NCBI GenBank assembly: GCA_003054655.1
Contig: QAYZ01000016.1
Span: 186,001-250,000 of the forward strand
Length of the DNA: 64,000 nt
Reading direction: 5' to 3'
Source: Spartobacteria bacterium LR76
GTDB taxonomy: Bacteria > Verrucomicrobiota > Verrucomicrobiia > Chthoniobacterales > Terrimicrobiaceae
Part shown: positions 1-64,000 of the stretch, piece after piece
How positions within the stretch are numbered: the first letter of the stretch is position 1
Layout: each line of letters begins with the position of its first letter
Made by a program: the position numbers and the translations under genes
The notes under the pieces: model-generated
What the model was told of the DNA's origin: nothing
Database searches by the model: none
What the model saw: the letters and a program-made list of their open reading frames with translations, nothing else

Positions 1-1410
1 AAGAAGACCGATCCGGTCGTGCTCCTGGCCTCCCCGGAGGCTCCGACGAGCGGGTTGCTCGAGCGGTTCCGCGCCGCCCGCCACCTGAAGGACCAGATCG
101 CCGCCCTCGACCAGATCGTCAAGGCGCTTCCCGACTTTACTGATGCCAGCGAACTCCAGGTGCTGGTGAGCCAGATCGAGGCTGCCGCCGCCAAGGTGCG
201 CCGCCTCCAGCCCGCGCAGGCGCTGGAAATGCTCCAGGCTCGCGACGAGATCATTGCCCGTCATCCGGAAATCAAGACCGTCGAAGGCGCCCCGAGCGTC
301 GCTGAGATCCTCAAGGGCGAGCAAGCCCGTCTGCAGGAGCTCTTTGCCGCTCTCCCCGCGATCAAGCAGAAGAAGGCCGTCGAGCAGTTCCCGGTCGCCT
401 TCGGCGATGAATGGCTGGACGTGATTTTCCGCGTAATGCAGGAGGCTCCGAACCGCCTCGTGGTCGAGATCAGCCGCATCGTCGAGAAGGAGGGCCGCCA
501 GGAGGAACTCCGCTTCGTCCTGGCTCGCTGGATCAGCGAGCGCTCGGCCTCCTCTGAGATGCTCATCTGGCTTTGCAAAGAGCGAGGCGCGTCTTTCCCC
601 GAGCTTTTCAATCACGACCTCCTTGGCGCGGTGTTCAGCGCCCTCGAGCGCGACCAACTCGCGGAGAAGCGTGGAGCCCGTCTCCACGACCTGCTTTTCG
701 AGGATCGCGAGCTCATCGGCGAGCTCCTCACCACGGCGGAGCACGACGAGGTCCGCGACGCCCTGCGCCGCCTCCTTCTCACCCCGGTCTTTGAGGATCT
801 GAGCAAGCGCTCGCTCCTCGCCCGTATCGTGAAGATTTACCCGGAGCTCCAGTCCATGATCACCGGCGATAGCGGTGAGCGGCAGGAGACCCTTACCGTT
901 TCCTGGGCCAGCCTGGAGAAGCGCAAGGAAGAGCATGAGGACCTGGTCAACCGCCAGATCCCGCAAAACATCCGCGACATCCAGATCGCCCGTTCCTACG
1001 GCGACTTGCGCGAGAACTTTGAGTTCAAGTCCGCCAAGGAGCAGCAGCGCGTGCTGGCCCGCCGTCGCGCCGAATCCGAGCGCGATCTCGGGCAGGCTCG
1101 CGGCACGAACTTTGAGAACCCCGACACGACGCAGGTCTCCATCGGCACGGTCGTCACCCTGAAGACCACCGGCGGAGCCACCGAGGTGTACAGCATCCTC
1201 GGAGCATGGGACAGCGCGCCGGAGCTCGGCATCGTCTCCTACAAGGCGGCGATCGGGCAGGCGCTCCTCGGCAAAAAGGCGGGCGAAAGCGTCCAGCTTC
1301 CGGCCGAGTTTGGCGTTCACAACGTCACCATTGAAAAGATCGAACCCTTTACCAACCTCGACATCCTCTCGGAGAAGGTGCACGTACTGACGAATCCTTC
1401 GGTTTCGTAA
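1..1410 (+). CDS. GreA/GreB-domain transcription elongation factor with long N-terminal extension (5' truncated)
   Basis: The reading frame is open to the left edge of the window, so the start lies upstream; a GTG at 19 is only the first start codon inside the window. The last ~160 residues match the GreA/GreB pattern: a basic coiled-coil segment (SYGDLRENFEFKSAKEQQ) followed by a C-terminal FKBP-like domain (GTVVTLKTTG through PAEFGVHNVTIEKIEPF). Gre factors insert the coiled coil into the RNA polymerase secondary channel and stimulate cleavage of backtracked RNA. Ordinary GreA is ~158 residues; here at least 300 further helical, charged residues precede it, so this is an extended form. The role of the extension is unknown. 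Confidence 0.8.
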   Translation, partial: KKTDPVVLLASPEAPTSGLLERFRAARHLKDQIAALDQIVKALPDFTDASELQVLVSQIEAAAAKVRRLQPAQALEMLQARDEIIARHPEIKTVEGAPSVAEILKGEQARLQELFAALPAIKQKKAVEQFPVAFGDEWLDVIFRVMQEAPNRLVVEISRIVEKEGRQEELRFVLARWISERSASSEMLIWLCKERGASFPELFNHDLLGAVFSALERDQLAEKRGARLHDLLFEDRELIGELLTTAEHDEVRDALRRLLLTPVFEDLSKRSLLARIVKIYPELQSMITGDSGERQETLTVSWASLEKRKEEHEDLVNRQIPQNIRDIQIARSYGDLRENFEFKSAKEQQRVLARRRAESERDLGQARGTNFENPDTTQVSIGTVVTLKTTGGATEVYSILGAWDSAPELGIVSYKAAIGQALLGKKAGESVQLPAEFGVHNVTIEKIEPFTNLDILSEKVHVLTNPSVS

Positions 1411-1512
1411 AAATGGTTGGGATAAGACAACACATGTGCATGGAATCTGCTTGCCTCAAACAGAGCGCCAGCGATGCTTTCCTGCGCTAATTACAAGCAC
1501 ACACACAAATAA

Positions 1513-2793
<1,281 letters not shown>

Positions 2794-2820
2794 TCCGCTA
2801 GTCGCACCCGTTACTTCGAA

Positions 2821-2856
2821 GACCGGCTGGGAATCTCCCAGCCGGTCTTTCTTTTC
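2821..2856 (+). terminator. Rho-independent terminator of eno
   Basis: A perfect 11-bp stem, GACCGGCTGGG/CCCAGCCGGTC, with a 5-nt loop, followed by TTTCTTTTC, 28 nt after the eno stop codon. Confidence 0.9.
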
Positions 2857-2929
2857 GCCGGATCACGGCGCATTTAATTAGTCAAGCCAAAGGGTTGCCT
2901 AAAAACTCCTTAACCGTTATCATTCGCCA

Positions 2930-3274
2930 ATGAGGTCATCGGTCGAAACACGCCGCAAACGGAAGGACGCCACCTTCCTGAAGGCGTTGAACCGTGTCCT
3001 GATGGTCCTCGTTTTCCTGGGATTTCTCGCGATTGTGGCTTTCTGGTTTTATCCGGAGGTGACGTACCGCAACAAGCTGGTGGCCCAGTTGGAAGACAAG
3101 AAGGCGCATCTCGCGGCGCTCCAGTTGACCCAAAAGCAGCGCGAACGGGAGGTGTATTTGCTCCAGAATGATCCCGAGTATATCGAGATCATCGCTCGAG
3201 ACAAACTCGACCTGATGCGTCCCGGTGAGACGATCTACCGCTTCGACTCCGCTCGTGCGGCGTCGGACAAGTAG
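2930..3274 (+). CDS. ftsB: FtsB/DivIC-family septum formation protein
   Basis: 114 residues with the FtsB layout: a short basic cytoplasmic N-terminus (ETRRKRKD), one transmembrane helix at about residues 22-45 (VLMVLVFLGFLAIVAFWFYP), a coiled coil at about 48-85, and the conserved C-terminal segment NDPEYIEIIARDKLDLMRPGE. FtsB bridges FtsL and FtsQ in the divisome. Its position directly after eno supports the call. There is no Shine-Dalgarno sequence. Confidence 0.85.
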   Translation: MRSSVETRRKRKDATFLKALNRVLMVLVFLGFLAIVAFWFYPEVTYRNKLVAQLEDKKAHLAALQLTQKQREREVYLLQNDPEYIEIIARDKLDLMRPGETIYRFDSARAASDK

Positions 3275-3332
3275 AGCGCTCCCGATTTCCGCGTCCGATC
3301 GCTTTGGGGCGCGTCCCCTGGGTTTCTTTTTG

Positions 3333-4406
3333 CTAGCTCCGGAGGCTTTCGATGGCCTCGCGGAGATCCTCCTCGGTCACGTCCTTGGAAACAAAGGCTT
3401 CGCCGAGTTCCGGGACGACGACGAACCGGATGGCTCCGGACTCGAATTTTTTGTCGCGGCTGAGTGCAGCCAGCAGGGCGTCGGTGGTGATGTCGGCGGG
3501 GAGTGTCGTCGGGAGATTGTAGGCTTTGAGCGCGGCGATGATTTTCTCCGCGGACTTTTCGGGAAGGTCGGCTTTTCTCACCGAGATGCGTGCGGCGGCG
3601 ACGAGGCCGAGGCTGATGGCTTCGCCATGCAGATAGCGGCCATAGCCAGCCGCATTCTCGATGGCGTGGCCGATGGTGTGGCCGAAGTTGAGCAACGCCC
3701 GGAGACCGTGGCGTTCGAACTCGTCTTCCGCCACGATGCGGGCCTTGATTTTGACATTGCGCGAGATGAGTTCACCCAGATCGGGGGATTTCTCAGCCAG
3801 CAATTCGTTGAGCATGGCGGCGTCGCGGATGGCGGCATGCTTGATAATCTCGCCAAAGCCCTCGTTGAATTCCCGCTTGGGCAGGGTGTCGAGCGTATTG
3901 ACGTCGGTGATGACGAGGGATGGCTGGTGAAATGCTCCGAGGAGGTTCTTGCCCTTGCGGGAGTTGACGCCGGTTTTGCCCCCCAGAGAGCTATCGACCT
4001 GGGCCACGACGGTGGTCGGGATCTGGACGTGCGGGATGCCGCGATAAAAGATGCTGGCGACGAACCCTGCGAGGTCGCCGATGACGCCGCCGCCGAGGGC
4101 AATCACTGCGCTCCGGCGGTCAAGTCCGGCCTCGATCATCTGATCGCAGACGTCCTCGATGAAACCCAGTGCTTTGGATGGCTCGCCCGGCGGTACGACG
4201 ATGGTGGTGACTTCGAATCCAGCGGCCTCCAGGCTGGCCTCCACCGTCTCTGCATAAAGGGGAGCGATGTTGCTATCCGTGATGAGTGCGCAGCGTGAAG
4301 CAGGCAATACCTGGCTGATGAACTCCCCGGCGCGGCGGAGGATGTCATGGCCGACGATGACTTCGTACGGGTTGCGGGAAATGAGGACGGGAATGCGGGC
4401 GGCCAT
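3333..4406 (-). CDS. aroB: 3-dehydroquinate synthase
   Basis: 357 residues. It converts DAHP to 3-dehydroquinate, the second step of the shikimate pathway, using NAD and a divalent metal. The glycine-rich NAD motif GGGVIGDLAGF is at 105-115, the active-site block PTTVVAQVDSSLGGKTGVN at 130-148, and the metal and substrate residues are in NEGFGEIIKH (181-190) and the HTIGHAIE segment. Its start lies 6 nt beyond the cstA stop codon, so the two are co-transcribed, possibly as the tail of the long leftward gene string. Confidence 0.96.
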   Translation of the reverse strand: MAARIPVLISRNPYEVIVGHDILRRAGEFISQVLPASRCALITDSNIAPLYAETVEASLEAAGFEVTTIVVPPGEPSKALGFIEDVCDQMIEAGLDRRSAVIALGGGVIGDLAGFVASIFYRGIPHVQIPTTVVAQVDSSLGGKTGVNSRKGKNLLGAFHQPSLVITDVNTLDTLPKREFNEGFGEIIKHAAIRDAAMLNELLAEKSPDLGELISRNVKIKARIVAEDEFERHGLRALLNFGHTIGHAIENAAGYGRYLHGEAISLGLVAAARISVRKADLPEKSAEKIIAALKAYNLPTTLPADITTDALLAALSRDKKFESGAIRFVVVPELGEAFVSKDVTEEDLREAIESLRS

Positions 4407-4412
4407 GAGAGG

Positions 4413-6452
4413 TCAGGAAGCTTGGGCGAAAATCGGAGGCTCCTCGCGGAGCGGGATGGACTTACCTTGCACGATGAGCTGCCACCATACCCGGGCGCAC
4501 GAGAGGACAACAAGCAGAACCAGTATGAGAAACGCGGCGGTGACGCCGGTATTCACGTAGTTGTTCATCAGGAGATGGTTCCAGGCGGCGAGTTGCTCCG
4601 GGGTTCCGCCGGCGGCGAGCTTCGCCTTGAAGTCCGCCGCTGCGCTGAGGAAGCCGAGTCGCGGGTCGGGGCTGAAGATTTTCATCCAGCCTGCCGTCAT
4701 CGTGACGATGGAAAGCCAGGCCAGCGGAAGGAGGGCGACCCAGACGTAGCGCACGCGGTCCATCTTGATCAGGACGGTGACGCCGAGCGAAAGGGCGATG
4801 ACAGCGAGGAGCTGGTTGGCGACTCCGAAGATGGGCCAGAGGGAATTGATCCCGCCGAGCGGATCGAGCACGCCCTGGATAAGGAAGTATCCCCAGGCGG
4901 CGACAAAGGCGGCGGAGGCGAGGAAGGTGCCAAGGGCAAAATCCGTGCGTCCGAGCGGTTTCCATATGTAGGCGAGAAGGTCCTGGACGAGAAAGCGCCC
5001 CACGCGGGTGCCTGCGTCGATCGTGGTGAGGATGAACATCGCCTCAAACATGATGGCGAAGTGATACCAGACCGAAATCGCGGCCTTGCTGCCGAAGACC
5101 CCGGCAAACATCGTGGCCATGCCGACGGCAAAGGTGGGAGCGCCGCCGGTGCGGCCGACCATGTTGGACTCGCCGACGTTCTCGGCGAGCTGGGTCATCT
5201 GCTCGGTCGTGACGGGGAACCCAAGCGCCGTGACTTTTTGGACGACGGCGGCTGGCTCGCCCTTCATGTTGATGGCGAAGTACTCGCCGGGAGGCATCGC
5301 GCAGGCGGCGATGAGGGCCATGATGCCGACGAGCATTTCCGTGATCATCGCGCCATAGCCGATGACGCGGATGTCCTTTTCGCTCGTGATGATCTTGGGC
5401 GTGGTTCCAGAGGCGATAAGGGCGTGAAAACCCGACACCGCAGCGCAGGCAATCGTGATGAAGGCGAAAGGGAAGACCGGACCGGCGAAGACCGGCCCCG
5501 TGCCGTCGATGAACTTCGTCAGCGCGGGCATCTGGAGTTTCGGCGCGAGAATGACGATGGCCACGCCGAGCAGGGCAACTGCGCCGATCTTCATGAACGT
5601 GCTCAGGTAATCGCGCGGAGCGAGCAGCAGCCAGACGGGGAGGACGGAGGCGAGGAGACCGTAGCCCATGATGCCCCAGGCGAGCTTAAGCTCCTCGGCG
5701 GTGAGGGGGGCTTCCAGCGGAGAGCCCTTGATCCATTGTCCGGCCACGACTGAGGCGATGAGGGCGGCGACGCCGAAGATGCTGACCCATCCGACGGACA
5801 TCTTGAACATGCGCAGGGCGATACCCATTACCATGGCGATCGGGATGGAGGCGAGAATGGTGAAGAGGCCCCACGGGCTTTCCGCCAGAGCCTTGACGAC
5901 CACCAGCGCCAGCACGGCCAGCAGGATGATCATGATGGCGACGATGCTGATGAGGGCGACGAATCCGGCGAATGGTCCCACCTCGTCGCGGACCATCTGG
6001 CCGAGCGAACGGCCCCGACGGCGGACGGAGCAAAAGAGAATGATGCTGTCATGCACGGCTCCGCCCAGCGTCGCGCCGACGAGAATCCAGAGCATTCCCG
6101 GTAGAAAACCGAATTGTGCGGCCAGGACGGGGCCGACCAGGGGGCCGGGGCCGGCGATGGCGGCAAAGTGATGGCCAAAGACAATCCATCGGTTGGTGGG
6201 GACGTAGTCCTTGCCGTCCTCGTTGGTGATCGCGGGCGTGAGCCGGGCGTCATTCAACGTGAGCACCTTGGCCATCAGCCAGGCGGAGTGAAACCGATAG
6301 GCGAGGGCGAAGACACAGACGGAGGCGATGACCATCCAGAGAGCGCTGACGTGCTCTCCGCGGGCGAGGGCGAGGATGGCCAGTGAGCCGGCTGCCGCGA
6401 AACACACGGCGAGCCACCCATAGAACGACCACCGGTGGAGGACGGAAGTCAT
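4413..6452 (-). CDS. cstA: Carbon starvation protein CstA family transporter
   Basis: 679 residues with many hydrophobic membrane segments. The N-terminal signature FAAIAGPGPLVGPVLAAQFG is typical of CstA. The family imports peptides or pyruvate during carbon limitation in enterobacteria; the substrate here is not determinable from sequence. Start codon at 6450-6452. It lies 18 nt downstream of pyrG and 6 nt upstream of aroB on the same strand. A 468-codon open frame on the opposite strand is a codon-bias shadow. Confidence 0.92.
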   Translation of the reverse strand: MTSVLHRWSFYGWLAVCFAAAGSLAILALARGEHVSALWMVIASVCVFALAYRFHSAWLMAKVLTLNDARLTPAITNEDGKDYVPTNRWIVFGHHFAAIAGPGPLVGPVLAAQFGFLPGMLWILVGATLGGAVHDSIILFCSVRRRGRSLGQMVRDEVGPFAGFVALISIVAIMIILLAVLALVVVKALAESPWGLFTILASIPIAMVMGIALRMFKMSVGWVSIFGVAALIASVVAGQWIKGSPLEAPLTAEELKLAWGIMGYGLLASVLPVWLLLAPRDYLSTFMKIGAVALLGVAIVILAPKLQMPALTKFIDGTGPVFAGPVFPFAFITIACAAVSGFHALIASGTTPKIITSEKDIRVIGYGAMITEMLVGIMALIAACAMPPGEYFAINMKGEPAAVVQKVTALGFPVTTEQMTQLAENVGESNMVGRTGGAPTFAVGMATMFAGVFGSKAAISVWYHFAIMFEAMFILTTIDAGTRVGRFLVQDLLAYIWKPLGRTDFALGTFLASAAFVAAWGYFLIQGVLDPLGGINSLWPIFGVANQLLAVIALSLGVTVLIKMDRVRYVWVALLPLAWLSIVTMTAGWMKIFSPDPRLGFLSAAADFKAKLAAGGTPEQLAAWNHLLMNNYVNTGVTAAFLILVLLVVLSCARVWWQLIVQGKSIPLREEPPIFAQAS

Positions 6453-6470
6453 GGCGAAATGTGGAGGTGT

Positions 6471-10037
<3,567 letters not shown>

Positions 10038-10048
<11 letters not shown>

Positions 10049-10340
10049 TGGGATACGAATGGAAATCGTCCAACCCGGCGGGGCCGGAGGCATTTCGCTT
10101 GATGATTTGAATCTTTTCCTCTGCCGCGTCGAGTCTTTCCTGACAAAGTTTCACCAGCGACACGCCCTCTTCATAATGCGCAAGCAGCTTCTCCAGAGGG
10201 AGTTTCCCCGATTCCATCTCGCCGACCAGCGCCTCGAGCTTCTGCATGGCCTCCTCGATGGAGGCGGAGCCTGACTGGGGCTGGCTCACTTGCTGCTCCG
10301 AGGCTGACTCCAACGATCCCGGTCTGCGAAAATGATGCAC
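10038..10340 (-). CDS. xseB: Exodeoxyribonuclease VII small subunit
   Basis: About 100 residues. The core SIEEAMQKLEALVGEMESG through AHYEEGVSLVKLCQERLDAAEEKI is the characteristic helical hairpin of the small subunit, which binds the XseA large subunit; no xseA lies in this window. The start is uncertain: the full frame overlaps the upstream glycosyltransferase by 55 nt, and a later start is possible. Overlap with dxs downstream supports translational coupling. Confidence 0.85.
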
Positions 10341-12028
10341 TCGGCCTCGATCGGGAGGGCGGTGTACGAGGTCAGCGGGAAGCCCTCGACTTTCGGCGGA
10401 CGAGTGATGAGCGGAGCCCAGTCCTTGAGGTTGCCCTTGTAAATATCCGAGAAAAGGCGCTGGTTGCCGCTGATCGGGGTGAGAAAGAGGCCGGAAATCG
10501 GTTGTTTCGTTTCGTTATAATCGTGGATGCGGTTGAAGTCGCGAATGCTCTTCGGCATGAGGAGCGAAGAGCGCTGGGCGTACCAGGCGACGGCCCATGG
10601 CATGTCGGAGCAGATGGCCTCGTCCTCATCGAACCACTCGCCGAGCATGCCGATGACCGGCGGTACGTACGGGGGCCACTGAATGCGCCCCTGCTGACCG
10701 GCGAACAGAGTGATCAGGAGCGGGATGCCGCACAGGAAGATGACGGAGCAGATAAAGATCACACGGAAGAGAGCTCCGCCAAACTCCATCCGACTCCATA
10801 GGACGAGCAGGAACGCGAATCCGAAGGCGACAAAGATGGGGATGAAAATGACGTGAAGCTGGTTTTCCGACATGACGTCGAAACCGCGATAAAGGCTCAT
10901 GCCGAAGACCGCCGACAACCACATGGCCAGGACACACCATTTGAACATGGCAGCCTTGTGCGAGCGGAAGCGATGGAACAGCGCGAGGAAGAATGCGCCC
11001 GCCGCGATGTTGAGGCCGATAAGGCCGAAGAGGCCGTCGAGCTGGCGCATCAGATTGGCTCGCACCTTGCCCTGGAGGCTGATGCCTGAACCGCCGACGC
11101 TCAGCTCCGAGGAGCGCTGATAACCTTCCGTCGGTGCCTGGTCGAAGAACATCTCGTAGAAGCCGAGGCCGAAGGGATTGCCGCAGACCTGATAGGTCCG
11201 GACGAGCCAGGGTGTCACGATGACCAAAAACGCGGCCAAAGCGGCCAGAAAGGCGAGACCGCGGGGGCGGAAATAGATGGCGGCGAAGACCGCCCAACCG
11301 ACGAACAGCCAGAAGGCCAGGCCATGCGCGAGGGTCATGAGACCGAAGAACGCTCCCGCGCCGACCAGCCAGCCCAAGGTATGGGTAAACTGGTCATTCC
11401 CGGCGGCTTCCATGGCAAACAGGGTCGCCAGGCTTGCCAGGCCAAAGAGGAGCAGCACCAGCATATGCGGCAGCCCGCTCAGGGAAAACTGCCAGAGGAG
11501 ATCTGTGACGAGCGCCGCCATGGAGGCGAAAAAGGCCAGCTTCGTATCGAAAAGCTTTTGCACGACGAGGAACCAGACGCCGATGGCCAGCAGGAAGGTA
11601 ATCATCGCGACGGCGGCGACCATGCGATCCCCCGAGTACGGGATCTGGGTCGGCGACATTTTCCAACTGCCCTTGATGAGGCGAAGGGCGAAGGAATTGA
11701 TCCAGGGATTCAGCGGAGCCTGATAAAAGTCGGGGAACCGGCTCAGGTCGATCTGGTCGACCGGCTCGCTGAGATGTTTCTTGTACATCCAAAGGGCGGC
11801 GGGCCGGATGTTTCCAGTGGTATAACCCTTGCCCGAGGCAATGTTGCGGGCGATCTGCGCCTGATCCATGGCGCTCGGGTTGTTGAGACCCTTGAACTGT
11901 ATGAAGAGATACAGGAGGGAAACAAAGATCACGAGCACGGCAACCGTGCCTCCCTTGATGAGCAGGGCGAATAAGCCTTGGTCGAGGGAGTGTACGGCGG
12001 ATTGGACTTGTACGTCGCCGGAGGCCAT
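10286..12028 (-). CDS. GT-C family membrane glycosyltransferase (ArnT/PMT-like)
   Basis: 580 residues with about ten membrane helices, the first at ~28-48. The periplasmic loop after it reads NPSAMDQAQIARNIASGKGY, which resembles the acidic first-loop motif of ArnT- and PMT-type GT-C enzymes that use polyprenyl-phosphate sugars. A hydrophilic C-terminal domain of about 130 residues follows the membrane part. Acceptor and sugar are unknown. Same strand and close spacing as the NtrC regulator upstream and xseB downstream. Confidence 0.7.
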   Translation of the reverse strand: MASGDVQVQSAVHSLDQGLFALLIKGGTVAVLVIFVSLLYLFIQFKGLNNPSAMDQAQIARNIASGKGYTTGNIRPAALWMYKKHLSEPVDQIDLSRFPDFYQAPLNPWINSFALRLIKGSWKMSPTQIPYSGDRMVAAVAMITFLLAIGVWFLVVQKLFDTKLAFFASMAALVTDLLWQFSLSGLPHMLVLLLFGLASLATLFAMEAAGNDQFTHTLGWLVGAGAFFGLMTLAHGLAFWLFVGWAVFAAIYFRPRGLAFLAALAAFLVIVTPWLVRTYQVCGNPFGLGFYEMFFDQAPTEGYQRSSELSVGGSGISLQGKVRANLMRQLDGLFGLIGLNIAAGAFFLALFHRFRSHKAAMFKWCVLAMWLSAVFGMSLYRGFDVMSENQLHVIFIPIFVAFGFAFLLVLWSRMEFGGALFRVIFICSVIFLCGIPLLITLFAGQQGRIQWPPYVPPVIGMLGEWFDEDEAICSDMPWAVAWYAQRSSLLMPKSIRDFNRIHDYNETKQPISGLFLTPISGNQRLFSDIYKGNLKDWAPLITRPPKVEGFPLTSYTALPIEAECIIFADRDRWSQPRSSK

Positions 12029-12037
12029 AAGGTAGGT

Positions 12038-13417
12038 CTATTGGGTCGGTGGATTGGTGATTTTCAGGTCGCGCAGCCGTCGATGAAGCGTTCGGCGGCT
12101 GATTCCCAGCTTCCGCGCCGCTTCGGTTCGATTGCCGCCGCACTCTTCCAGAGCGCGGAAAATAAGTGCCTGTTCGGTTTGGTGCAAATTTAATCGACCA
12201 GATGCATGCGGCTCTTCGAGCAGGGGGGAAATCGAGGGGATTCCCTGTCGGACCGAGGCGGGAAGATCCCGTACTCCGATACGGGGAGTGCAGCACATGA
12301 CGACGGCATGCTCGATGGCGGCGCGGAGTTCGCGGACATTGCCGGGCCAGTCGTAGTGGATGATGCAGGCGGCGGCCTCGGGTGAGAGATCCCGGAAGGG
12401 CTTGCCGTTTTCCTTGGCCGATTCCTTCAGGAACGACTGGGCGAGAAGCGGGATGTCCTCCTTGCGCGAGCGCAGCGGCGGCATGGTGATCTGGACGACG
12501 TTGAGCCGGAAATAGAGATCGTCGCGGAATTTCCCCTCGGAAACGAGCTTGGCGAGATCCTTGTTGGTTGCGGCCACGAGACGGACATCGGTGTGAATGG
12601 TCTGGTTGCCGCCTACGCGCTCAAAGGTGCGTTCGCCGATAGCGCGAAGGATCTTCACTTGCGTGTTCTCGTCGATTTCTCCGATTTCGTCGAGGAAGAG
12701 TGTGCCTCCGCTTGCCTGCTCGAAGCGCCCAATACGTCGCTCGAAGGCCCCGGTAAAGGCTCCTCGTTCATGTCCAAAAAGCTCGCTTTCAAGGAGTTGT
12801 GATGAAAATGCCTTGCAGTGGACTGTGACGAATTTTTTACCTGCGCGGGGACTGAGCTGATGGATGGCCCGGGCGGCGAGCTCCTTGCCGGTGCCGGTTT
12901 CCCCCTGGACGAGGATGGTGGCACGGGAGGGGGCGACCTGCTTGATGGTTTCAAAGACCTCCACCATCGCGGCAGACTGCCCGATCATGTTTTCCAGTCC
13001 CGAGCGCTTCTCGACCTGCTGGCGGAGTTCCTCGTTTTCCTTGCGGGTATCGCGCTCGCGCAGTGCGCGCTGGATGAGGAGTTCCAGCCGGTCGATGTTC
13101 ACCGGCTTGGTGACGAAATCGTAGGCACCCCGGCGCATGGCTTCCACAGCGGTATCCACGGAGCCGTAGGCGGTCATCATGATGCAGACGGGAGGCTTGG
13201 GCAGCTTGAGCGCCTGCTCGATGAGCGCCATGCCGTCTTCGCCACCGAGGCGCAGGTCGGTGATCAGGACATCGGCGGGATCGGTTTCCATGATCGAGAG
13301 CGCGCCCGATATGTCCCCGGCCACATAGACCTCGAATTCATCCTCGAGGGCGACGCGCAGTCCATCGCGAGTGTTTTTCTCGTCGTCTACGATGAGAAGG
13401 GTTCCTCGCCGTGCCAT
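12038..13417 (-). CDS. Sigma-54-dependent response regulator, NtrC type
   Basis: 459 residues from the ATG at 13415-13417 (MARRGTLLIVDDE). Receiver domain at 1-125 with acidic pocket D11/D12 and predicted phosphoacceptor D54 in ITDLRL; AAA+ domain with Walker A GETGTGKE, the sigma-54 contact loop GAFTGA, and Walker B LFLDEIGE; C-terminal Fis-type helix-turn-helix (NRTEAARKLGISRRTLHRRL). It should activate RNA polymerase-sigma54 upon phosphorylation. No histidine kinase is adjacent. It is not the CARF-domain activator RtcR that controls rtcBA in enterobacteria. Confidence 0.93.
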   Translation of the reverse strand: MARRGTLLIVDDEKNTRDGLRVALEDEFEVYVAGDISGALSIMETDPADVLITDLRLGGEDGMALIEQALKLPKPPVCIMMTAYGSVDTAVEAMRRGAYDFVTKPVNIDRLELLIQRALRERDTRKENEELRQQVEKRSGLENMIGQSAAMVEVFETIKQVAPSRATILVQGETGTGKELAARAIHQLSPRAGKKFVTVHCKAFSSQLLESELFGHERGAFTGAFERRIGRFEQASGGTLFLDEIGEIDENTQVKILRAIGERTFERVGGNQTIHTDVRLVAATNKDLAKLVSEGKFRDDLYFRLNVVQITMPPLRSRKEDIPLLAQSFLKESAKENGKPFRDLSPEAAACIIHYDWPGNVRELRAAIEHAVVMCCTPRIGVRDLPASVRQGIPSISPLLEEPHASGRLNLHQTEQALIFRALEECGGNRTEAARKLGISRRTLHRRLRDLKITNPPTQ

Positions 13418-13471
13418 ATTGGCACAGTCAAAGCGGGTGCGTTGCACTGTGGCAAGCAAATCCCGGTGCGG

Positions 13472-14083
13472 CTAGTCGACAAAGAGCAGCGGCGTCCACT
13501 CGCACTGGCGGTGAAAGTTCACCTCGGCGTGCCGTGAGGTCGAGGACAGCACGGGGGCGCGATCCGGGCCGGCATCGTAGCGGCTGAGTGAAACACGAGC
13601 GCGTCCGCCTGCGGTGGCGGCAGCGCAGGGAATGACGGCGATGATTTCCCAGAGTCCATCCGTATGCCGCGTCTGGAAATCAAAAAGGGACTCGTCATCG
13701 ACGAGGCACTCGCCGATGGCCGGGCGGGGGGTGACGCTGTCGGGGATCTGAAGCTGGAGACGGTGTCCGTTGGGTGAAACGTGAAGCTCCAGGTAATAAG
13801 GTTCATCCTGTCCGCGCAGGAAGATCTCAAAGACGTCTCCGAGTTTCCAAAGGTGCTGGAAATCACGGCTTGCCTCGGAAACGAGATCGTTATCCTGGAG
13901 CGACGCCGCCACGAGGAGGTGGCCCTCATTCCAGCCAAGAAATCCGATGCCGGAGAGAAAGCGCTCTCTGGGGCCGGAAAGAAAACATAACGGGAGACCC
14001 GCTTCCTGGGACAGGAGTTCAAAGAGCGTCCAGTCCGGCGTGGCGTGGGATCGGGGAAACTTGGTGACGGCGAGGTCGGGCAT
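13472..14083 (-). CDS. CBM9-like (DOMON-type) domain protein
   Basis: 203 residues with no signal peptide. The pattern of aromatic residues and the segment FLGWNEGHLLVAASLQDNDL, followed by WKLGDVFEIFLRG and YYLELHVSPNG, resembles the family-9 carbohydrate-binding beta-sandwich seen as stand-alone proteins. It starts 8 nt after the recG stop codon. The lack of an export signal makes extracellular glycan binding unlikely; its role here is unknown. Confidence 0.6.
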   Translation of the reverse strand: MPDLAVTKFPRSHATPDWTLFELLSQEAGLPLCFLSGPRERFLSGIGFLGWNEGHLLVAASLQDNDLVSEASRDFQHLWKLGDVFEIFLRGQDEPYYLELHVSPNGHRLQLQIPDSVTPRPAIGECLVDDESLFDFQTRHTDGLWEIIAVIPCAAATAGGRARVSLSRYDAGPDRAPVLSSTSRHAEVNFHRQCEWTPLLFVD

Positions 14084-14091
14084 GGGGGGAT

Positions 14092-16152
14092 TTATCCTGA
14101 GGTTGCGGCGAGTTTGGCGGCGGAGCGGGCCAGATGTTGCGCGAGATGGCGATGGGCAGGGGCCTGAAGCTGAGGGTCGTCCTTGAGGATGGTCTTGGCA
14201 AGATCGCTGGCCTCGTCCATGAGGTCACGGTCCCGGAAGATGTCGCCGATTTTCACCGGCGGCAGGCCGGTCTGGGCGGTACCGAGCAGGTCGCCCGGGC
14301 CGCGGAGGCGCAGATCGGCCTCGGCGATGAGAAATCCGTCGCTGGTTTGCTCGAGGACCTGGAGCTTTTCCAGGGCGTCTTCCGGCACCTTGGGGTCATG
14401 CAGAAGGATGCAGTACGACTTGTGCTCGCCGCGCCCGATGCGTCCGCGGAGCTGGTGAAGCTGGGCAAGGCCGAAGCGCTCGGCATTCTCGACGATCATC
14501 ATGTTGGCATTGGGGACATCGACGCCGACTTCGATGACGGTGGTGGCGATGAGCACCTTGGTGCGGCCGTCGCGGAAGGCGGCCATCACGGACTCCTTTT
14601 CATCAGGCGGCATGCGACCATGGAGAAGGGCGACCTCCGCCGGGGCGAGCAGAGCCTGCCAGCGCTCGATCTCGGCGGTGGCGGCCTTGGCGGAGAGTTT
14701 GTCGGATTCTTCCACGAGGGGGTAGACGATGTAAACCTGCCGGCCGTTGCCGAGGTGTTTGCGCACGAACTCCACGACATCGGGCATCTTCGTCGACGGT
14801 CGGGCGGCGGTCTGGATGATGCCGCGATTGGCGGGTTTGTGCTTGAGGATCGAGACGTCGAGGTCGCCGTAGAGCGTCTGCGTAAGCGTACGCGGGATCG
14901 GGGTGGCGGTCATGACCAGAACGTCGGGGGTGTCGCCGCGCTCGATGAGCCGGGCGCGCTGGAGGACGCCGAATTTATGCTGCTCGTCGATGACAACGAG
15001 GCCGAGGTTGTTGAATTCGCTGCCCTCATAAAGCAGGGCATGGGTGCCGACGACGATGGTGGGTTTGCTGCCGAAAAGCGGCAGCGGTTTTGCCTCTTCC
15101 TTGCGCGAACCCGTGCGCAGGACGACCTCGATGCCGAGAGGTTCCAGAAGGCGCTTGAAGCCCAGGTGGTGCTGCTCGGCGAGGATCTGCGTCGGCGCCA
15201 TGATGGCGGCCTGCCAGCCAGCCTCGACGGTGTGGAGCATGGCGGCCAGGGCGACGAGCGTCTTGCCTGCTCCCACGTCGCCCTGGAGCAGCCGGTTCAT
15301 GCGGCGGGGCGATGCGAGGTCGCGGCGAATCTCCTCGATGACCTGGGTCTGCGAGTCGGTGAGGGAGAAGGGAAGCCGGGCCAGCAACTGGCCGAGGAGC
15401 TTGCCTTCCGAGTGCTTGGCTGCGCCTGGGAGGAGGAGCCACTCCGCACGGCGGGCGTGGATGAGAAGCTGGATGGCGAAGAACTCCTCGCGCACAAGGA
15501 AGGCGTGGGCCGTCGAGCGAACCTCCTCGGAGTCTGGAAAATGAATGGCGCGGAGAGCTCCCGCCTTTTGCCGCGTCGCGTCGGGAATGAGGGATGGGAT
15601 CGCCTCGAGATCAGTCGATTCCAAGGCGGTGTGAATCATTTCACGCAGGGCGCGTACAGGCACCCCATCGCCTGCCGGGTAGACCGGCGTGATGTCGCGC
15701 ATGTGGACGGATTGCGCCGCGCCCTCCTCGATGACCTCAAACTCCGGGTGATCGATCACGATGAGGCGGCCGCGTTTCTTGGGGCGTCCGTAGACGACGA
15801 TCTCGTCGTGGGTGGAGATCATCTTCTGGACGAAGGGCATGTTGAACCACCGGCAGGTGACCGGCTGGCTCAGGATGCCAGTGGGGTTCTCCATCACGAC
15901 CTCAAACATTCGGCGCCGGCCGGGGAGGAATTTCATCGCCGTGCGGGCGACGATGCCGTGCAGGCAGACGGCAGCGGAATGCTCCTCGTCGGGGAACCTG
16001 TCAAACCGGGTGCGATCCTCGTAGCGCCGCGGGTAATGGCCGAGCAGGTCGGCGAGGGTGACGAGGCCGAGGCGGTGCAAGGCCGGGAGCCGGTTGCGCG
16101 GCACCCATTCCATGTCGGCCAGTTTGGTATCCGGAGGGAGAAGCGTACTCAA
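14092..16152 (-). CDS. recG: ATP-dependent DNA helicase RecG
   Basis: 686 residues. It remodels stalled forks and Holliday junctions. N-terminal wedge/OB domain at about 50-150, Walker A GDVGAGKT in the first helicase domain, DEQH-type motif II (VIDEQHKFGV), motif III TATPIPRT, and the C-terminal motif QLRGRIGRGEHKSYC. The likely start is TTG at 16150-16152, overlapping the recJ TGA stop codon (TTGA), which implies translational coupling with recJ. Confidence 0.95.
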   Translation of the reverse strand: MSTLLPPDTKLADMEWVPRNRLPALHRLGLVTLADLLGHYPRRYEDRTRFDRFPDEEHSAAVCLHGIVARTAMKFLPGRRRMFEVVMENPTGILSQPVTCRWFNMPFVQKMISTHDEIVVYGRPKKRGRLIVIDHPEFEVIEEGAAQSVHMRDITPVYPAGDGVPVRALREMIHTALESTDLEAIPSLIPDATRQKAGALRAIHFPDSEEVRSTAHAFLVREEFFAIQLLIHARRAEWLLLPGAAKHSEGKLLGQLLARLPFSLTDSQTQVIEEIRRDLASPRRMNRLLQGDVGAGKTLVALAAMLHTVEAGWQAAIMAPTQILAEQHHLGFKRLLEPLGIEVVLRTGSRKEEAKPLPLFGSKPTIVVGTHALLYEGSEFNNLGLVVIDEQHKFGVLQRARLIERGDTPDVLVMTATPIPRTLTQTLYGDLDVSILKHKPANRGIIQTAARPSTKMPDVVEFVRKHLGNGRQVYIVYPLVEESDKLSAKAATAEIERWQALLAPAEVALLHGRMPPDEKESVMAAFRDGRTKVLIATTVIEVGVDVPNANMMIVENAERFGLAQLHQLRGRIGRGEHKSYCILLHDPKVPEDALEKLQVLEQTSDGFLIAEADLRLRGPGDLLGTAQTGLPPVKIGDIFRDRDLMDEASDLAKTILKDDPQLQAPAHRHLAQHLARSAAKLAATSG

Positions 16153-17843
16153 GAGACGGAGGTGCGGATGGCGACGATCTGCATCTGGGCGTCGACGCGG
16201 CCGTTGAATTCATTGCGTTCCACCGTGAAAGCGACATCCCACGGGCCGCGGGGCAGCTTATCCATCGCGCCATTGAAGAAAATGGCTGGGACTTTCTGGC
16301 GGCCTGCCTGGAAGTCGAAACGCAGGTGTTTTTCCTTCAGGATACGCGGGGGCGCAATCGGCGAGACTCCCCGGGCGGCGTAAACGGGCTGGGGATTGGC
16401 GGAGCCGTAGGGTTCCAGCCGGCTCTGGCACTCGAGGAAGGCATGCGTCACCTGGGAGATGGGGAGCTCGCCATCGACGCGGAGCTTGGGAACCAGCAGG
16501 TCGTCGCTCATCATTTGGCGGGCCGAGGCATGAAAGGCGTCGCGGAACGTCGAAAAGCGGTCTTCGTGAATCGTGACGCCCGCAGCCATCTCGTGACCTC
16601 CGAATTTCTCGAGGTGCTCGGCGCATTGCTGGAGGGCGAGCACGAGGGAAAGCCCCTCAATGCTGCGCCCACTGCCTTTGCCGACGCCGGTTTCGTCGAA
16701 ACCGATCAGAAGGGTGGGGCGGTGGTATCGCCGCATGATGCGCGAGGCGACGATGCCGAGGACGCCGTGATGCCAGTCGCGCTGACCGGCGACGATGCAG
16801 GCATCGCGGATGGGGTTGAAGTTGCCGAGCACCCAGGTCTCGACCTCATCGGTCAACTGGCGCTCGACCAACTGGCGCTCCCGATTCTGACGATCCAGGC
16901 TATCGGCGAGGCGATTGGCCTCCGCAATGTCATCGGTGGTGAGGAGGCGGAGGGACTCCTGGGCGGTGCCGAGGCGGCCGGAAGCGTTGATGCGGGGGCC
17001 TAGGCGGTAGCCGAGCGCATTGGCGGAGATGGGGGCCTCCACTCCGGCCACCACCATGAGGGCGCGGAGGCCCGGCCAGCGGGAGTGTTCCATCTGGATG
17101 AGGCCTCGATGGACAAGAATGCGGTTTTCCCCGATGAGCGGGACGATATCGGCCACGGTGGCCAGGGCCACGATGTCGAGATACTCCTTGAGGTCGACGC
17201 CGGGACGGGGCGCGAGCTTGAGGACGGCGTGGGCCAGTTTGAAGACAACTCCGGCGCTGCACAGGTGGCCGAGGCCCTGGCCGTCGCGTTTGGGGTTGAC
17301 CAGTGCCACGCAGTCCGGGCGAGCGCCGGTGGTCTCGTGGTGATCCAGGATGAGGACATCGATGCCGCGGGCGCGAATGGCGGCGACCTCTTTGCAGGAG
17401 TTCGTGCCGCAGTCGACGGCGATGAGCAGGCTGGCGTCGTGTTCCTCAAAGCACCTCTCCACTCCGCTCATGCTCAAGCCATAGCCTTCCTCGATGCGGT
17501 GCGGGAGGAAGCATGCGACGCTGGCACCGAGGGTGGTGAGAAATCTTTTCAGCAGAGCGAGCGAGGCCACGCCGTCCACATCATAGTCGCCGTAGAGGAC
17601 GATCTTTTCCTTTGTCTCGATGGCCTGAATCACGCGCCGGGCGGCGGTTTCCATCTCGCCGAGGAGGAGGGGATCGCCCAGGTTCTTCAGCCGGGGCTGG
17701 AGGAAATCGGCCGCTTCCTCGGGGGCATTGTATCCATTGCGAATGAGGACGCGGCCGACGGATTCCGGCAGGCCCAGCTCGCGGCACAGGCGGCCGAGGG
17801 TGGGAAGATCGATCTCTTCCGGAAATATCCAACGGCGCTGCAT
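16149..17843 (-). CDS. recJ: Single-stranded-DNA-specific exonuclease RecJ
   Basis: 564 residues from the ATG at 17841-17843 (MQRRWIFPEE). A 5'-3' ssDNA exonuclease of recombination and mismatch repair. DHH-superfamily motifs: GDYDVDG at 85-91, AVDCGT near 142-147, and DHH at 167-169; the DHHA1 part includes GGHEMAAG. It is the first gene of the leftward cluster, divergent from leuA. Confidence 0.95.
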   Translation of the reverse strand: MQRRWIFPEEIDLPTLGRLCRELGLPESVGRVLIRNGYNAPEEAADFLQPRLKNLGDPLLLGEMETAARRVIQAIETKEKIVLYGDYDVDGVASLALLKRFLTTLGASVACFLPHRIEEGYGLSMSGVERCFEEHDASLLIAVDCGTNSCKEVAAIRARGIDVLILDHHETTGARPDCVALVNPKRDGQGLGHLCSAGVVFKLAHAVLKLAPRPGVDLKEYLDIVALATVADIVPLIGENRILVHRGLIQMEHSRWPGLRALMVVAGVEAPISANALGYRLGPRINASGRLGTAQESLRLLTTDDIAEANRLADSLDRQNRERQLVERQLTDEVETWVLGNFNPIRDACIVAGQRDWHHGVLGIVASRIMRRYHRPTLLIGFDETGVGKGSGRSIEGLSLVLALQQCAEHLEKFGGHEMAAGVTIHEDRFSTFRDAFHASARQMMSDDLLVPKLRVDGELPISQVTHAFLECQSRLEPYGSANPQPVYAARGVSPIAPPRILKEKHLRFDFQAGRQKVPAIFFNGAMDKLPRGPWDVAFTVERNEFNGRVDAQMQIVAIRTSVS

Positions 17844-17961
17844 CGGCGGATCATAGAGAGGTTTGCGAAAAGGATCAACGATTGCGGAGCAGGTTTGACG
17901 GGGGAAATACGGGGTGCGCAAATCCGCTTGCTCCCCGGGAAGCGGGTGTTATGGTGTGCGC

Positions 17962-18039
17962 ATGTCGTTTTCGGAGAATATCGCACTTCTCGCGCTTCGA
18001 CTCGGGTTGCTCCCGAGCCGACTTACTCTCCTTTCTTAA
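17962..18039 (+). CDS. Candidate leucine-rich leader peptide of leuA
   Basis: A 25-codon frame beginning MSFSENIALLALRL and ending in RLTLLS, followed by TAA. Nine of 25 codons are leucine (CTT, CTC or TTG), concentrated in the second half, and a 6-bp hairpin (CTCGGG/CCCGAG) lies inside the leucine run. It ends 82 nt before leuA. This matches the logic of leu operon attenuation, in which ribosome stalling on leucine codons controls downstream RNA folding. I see no clear terminator with a U-run before leuA, so the mechanism is inferred. Confidence 0.5.
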   Translation: MSFSENIALLALRLGLLPSRLTLLS

Positions 18040-18121
18040 AACGGCATAGGCTGCGTTCCCGGCGGGCGTGGTAGGTGCCGCGACCCCTCCCCAATCTTTC
18101 GCCGGACAACCAAACATCCCT

Positions 18122-19672
18122 ATGTCAGACAAAGTTATCATCTTCGACACGACGTTGCGCGACGGCGAGCAGTGCCCCGGCGCCAGCATGAACTTGCGCG
18201 AGAAAATGGAGGTCGCCCGCCAACTCGAGCGACTCAACGTGGACGTGATCGAAGCCGGTTTTCCCGTCATCAGCGACGGAGACTTCGAGGCGGTCGAGAA
18301 GATTGCCACGGAAATCAAAGGCCCCAAAATCTGCGGCCTGGCCCGATGCGTGTCCAAGGACATCGACGCGGCAGGCGCGGCGGTGAAGCCCGCGGGTGAT
18401 CGTGGCCGCATCCACGTCTTCCTGGCGACCTCGGCGATTCATCGCGAGTTCAAGCTGAAGAAGGCGGAGGAGGAGATCATTCGCCTGGCCGTCGAGGGCG
18501 TCACCCGCGCTCGCGGTTTGGTCAAGGATGTCGAGTTCTCGCCCGAGGACGCTTCCCGCACGGAGCCGGAATTCCTGGCCCGCGTGGTGCAGGCGGTCAT
18601 CGAGGCCGGTGCTACGACGGTGAACATTCCGGATACCGTCGGTTTTGCGGTGCCGGACCAGTATGCGTCTTTGATCGGCTATCTGCGCTCCAACGTGCGC
18701 AACATCGACGACGCCATCATCAGCGTGCATTGCCACGATGATTTGGGCCTGGCCGTGGCCAATTCCCTCGCGGCGGTGAAAGCCGGAGCGCGTCAGGTGG
18801 AGGGTACCTTCAACGGCATCGGTGAGCGTGCGGGCAACTGCGCCCTCGAGGAAGTCGTGATGGCGATCAAAACCCGCGGGGATTTTTACGGGGGCCTGCA
18901 CACGGATGTCGTGACTCGCGAGATCCTGAAAACCTCGCGCATCATCAGCCGCATGAGCGGCCTGCATGTCGCGCGCAGCAAGGCCATCGTCGGTGAGAAC
19001 GCCTTTGCCCACAGCTCCGGCATTCACCAGGACGGCATCCTGAAAAAGCGCGAGACCTACGAGATCATGGACCCCGAGGAGGTTGGCTGGGGTGGCACAG
19101 AACTGCCCCTGACCAAGCACAGTGGCAGCCATGCCATGAAGGTGCGCCTGGAGCACCTGGGCTTTCACCTGAGTGACGCGCAAATGAAAGTGGTGTACGA
19201 CCGTTTCAAGGACGTCGGCGACAAGAAGAAGTTTGTGTACGACGACGACCTGGCCGCGCTGGTGGAGGATTCCATGACATCGGACAGCGAGACCTACACG
19301 CTCGACTACATTCACGTCACCAGCGGCAGCACGACGGTGCCAACCGCGACCGTGCGCCTGAAAAAGGGTGGCGAGACTTTGCAGGATTCCAGCCCGGGCA
19401 ATGGAGCGGTCGACGCGGCGATGCAGGCCATTGACCGCATCGTGAAGCGCCATGGTCATCTCGCGCAGTACAGCGTCGAGGCGGTGACGCAGGGGCGTGA
19501 TTCCCTGGGTGAAGTGACGCTGAAGGTGGATTTTGGCAACGGCGACCTGATCACCGGCAAGGGAGCGAGCACCGACGTCATCGAGGCCAGCGCCCGCGCC
19601 TACGTCAATGCGGTCAACCGCACCGAACTGCTCCAGGGCCGCAAAGCCGCCGTCGCCGCCGCTCCGATTTAG
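18122..19672 (+). CDS. leuA: 2-isopropylmalate synthase
   Basis: 516 residues from the ATG at 18122 (MSDKVIIFDTTLRDGEQ); the frame extends upstream but without family similarity. It condenses acetyl-CoA with 2-oxoisovalerate, the first step of leucine synthesis. Signature DTTLRDGEQCPGA at 9-21, the metal-binding HCHDDLG, GIGERAGNCALEE, and HSSGIHQDGILK; a C-terminal allosteric domain from ~385 mediates leucine feedback. No Shine-Dalgarno sequence. Preceded by a leucine-rich leader frame. Confidence 0.95.
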   Translation: MSDKVIIFDTTLRDGEQCPGASMNLREKMEVARQLERLNVDVIEAGFPVISDGDFEAVEKIATEIKGPKICGLARCVSKDIDAAGAAVKPAGDRGRIHVFLATSAIHREFKLKKAEEEIIRLAVEGVTRARGLVKDVEFSPEDASRTEPEFLARVVQAVIEAGATTVNIPDTVGFAVPDQYASLIGYLRSNVRNIDDAIISVHCHDDLGLAVANSLAAVKAGARQVEGTFNGIGERAGNCALEEVVMAIKTRGDFYGGLHTDVVTREILKTSRIISRMSGLHVARSKAIVGENAFAHSSGIHQDGILKKRETYEIMDPEEVGWGGTELPLTKHSGSHAMKVRLEHLGFHLSDAQMKVVYDRFKDVGDKKKFVYDDDLAALVEDSMTSDSETYTLDYIHVTSGSTTVPTATVRLKKGGETLQDSSPGNGAVDAAMQAIDRIVKRHGHLAQYSVEAVTQGRDSLGEVTLKVDFGNGDLITGKGASTDVIEASARAYVNAVNRTELLQGRKAAVAAAPI

Positions 19673-19692
19673 TCGGAGCGGTTAAGGAATCG

Positions 19693-20538
19693 TCAATTCT
19701 TCGCCTGTGAAAACATCCAGTCCCAGATTTCGGGATTGGAGTAGGTGTAGGTCCAGGCATCGTGTTTGACGCCGGGGAACTCCGTATATTTCGGATTTCC
19801 TCCGGCGGTCTTGATGGCGGCGACCATGTCGCGGGACCGGCTGACTGGGACGATGTCGTCGGCGTCTCCATGGGTGACCCAAATCGGGATGGTGATGAGT
19901 TTGCTGGCAAAGGCGGTATCGGCTCCTCCGCAGACGGGAACGGCGGCGGCGATCATGTCTCCCCGCCGCTGCAAGATCTCCCACGTGGCGAAGCCGCCCA
20001 TGGACAGCCCGGTGACATAGATGCGCTGGCGGTCCACCGGATGAGTCGCGATGAATTGGTCGATGGCATCGAGGGCGAGACGCATCGGCCACGTCGGTTG
20101 CTCCTTCATGGTGTGCCCGACGTTACTGCCGAACGGAGTGTCGACCCACACCGCCTCGGGGGCCTGATCGCGCCGGGGACAAAGCGGAGCGAAAACAAAG
20201 CAGGGATACTTTTTCCAAAACTCCACCGTCGACCGGAAATTTCTGAGCTGGATGCGATTATCGAGGCCGCGCTCGCCCGCACCGTGCATGAAGATCACCA
20301 GCGGGTATTTCTTTTCCGGCTCGATGGAGGCTGGCGTATGGAGACGATAGGGCAGAACGTGGCCGTCCTCCTCAAACTTGTGAAAGGTGAAGGCATCAAA
20401 TTTCGATTCCCAGCTTTCTTTAGGTACTGCACTGTAATCTGGATGAATGGAGTCTGGCGGGGTTTGGGCCAACGTGTTTCCTATCGCCGCCAAGGCACAG
20501 ACAATGGCGGCTCTTTTTTCAAACCATCGAGCGAGCAT
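19693..20538 (-). CDS. Secreted alpha/beta hydrolase (prolyl-oligopeptidase/esterase-like)
   Basis: 281 residues with an N-terminal signal peptide ending near residue 25 (..GNTLAQ). The alpha/beta hydrolase core shows an oxyanion segment VIFMHGAGERG, nucleophile elbow GLSMGG, the acid in HGDADDIVPV, and the histidine in VKHDAW. This matches the exported 'dienelactone/prolyl oligopeptidase' hydrolases often found with polysaccharide-degrading loci. Substrate unknown. Confidence 0.8.
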   Translation of the reverse strand: MLARWFEKRAAIVCALAAIGNTLAQTPPDSIHPDYSAVPKESWESKFDAFTFHKFEEDGHVLPYRLHTPASIEPEKKYPLVIFMHGAGERGLDNRIQLRNFRSTVEFWKKYPCFVFAPLCPRRDQAPEAVWVDTPFGSNVGHTMKEQPTWPMRLALDAIDQFIATHPVDRQRIYVTGLSMGGFATWEILQRRGDMIAAAVPVCGGADTAFASKLITIPIWVTHGDADDIVPVSRSRDMVAAIKTAGGNPKYTEFPGVKHDAWTYTYSNPEIWDWMFSQAKN

Positions 20539-20655
20539 GCGCCATCCTGCTAGCTTTCATTTCAGGCGGCAAGAAACCACCGATCAGGATTGAGCCAGAA
20601 CCTTGTCGCGAAATCCGCGCAGAATCATCAACAGCCTTAGGCTGGCGGACCACCG

Positions 20656-22167
20656 TCAGTTGAGATTCTTCAACTCCGGGATGCCGTATTCCTGGCGGAT
20701 CTGGGCGTCGGATTTCTCGGACTCGACGGCGTCGAGGTAAATGATCGGCGGGTCGTCGTCGAACTCGATCTTGTGGAAGCCGTTCTTCGGATTGGCGATG
20801 GCCTTGGCGAGGTCGTCGAGGCTCTTGATGGGAACGTCGTTGACCTTGCTGACGACGAGGTGCTCCAGATCCTGATAGCCGAGCGCACTGGCAGTCGGGA
20901 AGACCTGGCTGAGGAAGACGATCTTGCCGCGGTTGGGCGTGGTGTCCTCGTCCTGGAAGGCGTCGAGAGCAACCAGCCGCTGCGGGGCTTCCTTGGACCA
21001 ACTGGAACCCCACTCCTGGAGATAAGGGCGGGAAAGTTCCTGGAAGACCAGACCGCCGACGACGAGATAGCGGGGTTGTTTGTCGAAGATGTACGGGTCA
21101 CTGGCGATGCTGCTGCGGTCGACCGCTTCCAGCGTGACAGGGATGGTCTGTTTCTGGCCGTCCCGCAGGACGACGAAATCGACCTTGTCCCCGACCTTGG
21201 CGTCGGTGCTCGTGAGATGGCTGAAGGTGAGTTTGCCGTAGAGCGGGTGGTCAAACTCGCCGTCCTGGTTGATCTGCTTCCCTGCTACGGCGAGGATCAC
21301 GTCGCCGCGTTTGAGGCCCGCCTTGGCAGCGGCGCCTCCGGGGCGGATCGCCGTGATATACACGCCTCCGTCGTCCTTCAGTCCGACATAGCGGCGGAGC
21401 TGCGGGTCGCGAGTGGGCGAGTAGCCGAGTCCGACACGAGGGAAACCCTGGTAGGTCGCCTGGGTGGCATCGGCAAGGAAGTGGGCGATGATCGGCGCGG
21501 GGATGATATCGGCCGACTGGCTGCGGGAATCGTAACGCATGAGCAGGCCGACGAGATCGCCGTTGCGCACGGCCGGAATCGTGAAGCTGCTGTCGCGGCT
21601 CTGGATGGGTGAGCTGATGCGAAAGGTGAGCAGGGCAAGCTGGCCGAGCGGATAGGGTGCTACGGCGATGGTCGTGATCGTGCCGGGCGTCTGGGCGACG
21701 AGGCCGTTGGTCTCCAACTGGAGCAGCTCGATGTGATCGCCGACCACGGCATCCTTGTCCAAAGCGAGCGGTTTGGCGTCCTTCAGGAAGTTCTCATCGG
21801 AGGGAGCGAGGAGGGCGAGGTTGCTGTCGTAGTCGACGGTAATGACTTGTCCGGCCACCCGGGCATTGGTGACGGGGTCCTCCAGCTCGATGTAAGTGCT
21901 GTTGGTGACCAGTTCCGCCGTGACGAGGATGCGGTTTTTTTCCACCACGACGCCGAGTCCCTTGCGGAAGGAAGGGGCCTTTTTCGTCCACGGGCGGAAG
22001 AAGTCGTAGGACTGGTTGGTGGAGTTTACCCGGACGAGCGACGCGGCGGTGACCTCCGAGGCCGCAGGCTTGGGAGTCGCGGCGGGCTGGTTCGGGCGAG
22101 TGGCTGCGGCGTGCAGGGCGGGGACGAGCGCGACGAGCGCGGTGATGGTAAGGGAAAACCGGCGCAT
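20656..22167 (-). CDS. Exported Deg-like pseudoprotease with PDZ domain
   Basis: 503 residues from the ATG at 22165-22167, 4 nt after the stop codon of the upstream protease gene. Signal peptide (..VPALHAAA), a chymotrypsin-like domain, then a PDZ domain (VYITAIRPGGAAAKAGLKRGDVILAV). The catalytic positions look lost: the region equivalent to TNAHVV reads ILVTAELV, and no GNSGGP motif is present (SRDSSFTIP instead), although the Asp-like YDSNLALL remains. Probably a non-catalytic partner or scaffold of the intact protease encoded next to it. Confidence 0.75.
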   Translation of the reverse strand: MRRFSLTITALVALVPALHAAATRPNQPAATPKPAASEVTAASLVRVNSTNQSYDFFRPWTKKAPSFRKGLGVVVEKNRILVTAELVTNSTYIELEDPVTNARVAGQVITVDYDSNLALLAPSDENFLKDAKPLALDKDAVVGDHIELLQLETNGLVAQTPGTITTIAVAPYPLGQLALLTFRISSPIQSRDSSFTIPAVRNGDLVGLLMRYDSRSQSADIIPAPIIAHFLADATQATYQGFPRVGLGYSPTRDPQLRRYVGLKDDGGVYITAIRPGGAAAKAGLKRGDVILAVAGKQINQDGEFDHPLYGKLTFSHLTSTDAKVGDKVDFVVLRDGQKQTIPVTLEAVDRSSIASDPYIFDKQPRYLVVGGLVFQELSRPYLQEWGSSWSKEAPQRLVALDAFQDEDTTPNRGKIVFLSQVFPTASALGYQDLEHLVVSKVNDVPIKSLDDLAKAIANPKNGFHKIEFDDDPPIIYLDAVESEKSDAQIRQEYGIPELKNLN

Positions 22168-22171
22168 GGGA

Positions 22172-23617
22172 CTAAAGCTGCTGTTCATTGACGACTCCGT
22201 AGCGGGCACGGATGCGTTCGCGGGCCTGATCGACGGCCTGCTTTTCCAGGACGAGCGGGCGGCCCTGGCCCACCATCTCGATGACGTAATAGTCGGCGGG
22301 TTTTTTCAGCGCCTCGGCGAGGTCGTCGAGCTTGCGGATTTTTTGTCCGTTGATCGTGTCGACGATGCTGTAGCGGAAGTCTCCCGCATAGGCATTCACC
22401 GGGTCGGCGAGGATCGTGCTGAGAGTGATGATCTCCTGGCGGTCGCGATAGAGGTGGTCGGAGATGAAATGGTCAAAATAGTAGCGCAGGCGCAGGTCGG
22501 CGGGATCGTGCTCGCGCATGAAATTCGCATCGACCGGCTGGAAGACGAGGCCGCCGAAGACGACGAAGCGCGGCTTTTCATCATAGGCGTAGGCCTGGAG
22601 TGTGAAGGGCCACGAGTGGGTGAGGGGGAGGATGACGTCCTCTTCCTTGCCATCGCGGAGGATGTGGAACTTCACCTTTTCCCCGCGGAATTTGCGCTCG
22701 ACGACCTCGGCCATCTCGACCGGATCGCCGGAGTCCATCTTGACTGTGCCGTCGCTGGCGATGGGCAGGCCGTCGATGGCGAGGAGGACGTCGCCGGTCT
22801 TGAGAACGCCATCGCTATTGCCTCCGCCAAAGACATCTCCGACGACCACGCCGGTATCTTCATCACTCAACCCGAGAGCGCGGCGCATGGCGGGGTTGTG
22901 CAGTGAGTGGTAGCTCAGGCTCAGGTCGACGTATTTGTCATAGCGACCGTCCTCGATGTCCTTGAGGAAACGGCGGACGACGGGCGTGGGGATCATGTAG
23001 CCGACATTCTGCGCGACATCACCGCTGTAGCCCTGGAAGGCCACGCCGACGACCTTGCCATCCTGAAGGACTGGGCCGCCACTGTTGCCTGGGTTGATGG
23101 CGGCGTCGATCTGGATCGTGAGGTGCGAGTCCACGCCGGAGTGTGTGTAAGGTTGGAAGTCGATGCGGGAGACGATGCCTCGCGTCACCGAGAGCCGGTC
23201 GCCGCCGATCGGGTAGCCGTAGACGGAGACGGTGGACTCGATGGCCGGGATGCCGCCGAAGGGGAGGGCGGTCGTGCCCTTGAAGAAATTCGGATCATCC
23301 ACGGTGAGCAGAGCAAGGTCGCAGTCGTGCGCGATAAAGAGCACCCGGGCGAGGTAGGGCTTGGGGTCGCCTTCCTTGGAGACCAGGAGGAACCGGCTGT
23401 TGCTGACCACGTGGGCATTGGTCATGATCCGGTTGCTGTCGATAATGAAGCCAGCTCCCACGCCGCTGATGACGTTGCCACCAGCCCATGGCACGCGGTA
23501 ATTGGGATCCTGAGAGGTGGCCTGGATGCGGACCAGGCTATCGGCGACTCGTGCGGCGGGCAGGCACGCAAAGGGTGCCAGCAGCAGGCAGAGCACCCAA
23601 AAGCAACGACGGGACAT
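22172..23617 (-). CDS. Exported S1C (Deg/HtrA-type) serine protease with PDZ domain
   Basis: 481 residues with signal peptide (LLLAPFACLPAA). Complete catalytic triad: His in IMTNAHVV, Asp in HDCDLALL, Ser in NPGNSGGP. A PDZ domain follows (VVVGDVFGGGNSDGVLKTGDVLLAI), then a ~150-residue C-terminal region shared with the adjacent pseudoprotease. Likely a periplasmic or extracellular quality-control protease. It forms a two-gene operon with the downstream paralogue. Confidence 0.9.
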   Translation of the reverse strand: MSRRCFWVLCLLLAPFACLPAARVADSLVRIQATSQDPNYRVPWAGGNVISGVGAGFIIDSNRIMTNAHVVSNSRFLLVSKEGDPKPYLARVLFIAHDCDLALLTVDDPNFFKGTTALPFGGIPAIESTVSVYGYPIGGDRLSVTRGIVSRIDFQPYTHSGVDSHLTIQIDAAINPGNSGGPVLQDGKVVGVAFQGYSGDVAQNVGYMIPTPVVRRFLKDIEDGRYDKYVDLSLSYHSLHNPAMRRALGLSDEDTGVVVGDVFGGGNSDGVLKTGDVLLAIDGLPIASDGTVKMDSGDPVEMAEVVERKFRGEKVKFHILRDGKEEDVILPLTHSWPFTLQAYAYDEKPRFVVFGGLVFQPVDANFMREHDPADLRLRYYFDHFISDHLYRDRQEIITLSTILADPVNAYAGDFRYSIVDTINGQKIRKLDDLAEALKKPADYYVIEMVGQGRPLVLEKQAVDQARERIRARYGVVNEQQL

Positions 23618-23696
23618 ATGCGCGAGAACCTAAGCCCCTCCGAGGCGTTGACAACTCGGAATTTTTACGGATTTGCGAAACCTGCCCGCCAGCCGC

Positions 23697-25046
23697 CTAA
23701 AACGACGCTCCGACCTGGACGCCAAGGATAAGCGCATCACCGATGTTTCCGGTTCCTCCGGGACGCAGTACGTACTGGATGTCGGGCTGAACGGTGAGGT
23801 TTTGGGTCAGTTGGATGATGTAGCTCCACTCCAGCACCGACTCGGTCGTGGGTCGTCCATGTCCCTGCGCCGCAGAGGCATCTGCGTAGTCAGGACTCCA
23901 GCCGCCGATGAGGAAGGAGAAGAGCGTCTGGTCCTGGTCTCGACCGGGGATGAGTCCCTGCCAGATCGCTCCGGCGAATCCCATCACGGGCATGGTGGCG
24001 ATTTCCGGCTGGGGATTGCCCGTCGCCCCGCCCCAGAGGGAGAAGCTGATGTTGGGATTGGCCGCGTTGCGCCAAAGCATCTGCTGCGCCATGGCGTAAA
24101 AACCGTAGGAGTTTTGCTGCGTTCCATCCCCGAGAAACTCCTGCTCGGGGAGGTTGGAGTAATAGATGCCTGCGATGTAGGTGCCGGGGAGTCCGGACGT
24201 TGCACTGGAGGCTGGGGGTGAAGAGGACTTGCCTACTTTGCCTGTGGGCGTTGGAGCTTGGGCGAAGGTTGGGGTCCAGCCGACCTCGCCGAGGAGGAGC
24301 ACGCCGTCATGGGAGCGAATGGAGAAATCCATTCCGTGGTAAGCCGTGACTCCGAGACGTTCCGTTGCCTGATAGATCCCGGCGGACGCGTAGGTGTCGG
24401 AAGTCGGGGCGTATTTTGTATAGGCTCCCCAGGTTGCAACGGGTGAGGCGGTGAACTCGGAGTTCAGGAAAACGCTGAGCGGATTGCCGTTGATTCCGCC
24501 GTTGACCTGAAGTCCGAAGGCGGGCAGCGCGGCAAAGGTGTCGCCTGAGGAGATGCGTCCGACGCGGAACTCCAGGGCATTGTCCAGAAGCGACTGCTCC
24601 CAGTAGAGCTCGTAAAACATCATGGTCGGCGTGACGTAGGCCTGAGAGGCGGTAAAGATGTTGCCGATATCATCGGAGAGGTTGCTTCCGGCGGCATCCG
24701 CTCCTGAGATGACCAGGGCGGCTCCGGGGAGATGGAGCAGTTTCTCGAAATCCAAAGTCGCTCCGAAGACGAGTTCCTGCGACCACGCCGCGGACTGCTC
24801 GTTGCCTCCGACCGGGTTTCCCTGAAAGACGCCGTAGTAGGTAACGAAAGGCTTGATCCCCGCATCGTTCAGGGTGCCGAACTCTTGATTGACCCACGCT
24901 GGGACGTCCCAGAGCGGGGGATTCTCGGCCGATGTTGATGCGTCCGAACCCCCGCAGGCTGTAGCAATGGTCGCGATCATCGCCGCGCAGACGCCTGCCG
25001 CTTTTTGCGCCGGGACACGGCCCGGCCAGGAGTTTCCTTCAGCCAT
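23697..25046 (-). CDS. OprB-family carbohydrate-selective porin
   Basis: 449 residues. After an N-terminal hydrophobic segment ending in ATACGG, the protein shows the OprB pattern: many alternating beta-strand stretches, aromatic girdle residues, and a C-terminal aromatic residue (..ILGVQVGASF) as in outer-membrane barrels. It should let sugars diffuse through the outer membrane. The start is uncertain. The ATAC|G sequence resembles a lipobox, unusual for a porin. Confidence 0.75.
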   Translation of the reverse strand: MAEGNSWPGRVPAQKAAGVCAAMIATIATACGGSDASTSAENPPLWDVPAWVNQEFGTLNDAGIKPFVTYYGVFQGNPVGGNEQSAAWSQELVFGATLDFEKLLHLPGAALVISGADAAGSNLSDDIGNIFTASQAYVTPTMMFYELYWEQSLLDNALEFRVGRISSGDTFAALPAFGLQVNGGINGNPLSVFLNSEFTASPVATWGAYTKYAPTSDTYASAGIYQATERLGVTAYHGMDFSIRSHDGVLLLGEVGWTPTFAQAPTPTGKVGKSSSPPASSATSGLPGTYIAGIYYSNLPEQEFLGDGTQQNSYGFYAMAQQMLWRNAANPNISFSLWGGATGNPQPEIATMPVMGFAGAIWQGLIPGRDQDQTLFSFLIGGWSPDYADASAAQGHGRPTTESVLEWSYIIQLTQNLTVQPDIQYVLRPGGTGNIGDALILGVQVGASF

Positions 25047-25227
25047 GCAGCGGTGCTACCACCTTGATGAGTTGAGGAAAGAGGAAAGTTCCAGGTTTTC
25101 CATGGTCATGCCAAGGTGGAAAACATTCCCCGATGGGGCAATCCGGAGTCCGTTGATGCTTATGGACTTGCCAAGCCCGCACGCCGCCGCCTAAAGAATA
25201 CGGGGTAATTATTTGCGCTCGGTTGCA

Positions 25228-25256
25228 TGTAACATATTGATGTTTTTCTTGTTACA
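25228..25256. promoter_or_regulatory. Inverted repeat upstream of rnc
   Basis: TGTAACA (25228-25234) and TGTTACA (25250-25256) form an inverted repeat in the AT-rich region 28 nt before the rnc start, in the 237-bp gap between the divergent porin gene and rnc. Could be an operator; the regulator is unknown. The rest of this gap shows nothing clear. Confidence 0.35.
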
Positions 25257-25283
25257 TTTGCCGGGCACTCAAGACAGGTAGAC

Positions 25284-26036
25284 ATGCCGACCACAGATCC
25301 AAGCCGACACGCATCCATCATGAACCCGTTGGAGGAGCGGATGGGCTATAAGTTTCGCAATGGCCTGCTTCTGGCAGAGGCCTTGACGCACCCCAGCATC
25401 TCGCTGGAGCGGAAGAACTATCCCTTTGACAACCAACGACTGGAGTTCCTGGGCGACGCCGTGATCCAGCTCGTGGTGACGGAGCATCTTTATCGGCTAT
25501 ACCCGGATTTCAGCGAGGGGCAGATGACGAAGCTGCGGACGCGCATTGTTTCCCGTCCGGCGCTCAAGGCGCATGCCGTCCTGATGGATCTCGGGCGCTA
25601 CCTGATGATGGGGCGCGGCGAGGAGGCCAGCGGGGGACGCGAGCGCGCCTCGACTCTGGCGGACGCCTTTGAAAGCGTGGTCGGCGCGATCTACCTCGAC
25701 GGCGGTTTCGATGCGGCGCGGAATTTCGTTCTGCGCGAGACGTTGGATGACTTTGAGCGCATCGCGAAGAACCCCGAGGAGGTGAATCCGAAGGGAACCT
25801 TGCAGGAAATTTTGCAGGCCATTGAACCTTGTGCTCCGGCTTATGAAGTCATCGAGCAGACGGGGCCGGATCATTCCAAGCGCTTTGTCTCCAAGGTGAT
25901 CTGGAGTGAAATCGAGCTGGGGCGGGGTGAGGGACTCAGCAAGAAACAGGCGCAGGTGGCGGCAGCATCCGATGCGTTGGATCGACAGCTCTGGTTGCGC
26001 AAAGACAAGCGCTCGGGTACTGCTGCATCCGTATGA
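25284..26036 (+). CDS. rnc: Ribonuclease III
   Basis: 250 residues. A dsRNA-specific endonuclease for rRNA and mRNA processing. The family signature NQRLEFLGDAVIQL is at 50-63 with catalytic Glu/Asp; the second acidic pair lies in DAFESVVGAIYLDGGF. A dsRNA-binding domain starts near 165 (NPKGTLQEILQ) and runs to the AQVAAASDAL motif. A later start at M13 is also possible. The stop codon overlaps the start of the next gene by 4 nt. Confidence 0.95.
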   Translation: MPTTDPSRHASIMNPLEERMGYKFRNGLLLAEALTHPSISLERKNYPFDNQRLEFLGDAVIQLVVTEHLYRLYPDFSEGQMTKLRTRIVSRPALKAHAVLMDLGRYLMMGRGEEASGGRERASTLADAFESVVGAIYLDGGFDAARNFVLRETLDDFERIAKNPEEVNPKGTLQEILQAIEPCAPAYEVIEQTGPDHSKRFVSKVIWSEIELGRGEGLSKKQAQVAAASDALDRQLWLRKDKRSGTAASV

Positions 26037-26587
26037 TGTATCCGGTCGACCTTCACGCCGTGGGACTTGTCCTCGGTCTGGCACTCATTTTGGGCCATGT
26101 TCTGGCTTTGGTTAAGCCTGTGGCGACCGAGTCGGCTTTGAAGAGCTTTCCGCGGTCCCGTGCGGCAGGCACGGTGCTTATCGCGATTGCGGGCGTATGG
26201 GGTTTTATTCTCATCACCACGATGGATCTCGGGGAATTTGCCCATCTGCGCCGGGTGATGGCGATCGCGGTTATAGCCGGGACCTACCTGTCGTGGCGGT
26301 ATATGGAGGAGTTTCTGGCGGTGCGTGCGCTCGGCATGATCGCCCTGCTCGCGGCGGAGCCGATTCTCGAGGCCGCTTTCCTGCGCCCGGAGACGAGTCG
26401 TTTGCTCGTGGTGGTGCTCGCCTACGTGTGGATCATTCTCGGCCTTTTCTGGGTGGGAATGCCCTGGGTGCTGCGCGATCAAATCACTTGGCTGACCGGC
26501 CAGAAGCTGCGCTTGAAGGCGGCAACCGTAGGCGGAATCGTTTATGGTGCAGCCGTGCTTTTTTGCGCGCTGGCTCTCTGGAAGTAA
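26033..26587 (+). CDS. Multi-pass membrane protein of unknown function
   Basis: 184 residues with five predicted membrane helices (about 7-27, 46-65, 75-90, 100-118, 130-150, and a last one near 165-182). No recognisable motif. The start overlaps the rnc stop codon (ATGA type), so the gene is translationally coupled to rnc. Confidence 0.65.
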   Translation: MMYPVDLHAVGLVLGLALILGHVLALVKPVATESALKSFPRSRAAGTVLIAIAGVWGFILITTMDLGEFAHLRRVMAIAVIAGTYLSWRYMEEFLAVRALGMIALLAAEPILEAAFLRPETSRLLVVVLAYVWIILGLFWVGMPWVLRDQITWLTGQKLRLKAATVGGIVYGAAVLFCALALWK

Positions 26588-26634
26588 GATTTTTCGGGAA
26601 ACTTTCGGCCATCTGGCGTTGACTAGGTAACGCC

Positions 26635-28278
26635 ATGAGAAAGACCGCTCTCCCGCTGGCCGCCCTCCTTTGGGCCGGTCATCTTTCCGCCGCCCCTATC
26701 GACGCCTCCTCCCGCATCTCCGCCGTGACGGTCTATGCCGACCGCGCGCGGGTGACTCGTACTGCCGAGGTCAGCCTGCCGGAGGGGGAAAGCGTGGTAC
26801 GGCTCGGCGGGTTGCCTGCGGATCTCGATCCCTCCAGCGTACAGGCCGGAGGTACTGGCACGGGAGTGAAGATCCTCGGGCTGGAAATCCGCGATGTCTT
26901 TTTCGATCAGGCTGTGAACCCGCGAGTGAGGGAACTCGAGGCACAGCTTCAAGCGTTGGAGGATCAGGAGACGACCCTCGTCGCAAAGAATGCCGACCTC
27001 AAGGAACGCCGGACTTTTCTGAACAAGGTGCGCGATGGACTGGCCCAGCCGGGTGCGGAGGATGGAAAGAGCTCGTCGGGCAGCAGCCTGGAGAAGGTGA
27101 AGCCGCTTTATGAATTTTATGGAGCTGAGACTGTCGCAATCTCCGAGGCAACGCAGGCCAATGCCGTGGCCATCCGCGAACTCGCGCCCAAGAAACAGGT
27201 GATCGTTGACGAACTGGAGCGCCTGCGCTCGGGCGGAGGCAAGACGGAGAAACAGGTGCTGGTGGCGGTCAAGGCCTCATCGCCCGCGAAGGCGACGCTA
27301 TCCCTGGGTTACAATATGAACGGGGCCTCGTGGCAGCCGCTGTACGACGCGAGAGTCAATACCCAGACCGGAGCGATCGAGCTCGCCTACTACGGTAACG
27401 TGCGCCAGCAGACGGGAGAGAACTGGGATGGCGTGAAGTTGTCGCTTTCCACCGCACGGCCCAATGTGGGGGCGCGCATGCCGGAGCTGGAGCCTTGGTG
27501 GCTGAATTTCATTCAACCCATGGCGGCATCCGCGCCTCGGGCCTTTGGCTACGCATCCGCGAGAAACGAGCTGTCCAAGGATAAGCTTAATATGGCTGGT
27601 GCCGACGCCGATTCCGCACCTGCGCCCGCACCCCTGGAATACGAACAGGCGCAGATCGAAAGCTCAGGCGTCTCGGTGGTCTTTGAGATCAAGATCCCGG
27701 CGACGATTCCCAGCGATGGCGAAGAACATCGCGTGGCGATTTCAACGCAGAAATTCGACGGCAAGATCGAGTATGTGACGACACCGAAGCTTGCGGACGT
27801 GGCGTTTCTCAAGACGCGCCTGACCAACTCCAGCGGAGCGCCAATTCTTGGCGGTAAGGTGAATGTCTTTCGCGATGGGGACTTCATCGGCGACAGCCAT
27901 GTGAACTTCATCGCTCCCGGCGCGGATTTCGATTTCTACCTTGGCATCGACGACAACGTGAAGGTCACGCGCAAGACGCTGGTGGACCGTGCGGCAGAGA
28001 ACGGGCTTTTCCAGAAGCGCAAGGGCGTTACGCGTAAATACGAAACGACGGTGGAGAACTTCAAGAACCAGCCGGTGAAGGTGACGGTGCTGGATCAGTT
28101 GCCGGTGGCCCAGGATGCGAGCATTACGGTGCGTGATGTGAAGTTCAGCGACACGCCGGCGCAGGAAAAGGATACGGGCAAGCTGACCTGGACCTTTGAT
28201 CTGGCTCCGAAGCAGAAGAAGCAGATCACCGAGGAGTTCACGGTCGACTGGCCGTCCGACAAGGACGTGAGTTTCTAA
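26635..28278 (+). CDS. MuiA-family (DUF4139) exported protein
   Basis: 547 residues with signal peptide (ALLWAGHLSAA). The N-terminal domain begins with ISAVTVYADRARVTRTAEV, a coiled coil spans about 95-200 (VRELEAQLQALEDQETTL), and the C-terminal DUF4139 half includes LGYNMNGASWQPLYDARV. The 'mucoidy inhibitor A' family name is descriptive; the function is not established. Its end overlaps the convergent PCD gene by 4 nt. Confidence 0.85.
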   Translation: MRKTALPLAALLWAGHLSAAPIDASSRISAVTVYADRARVTRTAEVSLPEGESVVRLGGLPADLDPSSVQAGGTGTGVKILGLEIRDVFFDQAVNPRVRELEAQLQALEDQETTLVAKNADLKERRTFLNKVRDGLAQPGAEDGKSSSGSSLEKVKPLYEFYGAETVAISEATQANAVAIRELAPKKQVIVDELERLRSGGGKTEKQVLVAVKASSPAKATLSLGYNMNGASWQPLYDARVNTQTGAIELAYYGNVRQQTGENWDGVKLSLSTARPNVGARMPELEPWWLNFIQPMAASAPRAFGYASARNELSKDKLNMAGADADSAPAPAPLEYEQAQIESSGVSVVFEIKIPATIPSDGEEHRVAISTQKFDGKIEYVTTPKLADVAFLKTRLTNSSGAPILGGKVNVFRDGDFIGDSHVNFIAPGADFDFYLGIDDNVKVTRKTLVDRAAENGLFQKRKGVTRKYETTVENFKNQPVKVTVLDQLPVAQDASITVRDVKFSDTPAQEKDTGKLTWTFDLAPKQKKQITEEFTVDWPSDKDVSF

Positions 28279-28556
28279 ACCAGCGCGTCGATCTGCCGGG
28301 CGAGGGCGAAGTCTTTTTCCGTGAGGCCGCCCTTGCTGTGGGTCGTGAGGGAAAGGCGGATGGTATTCCAGCGGATGTCGATATCCGGGTGGTGGTCGGC
28401 GATTTCGGCCATGACGGCCACGCGGTTCACGTAGTTCATCGCCTCGGCGAAATCGCGGAAGACGCGCTTGCAGGCGATGGCGGAACCCTCGCGGGACCAG
28501 GTGGGCACGGATGGGAGTTCGTGGGCGATTTCCATCTCGGAAAGCAGGCCGGGCAT
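28275..28556 (-). CDS. 4a-hydroxytetrahydrobiopterin dehydratase (PCD/DCoH)
   Basis: 93 residues, typical of the family. It dehydrates 4a-hydroxytetrahydropterin to recycle the pterin cofactor. Core motif EIADHHPDIDIRWNTIRLSLTTHSKGGLTEKD with the catalytic histidines. No aromatic amino acid hydroxylase is in this window. Convergent with the MuiA-like gene. Confidence 0.93.
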   Translation of the reverse strand: MPGLLSEMEIAHELPSVPTWSREGSAIACKRVFRDFAEAMNYVNRVAVMAEIADHHPDIDIRWNTIRLSLTTHSKGGLTEKDFALARQIDALV

Positions 28557-28636
28557 AGCGGGAATCCTACAAAAATAGCCTTTCCCGTCGCAAGGGCCGT
28601 GTGTAGGTTGCGCTTTCCCCTATCAAATCAATCGTC

Positions 28637-29620
28637 ATGGGCAAAATTTACAACAACATCGTTGAGACCGTCGGACGCACTCCCCTCGTCAAACTGAACA
28701 AAGTGACCGAGGGTGTGAATGCCACCATCGCGCTGAAGTGCGAGTTCTTCAATCCGCTGGGAAGCGTGAAGGACCGTATCGGCATGGCGATGATCGAGGA
28801 GGCCGAGAAGAGCGGCGTGCTCACCAAGGACACCGTGATCGTCGAGCCGACCAGCGGCAACACGGGTATCGCCCTCGCTTTCGTCGCCGCCTCCAAGGGG
28901 TACAAGCTCATCCTGACCATGCCCGAGACGATGAGCCTCGAGCGCCGCACGCTTCTCGCCATGCTGGGAGCAAAGCTGGTGCTCACTCCGGGCGCCGAGG
29001 GAATGAAGGGCGCGATCGCCCGAGCCGAGCAGATCGTGAAGGAGACGCCGAATTCCTGGATTCCCCAGCAGTTTTACAATCCGGCCAACCCGGCGATTCA
29101 CTCCAAGACCACGGCGGAGGAGATCTGGGAAGACACCGACGGCAAGGTCGACATCTTCGTCGCGGCAGTAGGCACGGGTGGAACGCTTACGGGCGTGTAC
29201 GAGGCGCTGGCTCCGCGCAAGGCTGGCTTCAAGGCCATCGCGGTCGAGCCGAAGGATTCTCCGGTTATCTCGCAGACCCTCGCCGGTGAGCCGGTGAAGC
29301 CGGGTCCGCACAAGATCCAGGGTACAGGAGCGGGATTCGTTCCGGGTAACCTGCATCTCAAGGCCTCCGATGGTTCGGAGCAGATCACCGAGTGTATCCA
29401 GGTCGCGAATGAAGACGCTTTCGCCATGGCGCGTCGCCTGGCCAAGGAAGAGGGCATCCTCGTCGGCATCAGCACTGGTGCCAACGTGTGGGCCGCCCTG
29501 CAGGTCGCCAAGCGTCCAGAGAATGCGGGCAAGCTGATCGTGACCGTCGCCTGCTCGACGGGTGAGCGTTACCTGAGCACGGCCCTGGCCGAGGAAGCCC
29601 GCGCGGAGGTGGGAGCTTAA
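28637..29620 (+). CDS. cysK: Cysteine synthase A (O-acetylserine sulfhydrylase)
   Basis: 327 residues. A PLP enzyme that makes cysteine from O-acetylserine and sulfide. PLP lysine K45 in [11 protein letters not shown], phosphate/substrate loop TSGNTG near 72-77, and the phosphate-binding loop VGTGGTLTG. No Shine-Dalgarno sequence. Followed 4 nt later by a TPR protein gene, so probably co-transcribed with it. Confidence 0.95.
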
Positions 29621-29624
29621 TTTT

Positions 29625-30323
29625 ATGTCAAAGGATCAACTTCCTCCGGCGGAGGATCGTTTGCTGGAGTCCGATGGTTTCGACGCCGATTTGTTCTGGG
29701 CGAAATATCGCTCTGCCATCATCGGCGGGGTGGTCGCCGTGGTCGTCATCGCCGTGGGCGGGGGCTTCTACTGGCTGAGTGAGCGCAATACGCGGATCAA
29801 CTCAGAGAAGGCCTTTGCCGAAGCCTCCACGATGGAAGGTTGGCAGACGCTTGTCGCGCAATATCCGAAGTCGCAGGCTGCGGCGGACGCGTATTTTCTC
29901 ATCGCTGCGGCTCAACGCGATGGTGGCAAGATCGAAGACTCAACGGCAACGTATAAGAAGTTCCTCGATACCTTCCCGAAGAACGCGCTGACCGGCGCGG
30001 CTCGTCTCGGTATCGCACAGAACCTCGAGCAGGAGAACAAGCTGAGCGAGGCGCTCGACGCCCTGCGTGACATCCAGGCCCAGGACGGCGAGAGCTATGT
30101 GGCTTCATTTGCCCTGTTGGAGCAGGCGCGGATTCTTCTGCGCCAGAACAAGCTGGAGGAGGCTCGCGCCGCTCTCAATACGCTGACCCAGACCTATCCG
30201 ACGACCCCGTCGGCCATGTTTGGCGGATCCATCCTGTCCGATGTGCAGGCTTTGATTCCTCCGCCAGCGGTGACTGCGGTAGTCGCTCCGCAGCCGGCGG
30301 CCGCTGCCTCGGCCACACCGTAG
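29625..30323 (+). CDS. Membrane-anchored TPR protein (YfgM-like)
   Basis: 232 residues: a short acidic cytoplasmic N-terminus, one transmembrane helix at about 33-52 (IIGGVVAVVVIAVGGGFYWL), then TPR-like helices to ~205 and a Pro/Ala-rich tail. The layout matches YfgM, an ancillary factor at the SecYEG translocon, but sequence identity is not clear enough to be certain. Confidence 0.65.
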   Translation: MSKDQLPPAEDRLLESDGFDADLFWAKYRSAIIGGVVAVVVIAVGGGFYWLSERNTRINSEKAFAEASTMEGWQTLVAQYPKSQAAADAYFLIAAAQRDGGKIEDSTATYKKFLDTFPKNALTGAARLGIAQNLEQENKLSEALDALRDIQAQDGESYVASFALLEQARILLRQNKLEEARAALNTLTQTYPTTPSAMFGGSILSDVQALIPPPAVTAVVAPQPAAAASATP

Positions 30324-30337
30324 CACGCGTCGGGCGT

Positions 30338-31135
30338 CTAGGACGCCAGACCGAGATTGGGTAATCCTTCGAGAGGAAGCGTCTTTTCTGGCGCTTCCTT
30401 TTCGTTTTTCTGGGCAGGAGGAGCCGGTTGGACGGTGCTTTCGGCCAGCAAAAAACCGCCTTTGTCGACGACAATGGCCTTGGCCGAGAGCCGGCCTTCA
30501 AGCCGGCCGTGTCGGTGAATATGCACCTGTCCCTCGCAATGGAAGTTTCCCCGGGCCGAGCCGTGCAGAATGATCTCGGCGGCGATGATGGGAAGGGCAA
30601 AATCGAGTCTGGCTCCCTTTTCGATGACGATGGATTTGGCGGCGATCCGGCAGCTCATCGTGCCGGAGTAGGCGATACGCACCGTTCCCTCACAGCGGAG
30701 CGTGCCATTGACAGCGCCGTAAAGATCAGCCTCTCCACAGACGATATAGCCGTTGCTGAGGGAGCCTTTGGCTTCGACCGTGAGGCGGCCGCGCGTGTCG
30801 ACAGGACGGGCGACCTTGGAGTCGAATACGAGATCGTCGAACTCAATGGATGCGGAGCAGCCTGGGCAGATCGTACTGCGGGCGGAGGGGGAGACCTCAT
30901 GTGTCCGCCTGCAGCGATAACATCGCACCTCCCGCGCGTGACGCTGCGCCGCTGTCGGCTGGGGCCGGGGTGCGGCGGGGGCTGGTGCGGGCTTTTGTTT
31001 TCCGGTGACCGGAGCGCCGATCTCGTAGTAGCTGCCGCAGGAGCGGCAGTACGTGGAGATGGCGGTTACGGGTTCGAGCTGGACGTTCTCGCAGTGCGGG
31101 CACCGGAATGGAGCCTTGCGGAGATGGTCCTGCAT
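30338..31135 (-). CDS. Bactofilin with two N-terminal zinc ribbons
   Basis: 265 residues. Two CxxC...CxxC zinc ribbons (C12/C15 with C30/C33, then a second set at about 72-93) separated by a proline-rich linker, then a bactofilin beta-helix (SNGYIVCGEADLYGAVNG, repeated hydrophobic strands) and a disordered tail. Bactofilins polymerise into cytoskeletal filaments. The zinc-ribbon fusion suggests a nucleic-acid- or protein-binding role. It lies 6 nt downstream of a simple bactofilin gene. Confidence 0.8.
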   Translation of the reverse strand: MQDHLRKAPFRCPHCENVQLEPVTAISTYCRSCGSYYEIGAPVTGKQKPAPAPAAPRPQPTAAQRHAREVRCYRCRRTHEVSPSARSTICPGCSASIEFDDLVFDSKVARPVDTRGRLTVEAKGSLSNGYIVCGEADLYGAVNGTLRCEGTVRIAYSGTMSCRIAAKSIVIEKGARLDFALPIIAAEIILHGSARGNFHCEGQVHIHRHGRLEGRLSAKAIVVDKGGFLLAESTVQPAPPAQKNEKEAPEKTLPLEGLPNLGLAS

Positions 31136-31141
31136 GCAGCC

Positions 31142-31597
31142 TTAGGACACGGCGGGCGCGGAGGGAGACTGGGTCTTGGCCGGAGCGGGAGCAGTGCCGC
31201 GGTCGGAGGCCTTGAAGGCCGGGGCGGGCTTGTTCGGGGTGACCTCGGATTTGCCGATGAAGGTTGCGCCTTCCTCGATGACGATGCGCACGGCGCGGAG
31301 GTCGCCGGTGAGCTGGGAGCTGGCTTTGAGCTCGACGCGCTCGGTCACGGTGATGTTGCCGTTGACGGTGCCGTGGACGACGACGTTCTTGGTGCGGACC
31401 TCGCCATTCACCTCGGCGTTCTTGCCCAGGGTGAGGTTGCCGTTTTCGGAGAGGATTTCGCCTTCGATCTTGCCGTCAAAGATCAGTTCGCTCTCGAAAT
31501 TGATGGCGCCTTTGATCTGGACGTCGTTGGTGAGGATGTTCTTGGTGGCAGAAGGAGTGGTATCCGGCATAAAGCTCGTCAAGTTGTTGAGGTTCAT
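31142..31597 (-). CDS. Bactofilin (polymer-forming cytoskeletal protein)
   Basis: 151 residues from the ATG at 31595-31597 (MNLNNLTSFM). The central region KNILTNDVQIKGAINFESEL and the following regular strand repeats form the right-handed beta-helix; the termini are low-complexity, as usual. Operon with the zinc-ribbon bactofilin downstream. The frame continues upstream but is not protein-like. Confidence 0.9.
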   Translation of the reverse strand: MNLNNLTSFMPDTTPSATKNILTNDVQIKGAINFESELIFDGKIEGEILSENGNLTLGKNAEVNGEVRTKNVVVHGTVNGNITVTERVELKASSQLTGDLRAVRIVIEEGATFIGKSEVTPNKPAPAFKASDRGTAPAPAKTQSPSAPAVS

Positions 31598-31637
31598 AGG
31601 GCGATAACGGGCAAATCTAGCGGTGAACCTAGGCAGG

Positions 31638-33050
31638 TCAACTCCCGACCGAGGCGTCCTCGGCCAAATCGGAGGCCGGGTAGGTCCAAATTTCGCACAG
31701 GGTGGGGTGGTAGTGCGGAATGAGGGCAAACTGGCCGGCGGTGGCGCGGAAGCGCATGGCCACGACGACCTCCTCGATGAGGTCGGAGGCGTGCGGCCCC
31801 ACGACGGAGGCACCGATGATCTCGCGGGTGTTCTTTTCCACGATGAGTTTCACGAAGCCATGCAGCTCATCCATGATGAGGGACTTGCCGTGGTCGTTGA
31901 ACGGGTAGGTGGCGGTGAGGTACTCCACGCCCTGTGCGGCGGCCTCGGCTTCCGAAAGGCCGACAGCCGCGACCTGCGGCTCGGTAAAGACGGCGTAGAG
32001 CTTTAGGCGGTAGTCCATTTTTTCGAGCGCACCTGAGCCGTTGAGCACCTTTACGGCATTGCGTACGGCCAGTTCCGCCTGCTCGATGGCGATATGGACG
32101 ACCTCGTATGGGCCGCAGCAATCCCCGGCGGCAAAGATATGAGGAGCCGAGGTTTGCTGGGTGGCGCTGGCGGCGATGTGATGGCCCTCCACGGCAATGC
32201 CTGCCTTTTCCAAGCCAAGGCTGGCGAGGTTTGGCCGACGACCGAGGGCATTGAGCAGGGCGGGGGCCTCGACAGTGTGGGTGGTGCCGTCCTTTTCAAA
32301 GACGACGCGACGTACTTCGCCCTCGCGCTCGACCTTGGCCAGCGCGGTGCCCGTATGGATTTTCACCCCGCGATCTCGCAGGGCGCGCTCAAGCTCATTG
32401 GCGACGTCGGGGTCGACCCCGGTAAGGAGCTGGGAACTACGCTGGATGATGGTGACCTTTGTCCCCAGGCTGGCGAAGTAATGAGCCATCTCCAGGGCGA
32501 CCGGGCCTGCGCCGAGGACGATGAGGGAGGGCGGGATCGCGGTCAGCTCCAGCACGTCGTCGCTCGTCCATGCACCGGACTCCGCCAGACCGGGCACGGA
32601 TGGCACATTGACGACGGACCCGGTGGCGACGATGGCCGACCGGGTGGTGATGGTGCGCGTGGTGCCGTCGAGCAGATCGACGTGCAGGGTTTTGGCGTCG
32701 AGGAAGGAAGCTTTTCCCCGGACAAACTCAAACTTGCCCGTCTCCAGTTGCTCGCGGCGGTAGTCGGCGAATTCTCCAATGAGCCGCCGTTTGCGGGTGA
32801 TGATCTCGGTGGCATCGTAGCTGAAATCCGTGACGCGGAGGCCGAATTCGCGGGCCTGGCCGAAGGCGCGGTAGCGGTTGGCGGATTCGATCAGCGACTT
32901 GCTCGGCATGCAGCCCCGGAGGATGCAAAGGCCGCCCACCTCTTTCCCGCCATCGAGCACGATGGTCTTGAGTCCCAGCGAGGCGGCGGTGCGTGCGGCG
33001 GCATAACCCGCGCTGCCTCCGCCGATCACGGCAAAGTCGTAGTCGCTCAT
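31638..33050 (-). CDS. FAD/NAD(P)-dependent disulfide oxidoreductase (Lpd/MerA-like)
   Basis: 470 residues from the ATG at 33048-33050 (MSDYDFAVIGGGSAG). FAD-binding GGGSAGYAAA, redox disulfide in GGLCILRGCMPSK, NAD motif VLGAGPVALEMA, and C-terminal interface HYHPTLCE, where dihydrolipoamide dehydrogenases usually have HAHPT. No 2-oxoacid dehydrogenase genes are near, so the substrate is uncertain; dihydrolipoamide dehydrogenase, soluble transhydrogenase or mercuric-reductase-like are all possible. Confidence 0.85.
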   Translation of the reverse strand: MSDYDFAVIGGGSAGYAAARTAASLGLKTIVLDGGKEVGGLCILRGCMPSKSLIESANRYRAFGQAREFGLRVTDFSYDATEIITRKRRLIGEFADYRREQLETGKFEFVRGKASFLDAKTLHVDLLDGTTRTITTRSAIVATGSVVNVPSVPGLAESGAWTSDDVLELTAIPPSLIVLGAGPVALEMAHYFASLGTKVTIIQRSSQLLTGVDPDVANELERALRDRGVKIHTGTALAKVEREGEVRRVVFEKDGTTHTVEAPALLNALGRRPNLASLGLEKAGIAVEGHHIAASATQQTSAPHIFAAGDCCGPYEVVHIAIEQAELAVRNAVKVLNGSGALEKMDYRLKLYAVFTEPQVAAVGLSEAEAAAQGVEYLTATYPFNDHGKSLIMDELHGFVKLIVEKNTREIIGASVVGPHASDLIEEVVVAMRFRATAGQFALIPHYHPTLCEIWTYPASDLAEDASVGS

Positions 33051-33221
33051 GCGTCCTACTTGATCCATTCAGGGGAAAAAGGAAAGGGCGAGTTTATGGG
33101 GTGATCCGGGAGGTTGAGAGAATGGAGCAGTCAATAAAATGAAGCCCAATGTGCCCTGACGAGAGCGGTCTTGAGTTTGCCGGATCTTCCCGGCACGATG
33201 CGCATCGTCCCCTGACGAATC

Positions 33222-34637
33222 GTGATGTGGAGAAATCAACCCCGCTTTGAGCCGTGGTGGAGGGCGGCTGCTGCTATAGCCTGCGCTGGTGTTGCGGGGT
33301 GTGGCCGGCCTGACTCCGAGACGATGGCGACGGAGGAGTCGGTTCCCTCGACGACGCCTGTCATGGTTCCTGCACAATCCTCTCGTTCGCTGGAAACCCG
33401 CCCGCTGATGGTCGCCAATCCGCTTTCCGGGGTGCTGGCCGATCTCGCTCTGGCCAATGGCGACGAAGCCAGAGTCGCGCTGGCGGCGGCGTATTCCGCC
33501 CGATTATCCCGCGATGAACTGGTCAAAAACATCCGGGATTTGCAGGCACAGCCGGGGACGAACCAGAACGTGGTGCTGCGGGCGATGTTGAAGCAGCTCG
33601 CCGCTCAGGCTCCCTCCGTGGCGTTGCAGCTTGCGCTGGAAAAAGACCCTCGGGCGGACAATGAGGGCCTGGCGGCAATGGTGGCGGAACAATGGGCCGC
33701 CACGGATTATGCGGGTTTGTACGACTATTCGCGAACGCTCCCATCGGACCGCTTGAAATACCGCGTGGGTGCTCATGCTGCGTTTGCCTGGGCATCGAGA
33801 GATCCCGATGCGGCGTTTCAGTATTTTTCCGGCTTGTCGATGCAGGATGGGGGAGGCTTTATCGGTATTGCTGCCAGCGAACTGGCGAAGCGTGATCCGA
33901 ATGCCGCGCTGGAGGCGCTGGACAAGATTCAAAATGACCGGGTGTGGGATCGGGCCGCGGGCAAGATTACTGAGATTATCGCTCGGAAGGCCCCTGAACA
34001 GGCCGTTGCATTGCTTTTCGACCAGGACGATCCGAAAGCGGCGGCTCCGATAGCCAATGCGTTGGGCGCGGTGATGGCGGAATCCTCGGCTGTGGAGGGC
34101 ATCAGCGTGCTCAATCGCCTCGAAGACTCGGGTGTCGCATACAGCTTTCTCTATGGAATGCTCGGCAAATTGCGCGATGGCGATGTGTCGGACTTTGCCG
34201 CCAATTTCTCTCAGATCAAAAACGAGAACGTTCGTGCGATGGCAGCGAGGAGCGTGGCTCTCGATGTGGCCAGGCAGGACCCGAAGGAGGCGCTGGCCTG
34301 GGCGGCTACCCTGACCAACGATGAACTGAGTCGGCGGATGGCCTTCCAAGGCGCAGCCAGCGGCTATGCGGCAAACGATCCCCAGGCGGCGGCACGGTGG
34401 TTCGAGACCTTGCCCCAGGGCGCTGAGCGTGAAAGCGCCATCTACGGATTCATCGAGCAGTATCAATGGCGTCAGCCTGCGGATTCCGCCAACTGGGCAT
34501 TGAAAATCACCAATGCGGAGGCACGGCAGCGCTACCTGCGCTCGGTGTTGACCAACTGGTCGCGGCGCGATGCCGACGCAGCCCGGACGTGGGCCACGCA
34601 GACAGGGAACCTTCAGTTTCTCCAAACGAGAAACTAA
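33222..34637 (+). CDS. Predicted lipoprotein with alpha-helical repeats
   Basis: 471 residues with a lipobox-like AGVAGC at about residues 22-27. The remainder is built of ~35-residue helical repeats with recurrent D-P-x-A-A...W patterns (for example SRDPDAAFQYF, KRDPNAALEAL, ANDPQAAARWF, RRDADAARTWA), a TPR/SEL1-like solenoid typical of Verrucomicrobiota exported proteins. Function unknown. It ends overlapping the convergent GT-C gene by 4 nt. Confidence 0.7.
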   Translation: MMWRNQPRFEPWWRAAAAIACAGVAGCGRPDSETMATEESVPSTTPVMVPAQSSRSLETRPLMVANPLSGVLADLALANGDEARVALAAAYSARLSRDELVKNIRDLQAQPGTNQNVVLRAMLKQLAAQAPSVALQLALEKDPRADNEGLAAMVAEQWAATDYAGLYDYSRTLPSDRLKYRVGAHAAFAWASRDPDAAFQYFSGLSMQDGGGFIGIAASELAKRDPNAALEALDKIQNDRVWDRAAGKITEIIARKAPEQAVALLFDQDDPKAAAPIANALGAVMAESSAVEGISVLNRLEDSGVAYSFLYGMLGKLRDGDVSDFAANFSQIKNENVRAMAARSVALDVARQDPKEALAWAATLTNDELSRRMAFQGAASGYAANDPQAAARWFETLPQGAERESAIYGFIEQYQWRQPADSANWALKITNAEARQRYLRSVLTNWSRRDADAARTWATQTGNLQFLQTRN

Positions 34638-36211
34638 TCCTGGGTCACCTCGTAGATGCGGAAGAAGCGGTTCTGATTCACCAGCCGGAGGAAGCGCGGA
34701 GGGACGGGGCGGGTGCGGAACAACTCGTTGGCGAAGCTGGATTGCGGTGGCGGAGTGCCGAGGATCTGGGCGGAGTTTTCCACCACGCGCGAGGGTTCGT
34801 AGGCGACGACGTAACGGACGTTGTGGTCCTTGAGAATCTTTTCCGCCTTGTCGAGGTCGGTGGTGGTGTAAAACTCGGCGGTATCGACGATGCCGGGGAG
34901 GCTTTGGTGGGATGTACCGCCCATGCCGGGGTGGCGGCTCCAGTAGACAGCGGCAGGAGTGAGCCACCAGGGTGCGAGGATGCTGCCGGGATTCTGCATG
35001 GCGGGAATGGCGCTGCGAAGAAGGACGGCGTCGGCCAGGTTTTCGTTGCGGGTGCGAAGCTCCTCCTGGTCGGGGAAGAGGTTTTCGTCCCATTCCACCG
35101 CAATCGGCCAGAGGGCGATGAGGAAGGCCGCCCATGCGACCGGCTTCCACGGAATCGCAGCGAGGGCGATGGGCAGGGAAAAGGCGAAGCCGAGGGCCAG
35201 AAAATATCCCCAACGCATATGCCAGAGGGTGAGTGCCGTGAGGAGGAGGATCATGCCCGCCCACGCGCCCCCTTTCAGCGTGCGCAACTGCAGGCTGCGC
35301 AGGACGAGCAGAGCCGGGACGATGGCCAGCAGCCATCCGCACCATGTGAAGATTTGCGAGACGGAGGTGTGCTGGAGTTCGCCGATGCTTTGCGCCCAGC
35401 GCCAGAAGGTGGCTTTGTAGGCATCGGGCAGGCCGGTGCCCCGCCACCCATCAAAGAGCAGCCAGACGGCGAGAATGGCGAAGAAGGTGATCAGGCTTGT
35501 GCGATCGGGGAGGAGGGCACGGCGTCGGGAGGGGAATCCAACCAGAGCGCGGAGCAAGAGGGTGGAGAGCAGAAGGATGGCGGGTTCGAAGAGCGAAACC
35601 CAAAGCGCCAGCCCCCAACTGATGGCGGAAACAAGGTGCCAGCGGCCCGGGATGTTGCGCCAAAGGGCGATCTCCGCCGCCCAGGCGATGCCGACGAGGA
35701 GGAGGATGAGGGACTGATGGTCGGGGCGGCCGAGTTGGAACCCATGAACGAGGATGGGGGAGAGGACGACCGTCAGAAGGAGTGGCCAGCGCAGACTGCC
35801 CGGAAAGACCTTCCGCGACCACCACCAGAGAAAGCCGACCAGCAAGGCACCGAGGAGTGGGGAGATGAACGCCCCGGCGAGGTCGAGCGACTGGGACGAA
35901 AAGGGTTTGAGGATCAGCGACAATCCGGCGATGAGAAAATCCAGGGGAGCGGTGGTGTGTGGCGTGGTGCCCGCCGGGTAGTTCTCGAAGTCGTGGTGGC
36001 GCAGGGGGCTGAACGGATGTTCCAGCACCATTTGCACTCGGGTCATGCGCGCGTAGCAGTCGCCGTCGGCAAAATAGATGCCGTCCTCGAAGAATACGGT
36101 CTTGGAGTTCCAGGTGTAGGTCAGCAGGGCGGCTGCCACGATGAGCAAACCGCCAAGGAGGGAGTAAATACGGCGCACGAGGCTGTCGGACACGTTCCTG
36201 AGATACCGCAT
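34634..36211 (-). CDS. GT-C membrane protein resembling oligosaccharyltransferase STT3
   Basis: 525 residues: about 11 membrane helices followed by a soluble C-terminal domain of ~130 residues. The first periplasmic loop contains DGDCYARM and a later HTTAPLDFL segment, resembling the D-x-x-x-Y-R loop of STT3/PglB. The WWDYG-type catalytic motif is not evident (APWWLTPAAVYW is the nearest), so function as an N-oligosaccharyltransferase is uncertain. Confidence 0.6.
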   Translation of the reverse strand: MRYLRNVSDSLVRRIYSLLGGLLIVAAALLTYTWNSKTVFFEDGIYFADGDCYARMTRVQMVLEHPFSPLRHHDFENYPAGTTPHTTAPLDFLIAGLSLILKPFSSQSLDLAGAFISPLLGALLVGFLWWWSRKVFPGSLRWPLLLTVVLSPILVHGFQLGRPDHQSLILLLVGIAWAAEIALWRNIPGRWHLVSAISWGLALWVSLFEPAILLLSTLLLRALVGFPSRRRALLPDRTSLITFFAILAVWLLFDGWRGTGLPDAYKATFWRWAQSIGELQHTSVSQIFTWCGWLLAIVPALLVLRSLQLRTLKGGAWAGMILLLTALTLWHMRWGYFLALGFAFSLPIALAAIPWKPVAWAAFLIALWPIAVEWDENLFPDQEELRTRNENLADAVLLRSAIPAMQNPGSILAPWWLTPAAVYWSRHPGMGGTSHQSLPGIVDTAEFYTTTDLDKAEKILKDHNVRYVVAYEPSRVVENSAQILGTPPPQSSFANELFRTRPVPPRFLRLVNQNRFFRIYEVTQD

Positions 36212-36353
36212 TCGGGGGCGAAATGGGAAGCCTGTGCAGGCGGGGTGCGCGACGGGCGGAAGAAAAATGGCACCTAACGAGACTCAAGCGCAATATGTTG
36301 TGTTGAAGGGGGGCTTGCTTCCCAAGATGCTGTGGCCGAGGGGTGTAAAAAAC

Positions 36354-36376
36354 GGTTGTCGGAACCTCCGGCAACC
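36354..36376 (+). promoter_or_regulatory. Hairpin in the gyrB leader
   Basis: GGTTGTCGG/CCGGCAACC, a 9-bp stem with one G-U pair and a 5-nt loop, 52 nt before gyrB and without a following T-run. Possibly an mRNA leader structure or a supercoiling-sensitive site. Confidence 0.35.
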
Positions 36377-36395
36377 CCTAGTCTTACCCGTTTAA

Positions 36396-39017
<2,622 letters not shown>

Positions 39018-39041
39018 TCCCACCCCAGTTTTCCGAAGTAC

Positions 39042-41603
39042 ATGTACACTCTTAACGAGCGAGTAGAAAAAATCGACGTAGCCGATGAGATGTCGAAGTC
39101 GTTTCTCGACTATTCGATGTCGGTCATCATCTCCCGCGCTCTGCCGGACGCGCGCGACGGCCTGAAGCCCTCGCAGCGCCGCATCCTTTTTGCGATGCAC
39201 GAGCTGAGCCTGTATCCGCCGCGCAAGCACATGAAGTGCGCGAAGATCTGCGGTGATACGTCTGGTAACTATCACCCTCACGGTGAAGCGGTCATTTACC
39301 CGACCCTCGTGCACATGGCCCAGCCCTGGGCGATGCGCGATACGCTCATCGACCCGCAGGGGAACTTTGGTTCGGTGGAAGGCGACCCGCCGGCCGCCAT
39401 GCGTTACACCGAGGCTCGCTTCACGCCCCTTGGAGGCACGCTCCTCGACGACCTGGAGAAGGACACGGTCGACCTCGTGCCGAACTACGATGAACGTCTC
39501 ACCGAGCCAGTGGTATTTCCTGCTGCGTTCCCGAATCTGCTGATCAACGGCGGCACGGGTATCGCAGTCGGCATGGCGACGAACATCCCGACGCACAACC
39601 TGATCGAGATCATCAACGGCATCTGCGCCCAGATCGACGATCCGGATATTACGATCGAGGGACTCATGGCCTACATCAAGGGGCCGGACTTCCCGACAGG
39701 CTGTTTGATCCAGGGTTCGACCGGTATCAAGTCGTACTTTGAAACCGGCCGCGGCTCGGTGCGCGTGCGCGCCCGGGTCGGCACGGAAGAGGCCAAGGGC
39801 GGTCGCGAGAACATCGTCATCACGGAAATCCCGTTCGGCGTGAATCGCGCCGACCTCGTGAAGCGCATCGCGGAACTCGTGAACGAGAAGGTGCTCACGG
39901 GCATCAGCGACGTGCGCGACGAGTCCGACGAGCAGACCCGCGTGGTCGTCGACCTCAAGCGCGATGGCAATCCGAAGGTCATCATCAACAATCTCTACAA
40001 GCACACCGCGCTGGAGACCTCCTTCAGCGTCAACATGCTGGCGATCGATCACGGCAAGCCGCGCCTCCTTTCTCTCAAGGACGCGATCAACTGCTACATT
40101 GAGCACCGCCGCGAGGTCGTGCTGCGCCGCACCCGCTACCTGCTCAGCCAGGCCGAGGTCGAGGCGGAGAAACTCGAGGGTTACCTTATCGCTCTCGCGC
40201 ATCTCGACGACTTCATCCGCATCATCCGCGATTCCCGCGACCGCGATGAAGCCAAGGGCCGCTTGATGGAGCTGAGCTGGACCCGTGAAGTGGTCGAGCA
40301 GATCGGCATCCTCATTCGCGACGAGGCTCGCCTCATCAATGGGCACTATCGTTTCACCGAGAAACAGGTGGGCCACATCCTCGACCTGCGCCTGTATCAA
40401 CTGACCGGCCTCGAGCGCGACAGCATCAAGGGCGAGTACGACGAACTCCTCAAGGTCATCCGCGATCTCCTCGACATTCTGGCCAAGGAGTCCCGCGTGC
40501 TCACGATCATCAAGGAAGAGCTGCGAGACATCCAGAAGCGCTACGGCACGGAGCGCCGCACGCAGATCGTTCCGGCCGAGGGCGAGATCGCCATCGAGGA
40601 CCTGATAGCGAACGAAGGCGTGATCGTGACGCTCACGCACAATGGCTTCATCAAGCGCACGCTGGTGAGCGCCTACCGTGCGCAGAAGCGCGGCGGCAAG
40701 GGCGTGATCGGCATGACGGCACGCGAGGCGGAGAACGAAGAGGACAGCGACTTTGTCGAGCATCTCTTCACCGCGACCACGCACGACTACCTGATGTTCT
40801 TCACGCAGACCGGCCGATGCTACGTCGAGCGCGTGTTTGAGATTCCCGAGGGTTCCCGTGCGAGCAAGGGGCGTTCCATTGCGAACTTCCTTGAGCTTCG
40901 CAATGACGAGAAGATCACGGCGACGATCCGAATCCAGGGCCAGAAGAAGGAAGAGGATACGTGGAGCAATCAGCTTCACATCGTCTTTGCGACCCGTAGC
41001 GGCATCGTAAAGAAGAGCAATCTCAGCGACTTCAAAAACATCCGCAAGGGCGGCATCATCGCCATCAAGATCGAGGAAGGCGACCACCTCATCGACTGCA
41101 AGCTCACGGGCGGGCAGGACGAGATCGTGCTCATCACGCATGAAGGCATGAGCATTCGCTTCCACGAGGAAGAGATGCGCGATCAGGGCCGCGACACCGT
41201 CGGCGTGTGGGGCATCCGTCCGAACAAGGGCGACTACATCATCGCTGCGGCGGTGGTGGAGAAGGATGCCTACCTGCTGGTGGCTGGCGAGAACGGCATC
41301 GGCAAGCAGACGGAATTCGAGGAATACCGCGTCCAGAGCCGCGGCGGCAAGGGTGTCATCACCATGAAGACCACCGAGAAAACCGGTGGTGTGGCCGGTG
41401 CGCTGACCGTTCGCGACAAGGACGAGATCATGCTCATTACGAACAAGGGCAAGATGGTCCGCACGAAGGTTGACGGAATTCGCGTAACGGGCCGCAATGC
41501 CCAGGGTGTGAAGCTGATCGACATGCGCGAGGCGGAGAATCTCCAGGCCATCGCGCCAGTCGTTAGCGAGCCGGAGGACGAGGATTCCAGCGCACAGGCT
41601 TAA
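39042..41603 (+). CDS. gyrA: DNA gyrase subunit A
   Basis: 853 residues. Breakage-reunion subunit with catalytic Tyr122 in AMRYTEARFTPLG. A GyrA box (QKRGGKGVIGM) around residue 545 in the C-terminal pinwheel marks gyrase rather than topoisomerase IV. In the quinolone pocket, HPHGEAVIYPT aligns exactly with E. coli HPHGDSAVYDT, giving Ala83 and Pro87 instead of Ser83 and Asp87. Operon with gyrB. Confidence 0.97.
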   Translation: MYTLNERVEKIDVADEMSKSFLDYSMSVIISRALPDARDGLKPSQRRILFAMHELSLYPPRKHMKCAKICGDTSGNYHPHGEAVIYPTLVHMAQPWAMRDTLIDPQGNFGSVEGDPPAAMRYTEARFTPLGGTLLDDLEKDTVDLVPNYDERLTEPVVFPAAFPNLLINGGTGIAVGMATNIPTHNLIEIINGICAQIDDPDITIEGLMAYIKGPDFPTGCLIQGSTGIKSYFETGRGSVRVRARVGTEEAKGGRENIVITEIPFGVNRADLVKRIAELVNEKVLTGISDVRDESDEQTRVVVDLKRDGNPKVIINNLYKHTALETSFSVNMLAIDHGKPRLLSLKDAINCYIEHRREVVLRRTRYLLSQAEVEAEKLEGYLIALAHLDDFIRIIRDSRDRDEAKGRLMELSWTREVVEQIGILIRDEARLINGHYRFTEKQVGHILDLRLYQLTGLERDSIKGEYDELLKVIRDLLDILAKESRVLTIIKEELRDIQKRYGTERRTQIVPAEGEIAIEDLIANEGVIVTLTHNGFIKRTLVSAYRAQKRGGKGVIGMTAREAENEEDSDFVEHLFTATTHDYLMFFTQTGRCYVERVFEIPEGSRASKGRSIANFLELRNDEKITATIRIQGQKKEEDTWSNQLHIVFATRSGIVKKSNLSDFKNIRKGGIIAIKIEEGDHLIDCKLTGGQDEIVLITHEGMSIRFHEEEMRDQGRDTVGVWGIRPNKGDYIIAAAVVEKDAYLLVAGENGIGKQTEFEEYRVQSRGGKGVITMKTTEKTGGVAGALTVRDKDEIMLITNKGKMVRTKVDGIRVTGRNAQGVKLIDMREAENLQAIAPVVSEPEDEDSSAQA

Positions 41604-41615
41604 GCCTGACGTATC

Positions 41616-42641
41616 GTGAAACTCCAGTGGGGCATCCTGAGCACCGGGCGCATCGCCCGGCGCCTAGCCCAGGCACTGGCAGTTTCGCAGACGGGGGAGC
41701 TGGCCGCAGTGGCCAGCCGCTCGCTGGAACCTGCTCGTGCGTTCGCTGAGGAATTCGGCGTTCCGCGGGCTTATGGCTCCTACGAAGAGCTATTGGCTGA
41801 TCCCGTCGTCGAGGCGGTTTATCTCGCTACACCGCACCCGTTCCACCTGGAATGGGTGATCAAGGCGGCAGAGGCCGGAAAACACATTCTCTGCGAAAAG
41901 CCTGCCGGGATGAGCGCCCGCGAGGTCGAGAAGATGCTCGCAGCCGCGAAGCAGCATGGTGTCTTTTTTATGGAGGCCTTCATGTATCGCTGCCATCCGC
42001 AGACGGAGAAGGTGATCGAGATTTTGCGCTCCGGTCGCCTGGGGCAGGTAAAGACGATCGAATGCAGTTTTGGCGGTCTGCCAGCCTATGATCCGAAGAG
42101 CCGCCTGTTCGCGCGGGAACTCGGCGGCGGGGCGATTCTCGATATCGGCTGCTATTGCGCGTCGATGGCGCGTTTGGTGGCAGGTGTCGCCTTGGGCGGA
42201 GAGCTTGCCGAGCCGCTTGAAATCAAGGCGGCCGGGCAGCTTGATCCTGAAGAGGGAACGGACTTGCAGGCTCATGCGGTGCTCCGGTTCGACGGCGGGA
42301 TTTTTGCCCATCTGTCGACCTCGATGGTCGCGCCGCTGGAGAATTGTGTGCGCGTTCACGGCACAGCAGGCGTGATGACGATCACGCAGCCTTGGATCGC
42401 AGGATCGGCTGGGGCTTCGATCATCCTCCGTGATTACGCTACCAATACCGCCGAGACGATTTCGACAGAGGATGCGACGGATTTGTACGCCTATGAACTC
42501 GATGCCGTGGCACGGTATCGCAGCGAGGGGAAGGCACCATGGCCCGCGATGTGCGGGGAGGACTCGCTCGGCAACCACCGGCTGCTGGACGCTTGGCGCA
42601 AAGAGATCCGGCTGACTTACCCGGCGGACGACGTTTCTTGA
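41616..42641 (+). CDS. Gfo/Idh/MocA-family NAD(P)-dependent oxidoreductase
   Basis: 341 residues starting at GTG 41616, 12 nt after gyrA. N-terminal Rossmann fold (WGILSTGRIARRLAQAL), the family motif ILCEKPAGMSAREVEKML with the catalytic Lys of EKP, and the C-terminal mixed beta-sheet domain (GGGAILDIGCY). Such enzymes act on sugars, inositols or dihydrodiols; the specific substrate is unknown. Confidence 0.9.
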   Translation: MKLQWGILSTGRIARRLAQALAVSQTGELAAVASRSLEPARAFAEEFGVPRAYGSYEELLADPVVEAVYLATPHPFHLEWVIKAAEAGKHILCEKPAGMSAREVEKMLAAAKQHGVFFMEAFMYRCHPQTEKVIEILRSGRLGQVKTIECSFGGLPAYDPKSRLFARELGGGAILDIGCYCASMARLVAGVALGGELAEPLEIKAAGQLDPEEGTDLQAHAVLRFDGGIFAHLSTSMVAPLENCVRVHGTAGVMTITQPWIAGSAGASIILRDYATNTAETISTEDATDLYAYELDAVARYRSEGKAPWPAMCGEDSLGNHRLLDAWRKEIRLTYPADDVS

Positions 42642-42694
42642 CGGCAGGCTGAAAGGCTTGCGGTTTCGCCGGGTGGCGTGAGAATTATGGAAAT

Positions 42695-43147
42695 ATGAAC
42701 CGTCTCATTGCCCTCATTCTTTTGGTTCTCCCGGTATCTGTTTCCCTGGCCAGCGACGAGTCCGACATTCGTACAGCGGTGCAAGGGTTTTACGACAGCT
42801 ACATTCAGGCCTTGCCCAAGCTGAACGGGTACAAAGGGACAATGAACTTCGTGGCAAAAGACCCGCGCGTGACTCCCGAATTCGCTGCGGCCTTGCGCAA
42901 GGTCTACACGAAGGCGCTGAAAGATGATCCGGAACTCGGCTACGGGTCCGACGCGATTGTTTGCGGGCAGGACTGGCCGGACATGGGGTTTCAGGTCGGC
43001 AAGATCAAGATCGACCGCGATGGCGATGAGGCCGATGTGAAGGTCGTGAGCCGCGATCCCAATTTCAAACACACCATCGATGTCGAGGTGGTGAAGAGAA
43101 ACGGCCGGTGGCTTATTAACGAGATCGGCGACATTTCCGGCGACTAA
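42695..43147 (+). CDS. Small exported protein (DUF3828-like)
   Basis: 150 residues with signal peptide (IALILLVLPVSVSLAS). The remainder, with AVQGFYDSYI near the N-terminus, a tyrosine-rich middle and a final strand pair ending NGRWLINEIGDI, resembles the SnoaL/DUF3828-like cystatin fold. Function unknown. Followed by a terminator. Confidence 0.6.
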   Translation: MNRLIALILLVLPVSVSLASDESDIRTAVQGFYDSYIQALPKLNGYKGTMNFVAKDPRVTPEFAAALRKVYTKALKDDPELGYGSDAIVCGQDWPDMGFQVGKIKIDRDGDEADVKVVSRDPNFKHTIDVEVVKRNGRWLINEIGDISGD

Positions 43148-43164
43148 AGCGCCGCGGGAGAAAG

Positions 43165-43195
43165 GCCGGACGGGTGATTGCCCGCCCGGCTGTTT
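43165..43195 (+). terminator. Terminator between convergent genes
   Basis: Stem GCCGG-A-CGGG/CCCG-C-CCGGC (9 bp with one mismatch), 6-nt loop, then TGTTT. It sits 18 nt after the small exported protein gene and before the convergent esterase gene, and could serve both strands weakly. Confidence 0.6.
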
Positions 43196-43207
43196 GGTGC
43201 GGATTCG

Positions 43208-43999
43208 TTAGGACTTCAGTCGCTTTTGCAGCCAGTTGAAGCAGTCGTTCACCCAAGGAATGCCGTCCTTCATTCCCAGGCCATGGCCGCCATCCTGATA
43301 GATGTGAAGTTCGAAGGGTACGCCAGCACTGCGTAGCGCGGAGGCGAAATGTACGGCATTCTCAACCGGTACGGCGCCGTCCTCGTAGGTATGCCAGATG
43401 AAGGTCTGCGGAGTTTGTGCCGTGACGTTATTCTCGGCCGACATGGCTTCCAGCGCGGCTTGCTCGGCGTCGACACCGAGGAGATTTTCCTGGGAGCCCT
43501 TGTGGGTGAAATCGCCCATCGTGATCACGGGATAACAAAGGATGCCGAGATCGGGGCGGGAGGATTCGCGGTCAATAGGATCGCTGGCATTGGCGTCGGC
43601 TTCGATCCACTGAGTCAACACGGTGGCGGCAAGGTGACCTCCGGCGGAGGAGCCGATGATAACGATCTTATTCGGGTCATAGCCACGCTCGGCGGCCTGG
43701 GAGCGAACGATGCGCACGGCGCGGGAAGCGTCGGTAAGCATGGTGGGATGGCGGTATCCATCCGTGCCGAGGCGGTAATTGCAGACAAAGGCATGGAAGC
43801 CCCAGAGCTGGAAGAGTCCGGCGAAGCCCTCTCCCTCCTGACCGGAGAGAAAGCCGTATCCGCCTCCCGGCAGGATGACGACGGCGCAGTCGCGGAAGAC
43901 GTTGCCGAAGGGTTCATAAATATCGAGGGTGGGAATGTCGGCAGGTGATGAACCCTTGGCAAAAGGGGCGGGTCCATCCCAGAGAGGAATCGATTTCAC
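43208..43999 (-). CDS. Alpha/beta hydrolase, BD-FAE/acetylesterase-like
   Basis: 263 residues without a signal peptide. Oxyanion region VVILPGGGYGFLSGQEGEG, nucleophile motif GSSAGGH, acid in TYEDGAVPVENA, and histidine in DGGHGLGMK. Matches esterases that deacetylate xylan or oligosaccharides. Substrate inferred only from family. Confidence 0.82.
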   Translation of the reverse strand: MKSIPLWDGPAPFAKGSSPADIPTLDIYEPFGNVFRDCAVVILPGGGYGFLSGQEGEGFAGLFQLWGFHAFVCNYRLGTDGYRHPTMLTDASRAVRIVRSQAAERGYDPNKIVIIGSSAGGHLAATVLTQWIEADANASDPIDRESSRPDLGILCYPVITMGDFTHKGSQENLLGVDAEQAALEAMSAENNVTAQTPQTFIWHTYEDGAVPVENAVHFASALRSAGVPFELHIYQDGGHGLGMKDGIPWVNDCFNWLQKRLKS

Positions 44000-44056
44000 G
44001 AGGGCGACCTTGCAACCAAAGCCGGGAGAGGGTCAAGGACGCGCCGGGAGGATTTA

Positions 44057-44096
44057 TTGACGTGGCTGCCTAATGAGGTAAGATACCAGTTGGTAT
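44057..44096 (+). promoter_or_regulatory. TetR-gene promoter with perfect palindromic operator
   Basis: A -35 like TTGACG (44057-44062), a 16-nt spacer and a -10 like TAAGAT (44079-44084) precede the tetR start. The perfect palindrome ATACCAGTTGGTAT (44083-44096) covers the -10 end and the predicted transcription start and stops 2 nt before the ATG. This is the arrangement expected for autorepression. Confidence 0.65.
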
Positions 44097-44098
44097 GT

Positions 44099-44752
44099 AT
44101 GAGTAGAGTGAAGGAAGGTCAGATTCCCACGAGGGAAAAACTGGTCGATGCCGCCGTGCGATTGATGTTGAAGCGAGGCTTCGTGGCCACAGGGGTGGAC
44201 GATGTCTGCGCCGAGGCGGGAGTCACGAAGGGCGCGTTCTTTCATTACTTCAAATCCAAGGAGGATATAGGCGTGGCTGCGCTCCAGCGCTGGGCCGATT
44301 TTGGCATGGCGCTCTATGCGGAAGCTGAGCGGCTGGATATCTCCGCGGACCCGCTGGTTCGCGTGCACAAGATGCTCGATATCATGACTGGATTCGCCCA
44401 GCAGCCGGAGGAGTGCGTCTGCTGCCTGGTGGGAATGTTTGCGCAGGAAATGTCCTTCACGAACGAACCGCTGCGTAAGGGCAGCGCCAAGGCCCTTGGC
44501 GATTGGACCACCTACGTGGCGACGCTTCTCAAGGAGGCCAAGGAGATCCACAAACCCGTCATCGATTTCGATGCCGAGGGTGTGGCGTGGTTCCTGAACA
44601 GCATCTGGCAGGGCTCGATGCTGATCGGTAAAACCCAGCCGGATTCCACCGTGGTCGTTCAAAACCTGCGGCACGCCCGCGATTACGTGGACAGCCTCTT
44701 CTTTGGATCGAAGCCTGACGCAAAGGCGAAATCAGGCAAGGCGAAGAGCTAG
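44099..44752 (+). CDS. TetR/AcrR-family transcriptional repressor
   Basis: 217 residues from the ATG at 44099, chosen because the palindromic operator lies immediately upstream; the frame continues upstream through the operator, which argues against the earlier start. N-terminal helix-turn-helix: TREKLVDAAVRLMLKRGF ... TKGAFFHYFKSKEDIG. The C-terminal ligand domain contains a cysteine pair (ECVCCLVGM). No obvious target besides itself; the neighbouring esterase and permease genes are candidates. Confidence 0.9.
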   Translation: MSRVKEGQIPTREKLVDAAVRLMLKRGFVATGVDDVCAEAGVTKGAFFHYFKSKEDIGVAALQRWADFGMALYAEAERLDISADPLVRVHKMLDIMTGFAQQPEECVCCLVGMFAQEMSFTNEPLRKGSAKALGDWTTYVATLLKEAKEIHKPVIDFDAEGVAWFLNSIWQGSMLIGKTQPDSTVVVQNLRHARDYVDSLFFGSKPDAKAKSGKAKS

Positions 44753-45174
44753 CTGGTTTTGCGGCGAGAGCTGTTGCGGCTCGAGAGTTCGGAGCGAGCT
44801 TTCTCTGCGAGGCGTTCGTAGTCATCGCGGATTCGGTCCAGATCGGCCTCCTCGAGCTTTTCGAGATCGAGCATGGAATTATTAGCGGAGCGCGTGGCGC
44901 GGATGAGCTCGTCCAGCTTGATCTGAAGCGCCTCGGTGTCCCGGTTCTGCGTGTTCTGAATCAGGAACACCATGAGAAACGTCACGATGGTCGTGCTCGT
45001 GTTGATGACCAACTGCCAGGTGTCGCTGAATCCAAAGATGGGCCCCGAGATTCCCCAGACGACAAGCAGGCCCGCTGCCGCCGCGAAGGTAACAGGCTGC
45101 CCCGACCAGTGGGCGCAACGCTGGGCAAACCGGGTGAACCAACTGGTGCGATGAGTGGAAGATCGAGCTTTCAC
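44749..45174 (-). CDS. Low-affinity iron permease family protein
   Basis: About 141 residues from a GTG at 45174; a longer frame to 45309 would overlap the next gene. Two membrane helices (VTFAAAAGLLVVWGISGPIF and LVINTSTTIVTFLMVFLI) are followed by the family signature QNTQNRDTEALQIKLDELIRA and a coiled-coil tail. The name derives from yeast Fet4; bacterial members are much shorter and their transport role is unproven. Convergent with tetR, 4-nt overlap. Confidence 0.75.
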   Translation of the reverse strand: MKARSSTHRTSWFTRFAQRCAHWSGQPVTFAAAAGLLVVWGISGPIFGFSDTWQLVINTSTTIVTFLMVFLIQNTQNRDTEALQIKLDELIRATRSANNSMLDLEKLEEADLDRIRDDYERLAEKARSELSSRNSSRRKTS

Positions 45175-45230
45175 GACGAAAAGGCTGTTTAACCAAGCAT
45201 CGTGAAGGAAGATGTTGGCGGACGTAAGAA

Positions 45231-47423
45231 TTACCAACGTTCGTAATCCGGAGCTTTTGCTCCCGCCGCAGCCCAGGGATCGTAGTCCCACTCGATATGA
45301 GGGAACCATCGGCGCTGGTCTGCCTCGCGGGCGAGGGGAGTGGACCAGTTTCTCCAGATCATAGCTTTGTAGAATCGATCTGCGGCTTCAGGGGCGCGAT
45401 TTGCGAGCCATGTACCTGCAATGCCTAAAATACGAGCTGTTTCCTCCGAGTTATCAGGCATGAGGCGGGCTGCGTTCCATGCAAGGTCGGCGGCGATGTA
45501 GCGATACTGGAACCGATGCTCGTAGAGCAGGCGGGTTTGCTCCACGCGGGCCCGTTCCTGTTCCGTCGGCGCCGGAATCAAATTCCTCACGGCTGGTCTT
45601 TCCCAATAGTCGGTCGCAGGGGGAAGGGCGAAGGACAATCCCAGGCGGGGATAGATGAAGTTGGTGGCGGGAAACATTCCATCAGCCCAGGCAAAATCGG
45701 GCTGGCCTTCGGTTCCAAAGAGTTCCAGCCCGAGCGAGCGATGGATCTCAGCCACCTCCCAGAGTGCGCTGGAGCGCTCCGCGACCGGCAAGGCGGCCTT
45801 GCTCTGTTTCATCAGAGAAACGTAGTGATCAAAGACCGGAAGGTATTCTTTCGGAAAGAATGGCCTCGCGTCGCGAAAGTACCCGTCACGCGCCAGCCGC
45901 CGGGCGAGAATGTAGCGGATTTTCCAGTCTGTAGAATCCCGAGAGGCAGTGGGAGCCGCATAGCTAACCCGCACGTGGGAAAGGAGCTCGGGCAGGGTGA
46001 GGACACGCTCTGCGACATAAGCCGCATCAAGATCCCAATTGCCCATGTAGAGATTGTCCATGGCCGCTGCGTAGCGGTCGTTGGCGAGATTAGCAGCACC
46101 CAGATCACCGTAGAATTGATTGAGCCGATATTCCGCAGCCGTACTGGCGGGAATCATGCATACATCGCTGATAATCAGGGTGCTTCCCGTTGATTTGGGC
46201 AGATGCTGGAAAGCGGGCAGCGCAGCGGTCAATGACTTTTCTGCAGCGGCGGGGCGACCTTCCATAAAGTCGAACTTAGCCGTCAACCAGAGTGCCAGAG
46301 GATCGTTTTTCGGAGCGCGCAGCAGCCATCTTTTGGCGATGTCAAAATCCCCTGAGGAATAAGCCAGCTCCGCAAGGGTGGAAGCCTCAGTGATATTGGA
46401 GCTAGCTGATTGTTCGATGGCATTCAGCCAGCGTTTCGGAGAGTCATTTTCTGGTCGCGAGGCGAAATCCCACCAGTTGTAGGTTTCTCTCAAGAGCTTG
46501 GCGGTAAGGAGGCCGCGAAGGAAAGGATCCTGCACCCACTGCTGGAGATCCTGATCGGAGAGCTTGTCGATCGATGGGATGGCGATCAAGAGCGAGTCGG
46601 CAGCACTGGGATCTCCGGCCATGGCCTGGCGATGATAAAGCTCAAGGGCCTTTCGGTATTCTCCCTTGGCAAGGTAGGAACGAGCCTCCCAGCCCAGAGA
46701 GGAAAGGCCAAGTTGAAGGCAATCGCGAAAGTCCCTTGTAGAGAGATCGGCGCAGGTTCTGTACCAAGGTTTTGCGGCTTCCTGGCTGTCCGTCTCCCGC
46801 GTTGCCCGGGCGATCATCCATGCAGCGGCTACGGAGCGGTTTCTTCGTTGATCCTCGGGCAGCGCAAGAAGATCTTTCCAGACCTCAATGGCTTTCGGCT
46901 TGTTGCCTGTATTGTAAAGAATGGCTCCCTGCAAATACATCTGAATATCCAGAGGTAGATGATCCGGCCATTTCCCTCGCTCTGCTTCGGAAAGAAGGGT
47001 TTTGCCAGAGGCGGGAACGGTCAGGTCGGTGCTCTCTCCAATCCGCAGAGGGAATTTTTCCAGAAATGCAGCGCGCAGTGCCGTGTATTCCTCCAGGCTG
47101 CGAGCCCGTTGATCCGGCGGCAATTCACGGAGTATATCGGCCAATTCTTCCACCTCCAACGAAAGTGTTTTTCGAGACAGCGACTCGTGGGGAGCGACCG
47201 ATTTGTCGGGCGAATACCTGAGAACGGGTGCGCTTTGCGGAGAGATGAACGGAGATGGGATTTTCGCAATTTCATTCTCGAAATTGACAATGGGCGAGCG
47301 GAGGGTCGCCCCCGGATCGTTCAAAATCGTATCCGGAAAGAAGGGGCCGCAAGCTCGGGCAGAAGGGAGAAGCGAAAAAGAAACCAACCCGCAAAGGCTA
47401 AGCCAACGGAGCAGATCGATCAT
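45231..47423 (-). CDS. Large exported helical-repeat protein of unknown function
   Basis: 730 residues with a signal peptide ending near SARACGPFFPDT; the CGPFFP motif right after the cleavage site recurs in exported proteins of this type. The middle (about 180-500) consists of TPR-like helices (for example AKGEYRKALELYHRQAMAGDPSAAD, AYSSGDFDIAKRWLLRAP). The C-terminal part is rich in Trp/Tyr/Arg. It lies 53 nt downstream of the DUF3142 gene on the same strand, so they form an operon. Base composition is lower in GC than in neighbours. Confidence 0.65.
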   Translation of the reverse strand: MIDLLRWLSLCGLVSFSLLPSARACGPFFPDTILNDPGATLRSPIVNFENEIAKIPSPFISPQSAPVLRYSPDKSVAPHESLSRKTLSLEVEELADILRELPPDQRARSLEEYTALRAAFLEKFPLRIGESTDLTVPASGKTLLSEAERGKWPDHLPLDIQMYLQGAILYNTGNKPKAIEVWKDLLALPEDQRRNRSVAAAWMIARATRETDSQEAAKPWYRTCADLSTRDFRDCLQLGLSSLGWEARSYLAKGEYRKALELYHRQAMAGDPSAADSLLIAIPSIDKLSDQDLQQWVQDPFLRGLLTAKLLRETYNWWDFASRPENDSPKRWLNAIEQSASSNITEASTLAELAYSSGDFDIAKRWLLRAPKNDPLALWLTAKFDFMEGRPAAAEKSLTAALPAFQHLPKSTGSTLIISDVCMIPASTAAEYRLNQFYGDLGAANLANDRYAAAMDNLYMGNWDLDAAYVAERVLTLPELLSHVRVSYAAPTASRDSTDWKIRYILARRLARDGYFRDARPFFPKEYLPVFDHYVSLMKQSKAALPVAERSSALWEVAEIHRSLGLELFGTEGQPDFAWADGMFPATNFIYPRLGLSFALPPATDYWERPAVRNLIPAPTEQERARVEQTRLLYEHRFQYRYIAADLAWNAARLMPDNSEETARILGIAGTWLANRAPEAADRFYKAMIWRNWSTPLAREADQRRWFPHIEWDYDPWAAAGAKAPDYERW

Positions 47424-47476
47424 ATAAATATCCGGGAAAGGCTAATAGCACTTCACTTGAGAAACCGAAAGAGGAA

Positions 47477-48730
47477 TCACGGGCTGGAGAGGAGAATATG
47501 AACTCCATCGAGGGATGACGCCCTCAGCCATCCGATGGTGAGGGATTTTCCCGGCACGATTCCAGGCGAGAACGGAACGGTATCCTGAAAGATGAGGGCG
47601 TGGGAGGGGGGCGACATCAAACGATATCCCGCGAGGGCGTCAGCGGATTCTGGTGCAGCGGAATTATACCGGACCGTGATTCGGGAGGGACGATGCTCCG
47701 GCCTTTCACCGAGGTTCTTGAGTTCGATGGTGGAAAATCCTTCAGGCTGAGGCTGTAGAGATACCTCCAGGCGGGATTTTGGCTGCCGTCCTGAAGAGAC
47801 CGCCTGGAAGGTGATCCACGGCCAGTTCATCCGATCAGTATCGACTGGCAGACGGTACCAGATGATTCCTGTGAGGAGGGGCGAATGACTGGTTTTAAGA
47901 TCTGCAACGAGGCGGGCGAGTTGGGTGGGATCGGAATAGCCGGGGATAATCACCGTGCCGGGAGGAATGACCGGAATGCCGCCTTCCGAGATCACTCCGA
48001 GACGTTTGCCATCCGCATTGAGCAGGACGACGCACTGATACGTAGAAAGAGCGGCGCGAAAAGGGACTCCGAACCGCGATGCTCTGGAGATGGCCTGCCG
48101 CGCCTTTTCGACATCGCAGATCACCGCGGTCGAGTCGTTGGTCGCTGGCAGCTCAAGGGAATGCACCTGAAGGACGTAGGAATCGGCAGATGCCGCGAGC
48201 TTTCCGAAATCGCTTTCCCTCAACCATGACGGGAGGGCTGTGAATACGATACGGTTTCCAGGACAGAGCGACTTGAGCTTGAGCAGGAACGCCGCGTAGG
48301 TGCTGAGTCTGGAGTCGGGACAGTCATAATCAATCTGAACCTCCCGGCATGTGATGCCCTCTGCCCGGGCTTCAGCGATGATCGAACGAGCTAGGGATGC
48401 GATCTCGCCTGCGCGATCGGGAGAAAGGCCCGATTTGCCTCTCGCCTCGGGAATCCGAATGACTATGCCGACTGGTTTCTCTGTTTTCGCCACCGCCCTC
48501 CAGGGAAGATCAAATCTACGGATGGTCGAGCGATCCGTGGCAAACGTGACATCGGCGGCGTGAAGATAGAAGGCGTCGAGATCGCGGCTTCCGCGTTCAA
48601 TGGCTGCATCCACCGCGTCGCTGCGGACCTGTTGCCAGACATACGCTTCGGAAGAAAGCCGAGCGGAAGGTCGGCAGGCTGAAAGAGCGAGGGCGACTGC
48701 AATGGCCGAAATCCGGAAGAGTGAGTTCAT
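47477..48730 (-). CDS. DUF3142-family lipoprotein
   Basis: 417 residues from the ATG at 48728-48730, chosen because it gives a clean lipoprotein signal (ALALSAC, C19). The domain shows KPVGIVIRIPEARG, EVQIDYDCPDSRLSTYAAFL and the following barrel-like pattern typical of DUF3142; the acidic DYD motif suggests a TIM-barrel hydrolase-like active site, but no activity is known. First gene of the pair with the large repeat protein. Confidence 0.75.
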   Translation of the reverse strand: MNSLFRISAIAVALALSACRPSARLSSEAYVWQQVRSDAVDAAIERGSRDLDAFYLHAADVTFATDRSTIRRFDLPWRAVAKTEKPVGIVIRIPEARGKSGLSPDRAGEIASLARSIIAEARAEGITCREVQIDYDCPDSRLSTYAAFLLKLKSLCPGNRIVFTALPSWLRESDFGKLAASADSYVLQVHSLELPATNDSTAVICDVEKARQAISRASRFGVPFRAALSTYQCVVLLNADGKRLGVISEGGIPVIPPGTVIIPGYSDPTQLARLVADLKTSHSPLLTGIIWYRLPVDTDRMNWPWITFQAVSSGRQPKSRLEVSLQPQPEGFSTIELKNLGERPEHRPSRITVRYNSAAPESADALAGYRLMSPPSHALIFQDTVPFSPGIVPGKSLTIGWLRASSLDGVHILLSSP

Positions 48731-49012
48731 GAACCGGCGCGGGTTTGGGGGAAATGATCGAATGGGAGTGCGGACGGAGTATTGAGTCTGAGTGGCGTTG
48801 TCGTGTGACCTTCGGAGAATGGACTTTCTGAGTGTCGTGGTGATGATCGTATCCGCTGAGGGCTGGAGTGACAAGGGAGCTGTCGAGCGGAAGCGATGAT
48901 GAAAGAGAGGTCATCATGAGTGAAATATGGTATGCTAATTTAAAAATCGCATCATTTTTAAAATATCTATTGTCAGCTTAGCGTGGAGGAGATATAGACA
49001 ACTTCACTTTCA
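48731..49012. other. AT-rich intergenic region
   Basis: Upstream region of the DUF3142 gene. The stretch at about 48925-48990 is strikingly AT-rich compared with the GC-rich surroundings and probably holds promoters. No RNA or protein gene is evident. Confidence 0.4.
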
Positions 49013-49162
49013 ATGTTCAACCAACGATCCATCATCGATTGCAGCAGGTCAGGCGTGAGCCTGGGCTGGACGGGGGATTTGCATTCCCGTCGGATCAAGC
49101 TTGGTTTTGCATACATGCCGGAACTTAATCCCGGAGATACACTGGTGGGCAGAAGGCTCTAG
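49013..49162 (+). CDS. Possible small ORF (49 codons)
   Basis: An ATG frame beginning MFNQRSIIDC and ending GDTLVGRRL. It sits between the AT-rich region and a strong rho-independent terminator 28 nt past its stop codon, so a short transcript likely covers it. No good ribosome binding site (AGGAG is ~22 nt upstream). It could be a coding mRNA or a small RNA. Confidence 0.3.
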   Translation: MFNQRSIIDCSRSGVSLGWTGDLHSRRIKLGFAYMPELNPGDTLVGRRL

Positions 49163-49189
49163 ATACGGATAAATACTACCGATTTGGAT

Positions 49190-49221
49190 AACCCTGCTCG
49201 CTGATGCGAACAGGGTTTTTT
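49190..49221 (+). terminator. Strong rho-independent terminator
   Basis: AACCCTG (49190-49196) pairs with CAGGGTT (49211-49217), with an inner TCGC/GCGA stem and TGAT loop, followed by a run of T to 49221. It ends a rightward transcript from the 48.9-49.16 kb region. Confidence 0.85.
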
Positions 49222-49280
49222 GTTGCCCGCGAGGAATCGAGTCGAGAATCGAGAAACATGAATTTTATCAATCCATAGGC

Positions 49281-49404
49281 AAAAAGCCCCGCCGCGGCGG
49301 TAACCGTGGCGGGGCGGGATTTGTCAGCAGAAAAAACAGGCCATTGTCGAGATGAGCGTGTTTGCGTGACTCCTTAGAGATACGCAAACCGGCGGCGGTG
49401 TCAA
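49281..49404 (-). ncRNA. Candidate leftward small RNA with promoter and terminator
   Basis: On the minus strand a TTGACA box (49399-49404), 16-nt spacer and TATCTC box (49377-49382) predict a start near 49370. The transcript would end at a strong terminator: GCCCCGCC/GGCGGGGC (49286-49293 with 49308-49315) plus five U (49281-49285), giving ~90 nt. An 8-bp inverted repeat GTTTGCGT/ACGCAAAC (49360-49367, 49382-49389) spans the predicted start and may be an operator. Only very short frames are present inside. Confidence 0.4.
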
Positions 49405-49564
49405 CCCGTCGCGTAGCCTGATTTTCTAATACTAATGAATCCCATGCCGAAATTTTGCAGTTTAAGGGCTTCGTGGGAGGTGTGCCTGTAAACACCGAAA
49501 GATCCGCCGTGAAATATCCTGCGGGTGTGATCCTTGTCGTGTCTTTGCGGCAGAGGATGGCAGC

Positions 49565-49610
49565 GGTGTTTGTTCTTTTACCCCGGCAGTGTTGTCGGGG
49601 TTGTCGTGTT
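49565..49610. repeat. Left inverted repeat bounding the Ro60/RtcB locus
   Basis: Positions 49565-49586 match the reverse complement of 54283-54304 at 21 of 22 positions. A second block, TTGTCGTGTT (49601-49610), matches the reverse complement of 54268-54277 exactly. The spacer between blocks is 14 nt here and 5 nt at the right copy. Confidence 0.75.
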
Positions 49611-49728
49611 TGACCAGCCGGCACGAGTCAGGAAATCCCGCGTGAAGGCGGCTCCTTCTGGCTTCGGGACTTCCAAGGAAGCCCGTAACCGCCTGGTCAA
49701 CTTTTGGGCGGGTTCGCAAGGACCCGCC
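49610..49728 (+). ncRNA. Structured RNA segment at the head of the tRNA-like array
   Basis: TTGACCAG (49610-49617) can pair with CTGGTCAA (49693-49700), enclosing smaller hairpins, for example CGGG-A-CTTC/GAAG-CCCG. It is followed by a 7-bp hairpin GGCGGGT/ACCCGCC near 49706-49728. The 91-nt unit with an 8-bp closing stem is tRNA-sized, but no anticodon or T-arm is recognisable. Confidence 0.35.
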
Positions 49729-49733
49729 TCTTT

Positions 49734-49807
49734 GTGGTCATCGTTCAAGAGAAGGATGCCTGAATGCCAATCAGGCGATGCCGGTGCGAATCCGGCTGAC
49801 TGCACCA
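49734..49807 (+). tRNA. tRNA-like element, Gly(GCC) anticodon
   Basis: A 7-bp acceptor, GTGGTCA/TGACTGC, includes two wobble pairs and is followed by an encoded ACCA end. Anticodon stem CCTGA/TCAGG with loop ATGCCAA gives GCC. T-arm GCCGG/CCGGC has loop TGCGAAT instead of TTCGAAT. The D-arm is reduced to TTC/GAA without the GG dinucleotide. Degenerate but clearly tRNA-derived. Confidence 0.65.
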
Positions 49808-49813
49808 TTTTTC

Positions 49814-49888
49814 TACGGAGGGCGTCAGATTGCGCAGCCTGGTCTCCAAAACCGGGCGTGTTCGGGGCAGCACCGGAACTCCGTGCCA
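49814..49888 (+). tRNA. tRNA-like element, Trp(CCA) anticodon
   Basis: Acceptor ACGGAG/CTCCGT, then GCCA at the 3' end. Anticodon arm CCTGGT/ACCGGG with loop CTCCAAA closely matches bacterial tRNA-Trp. The T-arm TTCGG/CCGGA carries the aberrant loop GGCAGCA, and the D-arm is shrunken with no GG. Canonical D-loop/T-loop elbow contacts therefore cannot form. Confidence 0.65.
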
Positions 49889-49911
49889 TTTCTAGATTTC
49901 AGCGACGTGAC

Positions 49912-49988
49912 CGGGCAGAGGTCGAAGCTGTGGAGATCCGTGCCTTGGGAGCACGGGAAAGCGGGTGCGACTCCCGCCTGTCCGGCCA
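49912..49988 (+). tRNA. tRNA-like element, Pro(UGG) anticodon
   Basis: Acceptor CGGGCAG/CTGTCCG (one wobble), discriminator G and encoded CCA. Anticodon stem CCGTGC/GCACGG with loop CTTGGGA, typical of tRNA-Pro. T-arm GCGGG/CCCGC with loop TGCGACT. The D region is irregular. Confidence 0.65.
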
Positions 49989-49999
49989 TTTTCAGCAAA

Positions 50000-50071
50000 T
50001 CCGGGGTGAATCGGATTCCGGCGGGTCTCATAAGCTCGTTGTCGCAGGTTCGACTCCTGTCCCCGGGATCA
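50000..50071 (+). tRNA. tRNA-like element, Met(CAU) anticodon, initiator-like
   Basis: Acceptor TCCGGGG/CCCCGGG (one U-G pair), then ATCA. The anticodon stem CGGGT/GCTCG with loop CTCATAA and the following GTCGCAGG resemble initiator tRNA. The T-arm loop TTCGACT is canonical. The D-arm is contracted to AAT-CGG-ATT but keeps a GG. Confidence 0.65.
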
Positions 50072-50079
50072 GATGCGAT

Positions 50080-50151
50080 GGAGCCTGTAGTGTAGTAGCC
50101 GCATTCCTCGCTGTGACCGAGGCAGGGCCGGGGCAGAACCGGCCAGGCTCC
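50080..50151 (+). tRNA. tRNA-like element, His(GUG) anticodon
   Basis: A perfect 7-bp acceptor, GGAGCCT/AGGCTCC, and a perfect anticodon stem, CCTCG/CGAGG, with loop CTGTGAC (GUG). T-arm GCCGG/CCGGC has the same aberrant loop type (GGCAGAA) as the Trp-like element, and the D-loop lacks GG. The 3' end reads CCGA rather than CCA. Confidence 0.65.
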
Positions 50152-50170
50152 CCGATTTCATTTCAGGAGG

Positions 50171-50722
50171 TTATTGCCCGTAGGCGGTAATCCCGATTTT
50201 ATGCCGACGAGCAAAACTGGCGCATTCAGCAATGTGAAGCTGTATAGCCGAATAGTCCTTCATGAAGGCCCGCCAGTTTTTGCGCCAATAATGACGCAAT
50301 CGATAGGTCATTTGTGGAGGATCGTCGACATGTGTCTCAGTCCAGCTAAACTTCTCTTCAAACTCCTCAAAACTGGCAATCTTGTCGTTTGTGGCAACTT
50401 CGCGAAGCAGGCGACGACGAAGATTGGTGAGTTGCTTGTCGCCGAACCAGTTCGTTGCCCCCCAACGGTTGTAATCAGGACCGAACGCTCTCATGCGAGA
50501 GCGTACATAGATCGAGATTCCCGTTATTGGACGAAAGATAAAGCGAGTATCTCCCCAACTCATTGCGGGAGCACAGGCATAGTAAAATGTATCGTTGTAT
50601 GGTCCGTGAAGCTTGCGTGACCTAAGAGGCGTCAGGAACTCCTGAGAAAATGTCGGCCAGGCTGTCTCGTCCACGTCCAGGGCGAAATCTGTCAGCCAAC
50701 GTCGCTTTTTTCGTCTGCCCAT
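50171..50722 (-). CDS. Hypothetical protein within the Ro60/RtcB locus
   Basis: 183 residues from the ATG at 50720-50722; a TTG at 50737 could extend it by five. It starts with a basic stretch (MGRRKKRRW) and is rich in aromatic and arginine residues (YNDTFYYACAPAMSWGD, RHYWRKNWRAF). I do not recognise a family. It is divergent from rtcB, with 60 bp and a perfect palindrome between the starts, and it ends 20 nt from the His-like tRNA element. Lower GC than neighbouring genes suggests a different origin. A 148-codon frame on the other strand is judged a shadow. Confidence 0.6.
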   Translation of the reverse strand: MGRRKKRRWLTDFALDVDETAWPTFSQEFLTPLRSRKLHGPYNDTFYYACAPAMSWGDTRFIFRPITGISIYVRSRMRAFGPDYNRWGATNWFGDKQLTNLRRRLLREVATNDKIASFEEFEEKFSWTETHVDDPPQMTYRLRHYWRKNWRAFMKDYSAIQLHIAECASFARRHKIGITAYGQ

Positions 50723-50738
50723 AAATTTATTCAACAAG

Positions 50739-50754
50739 GCAGGTTATGACCTGC
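50739..50754. promoter_or_regulatory. Palindrome between the divergent hypothetical gene and rtcB
   Basis: GCAGGT-TATG-ACCTGC, a perfect 6-bp inverted repeat centred between the two divergent starts, 28 nt before the rtcB start. An operator for one or both genes, or an RNA hairpin in the rtcB leader. Confidence 0.45.
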
Positions 50755-50767
50755 ACAATACTAAACC

Positions 50768-50775
50768 AAGGAGGT
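50768..50775 (+). promoter_or_regulatory. Perfect Shine-Dalgarno of rtcB
   Basis: AAGGAGGT 7 nt before the ATG at 50783, within ACCAAGGAGGT, a sequence repeated exactly before rsr. Most other starts in this window show no such site. Confidence 0.85.
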
Positions 50776-50782
50776 AAAACCA

Positions 50783-51952
50783 ATGAGGGTCCGTATTTTT
50801 GGAACGCATGATGAAGCAACCATTGCGCAGATCGAACGCTGCGTCGCCGCGGGCGGCGAGCGTGGCGTGCTGTGTGCCGATGGACACAAGGGGTACGCGC
50901 AGCCGATTGGCGGCGTGGTGGCGTATCGCGACCGGATTTCCATCTCGGGAGTCGGGTTTGACATTGCCTGCGGAAACCTCGCGATCCGTACGGATGCGAA
51001 GGCGCAGGATGTCATGCCGAAGATCGGTGCGGTCATGGACGATGTCGTGAGCGATATTTCGTTCGGCATCGGCCGTCATAACAAGCAGCGCATCGAGCAC
51101 GAGCTGTTCGATGATCCGCTGTGGGACGAGCAGCCGTTCAAGAGTTTCAAGCCGATGGCGGAAGCCCAGCTCGGAACGGTCGGAAGCGGCAACCACTATG
51201 TCGATGTCTTCCTCGATGAGGACGACACGGTCTGGGTGGGTGTGCATTTCGGCTCACGCGGTCTTGGCCACAAGACGGCGACGCACTTCCTGAAGAAGGC
51301 GGGCGGCAAGGATGGCATGGATGTCGATCCTGCCGTGGTGAGCGAAAGCGATCCGGTCGGTCAGGCGTACATCGCGGGCATGAAGCTCGCGGGACGTTAT
51401 GCCTACGCGGGTCGTGAGTATGTGGCGCGTCACGTCGTGCAGAAGATTCTCGGCGCGAAGATCGAGGAGGAGGTGCATAACCACCACAACTTCGCCTGGG
51501 AGGAGGAGCATGATGGCTCGAAGTACTGGGTCGTCCGCAAGGGTGCCACCCCGGCATTTCCGGGCAAGAAGGGCTTCGTCGGAGGCAGCATGGGAGACGA
51601 TGCCGTCATCATCGAGGGTGTCGACTCCGAGGCCTCGCGCGAGGCGATGTTCTCCACCGTTCACGGTGCGGGACGTGTCATGTCGCGTACGGCGGCCAAG
51701 GGCAAGTTTGTCCTGGAGGACGGAAAGCGCATTCGCAAGGAAGGCCTCGTCCGCCACGACGAAATGATGAAGTGGCTGCATGAACGTGGCGTGACGCTGC
51801 GCGGCGGGGATCTCGACGAGGCTCCTCAGGCGTACCGTCGTCTGCCGGAGGTGCTGGCGGCGCATGAGGGAACGATTCGTGTCCTGCATGTGCTCAAGCC
51901 CATCGGCGTCGCCATGGCGGGCCGCGACATCCGCGACCCGTACAAGGATTAA
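50783..51952 (+). CDS. rtcB: RNA-splicing ligase RtcB
   Basis: 389 residues. RtcB joins 2',3'-cyclic phosphate (or 3'-phosphate) and 5'-OH RNA ends using GTP and Mn2+, in tRNA splicing or RNA repair. Visible motifs: CADGHKGYAQPIGG (31-44), metal site in GVGFDIACG with C63, SGNH (135-138), HFGSRG with H155, HNHHNF (232-237), RKGATPAFPGKKG (252-264), and HGAGR with H294, the residue guanylylated in the family. Shorter than the ~480-residue archaeal type, as in many bacterial members. Flanked by tRNA-like RNAs and followed by the Ro60 gene. No rtcA is present. Confidence 0.95.
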   Translation: MRVRIFGTHDEATIAQIERCVAAGGERGVLCADGHKGYAQPIGGVVAYRDRISISGVGFDIACGNLAIRTDAKAQDVMPKIGAVMDDVVSDISFGIGRHNKQRIEHELFDDPLWDEQPFKSFKPMAEAQLGTVGSGNHYVDVFLDEDDTVWVGVHFGSRGLGHKTATHFLKKAGGKDGMDVDPAVVSESDPVGQAYIAGMKLAGRYAYAGREYVARHVVQKILGAKIEEEVHNHHNFAWEEEHDGSKYWVVRKGATPAFPGKKGFVGGSMGDDAVIIEGVDSEASREAMFSTVHGAGRVMSRTAAKGKFVLEDGKRIRKEGLVRHDEMMKWLHERGVTLRGGDLDEAPQAYRRLPEVLAAHEGTIRVLHVLKPIGVAMAGRDIRDPYKD

Positions 51953-51955
51953 CCA

Positions 51956-51986
51956 GGGGCCGGTTGCTTCAATGGCAGCCGGCTCC
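51956..51986 (+). ncRNA. T-arm-like hairpin directly after the rtcB stop
   Basis: GGGGCCGGTTGC pairs with GCAGCCGGCTCC (12 bp, two wobbles) around the 7-nt loop TTCAATG, which fits the tRNA T-loop consensus. It begins 3 nt after the stop codon. No U-run follows, so it is more likely a processing or protein-binding element than a terminator. A second hairpin, GCCATC/GATGGC, follows at 51996-52010. Confidence 0.55.
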
Positions 51987-52021
51987 GCAAGTTTTGCCAT
52001 CAGTGATGGCATTGCCAGTGC

Positions 52022-52165
52022 GGCAGTGAGGCTGGAGTTACTTCGTAGCTCAGAGGTAGAGCAGTCCGGGAGCAATCCGGGGCTGGCCGCGGGTTCGAAT
52101 CCCGCCGGTACGCGGGCGAAAGCCCGCGTTTCCATTTCTCCGGCCGACTTTCTCCGCACTCTGTT
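52022..52165 (+). ncRNA. Y-RNA-like unit A (tRNA-like core in normal order)
   Basis: Starts GGCAGTGA like units B and C. The ends can pair: GGCTGGAG with CTCCGGCC (8 bp, one wobble) and CAGTG with CACTCTG (bulged). The core has a canonical D-arm, GCTC-AGAGGTA-GAGC (52048-52062), a CCGG hairpin in the anticodon position, and a canonical T-arm GCGGG-TTCGAAT-CCCGC (52089-52105). Instead of a normal acceptor 3' strand comes a 7-bp hairpin closed by a GAAA tetraloop (52111-52128). Confidence 0.55.
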
Positions 52166-52170
52166 TCTTT

Positions 52171-52300
52171 GGGCAGTGACGATAGGCTTTCTTCGTTAAC
52201 TGGTAGGGCTGGTTCGACTCCAGCACCCGCGCTGCGGGTTGGCTCGCGGTGAGCATATCGGACGTGCGCAAGCACGGATTGCCTTTCGGATTTTCTCCCA
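52171..52300 (+). ncRNA. Y-RNA-like unit B with circularly permuted tRNA module
   Basis: The outer stem CGATAGGC/GCCTTTCG (7 of 8 paired) follows the shared GGCAGTGA. The inner module runs T-arm GCTGG-TTCGACT-CCAGC (52208-52224), acceptor ACCCGC closed by GCT to GCGGGT (52225-52239), TG, then D-arm GCTC-GCGGT-GAGC (52242-52254). The anticodon-position helix is CTGGTA/TATCGG (52200-52205, 52256-52261). A GCAA-tetraloop hairpin lies on the 3' side. This is the topology expected for a Y RNA tRNA-mimic domain. Confidence 0.65.
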
Positions 52301-52312
52301 AAGTTCCTTATC

Positions 52313-52473
52313 GGGGCAGTGAGAATGGAGTTACTTCGTAGTGATCGACCAGGTTGCCGGTTCGAGTCCGGTCTCCGGCTGTCAAAGGCCGGAGTAGCTC
52401 AAGGGTAGAGCAGGTGGTTGATGCAGGAGACTGTATTGACCGTTACTCTGTTCAACTTTCTCCCCGTGTCCCT
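52313..52473 (+). ncRNA. Y-RNA-like unit C with circularly permuted tRNA module
   Basis: Outer stem in three steps: GGGGCA/TGTCCC, GAGAA/TTCTC and AGTT/AACT, with an internal loop and a bulged TGG. Inside: T-arm GCCGG-TTCGAGT-CCGGT (52356-52372), acceptor CTCCGGC-(8 nt)-GCCGGAG (52373-52379, 52388-52394; perfect), TA, D-arm GCTC-AAGGGTA-GAGC. The anticodon-position helix is ATCGACC/GGTTGAT. The variable loop AGGTT is tRNA-like. All elbow nucleotides (GG, TTCGA) are canonical. Confidence 0.7.
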
Positions 52474-52493
52474 TTGCTGTTCGCAGCAGCGAG

Positions 52494-52568
52494 CCCGGAG
52501 ATACTTCGGAATGGTAGAGTGGATCTCGGTAATCCAGCAGGCCCGCGAGGGACTGTCTCACTCCGGGC
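52494..52568 (+). tRNA. tRNA-like element, Pro(CGG) anticodon
   Basis: Perfect acceptor CCCGGAG/CTCCGGG, D-arm ACTT...GAGT with a GG-containing loop, and anticodon stem TGGAT/ATCCA with loop CTCGGTA (CGG). The T-arm is weak (GAG/CTC with loop GGACTGT) and no CCA is encoded. A degenerate tRNA located between the Y-RNA-like units and rsr. From 52569 to the rsr ribosome binding site the leader holds two small hairpins (GGG-CAGCAA-CCC and GCGGC/GCCGC). Confidence 0.55.
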
Positions 52569-52643
52569 GAAATTCTCTGCGGGCAGCAACCCTTTTCCCC
52601 AGATCATCACGCGGCGCGTTGCCGCATCAAAACAACAACAACC

Positions 52644-52651
52644 AAGGAGGT
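52644..52651 (+). promoter_or_regulatory. Perfect Shine-Dalgarno of rsr; decides the start
   Basis: AAGGAGGT within the same ACCAAGGAGGT found before rtcB. It is only 2 nt from the ATG at 52654 but 8 nt from the ATG at 52660, so the second ATG is preferred. Confidence 0.8.
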
Positions 52652-52659
52652 GAATGCCC

Positions 52660-54090
52660 ATGAAATTCAACGCACTCTTGAAGCGTTTCCGCGAAGGGAA
52701 CGCAACGAATCTCGCCGGAGGCAAGGCCTTCGCCGAGTCTCAAAAGACCGAGTTGGTCTCGATCCTTCTGACTTCGCAGTTGGAGGATCAGTTCTACCGC
52801 TCGGGAGATGCGACGGCGGAGCGTCTGAAGCAGTTGATTGCGGCCGAACCCGATAAAAAGTTCGTCGCCAAAGCCGCCGTGTACGCCCGCCAGGAAGCGG
52901 GTATGCGCTCGGTGTCGCATCTGGTGGCGAGCGAACTGGTCCGCTCGGTGAAAGGCGAGCAGTGGACGAAGCGGTTTCTTGAAAAGGTCGTCCGACGCCC
53001 GGATGACGTGCTCGAGATCCTCGCCTGCTATCTCGCCACTTACGGACGCCCCATCCCGAACGCCCTGAAGAAGGGCCTCGGTGCGGCGCTGGCGCGCTTC
53101 GACGAATACCAGGTCGCCAAGTACCGGCGTGAATCGGCGGAGATCAAACTGGTCGATGCTGTGAACCTGCTGCACCCGCCCAACAGCGAGGCGCTGGGCA
53201 AGCTGGTGCACGATAAGCTGGCACCTGCGGAAACTTGGGAGGTCAAGCTCACTCAGGCCGGAGCCGAGGCGGCCGACAAGGACGAAGCGGAGGTGTTGAA
53301 GGCCGACGCGTGGGCGGAGTTGATTCGCTCGCGCAAGCTGGGGTACTTCGCGCTCCTGCGGAACCTGCGCAACATCCTCGCGCAAGCCCCCGAGGTCGTG
53401 GACGAAGTGCTGAGTCTCCTGGTGGATGACACTCTCATTCGCAAGTCGCTCGTGCTGCCGTTCCGTTACCTCACTGCGCTCGAGGCCCTGGAGGCGGGAA
53501 ATCTGCCCCGGGCGGGCGAGGTGATCGCGGCTCTGAGCGAGGCTGTCGACAAGTCGCTGGCCAACGTGCCCGTCTTTGCGGGCCGTACCCTGGTGGCGCT
53601 CGATGGCTCCGGCTCGATGCAGGGCAAGCCGCTCAAGGTCGGCGCGCTCTTTGCCTCGGTGCTGCTCAAGGCCAACGCAACGGACCTGATGATCTTCAGT
53701 GACGACGCCAATTATCTCACGGCAAATCGCCGTGACTCCACGCTCACCCTGGCGAAGGTGATCGAATCGAAGGCGCCCGGTCGTGGAACGAACTTCCACG
53801 CGGTCTTCGAAATGGCAAACAAGGCGTACGACCGCATCATCCTGCTCTCCGATATGCAGGGCTGGATGGGCGGGCTGGCTCCGACGGCGGCGTTTGAGAA
53901 ATACAAGCGCCGCACCGGGGCGTCGCCGAAGGTCTTCTCGTTTGACCTTCAGGGTTACGGCACGTTGCAGTTTCCGGAGCGCGACATCTTTTGTCTCTCG
54001 GGCTTTTCCGAAAAGACACTCGAGATGCTCAAGTTCCTGGAATGCGACAAGTCTGCTCTGATCCGGAAGATCGAGGAGGTGCAGTTGTAA
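52660..54090 (+). CDS. rsr: Ro60-family (TROVE) RNA-binding protein Rsr
   Basis: 476 residues from the ATG at 52660. The N-terminal TROVE domain (to ~300) is a ring of HEAT-like helices that in Ro60 binds Y RNA on its outer surface and passes single-stranded ends of misfolded RNA through the hole. The C-terminal von Willebrand A domain has the metal site motif DGSGSM (about 315-320), a conserved Thr in GRGTNFH and Asp in LLSDMQGW. In other bacteria Rsr works with Y RNA and 3'-5' nucleases and sits beside rtcB, as here. The tandem Y-RNA-like units just upstream fit this role. Confidence 0.92.
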   Translation: MKFNALLKRFREGNATNLAGGKAFAESQKTELVSILLTSQLEDQFYRSGDATAERLKQLIAAEPDKKFVAKAAVYARQEAGMRSVSHLVASELVRSVKGEQWTKRFLEKVVRRPDDVLEILACYLATYGRPIPNALKKGLGAALARFDEYQVAKYRRESAEIKLVDAVNLLHPPNSEALGKLVHDKLAPAETWEVKLTQAGAEAADKDEAEVLKADAWAELIRSRKLGYFALLRNLRNILAQAPEVVDEVLSLLVDDTLIRKSLVLPFRYLTALEALEAGNLPRAGEVIAALSEAVDKSLANVPVFAGRTLVALDGSGSMQGKPLKVGALFASVLLKANATDLMIFSDDANYLTANRRDSTLTLAKVIESKAPGRGTNFHAVFEMANKAYDRIILLSDMQGWMGGLAPTAAFEKYKRRTGASPKVFSFDLQGYGTLQFPERDIFCLSGFSEKTLEMLKFLECDKSALIRKIEEVQL

Positions 54091-54094
54091 ACGT

Positions 54095-54124
54095 GGTCCC
54101 GGCGGGTGAATGCCAGCCGGGGCC
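54095..54124 (+). ncRNA. Hairpin directly after the rsr stop
   Basis: GGTCCCGGCGGG pairs with CCAGCCGGGGCC (one mismatch, one wobble) around TGAATG, beginning 4 nt after the stop codon. It resembles the hairpin after rtcB in length, position and sequence (..AATGNCAGCCGG). Confidence 0.5.
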
Positions 54125-54267
54125 GATATGGGGGTTCCCATTGAGGTGCTCAGCGGCTTTGTGAAAGCGGAGTTGCTGCGCCTTTCCGGCGTGACGGTCG
54201 CAGATACGCCATGCCTGGATCCGAATTCGCTCGATCACTTCTTCTGCGGGCAGCTCGCTTGATAGGT
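54125..54267. other. Structured non-coding tail of the Ro60/RtcB locus
   Basis: Contains small hairpins (ATGGG/CCCAT; GGCGT/ACGCC; GAAAG/CTTTC) and a GCGGAGTTGCT stretch reminiscent of the GGAGTTACT of units A and C, but I could not assemble a convincing tRNA or Y RNA. Confidence 0.3.
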
Positions 54268-54304
54268 AACACGACAATCTGACCGGGGTAAAAGAACAGA
54301 CACC
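54268..54304. repeat. Right inverted repeat bounding the Ro60/RtcB locus
   Basis: Positions 54283-54304 and 54268-54277 are the inverted counterparts of 49565-49586 and 49601-49610. Outer-end to outer-end distance of the pair is 4,740 bp. No target-site duplication is evident. Confidence 0.75.
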
Positions 54305-54386
54305 AACCTGTTGCAAATCCGCAGGAGTTCTGTCTAGAAAGAGCGCCCAGTTCATCGTGCACATTTTCTATCAGCCGGATATTTCC

Positions 54387-55649
54387 ATGAGAAAGTCTCT
54401 CTCTGCTTTCGCCTTTTCCATCGTTGCCCTTCCCGTATTGGCCCAGACGCATGTTCCTGCGCCATTGCCACCGTATGAGGTGCCTCCGGTGCTCGATGCG
54501 CGGGTGATATTGCGTCCGGAATTTGACCGGGGGTACAACTTTGCCGTGCAGCCGCCGGTGCCGACGAGCCGGGGGCTGAATCACTTCACCATCGATACGG
54601 CGGATTCCGGGGTCAACCTGGCGGAGGGCAATACGGCCCTCATCCAGCGAATCGCAGAGATTCAGGCCATCGCGAAGCTGCGCGAGGTTTCGCGGAGCGA
54701 AAGTTACAAGGAGGCGTTGAAGCGGGCGGCGAAAAGCCCGCTCGCGCTGGCCCAAAATCTCATCGAGCATCCCGTGGGAACAGTCGGCGAGATGGGGAAA
54801 GGCCTTTGGAAATCGGTCAATAGCATCGGCCAGTCGGTCAAGGAAGTCGGGCAGGGGCGCAAGCAGTCCAAGTACGAGGATTCCACAATGGAGGACGTCA
54901 TCGGATTCAGCAAGGCCAAGCGGGGAATCGCGCTCAGCCTGGGAGTCGATCCATACTCGACGAATCCAGAATTGCAGAAGGAACTCAAGGGCGTGGCCTG
55001 GGCGGCTTATGCCGGGCAGATGACGCTGACTGGCGCGCTGATGCCGGTGGGAGGAGCTGTGGGCCTGACCCTGCGGTCGGTCAATACCGGGAGCCAGACC
55101 TATGCGGCGCTGAGAGATCTCAGTCCGGCGGATTTGAGGCTGCGCAACCTGAAGATTCTGCTCTCGATGGGTATCGAGCGCGCACAGGCCAACGCGTTTC
55201 TGAACAACCCCTCGCTGTCGCCGATGCACCAGACGGTGATCGTCGACTCGATGGCGCAGTTGCGCGGAGCATCGGGCCGTGCGGTGTACTTCAAGCTCGC
55301 AACAGCGGCCTCGAGCGAGACCGAGGCGATTCGCTACACACGGCAGGCGCAACTGCTGTCGGCGATCAACCGCTCGCAGCCGATCACGGCTGTATTCAAC
55401 TACCGGCGTGCGCCACTGGCGATGAATCAGCACGGGGCGTTGATCATCCCCCTCGAATGGGACTATGCGGCATGGACCAAGGAAAGCGCGGGGTTTCTCG
55501 ATGTAATCAAGTCCGGGCAGATTGCCGGGCATCGCTTCACCTCGGTGCAGCTTTATCTGACCGGGGTGGCTTCGCCGACCTTGAAGTCCGTCCTGGCGGT
55601 CAACCAGATCGCGCTGGCGGAGAAGGCGCTGCCGGGACCGCTCAGGTAG
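54387..55649 (+). CDS. Exported protein of unknown function
   Basis: 420 residues from the ATG at 54387, chosen because it opens with a good signal peptide (MRKSLSAFAFSIVALPVLAQ). Proline-rich mature N-terminus, a helical central part (about 75-230) and no recognisable motif. It begins 83 nt outside the right inverted repeat, so it is probably host sequence. Confidence 0.65.
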   Translation: MRKSLSAFAFSIVALPVLAQTHVPAPLPPYEVPPVLDARVILRPEFDRGYNFAVQPPVPTSRGLNHFTIDTADSGVNLAEGNTALIQRIAEIQAIAKLREVSRSESYKEALKRAAKSPLALAQNLIEHPVGTVGEMGKGLWKSVNSIGQSVKEVGQGRKQSKYEDSTMEDVIGFSKAKRGIALSLGVDPYSTNPELQKELKGVAWAAYAGQMTLTGALMPVGGAVGLTLRSVNTGSQTYAALRDLSPADLRLRNLKILLSMGIERAQANAFLNNPSLSPMHQTVIVDSMAQLRGASGRAVYFKLATAASSETEAIRYTRQAQLLSAINRSQPITAVFNYRRAPLAMNQHGALIIPLEWDYAAWTKESAGFLDVIKSGQIAGHRFTSVQLYLTGVASPTLKSVLAVNQIALAEKALPGPLR

Positions 55650-55678
55650 TGTGATCTCGCTGGAGCGCCGGGTTCTCG

Positions 55679-56509
55679 TTAGGGCTTGGCGACTTTGTTG
55701 TAAATTTCCTCGATCTTTGTCTGCGGCAGCGCTCCGTCGGCTCCGTTTTCCGCGCCGTAGATGGTGAGGTCGTCGATCATGCCCTGAAACGGTCGAGCGC
55801 CGGAAGAAACGTTGCCGACCTCGAGACCACCGGAAAATGGGGGGAGCTTGCCCGCGTCGATGGAGCGGGTGCAGACGAGTGTGAGTCCTGCGTCGGTGGC
55901 ACCCACGTAGAAATTCACATTATCCATCGTGCGGGTGCCGTCGTAGGTGATGGCGAAAAACATCCACATCCCGACCTCGGTGTATTTCGGCTCGCTGTTG
56001 ACAAAGATCGGGGTGCCGCTGTCCGGAATGACGGCGAACTGGAGCTCCCCGCTGCTACCGGCCTGAACGTAAAATGTTTTGCCGATAATGATGCGAGCTG
56101 CGCCTGTGATCGTGGTTTGAGGCTTAAGCCAGCCGATGATGGTCAGGGATTCCAACCCGCCGAGGGCGGAAAGGCCCTCGGTATTGCCGGGCGCGGTGGC
56201 GACGGGGCCTGAGTTGGGCGGGTTGTTTGCTCCCATGCCATTCGCTCCCGAGAGATCCAGGGCATAGTCGCCAGGCTTGCCGGTGGCCCCGCCTCCATCG
56301 GGGGTGAAGAGCGAGGTCGGGACTTTGTCGTTCCTCATCGTCAGAGGGGAGGGTCCTGCGGTTCCCGAGCTCTCAGCCATCTCTCCGCTACCCTCATTGA
56401 ATTTCCATTCCATGAGTTGAGCCTGCGAGATTTCGAGGCCAACGCTGAAGCAGGCCAGGATTGCAATGACACTGCGTTGCCGCAAACTGGGAAAGCTAAT
56501 GGCGACCAT
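55679..56509 (-). CDS. Exported LamG/concanavalin A-like domain protein
   Basis: 276 residues with signal peptide (..LEISQAQ). A single LamG-like beta-sandwich: MEWKFNEGSGEMAESSG at the start, SLTIIGWLKPQ in the middle, and the closing MIDDLTIYGAENG motif. Such domains bind glycans. Located directly downstream of the alginate lyase gene on the same strand. Confidence 0.8.
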   Translation of the reverse strand: MVAISFPSLRQRSVIAILACFSVGLEISQAQLMEWKFNEGSGEMAESSGTAGPSPLTMRNDKVPTSLFTPDGGGATGKPGDYALDLSGANGMGANNPPNSGPVATAPGNTEGLSALGGLESLTIIGWLKPQTTITGAARIIIGKTFYVQAGSSGELQFAVIPDSGTPIFVNSEPKYTEVGMWMFFAITYDGTRTMDNVNFYVGATDAGLTLVCTRSIDAGKLPPFSGGLEVGNVSSGARPFQGMIDDLTIYGAENGADGALPQTKIEEIYNKVAKP

Positions 56510-56529
56510 GGGAGGAAATCGGAGGCGGG

Positions 56530-57756
56530 TTATGGTTGGCTCGGGGAAGGTGATGAAACCCCTGAGGGCTGGCCAAGGTATGATGTCAGAGTGCCCCAGG
56601 AGGGCAGGATGATCAAGTCCGCTCCCTCGGGGCGATGTTTCATGACCGTCTCACGGACGTAGGGGAGATCGAGACCTTTCTCGATCACATAGTGCTGAAA
56701 GACGAGTTCGTATCCGGGGCGAAACTCCTCGCGACCTTTGGGGCTTAAGGGGACATCGCCGACGACCTTTACATCGTGCCCGGCAAGATACTTGGCCATG
56801 TATTCGTACCCAGTGGCGAGGCGGTTCCCGGCGGCGGAGTAGAGATCAAGCCCCTGGTTTTTCGCGATTTCACAGCATGCTGCGAGGGCGGCGAGGCCCA
56901 TTTGTCCGTGGACTTGATCGCGACCCGATTCCTGATTCTGCCCGTGGGGGTGAATGTAATGGGTCAGGGCGCCATTGCCTTTGCCGTTGAGGTAATAGGA
57001 CAGCGCTTCGTTGAAGATATCGTGGCGGTCGCAGAAAACGGCGATAGCCATCATCGCGGCCATCATGCTGGCATCCCAGTTGCCATTGAACTCCGGCTTG
57101 AAACCCTGGAGACGAGGATAAAAGACCGCGACAAGCATTTGCTTGAACTTGTCGGCTGATTCCTGAGACCAGCCTGCGGAGCTGCCGTCCGGCTGCCGGT
57201 AATGGGCTAATAGTTCGGCGGCACTTGCGTATTTGCCGCCGGTGAATCCTGCGGTGATCTTGCCCTGGTCGCGACGACCGAGGTCGATGGCCTGAAGTTT
57301 GCTGCCAGCGGCATCAAGGATCTGAATGGCTTTATCGGCATGGGCTTTGTTGCCGGTGAGGCTCCAGAGCAGCGCGTGGCCGTAGGCCGCTGTGGCGTCC
57401 TTCATGAGATAGCCAATGGTTTTGTCGTGAGGGTTGATGACCGGGACGATCTTGGGCTGGTAGTCGAGGCGGGTGTGTTCGCTGGCTTGCAGGGCCTTCA
57501 GCGCGGAAGTCCACGGTTCCTCTCCGGCGGCAAGGTGCTCGCGGATTTGATCAATCTCCGCCTGCGTGTGCAGGATGCCGGGATGAATGAAAGCCTGGTC
57601 GGCGGGCAGCTCGATGGCGGGAAGCGGCTCGCCGGGCGCAGCGGGTCCCGTGTAGTTCGGGTTGAGGTGCGCGGGCCTGGTGCCTTCGGTCTGGGGGTAG
57701 CACATGCCAGTCAGGCACATGGAGAGGACTAGGCAATACCGTATGGAGGATTTCAT
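56530..57756 (-). CDS. Alginate lyase family protein (polysaccharide lyase)
   Basis: 408 residues with signal peptide and an (alpha/alpha) toroid pattern: HPGILHTQAEIDQIREHL, then NGNWDASMMAAMMAIAVFCD (the conserved N-W segment), and HPHGQNQESGRDQVHGQMGLAALA with the likely catalytic His/Arg. It should cleave uronic-acid polysaccharides by beta-elimination. Forms a cluster with the LamG protein and hydroxyacid dehydrogenase genes, divergent from a LacI gene. Confidence 0.82.
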   Translation of the reverse strand: MKSSIRYCLVLSMCLTGMCYPQTEGTRPAHLNPNYTGPAAPGEPLPAIELPADQAFIHPGILHTQAEIDQIREHLAAGEEPWTSALKALQASEHTRLDYQPKIVPVINPHDKTIGYLMKDATAAYGHALLWSLTGNKAHADKAIQILDAAGSKLQAIDLGRRDQGKITAGFTGGKYASAAELLAHYRQPDGSSAGWSQESADKFKQMLVAVFYPRLQGFKPEFNGNWDASMMAAMMAIAVFCDRHDIFNEALSYYLNGKGNGALTHYIHPHGQNQESGRDQVHGQMGLAALAACCEIAKNQGLDLYSAAGNRLATGYEYMAKYLAGHDVKVVGDVPLSPKGREEFRPGYELVFQHYVIEKGLDLPYVRETVMKHRPEGADLIILPSWGTLTSYLGQPSGVSSPSPSQP

Positions 57757-57813
57757 GGGAGGTCGTATGCCGGTGGCTGGCGGCGATGTTGTGCCGGGCA
57801 GCGTTTTCCGAGG

Positions 57814-58851
57814 TTAAGTGGCGCGGTCGTAAATTTCCAGAGTCACCTTGGCAGAAACCGGATCGCCCCGGAGGAAGGCGGCGATATTTTGCAAGGCGAG
57901 TTCCCCGCAGCGGGGAAATTGATCCGACGTCGGGCCGGCGATATGCGGAGACTTTACGATGCTGTCGACCGCATGGAGCGGTGAGTCGGGAGCGATGGGA
58001 TCGACTTTGTAAACGTCGAGAGCCGCATATACTCGGCCAGAGGCTGCAAGGTCAGCAATGGCGGTTTCATCAGCGATGGCGCCGCGGCCGACATTGACGA
58101 AGAGCGCGCCGGGAGGCATCAGTTCCATGACCGTGCGTGAGACGGAGCCCTGGGTGCGGGCATTGAGCGCCTCGCAGTCGACGATAACGTCATTCGATGC
58201 GAAGAGCATCTCCAGGCTTTCGCTCGGGGTGACATCGTATTCCGTGAAATGAGATAGCGGCACTCCGGTCGAAAAGGCCGAGATGCGAGCGGCGAAAGGG
58301 CGGAGAAGCTGCACGAGAGACCGAGCCACATTGCCAAAACCGTGTATGCCGACCCGCTTGCCATAAAGGGTGCGGGTGCGAATCGGAGACGGTTGCCAGC
58401 GCCTTTTCCCCGCGATAATATCGGGCCACTCGGGCGATCGGCGAAGGCCGGACAGGATGAGAAGCAGGGCATGCTCTGCGACGGTGTCGGCAGCGAGCGT
58501 CCCCCAGTTTGTCACCAGCAAACCCTGCTCCAAAAGCGGGCGCGGAAGAAGGTTTCGTACAGATCCGCTGGTGTGGCAGACGTATTGCAGGGTGGAAACT
58601 TCTGCGAGCGTCTCCTTGGGGAAGGGAGGAGTCGACCAACTGGTCACCACCACCTGAGGCCCGATGCTTCGCAGGAGGGCGAGATCGAGATGTCCATCGT
58701 GTACCGCATCCGCCGCCTCGAAGATCTCAGTGCCCGGCAGGGAGAACCCAGCGGGGAAGAAGAGGTCGCTTTCCTTCTTGTTGATCAACAACGCGACCCG
58801 TCCGCTGGCTGGGGTCTGCAACTTGCGATCTGAGGTCAGGGTCTGGAGCAT
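57814..58851 (-). CDS. D-isomer-specific 2-hydroxyacid dehydrogenase
   Basis: 345 residues. NAD-binding VGIHGFGNVARSLVQLL, substrate Arg in NVGRGAIADE, Asp in LDVYKVDPI, and the catalytic His in SPHIAGPT. Likely reduces or oxidises a sugar-derived 2-hydroxyacid downstream of polysaccharide breakdown. Adjacent to the alginate lyase gene and divergent from lacI. Confidence 0.88.
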   Translation of the reverse strand: MLQTLTSDRKLQTPASGRVALLINKKESDLFFPAGFSLPGTEIFEAADAVHDGHLDLALLRSIGPQVVVTSWSTPPFPKETLAEVSTLQYVCHTSGSVRNLLPRPLLEQGLLVTNWGTLAADTVAEHALLLILSGLRRSPEWPDIIAGKRRWQPSPIRTRTLYGKRVGIHGFGNVARSLVQLLRPFAARISAFSTGVPLSHFTEYDVTPSESLEMLFASNDVIVDCEALNARTQGSVSRTVMELMPPGALFVNVGRGAIADETAIADLAASGRVYAALDVYKVDPIAPDSPLHAVDSIVKSPHIAGPTSDQFPRCGELALQNIAAFLRGDPVSAKVTLEIYDRAT

Positions 58852-58902
58852 CGAACTCCTCTATAATCCTCGTCCTGTGATCGGTCGCGAGAGACAATCG
58901 AG

Positions 58903-58997
58903 TCAAACTGTTGATCGTTTGCCGTCCGCCCGGTCCATGGTGTTTCCGGTGAGCTAGTGGAGGGTTGACTTAGCCGGGGGTGAGCTCAAACTGTTGA
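58903..58997. promoter_or_regulatory. Duplicated candidate LacI operator
   Basis: TCAAACTGTTGA occurs at 58903-58914 and again at 58986-58997, ending 1 nt before the lacI ATG. The first copy lies in the palindrome CAAAC-N8-GTTTG (58904-58921). The 83-bp spacing is about eight helical turns, compatible with a looping repressor acting on both divergent promoters. Confidence 0.55.
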
Positions 58998-58998
58998 C

Positions 58999-60093
58999 AT
59001 GATCCAGCGAGTAACCCTGCGCGATATCGCGAAGGAGGTGGGTGTGCACTATAGCACCGTCAGCATGGCCCTGCGGGACAACCCGAGGATTTCCTCGGAA
59101 GTCAAAGCCCAGATCAAGGCGGTGGCGGATCGCCTCGGCTATGTGCCGGACGCGGCGTTGTCGGCGCTGAATGCTTATCGGAAGGCTAAGCTTCAGGCGC
59201 ACTATCAGTCGACCATAGCATGGATCGACAACTGGTCCGGAGAATACCGTCTGCGCGATCAGCCGACATTTGATGAATATTTCCGGGGTGCCTCCGAGCG
59301 GGCCAGGGAGTTGGGATACAATGTGGAGGAGTTTAGTCTGAAGCGGGACAACCTTACCCCGGACCAGCTTTCCCGCATCTTGCGCAATCGCGGTATTCGC
59401 GGCCTGTTGCTTGCGCCTCAACCTGCCGCAGGGACGTGGCTGCCGCTTGCTTACGAGTGGTTTTCAGTCATCGCATTCGGGTACAGCTTGTATCCTCGTA
59501 TCTTCAATCTCGTCACCAATCACCAGATTCACTCGGCCAATCTGGCGTTCAACACCCTCAAGGAACTGGGATACAAACGCATCGGCTTGTACGTGCACAG
59601 GAGTCATGACGACAAGGTCGACAATGCCTACTCCATCGGGCACTGGATTTATCACAAGAAGCATCCTCAGGAGCAGCGCATCGAGCCATGTCTTGATCCG
59701 TCGATAGGGAGTCCGAAGGAAACATTCGAGCGATGGTTTCGCAAGACCGCACCGGACGTGGTGTTGTTTCTGGGAGGATTCGATCTTGCGAACTGGATTC
59801 GTCAGCTCGGCGTACGCATTCCCGAGGACGTGGGTCTGGCCAACCTCAGTCTGGCTGCCGCTGATACGACCCTGTCGGGTGTGTATGAAAACGGCATCAT
59901 GATTGGACGTACCGCAGTGGATAACCTGGTCGAAATGCTGCAGCGCGGAGAACAGGGGCCGCCCACCACTCCGATCCGCATCCTGGTGGAGGGAGTGTGG
60001 CGAAATGGCGAGACGACGAGGCCGCAGACCGGAGCTGCCTTAACCGCCGATGCGCGGAAAAAGCCTGTGCGCCGAGCCAGACGCTCGAAGTAG
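58999..60093 (+). CDS. LacI-family transcriptional regulator
   Basis: 364 residues. N-terminal HTH VTLRDIAKEVGVHYSTVSMALRDNPRIS, hinge, and a periplasmic-binding-protein-like sensor domain (IAWIDNWSGEYR to GVYENGIMIGRTAVDNLVEML). The basic C-terminal tail (KKPVRRARRSK) is typical of Verrucomicrobiota members. Likely controls the divergent hydroxyacid dehydrogenase/alginate lyase/LamG genes. Confidence 0.9.
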   Translation: MIQRVTLRDIAKEVGVHYSTVSMALRDNPRISSEVKAQIKAVADRLGYVPDAALSALNAYRKAKLQAHYQSTIAWIDNWSGEYRLRDQPTFDEYFRGASERARELGYNVEEFSLKRDNLTPDQLSRILRNRGIRGLLLAPQPAAGTWLPLAYEWFSVIAFGYSLYPRIFNLVTNHQIHSANLAFNTLKELGYKRIGLYVHRSHDDKVDNAYSIGHWIYHKKHPQEQRIEPCLDPSIGSPKETFERWFRKTAPDVVLFLGGFDLANWIRQLGVRIPEDVGLANLSLAAADTTLSGVYENGIMIGRTAVDNLVEMLQRGEQGPPTTPIRILVEGVWRNGETTRPQTGAALTADARKKPVRRARRSK

Positions 60094-60105
60094 CCAATAC
60101 CAATG

Positions 60106-63100
60106 TCAGGGAGCGAACTGACGGGTCGAAAGAACGCGGAACTTGTAATAGTCGCCTAGCGGCTGGCTGGGCGGATAGGAGCCGCCAGCCACGGCGGCCG
60201 CGTAATCCGGAATGTTGTCGCCGGGATCGATGTATCGCTCGACGGTTTGGGAACCGCGATACTGGCCGAGGACACTGTCGCGGTCCTCCCTCCAGGTTGC
60301 GTAATCACCGCCGGGAGTCTGCTTCAGGCTCTGGACGCGATAGTGGACGGTGTAGGTGTTCGATTTTGTGGTGAGCAGCGGATAGAGATTTGTGTAGGGC
60401 CGTTCGCGCACGTTGTCGCCGGTAACCGGATAAGAATTCCAGAAAGCATCCATGTTGGCGCGGGTGATGGGCAGCGATGGAGCGGAGCCGTGCACGGGTA
60501 CGAGGTCGATGCTGCAGATCTCGGAGGCGGAGCGAAAGATGTCGCCGCTGGCGAAGCGGGCGGCGAATTGCGCGAGGGTCTTGTCGGCGTCGAGAGGGAA
60601 GCGCACATTGATGTTGGAAGGCTTGTTGCCGCCGCTCGGGGTGCCATTGGGATTCTGATAGGTTTTGTAAGAACCATTCCCGGGAGAGGGGATCACGGTC
60701 ACCATCTGGCTTTTCATCGCGGCTCTCAGGCCGGTATCGCGGTTGATGTAGGTGAAGGGGACGATCAGGTGATTCATGTTGATCCGACCGGCGGTCGCAA
60801 GCGGCGTGCTGATCGCGTAAGGCTCGACCACAGGCATGGTGAAGAGATCCAGCAACAGGTGATCGGGCGGGGCAGCGGTGGTGCCGAGGCCGGGGTGATT
60901 GGCCGGTCCGGGACGGAAGAGCAGAGTCTGCCACGGTTTATTGGCGAGGACGCCTGTGGGCAGCGAGCCGAGCATGCCCGGGGAGGGGATCATGCGGTTG
61001 GGGGAGAAGAAGGTGTCGCCGGCGAGGGCGGAGCCGTAGTCGAGTTCGAAATACGGTCGTCCGTTGGGATCATTGCGTCCAGCATCTCCCTCGTCGGGTT
61101 TGTTGATCAGCGGACCATCGACATTGTTGCCGATGCCGTTATCCCAGTCGGCGGCGACGCCCGATGCGGTGGCCGCTCCGGTGAGCGAGGGGACGGAGGT
61201 ATCCTTGCTGCGAAAATACGTTGCGCCGCCGGTGCTGCCGTAAAAATCCGTATCATTAATCTTCCGACCGGCCGAGGTGTCGTACTTTGGCTGGTAGTTC
61301 GAGTAGTTGATGTTTACGAGTTTGCCTCCCGAGGCACCGTAAACCGGATAGGCCAGGCCGAAGCGCAGCATGTGAGAATGTCGCTGGATCGAAGACGCGT
61401 AATCCGCATCTGTCATCGCATTGGAAAGCGGCTGAAGCATGGCCGCGGGAACCTCGGCGCGGGCGGCGACCATTCGGATATCGCCCGGAGCGGCCACCAG
61501 AGCCCTGACCACATCCCGGCTGCTGATCCAGGAGACTCTCTTGTCGAAACTCAGGCGGCCAAATGGCGCGGAACCTGTGTCGTAGAACGACCGGAAGTTG
61601 TAGTTGGCGGCGTTGGAGTTGAGCGCCGTCGTGGAGTCGGCAACCGTCTCTGGCAGTGGCAGGGTGGCGGCGGGAAAGCTCAGGTTGACCGTCTGGATGG
61701 GAGAGGAGGATACGCGATTGCCCGCCGCGTCGAGGGCGAAGATCTTTGCCACCGCCGAGCCGCCCTTGAAGTAAATCTGCCCGCCATCCATGTCCGGACA
61801 GCCCACCGGCGAGGCGGGGCTGCCGGCCTGTGCTCCCGTGGGGCGTGTGATGAAGGGATAGCGGTTCGCGGCGGATGCCTTGCTCTTGCCGTAGGTGAAG
61901 ATGCGATAGTCGGTGATGCCGCCATACAGCGACATCCCCAGACTGACCGCGCCATTTGGGCGGATCACGTCGCTGGAGGGAAGGCCCATCGAGTAGGAGG
62001 TCGAGCCGGAATTGCTCCATGAGAGCGAGTCCAGCCCCTCGACCTGAATCTCATACCAGGGATAGGTAAACGGCGTGCCGCTGGTGGGATCGTACATCTG
62101 AAGAAAGAATCCTGCCTGCACACGCTGGGTCCCGTTGACGGTGATGGTCGGGAAGGTGTAGCTGGAGAATCCCGGGTAGCCGGAGACAACGGGATTGAAC
62201 GACGGGCTGTTATTGCCTGCTCCGATGAAGACGAGAAACGCCTGTTGAATCGTGGGGAAGCGTCCGAAGCCGCGAGGGTGGACGGATTTTCCCGTGGCGG
62301 AGTCGGATACGGTCGTCGCCATATCCTCGATGGGGATGACCTGGCCTTTCCCGGGGTCTCCATCGGTGGCATTGGAAAATAGCGCACGCGCATAAGGTGT
62401 CGCGCCAGTGGTGGTGTCCTGGAGATTCGTCGTACGGATGTAGTCAAAGATCTCCGTCAGGATCTGGTTGCGGTCATCGCCGTACTTGGATTGAAATGAG
62501 CCCGTGCTGAATCCGGGGGCGGGCAGAGAGGTGAGTTTGCGGAGATATTCAACAAGCTGCCGGTTGCGGGCGAGGCCCGTGCCGGAGCCACTGGCCGGCA
62601 GATCGGCTGTGGGGCTGTTTGCGTCCTGGCGCTGAAAGTGAAAGATGTGACCGTTGATTGCCGTGCAAAATGCGATGAGCTTGTCGAATGGAGTCATCGC
62701 CGGACTCCCGGAAGAGTTCAGGGTGATCGGCCACATCGACACCCGGGGGAGATTGTAAATATTCACGTCCGGGGCCTGGCTGCTGGCGGTCAGGAAAAAC
62801 CGCGCGCGGCGAAGCGTGGCGGGATCAAGGGCGCTCGGTGTCGCCAGCAATTCGGCATTTTCCTTGCGTACGCCGGAGGTTCCCAAGGCCGTCTGAAAGA
62901 GGAATTCGTCCACGGTGCCGTACAGCCGGGTGACGCTTGGCGGCAGGTTGTTCGATGTCGGCGATGTGTCGGCATTGCCTCCTTTGGAACCCCCGGCCTT
63001 GGTGGCGGGGGTGACGGGATATAAATCTTCCAGGCCGAGGTGGCTGGAGGGATCGCTGGGACTCCATGCGGTCGAGGTAATACCGAGGCCGAGGACGGTG

Positions 63101-64000
63101 CTGAGACTGACCGTGGCCGGATGGCCGGGATAACGCTGGAACTCACCCTGGACGGGCTGGCGCGTGGCCAGATAAAAATCCTGCGTCGTATAGGTGCGGG
63201 GTGTATCCCAGAAGGTGCCTTCCGAGGCGGTGTTGATGTTGATCTTTGCTGTTTCATCATCGGCCCAGAAGGCGATGCGGCCGACGATCTGGTTGCTTTC
63301 GGAGGGGCGCGCTCCCGAGGCGTTGAACGAGACGACGCCATTCGCACTGGATGCCGGCACGATGATCTTTCCATCCTGCAGGACGTAGAGCCATTTGACC
63401 GGCATGGGTGCCTGGTCCGGGGATTGCGGGTCGGCCGGCGCGTCCTTGAGCCAGAACCCCTCGACCGGGGGGGCGCCGTTGATGAATGGACCGTATGTCT
63501 TGACTGGTCCTGCCTGTGCGGATGTATAGCTGGCGAGATCGGATGCATCGCCGCTCAGGATCGGGTAATAGTTGGTCGATCCGATCCGTATCGGCTGATT
63601 GAGGTCGGTGTAAACGCCGCGCTGGGAGTACCAGTTTGCCGGCACGCCATTGGTGGCGCTCGTGTGGTCAAACTTTCCGGCCCCCTGCATCGCGGCGTCG
63701 GAGTACAGCTTGTAGTAGCCTTCGGCCTGGCCCGCGGTGTTGTAGGTGCGGATCATGCCCGGCTGGGAGGCCCAGTTCAGCGAAGGATCACCGGTGGCGA
63801 CGCGGATCTGACCCTCGACGAGGTTGACGGCCGTATCGGCCAGAAGCTTGAGCGAGGCCCCGCTGGAATAGACCTTGGAAGTCTGCACTTCGGTGCGCAC
63901 CGTGGCCAGGAAGGCCAGGAGGAGGATGGAGATCAGCGTGATGCCGATGAGTACGAGGACAAGGGACGCGCCTCGCTTGCGGCAATGCCTGTCGCGAGTC
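60106..64000 (-). CDS. Verru_Chthon cassette protein A-like, prepilin-type membrane protein (5' truncated)
   Basis: The reading frame runs off the right edge; the visible part is ~1,297 residues. At the edge the sequence reads QARRASLVLVLIGITL followed by ISILLLAFLATVRTEV, a prepilin-like basic residue and hydrophobic helix. The long extracellular part includes ISTPLATAGRINMNHLIVPF and repeated references to tabular, Trp/Tyr-rich segments characteristic of the Verru_Chthon cassette A family, whose genes come in four-gene cassettes with prepilin signals (B, C and D expected beyond the edge). Function unknown; probably part of a type II secretion/pilus-like surface structure. Confidence 0.75.
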   Translation of the reverse strand, partial: TRDRHCRKRGASLVLVLIGITLISILLLAFLATVRTEVQTSKVYSSGASLKLLADTAVNLVEGQIRVATGDPSLNWASQPGMIRTYNTAGQAEGYYKLYSDAAMQGAGKFDHTSATNGVPANWYSQRGVYTDLNQPIRIGSTNYYPILSGDASDLASYTSAQAGPVKTYGPFINGAPPVEGFWLKDAPADPQSPDQAPMPVKWLYVLQDGKIIVPASSANGVVSFNASGARPSESNQIVGRIAFWADDETAKININTASEGTFWDTPRTYTTQDFYLATRQPVQGEFQRYPGHPATVSLSTVLGLGITSTAWSPSDPSSHLGLEDLYPVTPATKAGGSKGGNADTSPTSNNLPPSVTRLYGTVDEFLFQTALGTSGVRKENAELLATPSALDPATLRRARFFLTASSQAPDVNIYNLPRVSMWPITLNSSGSPAMTPFDKLIAFCTAINGHIFHFQRQDANSPTADLPASGSGTGLARNRQLVEYLRKLTSLPAPGFSTGSFQSKYGDDRNQILTEIFDYIRTTNLQDTTTGATPYARALFSNATDGDPGKGQVIPIEDMATTVSDSATGKSVHPRGFGRFPTIQQAFLVFIGAGNNSPSFNPVVSGYPGFSSYTFPTITVNGTQRVQAGFFLQMYDPTSGTPFTYPWYEIQVEGLDSLSWSNSGSTSYSMGLPSSDVIRPNGAVSLGMSLYGGITDYRIFTYGKSKASAANRYPFITRPTGAQAGSPASPVGCPDMDGGQIYFKGGSAVAKIFALDAAGNRVSSSPIQTVNLSFPAATLPLPETVADSTTALNSNAANYNFRSFYDTGSAPFGRLSFDKRVSWISSRDVVRALVAAPGDIRMVAARAEVPAAMLQPLSNAMTDADYASSIQRHSHMLRFGLAYPVYGASGGKLVNINYSNYQPKYDTSAGRKINDTDFYGSTGGATYFRSKDTSVPSLTGAATASGVAADWDNGIGNNVDGPLINKPDEGDAGRNDPNGRPYFELDYGSALAGDTFFSPNRMIPSPGMLGSLPTGVLANKPWQTLLFRPGPANHPGLGTTAAPPDHLLLDLFTMPVVEPYAISTPLATAGRINMNHLIVPFTYINRDTGLRAAMKSQMVTVIPSPGNGSYKTYQNPNGTPSGGNKPSNINVRFPLDADKTLAQFAARFASGDIFRSASEICSIDLVPVHGSAPSLPITRANMDAFWNSYPVTGDNVRERPYTNLYPLLTTKSNTYTVHYRVQSLKQTPGGDYATWREDRDSVLGQYRGSQTVERYIDPGDNIPDYAAAVAGGSYPPSQPLGDYYKFRVLSTRQFAP

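Follow-up and report, generated by a model that had tools for sequence, protein, structure and literature searches.

The window, by which we mean the whole stretch of 64,000 nucleotides that was analysed, contains a short leucine-rich open reading frame before leuA, a gene named from sequence similarity and from a preliminary description of this DNA. The divergent neighbours resemble recJ and recG by eye. The features considered here, in which the roles given to the RNA structures are putative, are as follows.

17928-17955, + strand: promoter-like site, TTGCTC (17928-17933), 16 nt, TATGGT (17950-17955), score 6.4
17962-18039, + strand: leader open reading frame, 25 sense codons, nine of them leucine
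17997-18021, + strand: hairpin inside the frame, TCG-A-CTCGGG / CCCGAG-C-CGA, from folding and covariation
18022-18024 and 18028-18033, + strand: likely control codons Leu21, Leu23 and Leu24, within the leader frame
18042-18047, + strand: antiterminator 5' strand, CGGCAT, starting 2 nt after the leader stop codon
18050-18072, + strand: inner antiterminator helix, GCTGCGTTC (18050-18058) / GGGCGTGGT (18064-18072), from folding
18059-18105, + strand: enclosing stem, CCGGCGGG (18059-18066) / TTCGCCGG (18098-18105), a conserved pairing
18067-18082, + strand: terminator-type hairpin, CGTGGT / GCCGCG, then ACCCCTCCCCAATC, without a U-run, from folding and covariation
18075-18080, + strand: antiterminator 3' strand, GTGCCG, common to the terminator-type hairpin
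18122-19672, + strand: leuA, 2-isopropylmalate synthase

The leader frame runs from an ATG at 17962 to a TAA at 18037-18039, encodes the peptide MSFSENIALLALRLGLLPSRLTLLS, and is separated from the leuA ATG (18122) by 82 nt. Its best 12-codon window holds six leucines, a score that 100 rounds of dinucleotide shuffling of the 250 nt 5' of leuA never reached; the reverse strand scored 0. Coordinates, translation and shuffles bear out the preliminary description of a 25-codon frame with nine leucine codons before leuA. The nine codons are four CTT, four CTC and one TTG, with no CTG. Among 220 leucine codons in 26 leaders there were 86 CTT and 19 CTG, compared with 32 CTT and 390 CTG among 772 in the leuA stretches at the same loci (some covering the first 300 nt only); in seven genes of the window CTC was commonest (138 of 278), with 86 CTG and 30 CTT. 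The leaders are thus CTT-rich and CTG-poor in their leucine codons, which we count in favor of leucine attenuation. The folding energy of the whole leader was ordinary (z = -1.34), and the core of the hairpin inside the frame occurred once per genome in the seven genomes searched. A pairing of the leader start with bases after the stop codon was seen in the window's own genus only and was dropped.

The promoter-like site stops 6 nt short of the leader ATG, so that transcription would be expected to start at about 17961-17963. Its score of 6.4 compares with a shuffle mean of 2.8 (sd 2.4, all 26 regions), and it was too weak for a consensus promoter scan. The distance from the end of such a site to the ATG was 4-16 nt in 25 of 26 leaders of the order and in all 14 hand-picked leaders from other families or records, compared with 44-45% of shuffles; mean scores were 6.3 (shuffles, 2.8) in the order and 10.0 (shuffles, 3.3) in the hand-picked set. 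Because the promoter-like site adjoins the leader ATG, its position indicates that the frame is probably leaderless. At three ilvB genes of the genus (L212, L213, L215), a promoter-like TTAAAGT is visible by eye shortly upstream of the first in-frame ATG, a position suggesting that other genes, too, have a short 5' leader or none.

Conservation of the leader and its leucine codons

An ungapped comparison of three genomes of the genus showed 97-99% identity in the leader frame, 99-100% in the spacer from the leader stop to leuA, and 95% in the promoter stretch; leuA was 91-92% identical (80% at third positions in one pair) and the recJ-leader stretch 79-90%. Leader frame and spacer therefore diverge by 0-3%, compared with 8-9% for leuA, and by this measure the spacer behaves like a functional RNA. 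In genus g2, which belongs to the window's family f1, none of 16 genomes searched gave a leuA match at E ≤ 1e-150; they hold only homologs near E 1e-40, suggesting that this leuA was lost or replaced.

In the 250 nt preceding each leuA-like gene of the order, we scored ATG-started frames by the leucine count of their best 12-codon window, using 100 dinucleotide shuffles for each of 60 regions (61 were collected, L041 being too short; one, L046, is a more distant homolog, 53% identical). A leucine-rich frame was significant (p ≤ 0.05) in 33 of the 60, leucine was the sole top residue in 37, and at least five leucines were found on 34 sense strands versus no reverse strand. Regions of the order with no significant frame include most of family f12 and all five of f4, in which leucine-rich frames with start codons other than ATG are visible by eye. 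At the loci of the closest families, f1 and f9, 11 of 12 reached p ≤ 0.05 and the twelfth, L012, p = 0.06; leucine codons are thus conserved in orthologous leaders, and the attenuation that the preliminary description had proposed is not refuted on this point. Outside the order, 29 of 66 leuA upstream regions were significant with 60 shuffles each (56 from the phylum, where 114 of 387 genomes had a match, and 10 from other PVC loci), a few of the 29 (for example L205, and L064, which lies far upstream) resembling the end of the upstream gene rather than a leader. Families f15 and f16 had no significant leucine-rich leader in five regions each. The peptide sequences vary between families and the leucine runs stay. 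In L171, L174, L192, L196 and L197 (families f61, f41 and f43) the peptides end in GDTR/NTRA..GxxCC-type sequences after the leucine run, for example LLLALRGDTRATAGDGCCAG; these are more alike than leucine codons alone demand.

Predicted exclusive folds between the leader and leuA

The antiterminator pairs 18042-18047 with 18075-18080 and thereby excludes the hairpin at 18067-18082. We modeled this choice by letting only the RNA downstream of the ribosome fold, the ribosome being taken to occupy 14 nt counted from the first base of the A site and the transcript ending just beyond the terminator-type hairpin. In the window's own genus, the computed probability of that hairpin was 1.00 with the ribosome at the stop codon, 0.99 at Ser25 and 0.98 at Leu24; at Leu23 and all earlier codons computed, which extended to Gly15, it was 0.00, and the antiterminator reached 0.97-0.99. 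The mutually exclusive antiterminator and terminator of a leader-peptide attenuator are therefore present in the downstream-only model, in which any stall before Leu24, at non-leucine codons included, frees the antiterminator in the window's group. The same model gave the switch in eight of the 11 leaders of this group (L001-L006, L008 and L013, of which L001-L003 are nearly identical). The switch was partial in L007, where moving the ribosome five codons back lowered the terminator from 0.98 to 0.23, largely in favor of a different fold, and in L009 (0.32 to 0.02); L010 had no such terminator-type hairpin. A generic switch score exceeded the shuffle mean in all nine lineages of the group, each singly weak, with 3, 5, 7, 1, 1, 3, 15, 10 and 1 of 30 shuffles reaching it (3 for L001).

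With upstream RNA allowed to pair, there was no consistent switch: it was lost or reversed in L001, and L004, L006 and L013 switched as expected at some late codons. When the full length was folded, the terminator-type hairpin formed at nearly every ribosome position.

The alternative stems that the preliminary description had suggested looking for were found by folding, and they covary across relatives. The outer antiterminator helix was 90.9% paired across the rows of the group, with double changes in three of six pairs (28 of 500 shuffles reach that) and a covariation score of 0.318 compared with a shuffled mean of 0.165, reached by none of 500 shuffles; sliding it by -3 gave a score of 0.297, but only 69.6% pairing. 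The terminator-type hairpin and the hairpin inside the frame were together 97.4% paired, with double changes in three of 14 pairs and a score of 0.218 (reached by two of 500 shuffles), and alignment column 136 could pair in the standard way with either of its exclusive partners in all 11 rows. These double changes go back to a small number of evolutionary events, chiefly the split between f1 and f9 and changes in L005, and the structure was found and counted on the same few, related sequences. The inner antiterminator helix was weak in fixed columns (61.4% paired in its four-pair part). RNAalifold paired the antiterminator strand differently (columns 93-95 with 114-116), a solution that we rejected. 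The antiterminator/terminator pair itself had escaped the preliminary description.

Leaders of f13, a family of the same order, finish in a leucine run (typically LLLLAL-stop) followed by a GATCCG/CGGATC-type hairpin just before leuA. All nine modeled f13 leaders, those of 15 aligned that have this hairpin, showed a switch specific to the leucine run: the terminator had a probability of 0.73-1.00 at the stop codon and no more than 0.11 throughout the run, and in six it was favored again (0.80-1.00) at the codon preceding the run. Six of the nine also pass a terminator scan. In the sister family f9, L013 has the homologous hairpin GGCGTGG/CCACGCC followed by TCTTTTTT, with a U-run. Terminator-like sites were found in 45 of 127 leuA leaders (61 and 66 in the two sets), compared with 4.8 expected from shuffles; some of the 45 fall within the frame (for example in L005 and L015), and none of the 45 comes from the window's own genus. 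In f6, L047 and L049 switched when upstream RNA could pair and did not in the model applied to f13, in which L050 alone of five switched clearly. No switch was found in the eight f5 leaders scored, which did not include L019. In nine leaders modeled from other families, the terminators are very stable and stayed formed at most ribosome positions at equilibrium, so that the equilibrium model neither supports nor refutes a switch there. In f5 (L015-L021, L024 and L039), the start ATGCGC and the in-frame sequence GGGAGTGGCGCCCC are nearly invariant in nucleotides and can pair, a putative conserved structure of a different kind. The leuA leader L019 (genome G072) carries directly after its frame a long, near-perfect inverted repeat, TTAGAGGGTGTGTGAGA...TCTCACACACCCTCTAA, which is missing in its relative L020 and resembles a small inserted element.

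The preliminary description saw no obvious terminator at the window's leader. This holds for consensus terminator scans, which found none on the + strand there, and for the U-run, absent behind the hairpin in all three genomes of the genus, so that the GC-rich hairpin plus U-run of an intrinsic terminator is incomplete here. It does not hold for the hairpin, since the one at 18067-18082 is present and aligns with the terminators of relatives. Around it lies the enclosing stem, paired in 63 of 72 cells over nine sequences (15-48 of 72 in slid versions), counted on hand-anchored arms because the alignment misplaced the outer 3' arm. Its 3' end lies 16 nt before the leuA ATG. In full-length folds of L001 its probability was 0.3 with the ribosome at Leu24, 0.8 at Ser25 and 0.9-1.0 elsewhere. 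With the stem present there almost regardless of where the ribosome is, any decision by this switch would have to come while polymerase is still short of about 18105, a point in favor of control at the level of transcription.

A probable leucine-responsive attenuator and its alternatives

We consider it likely, on support that is computational throughout, that the leuA leader is a leucine-responsive, ribosome-mediated transcription attenuator. The preliminary suggestion of ribosome-mediated attenuation in response to leucine remains the best explanation of a conserved leucine-rich frame and exclusive, covarying stems, and the computed position of the stop codon lets a terminating ribosome mask the switch. 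We infer a leaderless start, ribosome stalling and termination in the following manner. Transcription would start at or next to the leader ATG, and a ribosome would begin on a leaderless or nearly leaderless frame. With ample leucyl-tRNA it would reach the stop codon and cover 18042-18047; the hairpin at 18067-18082 would then form, and transcription would tend to end behind it. With scarce leucyl-tRNA the ribosome would stall at Leu21-Leu23, the antiterminator would form, and polymerase would continue into leuA. The leucine-sensing half of this scheme is well supported by the comparisons; the final off step is not. Stopping at the U-less hairpin might be weakly intrinsic, assisted by NusA/NusG or due to Rho.

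Rho could carry a larger part. The position of the ribosome might gate Rho loading on the C-rich, G-poor tract at 18083-18099, with the hairpins secondary; behind the hairpin the genus has a CCCCTCCCC-like tract and no U-run, and a Rho-dependent variant was proposed, in the part of PMC1262725 available to us, for actinobacterial cys leaders with no terminators. The C-rich tract is short, however, the exclusive stems covary, and close relatives such as L013 keep a T-run at the same place, which makes Rho-dependent attenuation of this kind unlikely. We regard control of translation, in which a stalled ribosome would use the enclosing stem to open or close the leuA start region, as quite improbable. 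The stem is conserved and ends close to the leuA start, but it hardly responds to the ribosome in full-length L001, and no Shine-Dalgarno-like box that it might hide is visible by eye before leuA. Moreover, the openness of the leuA start in L001 was 0.39-0.44 and rose to 0.54-0.60 only with the ribosome at Leu24, Ser25 or the stop codon, the opposite of what leucine control requires; the translation-coupled mechanism that the preliminary description had considered thus gains no support from folding. Marginally less probable still is a frame translated for some other reason, as a small membrane peptide or for reinitiation that boosts leuA, or a relic whose switch is dead for want of a U-run. 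The peptide is hydrophobic, the hairpin of the genus is U-less, and bacterial ribosomes have been suggested to reinitiate at leader genes (PMC4833913, available portion). Against this, the spacer, although non-coding, matches the frame in conservation, which would be unexpected for a relic or a mere peptide, leader stop and leuA start are far apart, and leucine runs persist in peptides that differ between families.

The transcription attenuator that we favor would, in the folding model, work like the classical leu operon leader (Leu_leader, Rfam RF00512): both have a leucine-rich leader frame and an exclusive antiterminator and terminator before leuA. Here, in contrast, the frame is probably leaderless, the genus has no U-run, there is an enclosing stem, no protector stem was seen in the window's group, and no Rfam family matched the sequence. 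Because of the missing U-run we did not file the leader as a full classical attenuator. Rfam searches returned two tRNAs only in the whole 64-kb window and no matches at 13 leader loci; a permissive search of 17900-18200 gave three matches, all far below the gathering score. The actinobacterial LEU element, as described in the accessible text of PMC1262725, likewise has a frame with a leucine run before leuA and no obvious terminator, and the base stem of its pseudoknot pairs the leucine run with the leuA Shine-Dalgarno box; here no such box is seen and the switch pairs strands of the spacer. Attenuator frames at or near the transcript 5' end are described, in the parts of the sources at hand, for Sinorhizobium trpL (PMC7298713) and Corynebacterium ilvBNC (PMC11857589), which are other operons in other phyla; the leaderless start proposed here comes from promoter position. 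The leucine-rich attenuator peptide reported for Staphylococcus aureus (PMC5794164) is a leader peptide in branched-chain amino acid control, in another phylum and compared here by peptide.

According to a 2010 survey, in the portion available (PMC2965389), leader-peptide systems had, as far as its authors knew and apart from ermC, been demonstrated in no phyla other than Proteobacteria and Actinobacteria; the survey itself added Firmicutes. Within the library that we searched, no leader-peptide attenuator published for Verrucomicrobiota came up, and the available parts of PMC11683593 and PMC11611912 report none. At ilvB, L226 was the only one of 17 loci examined by eye (of 30) with a Val/Leu-rich leader (L211 had 63 nt upstream only); at trpE, none of 14 loci had an upstream frame with at least two Trp codons (the automatic start was clearly off for L244 and L253). 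Attenuation is therefore seen at leuA and not shown to be general in the clade. L226, a second ilvB-like gene in genome G054, has by eye a candidate Val/Leu attenuator: the frame MILTGRPVVAFLSGVRLVAVVGSVALADVR, which lies some 184 to 91 nt ahead of the chosen gene start, leads into a GC-rich stretch resembling a hairpin and then eight T.

Tentatively, leucine attenuation of leuA from leaderless frames may be old and Verrucomicrobiota-wide, and this genus may have lost the U-run while its sensing switch stayed under strong selection, stopping now by other means, either Rho or the U-less hairpin together with its enclosing stem. On that view the attenuator would have been caught in the act of exchanging one termination mechanism for another. 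Leucine-rich leuA leaders, probably leaderless and with terminators from textbook to U-less within one order, would form a comparative series for tracing the origin of attenuators and shifts in their stopping device, and the leader would supply a simple leucine-responsive part for Verrucomicrobiota.
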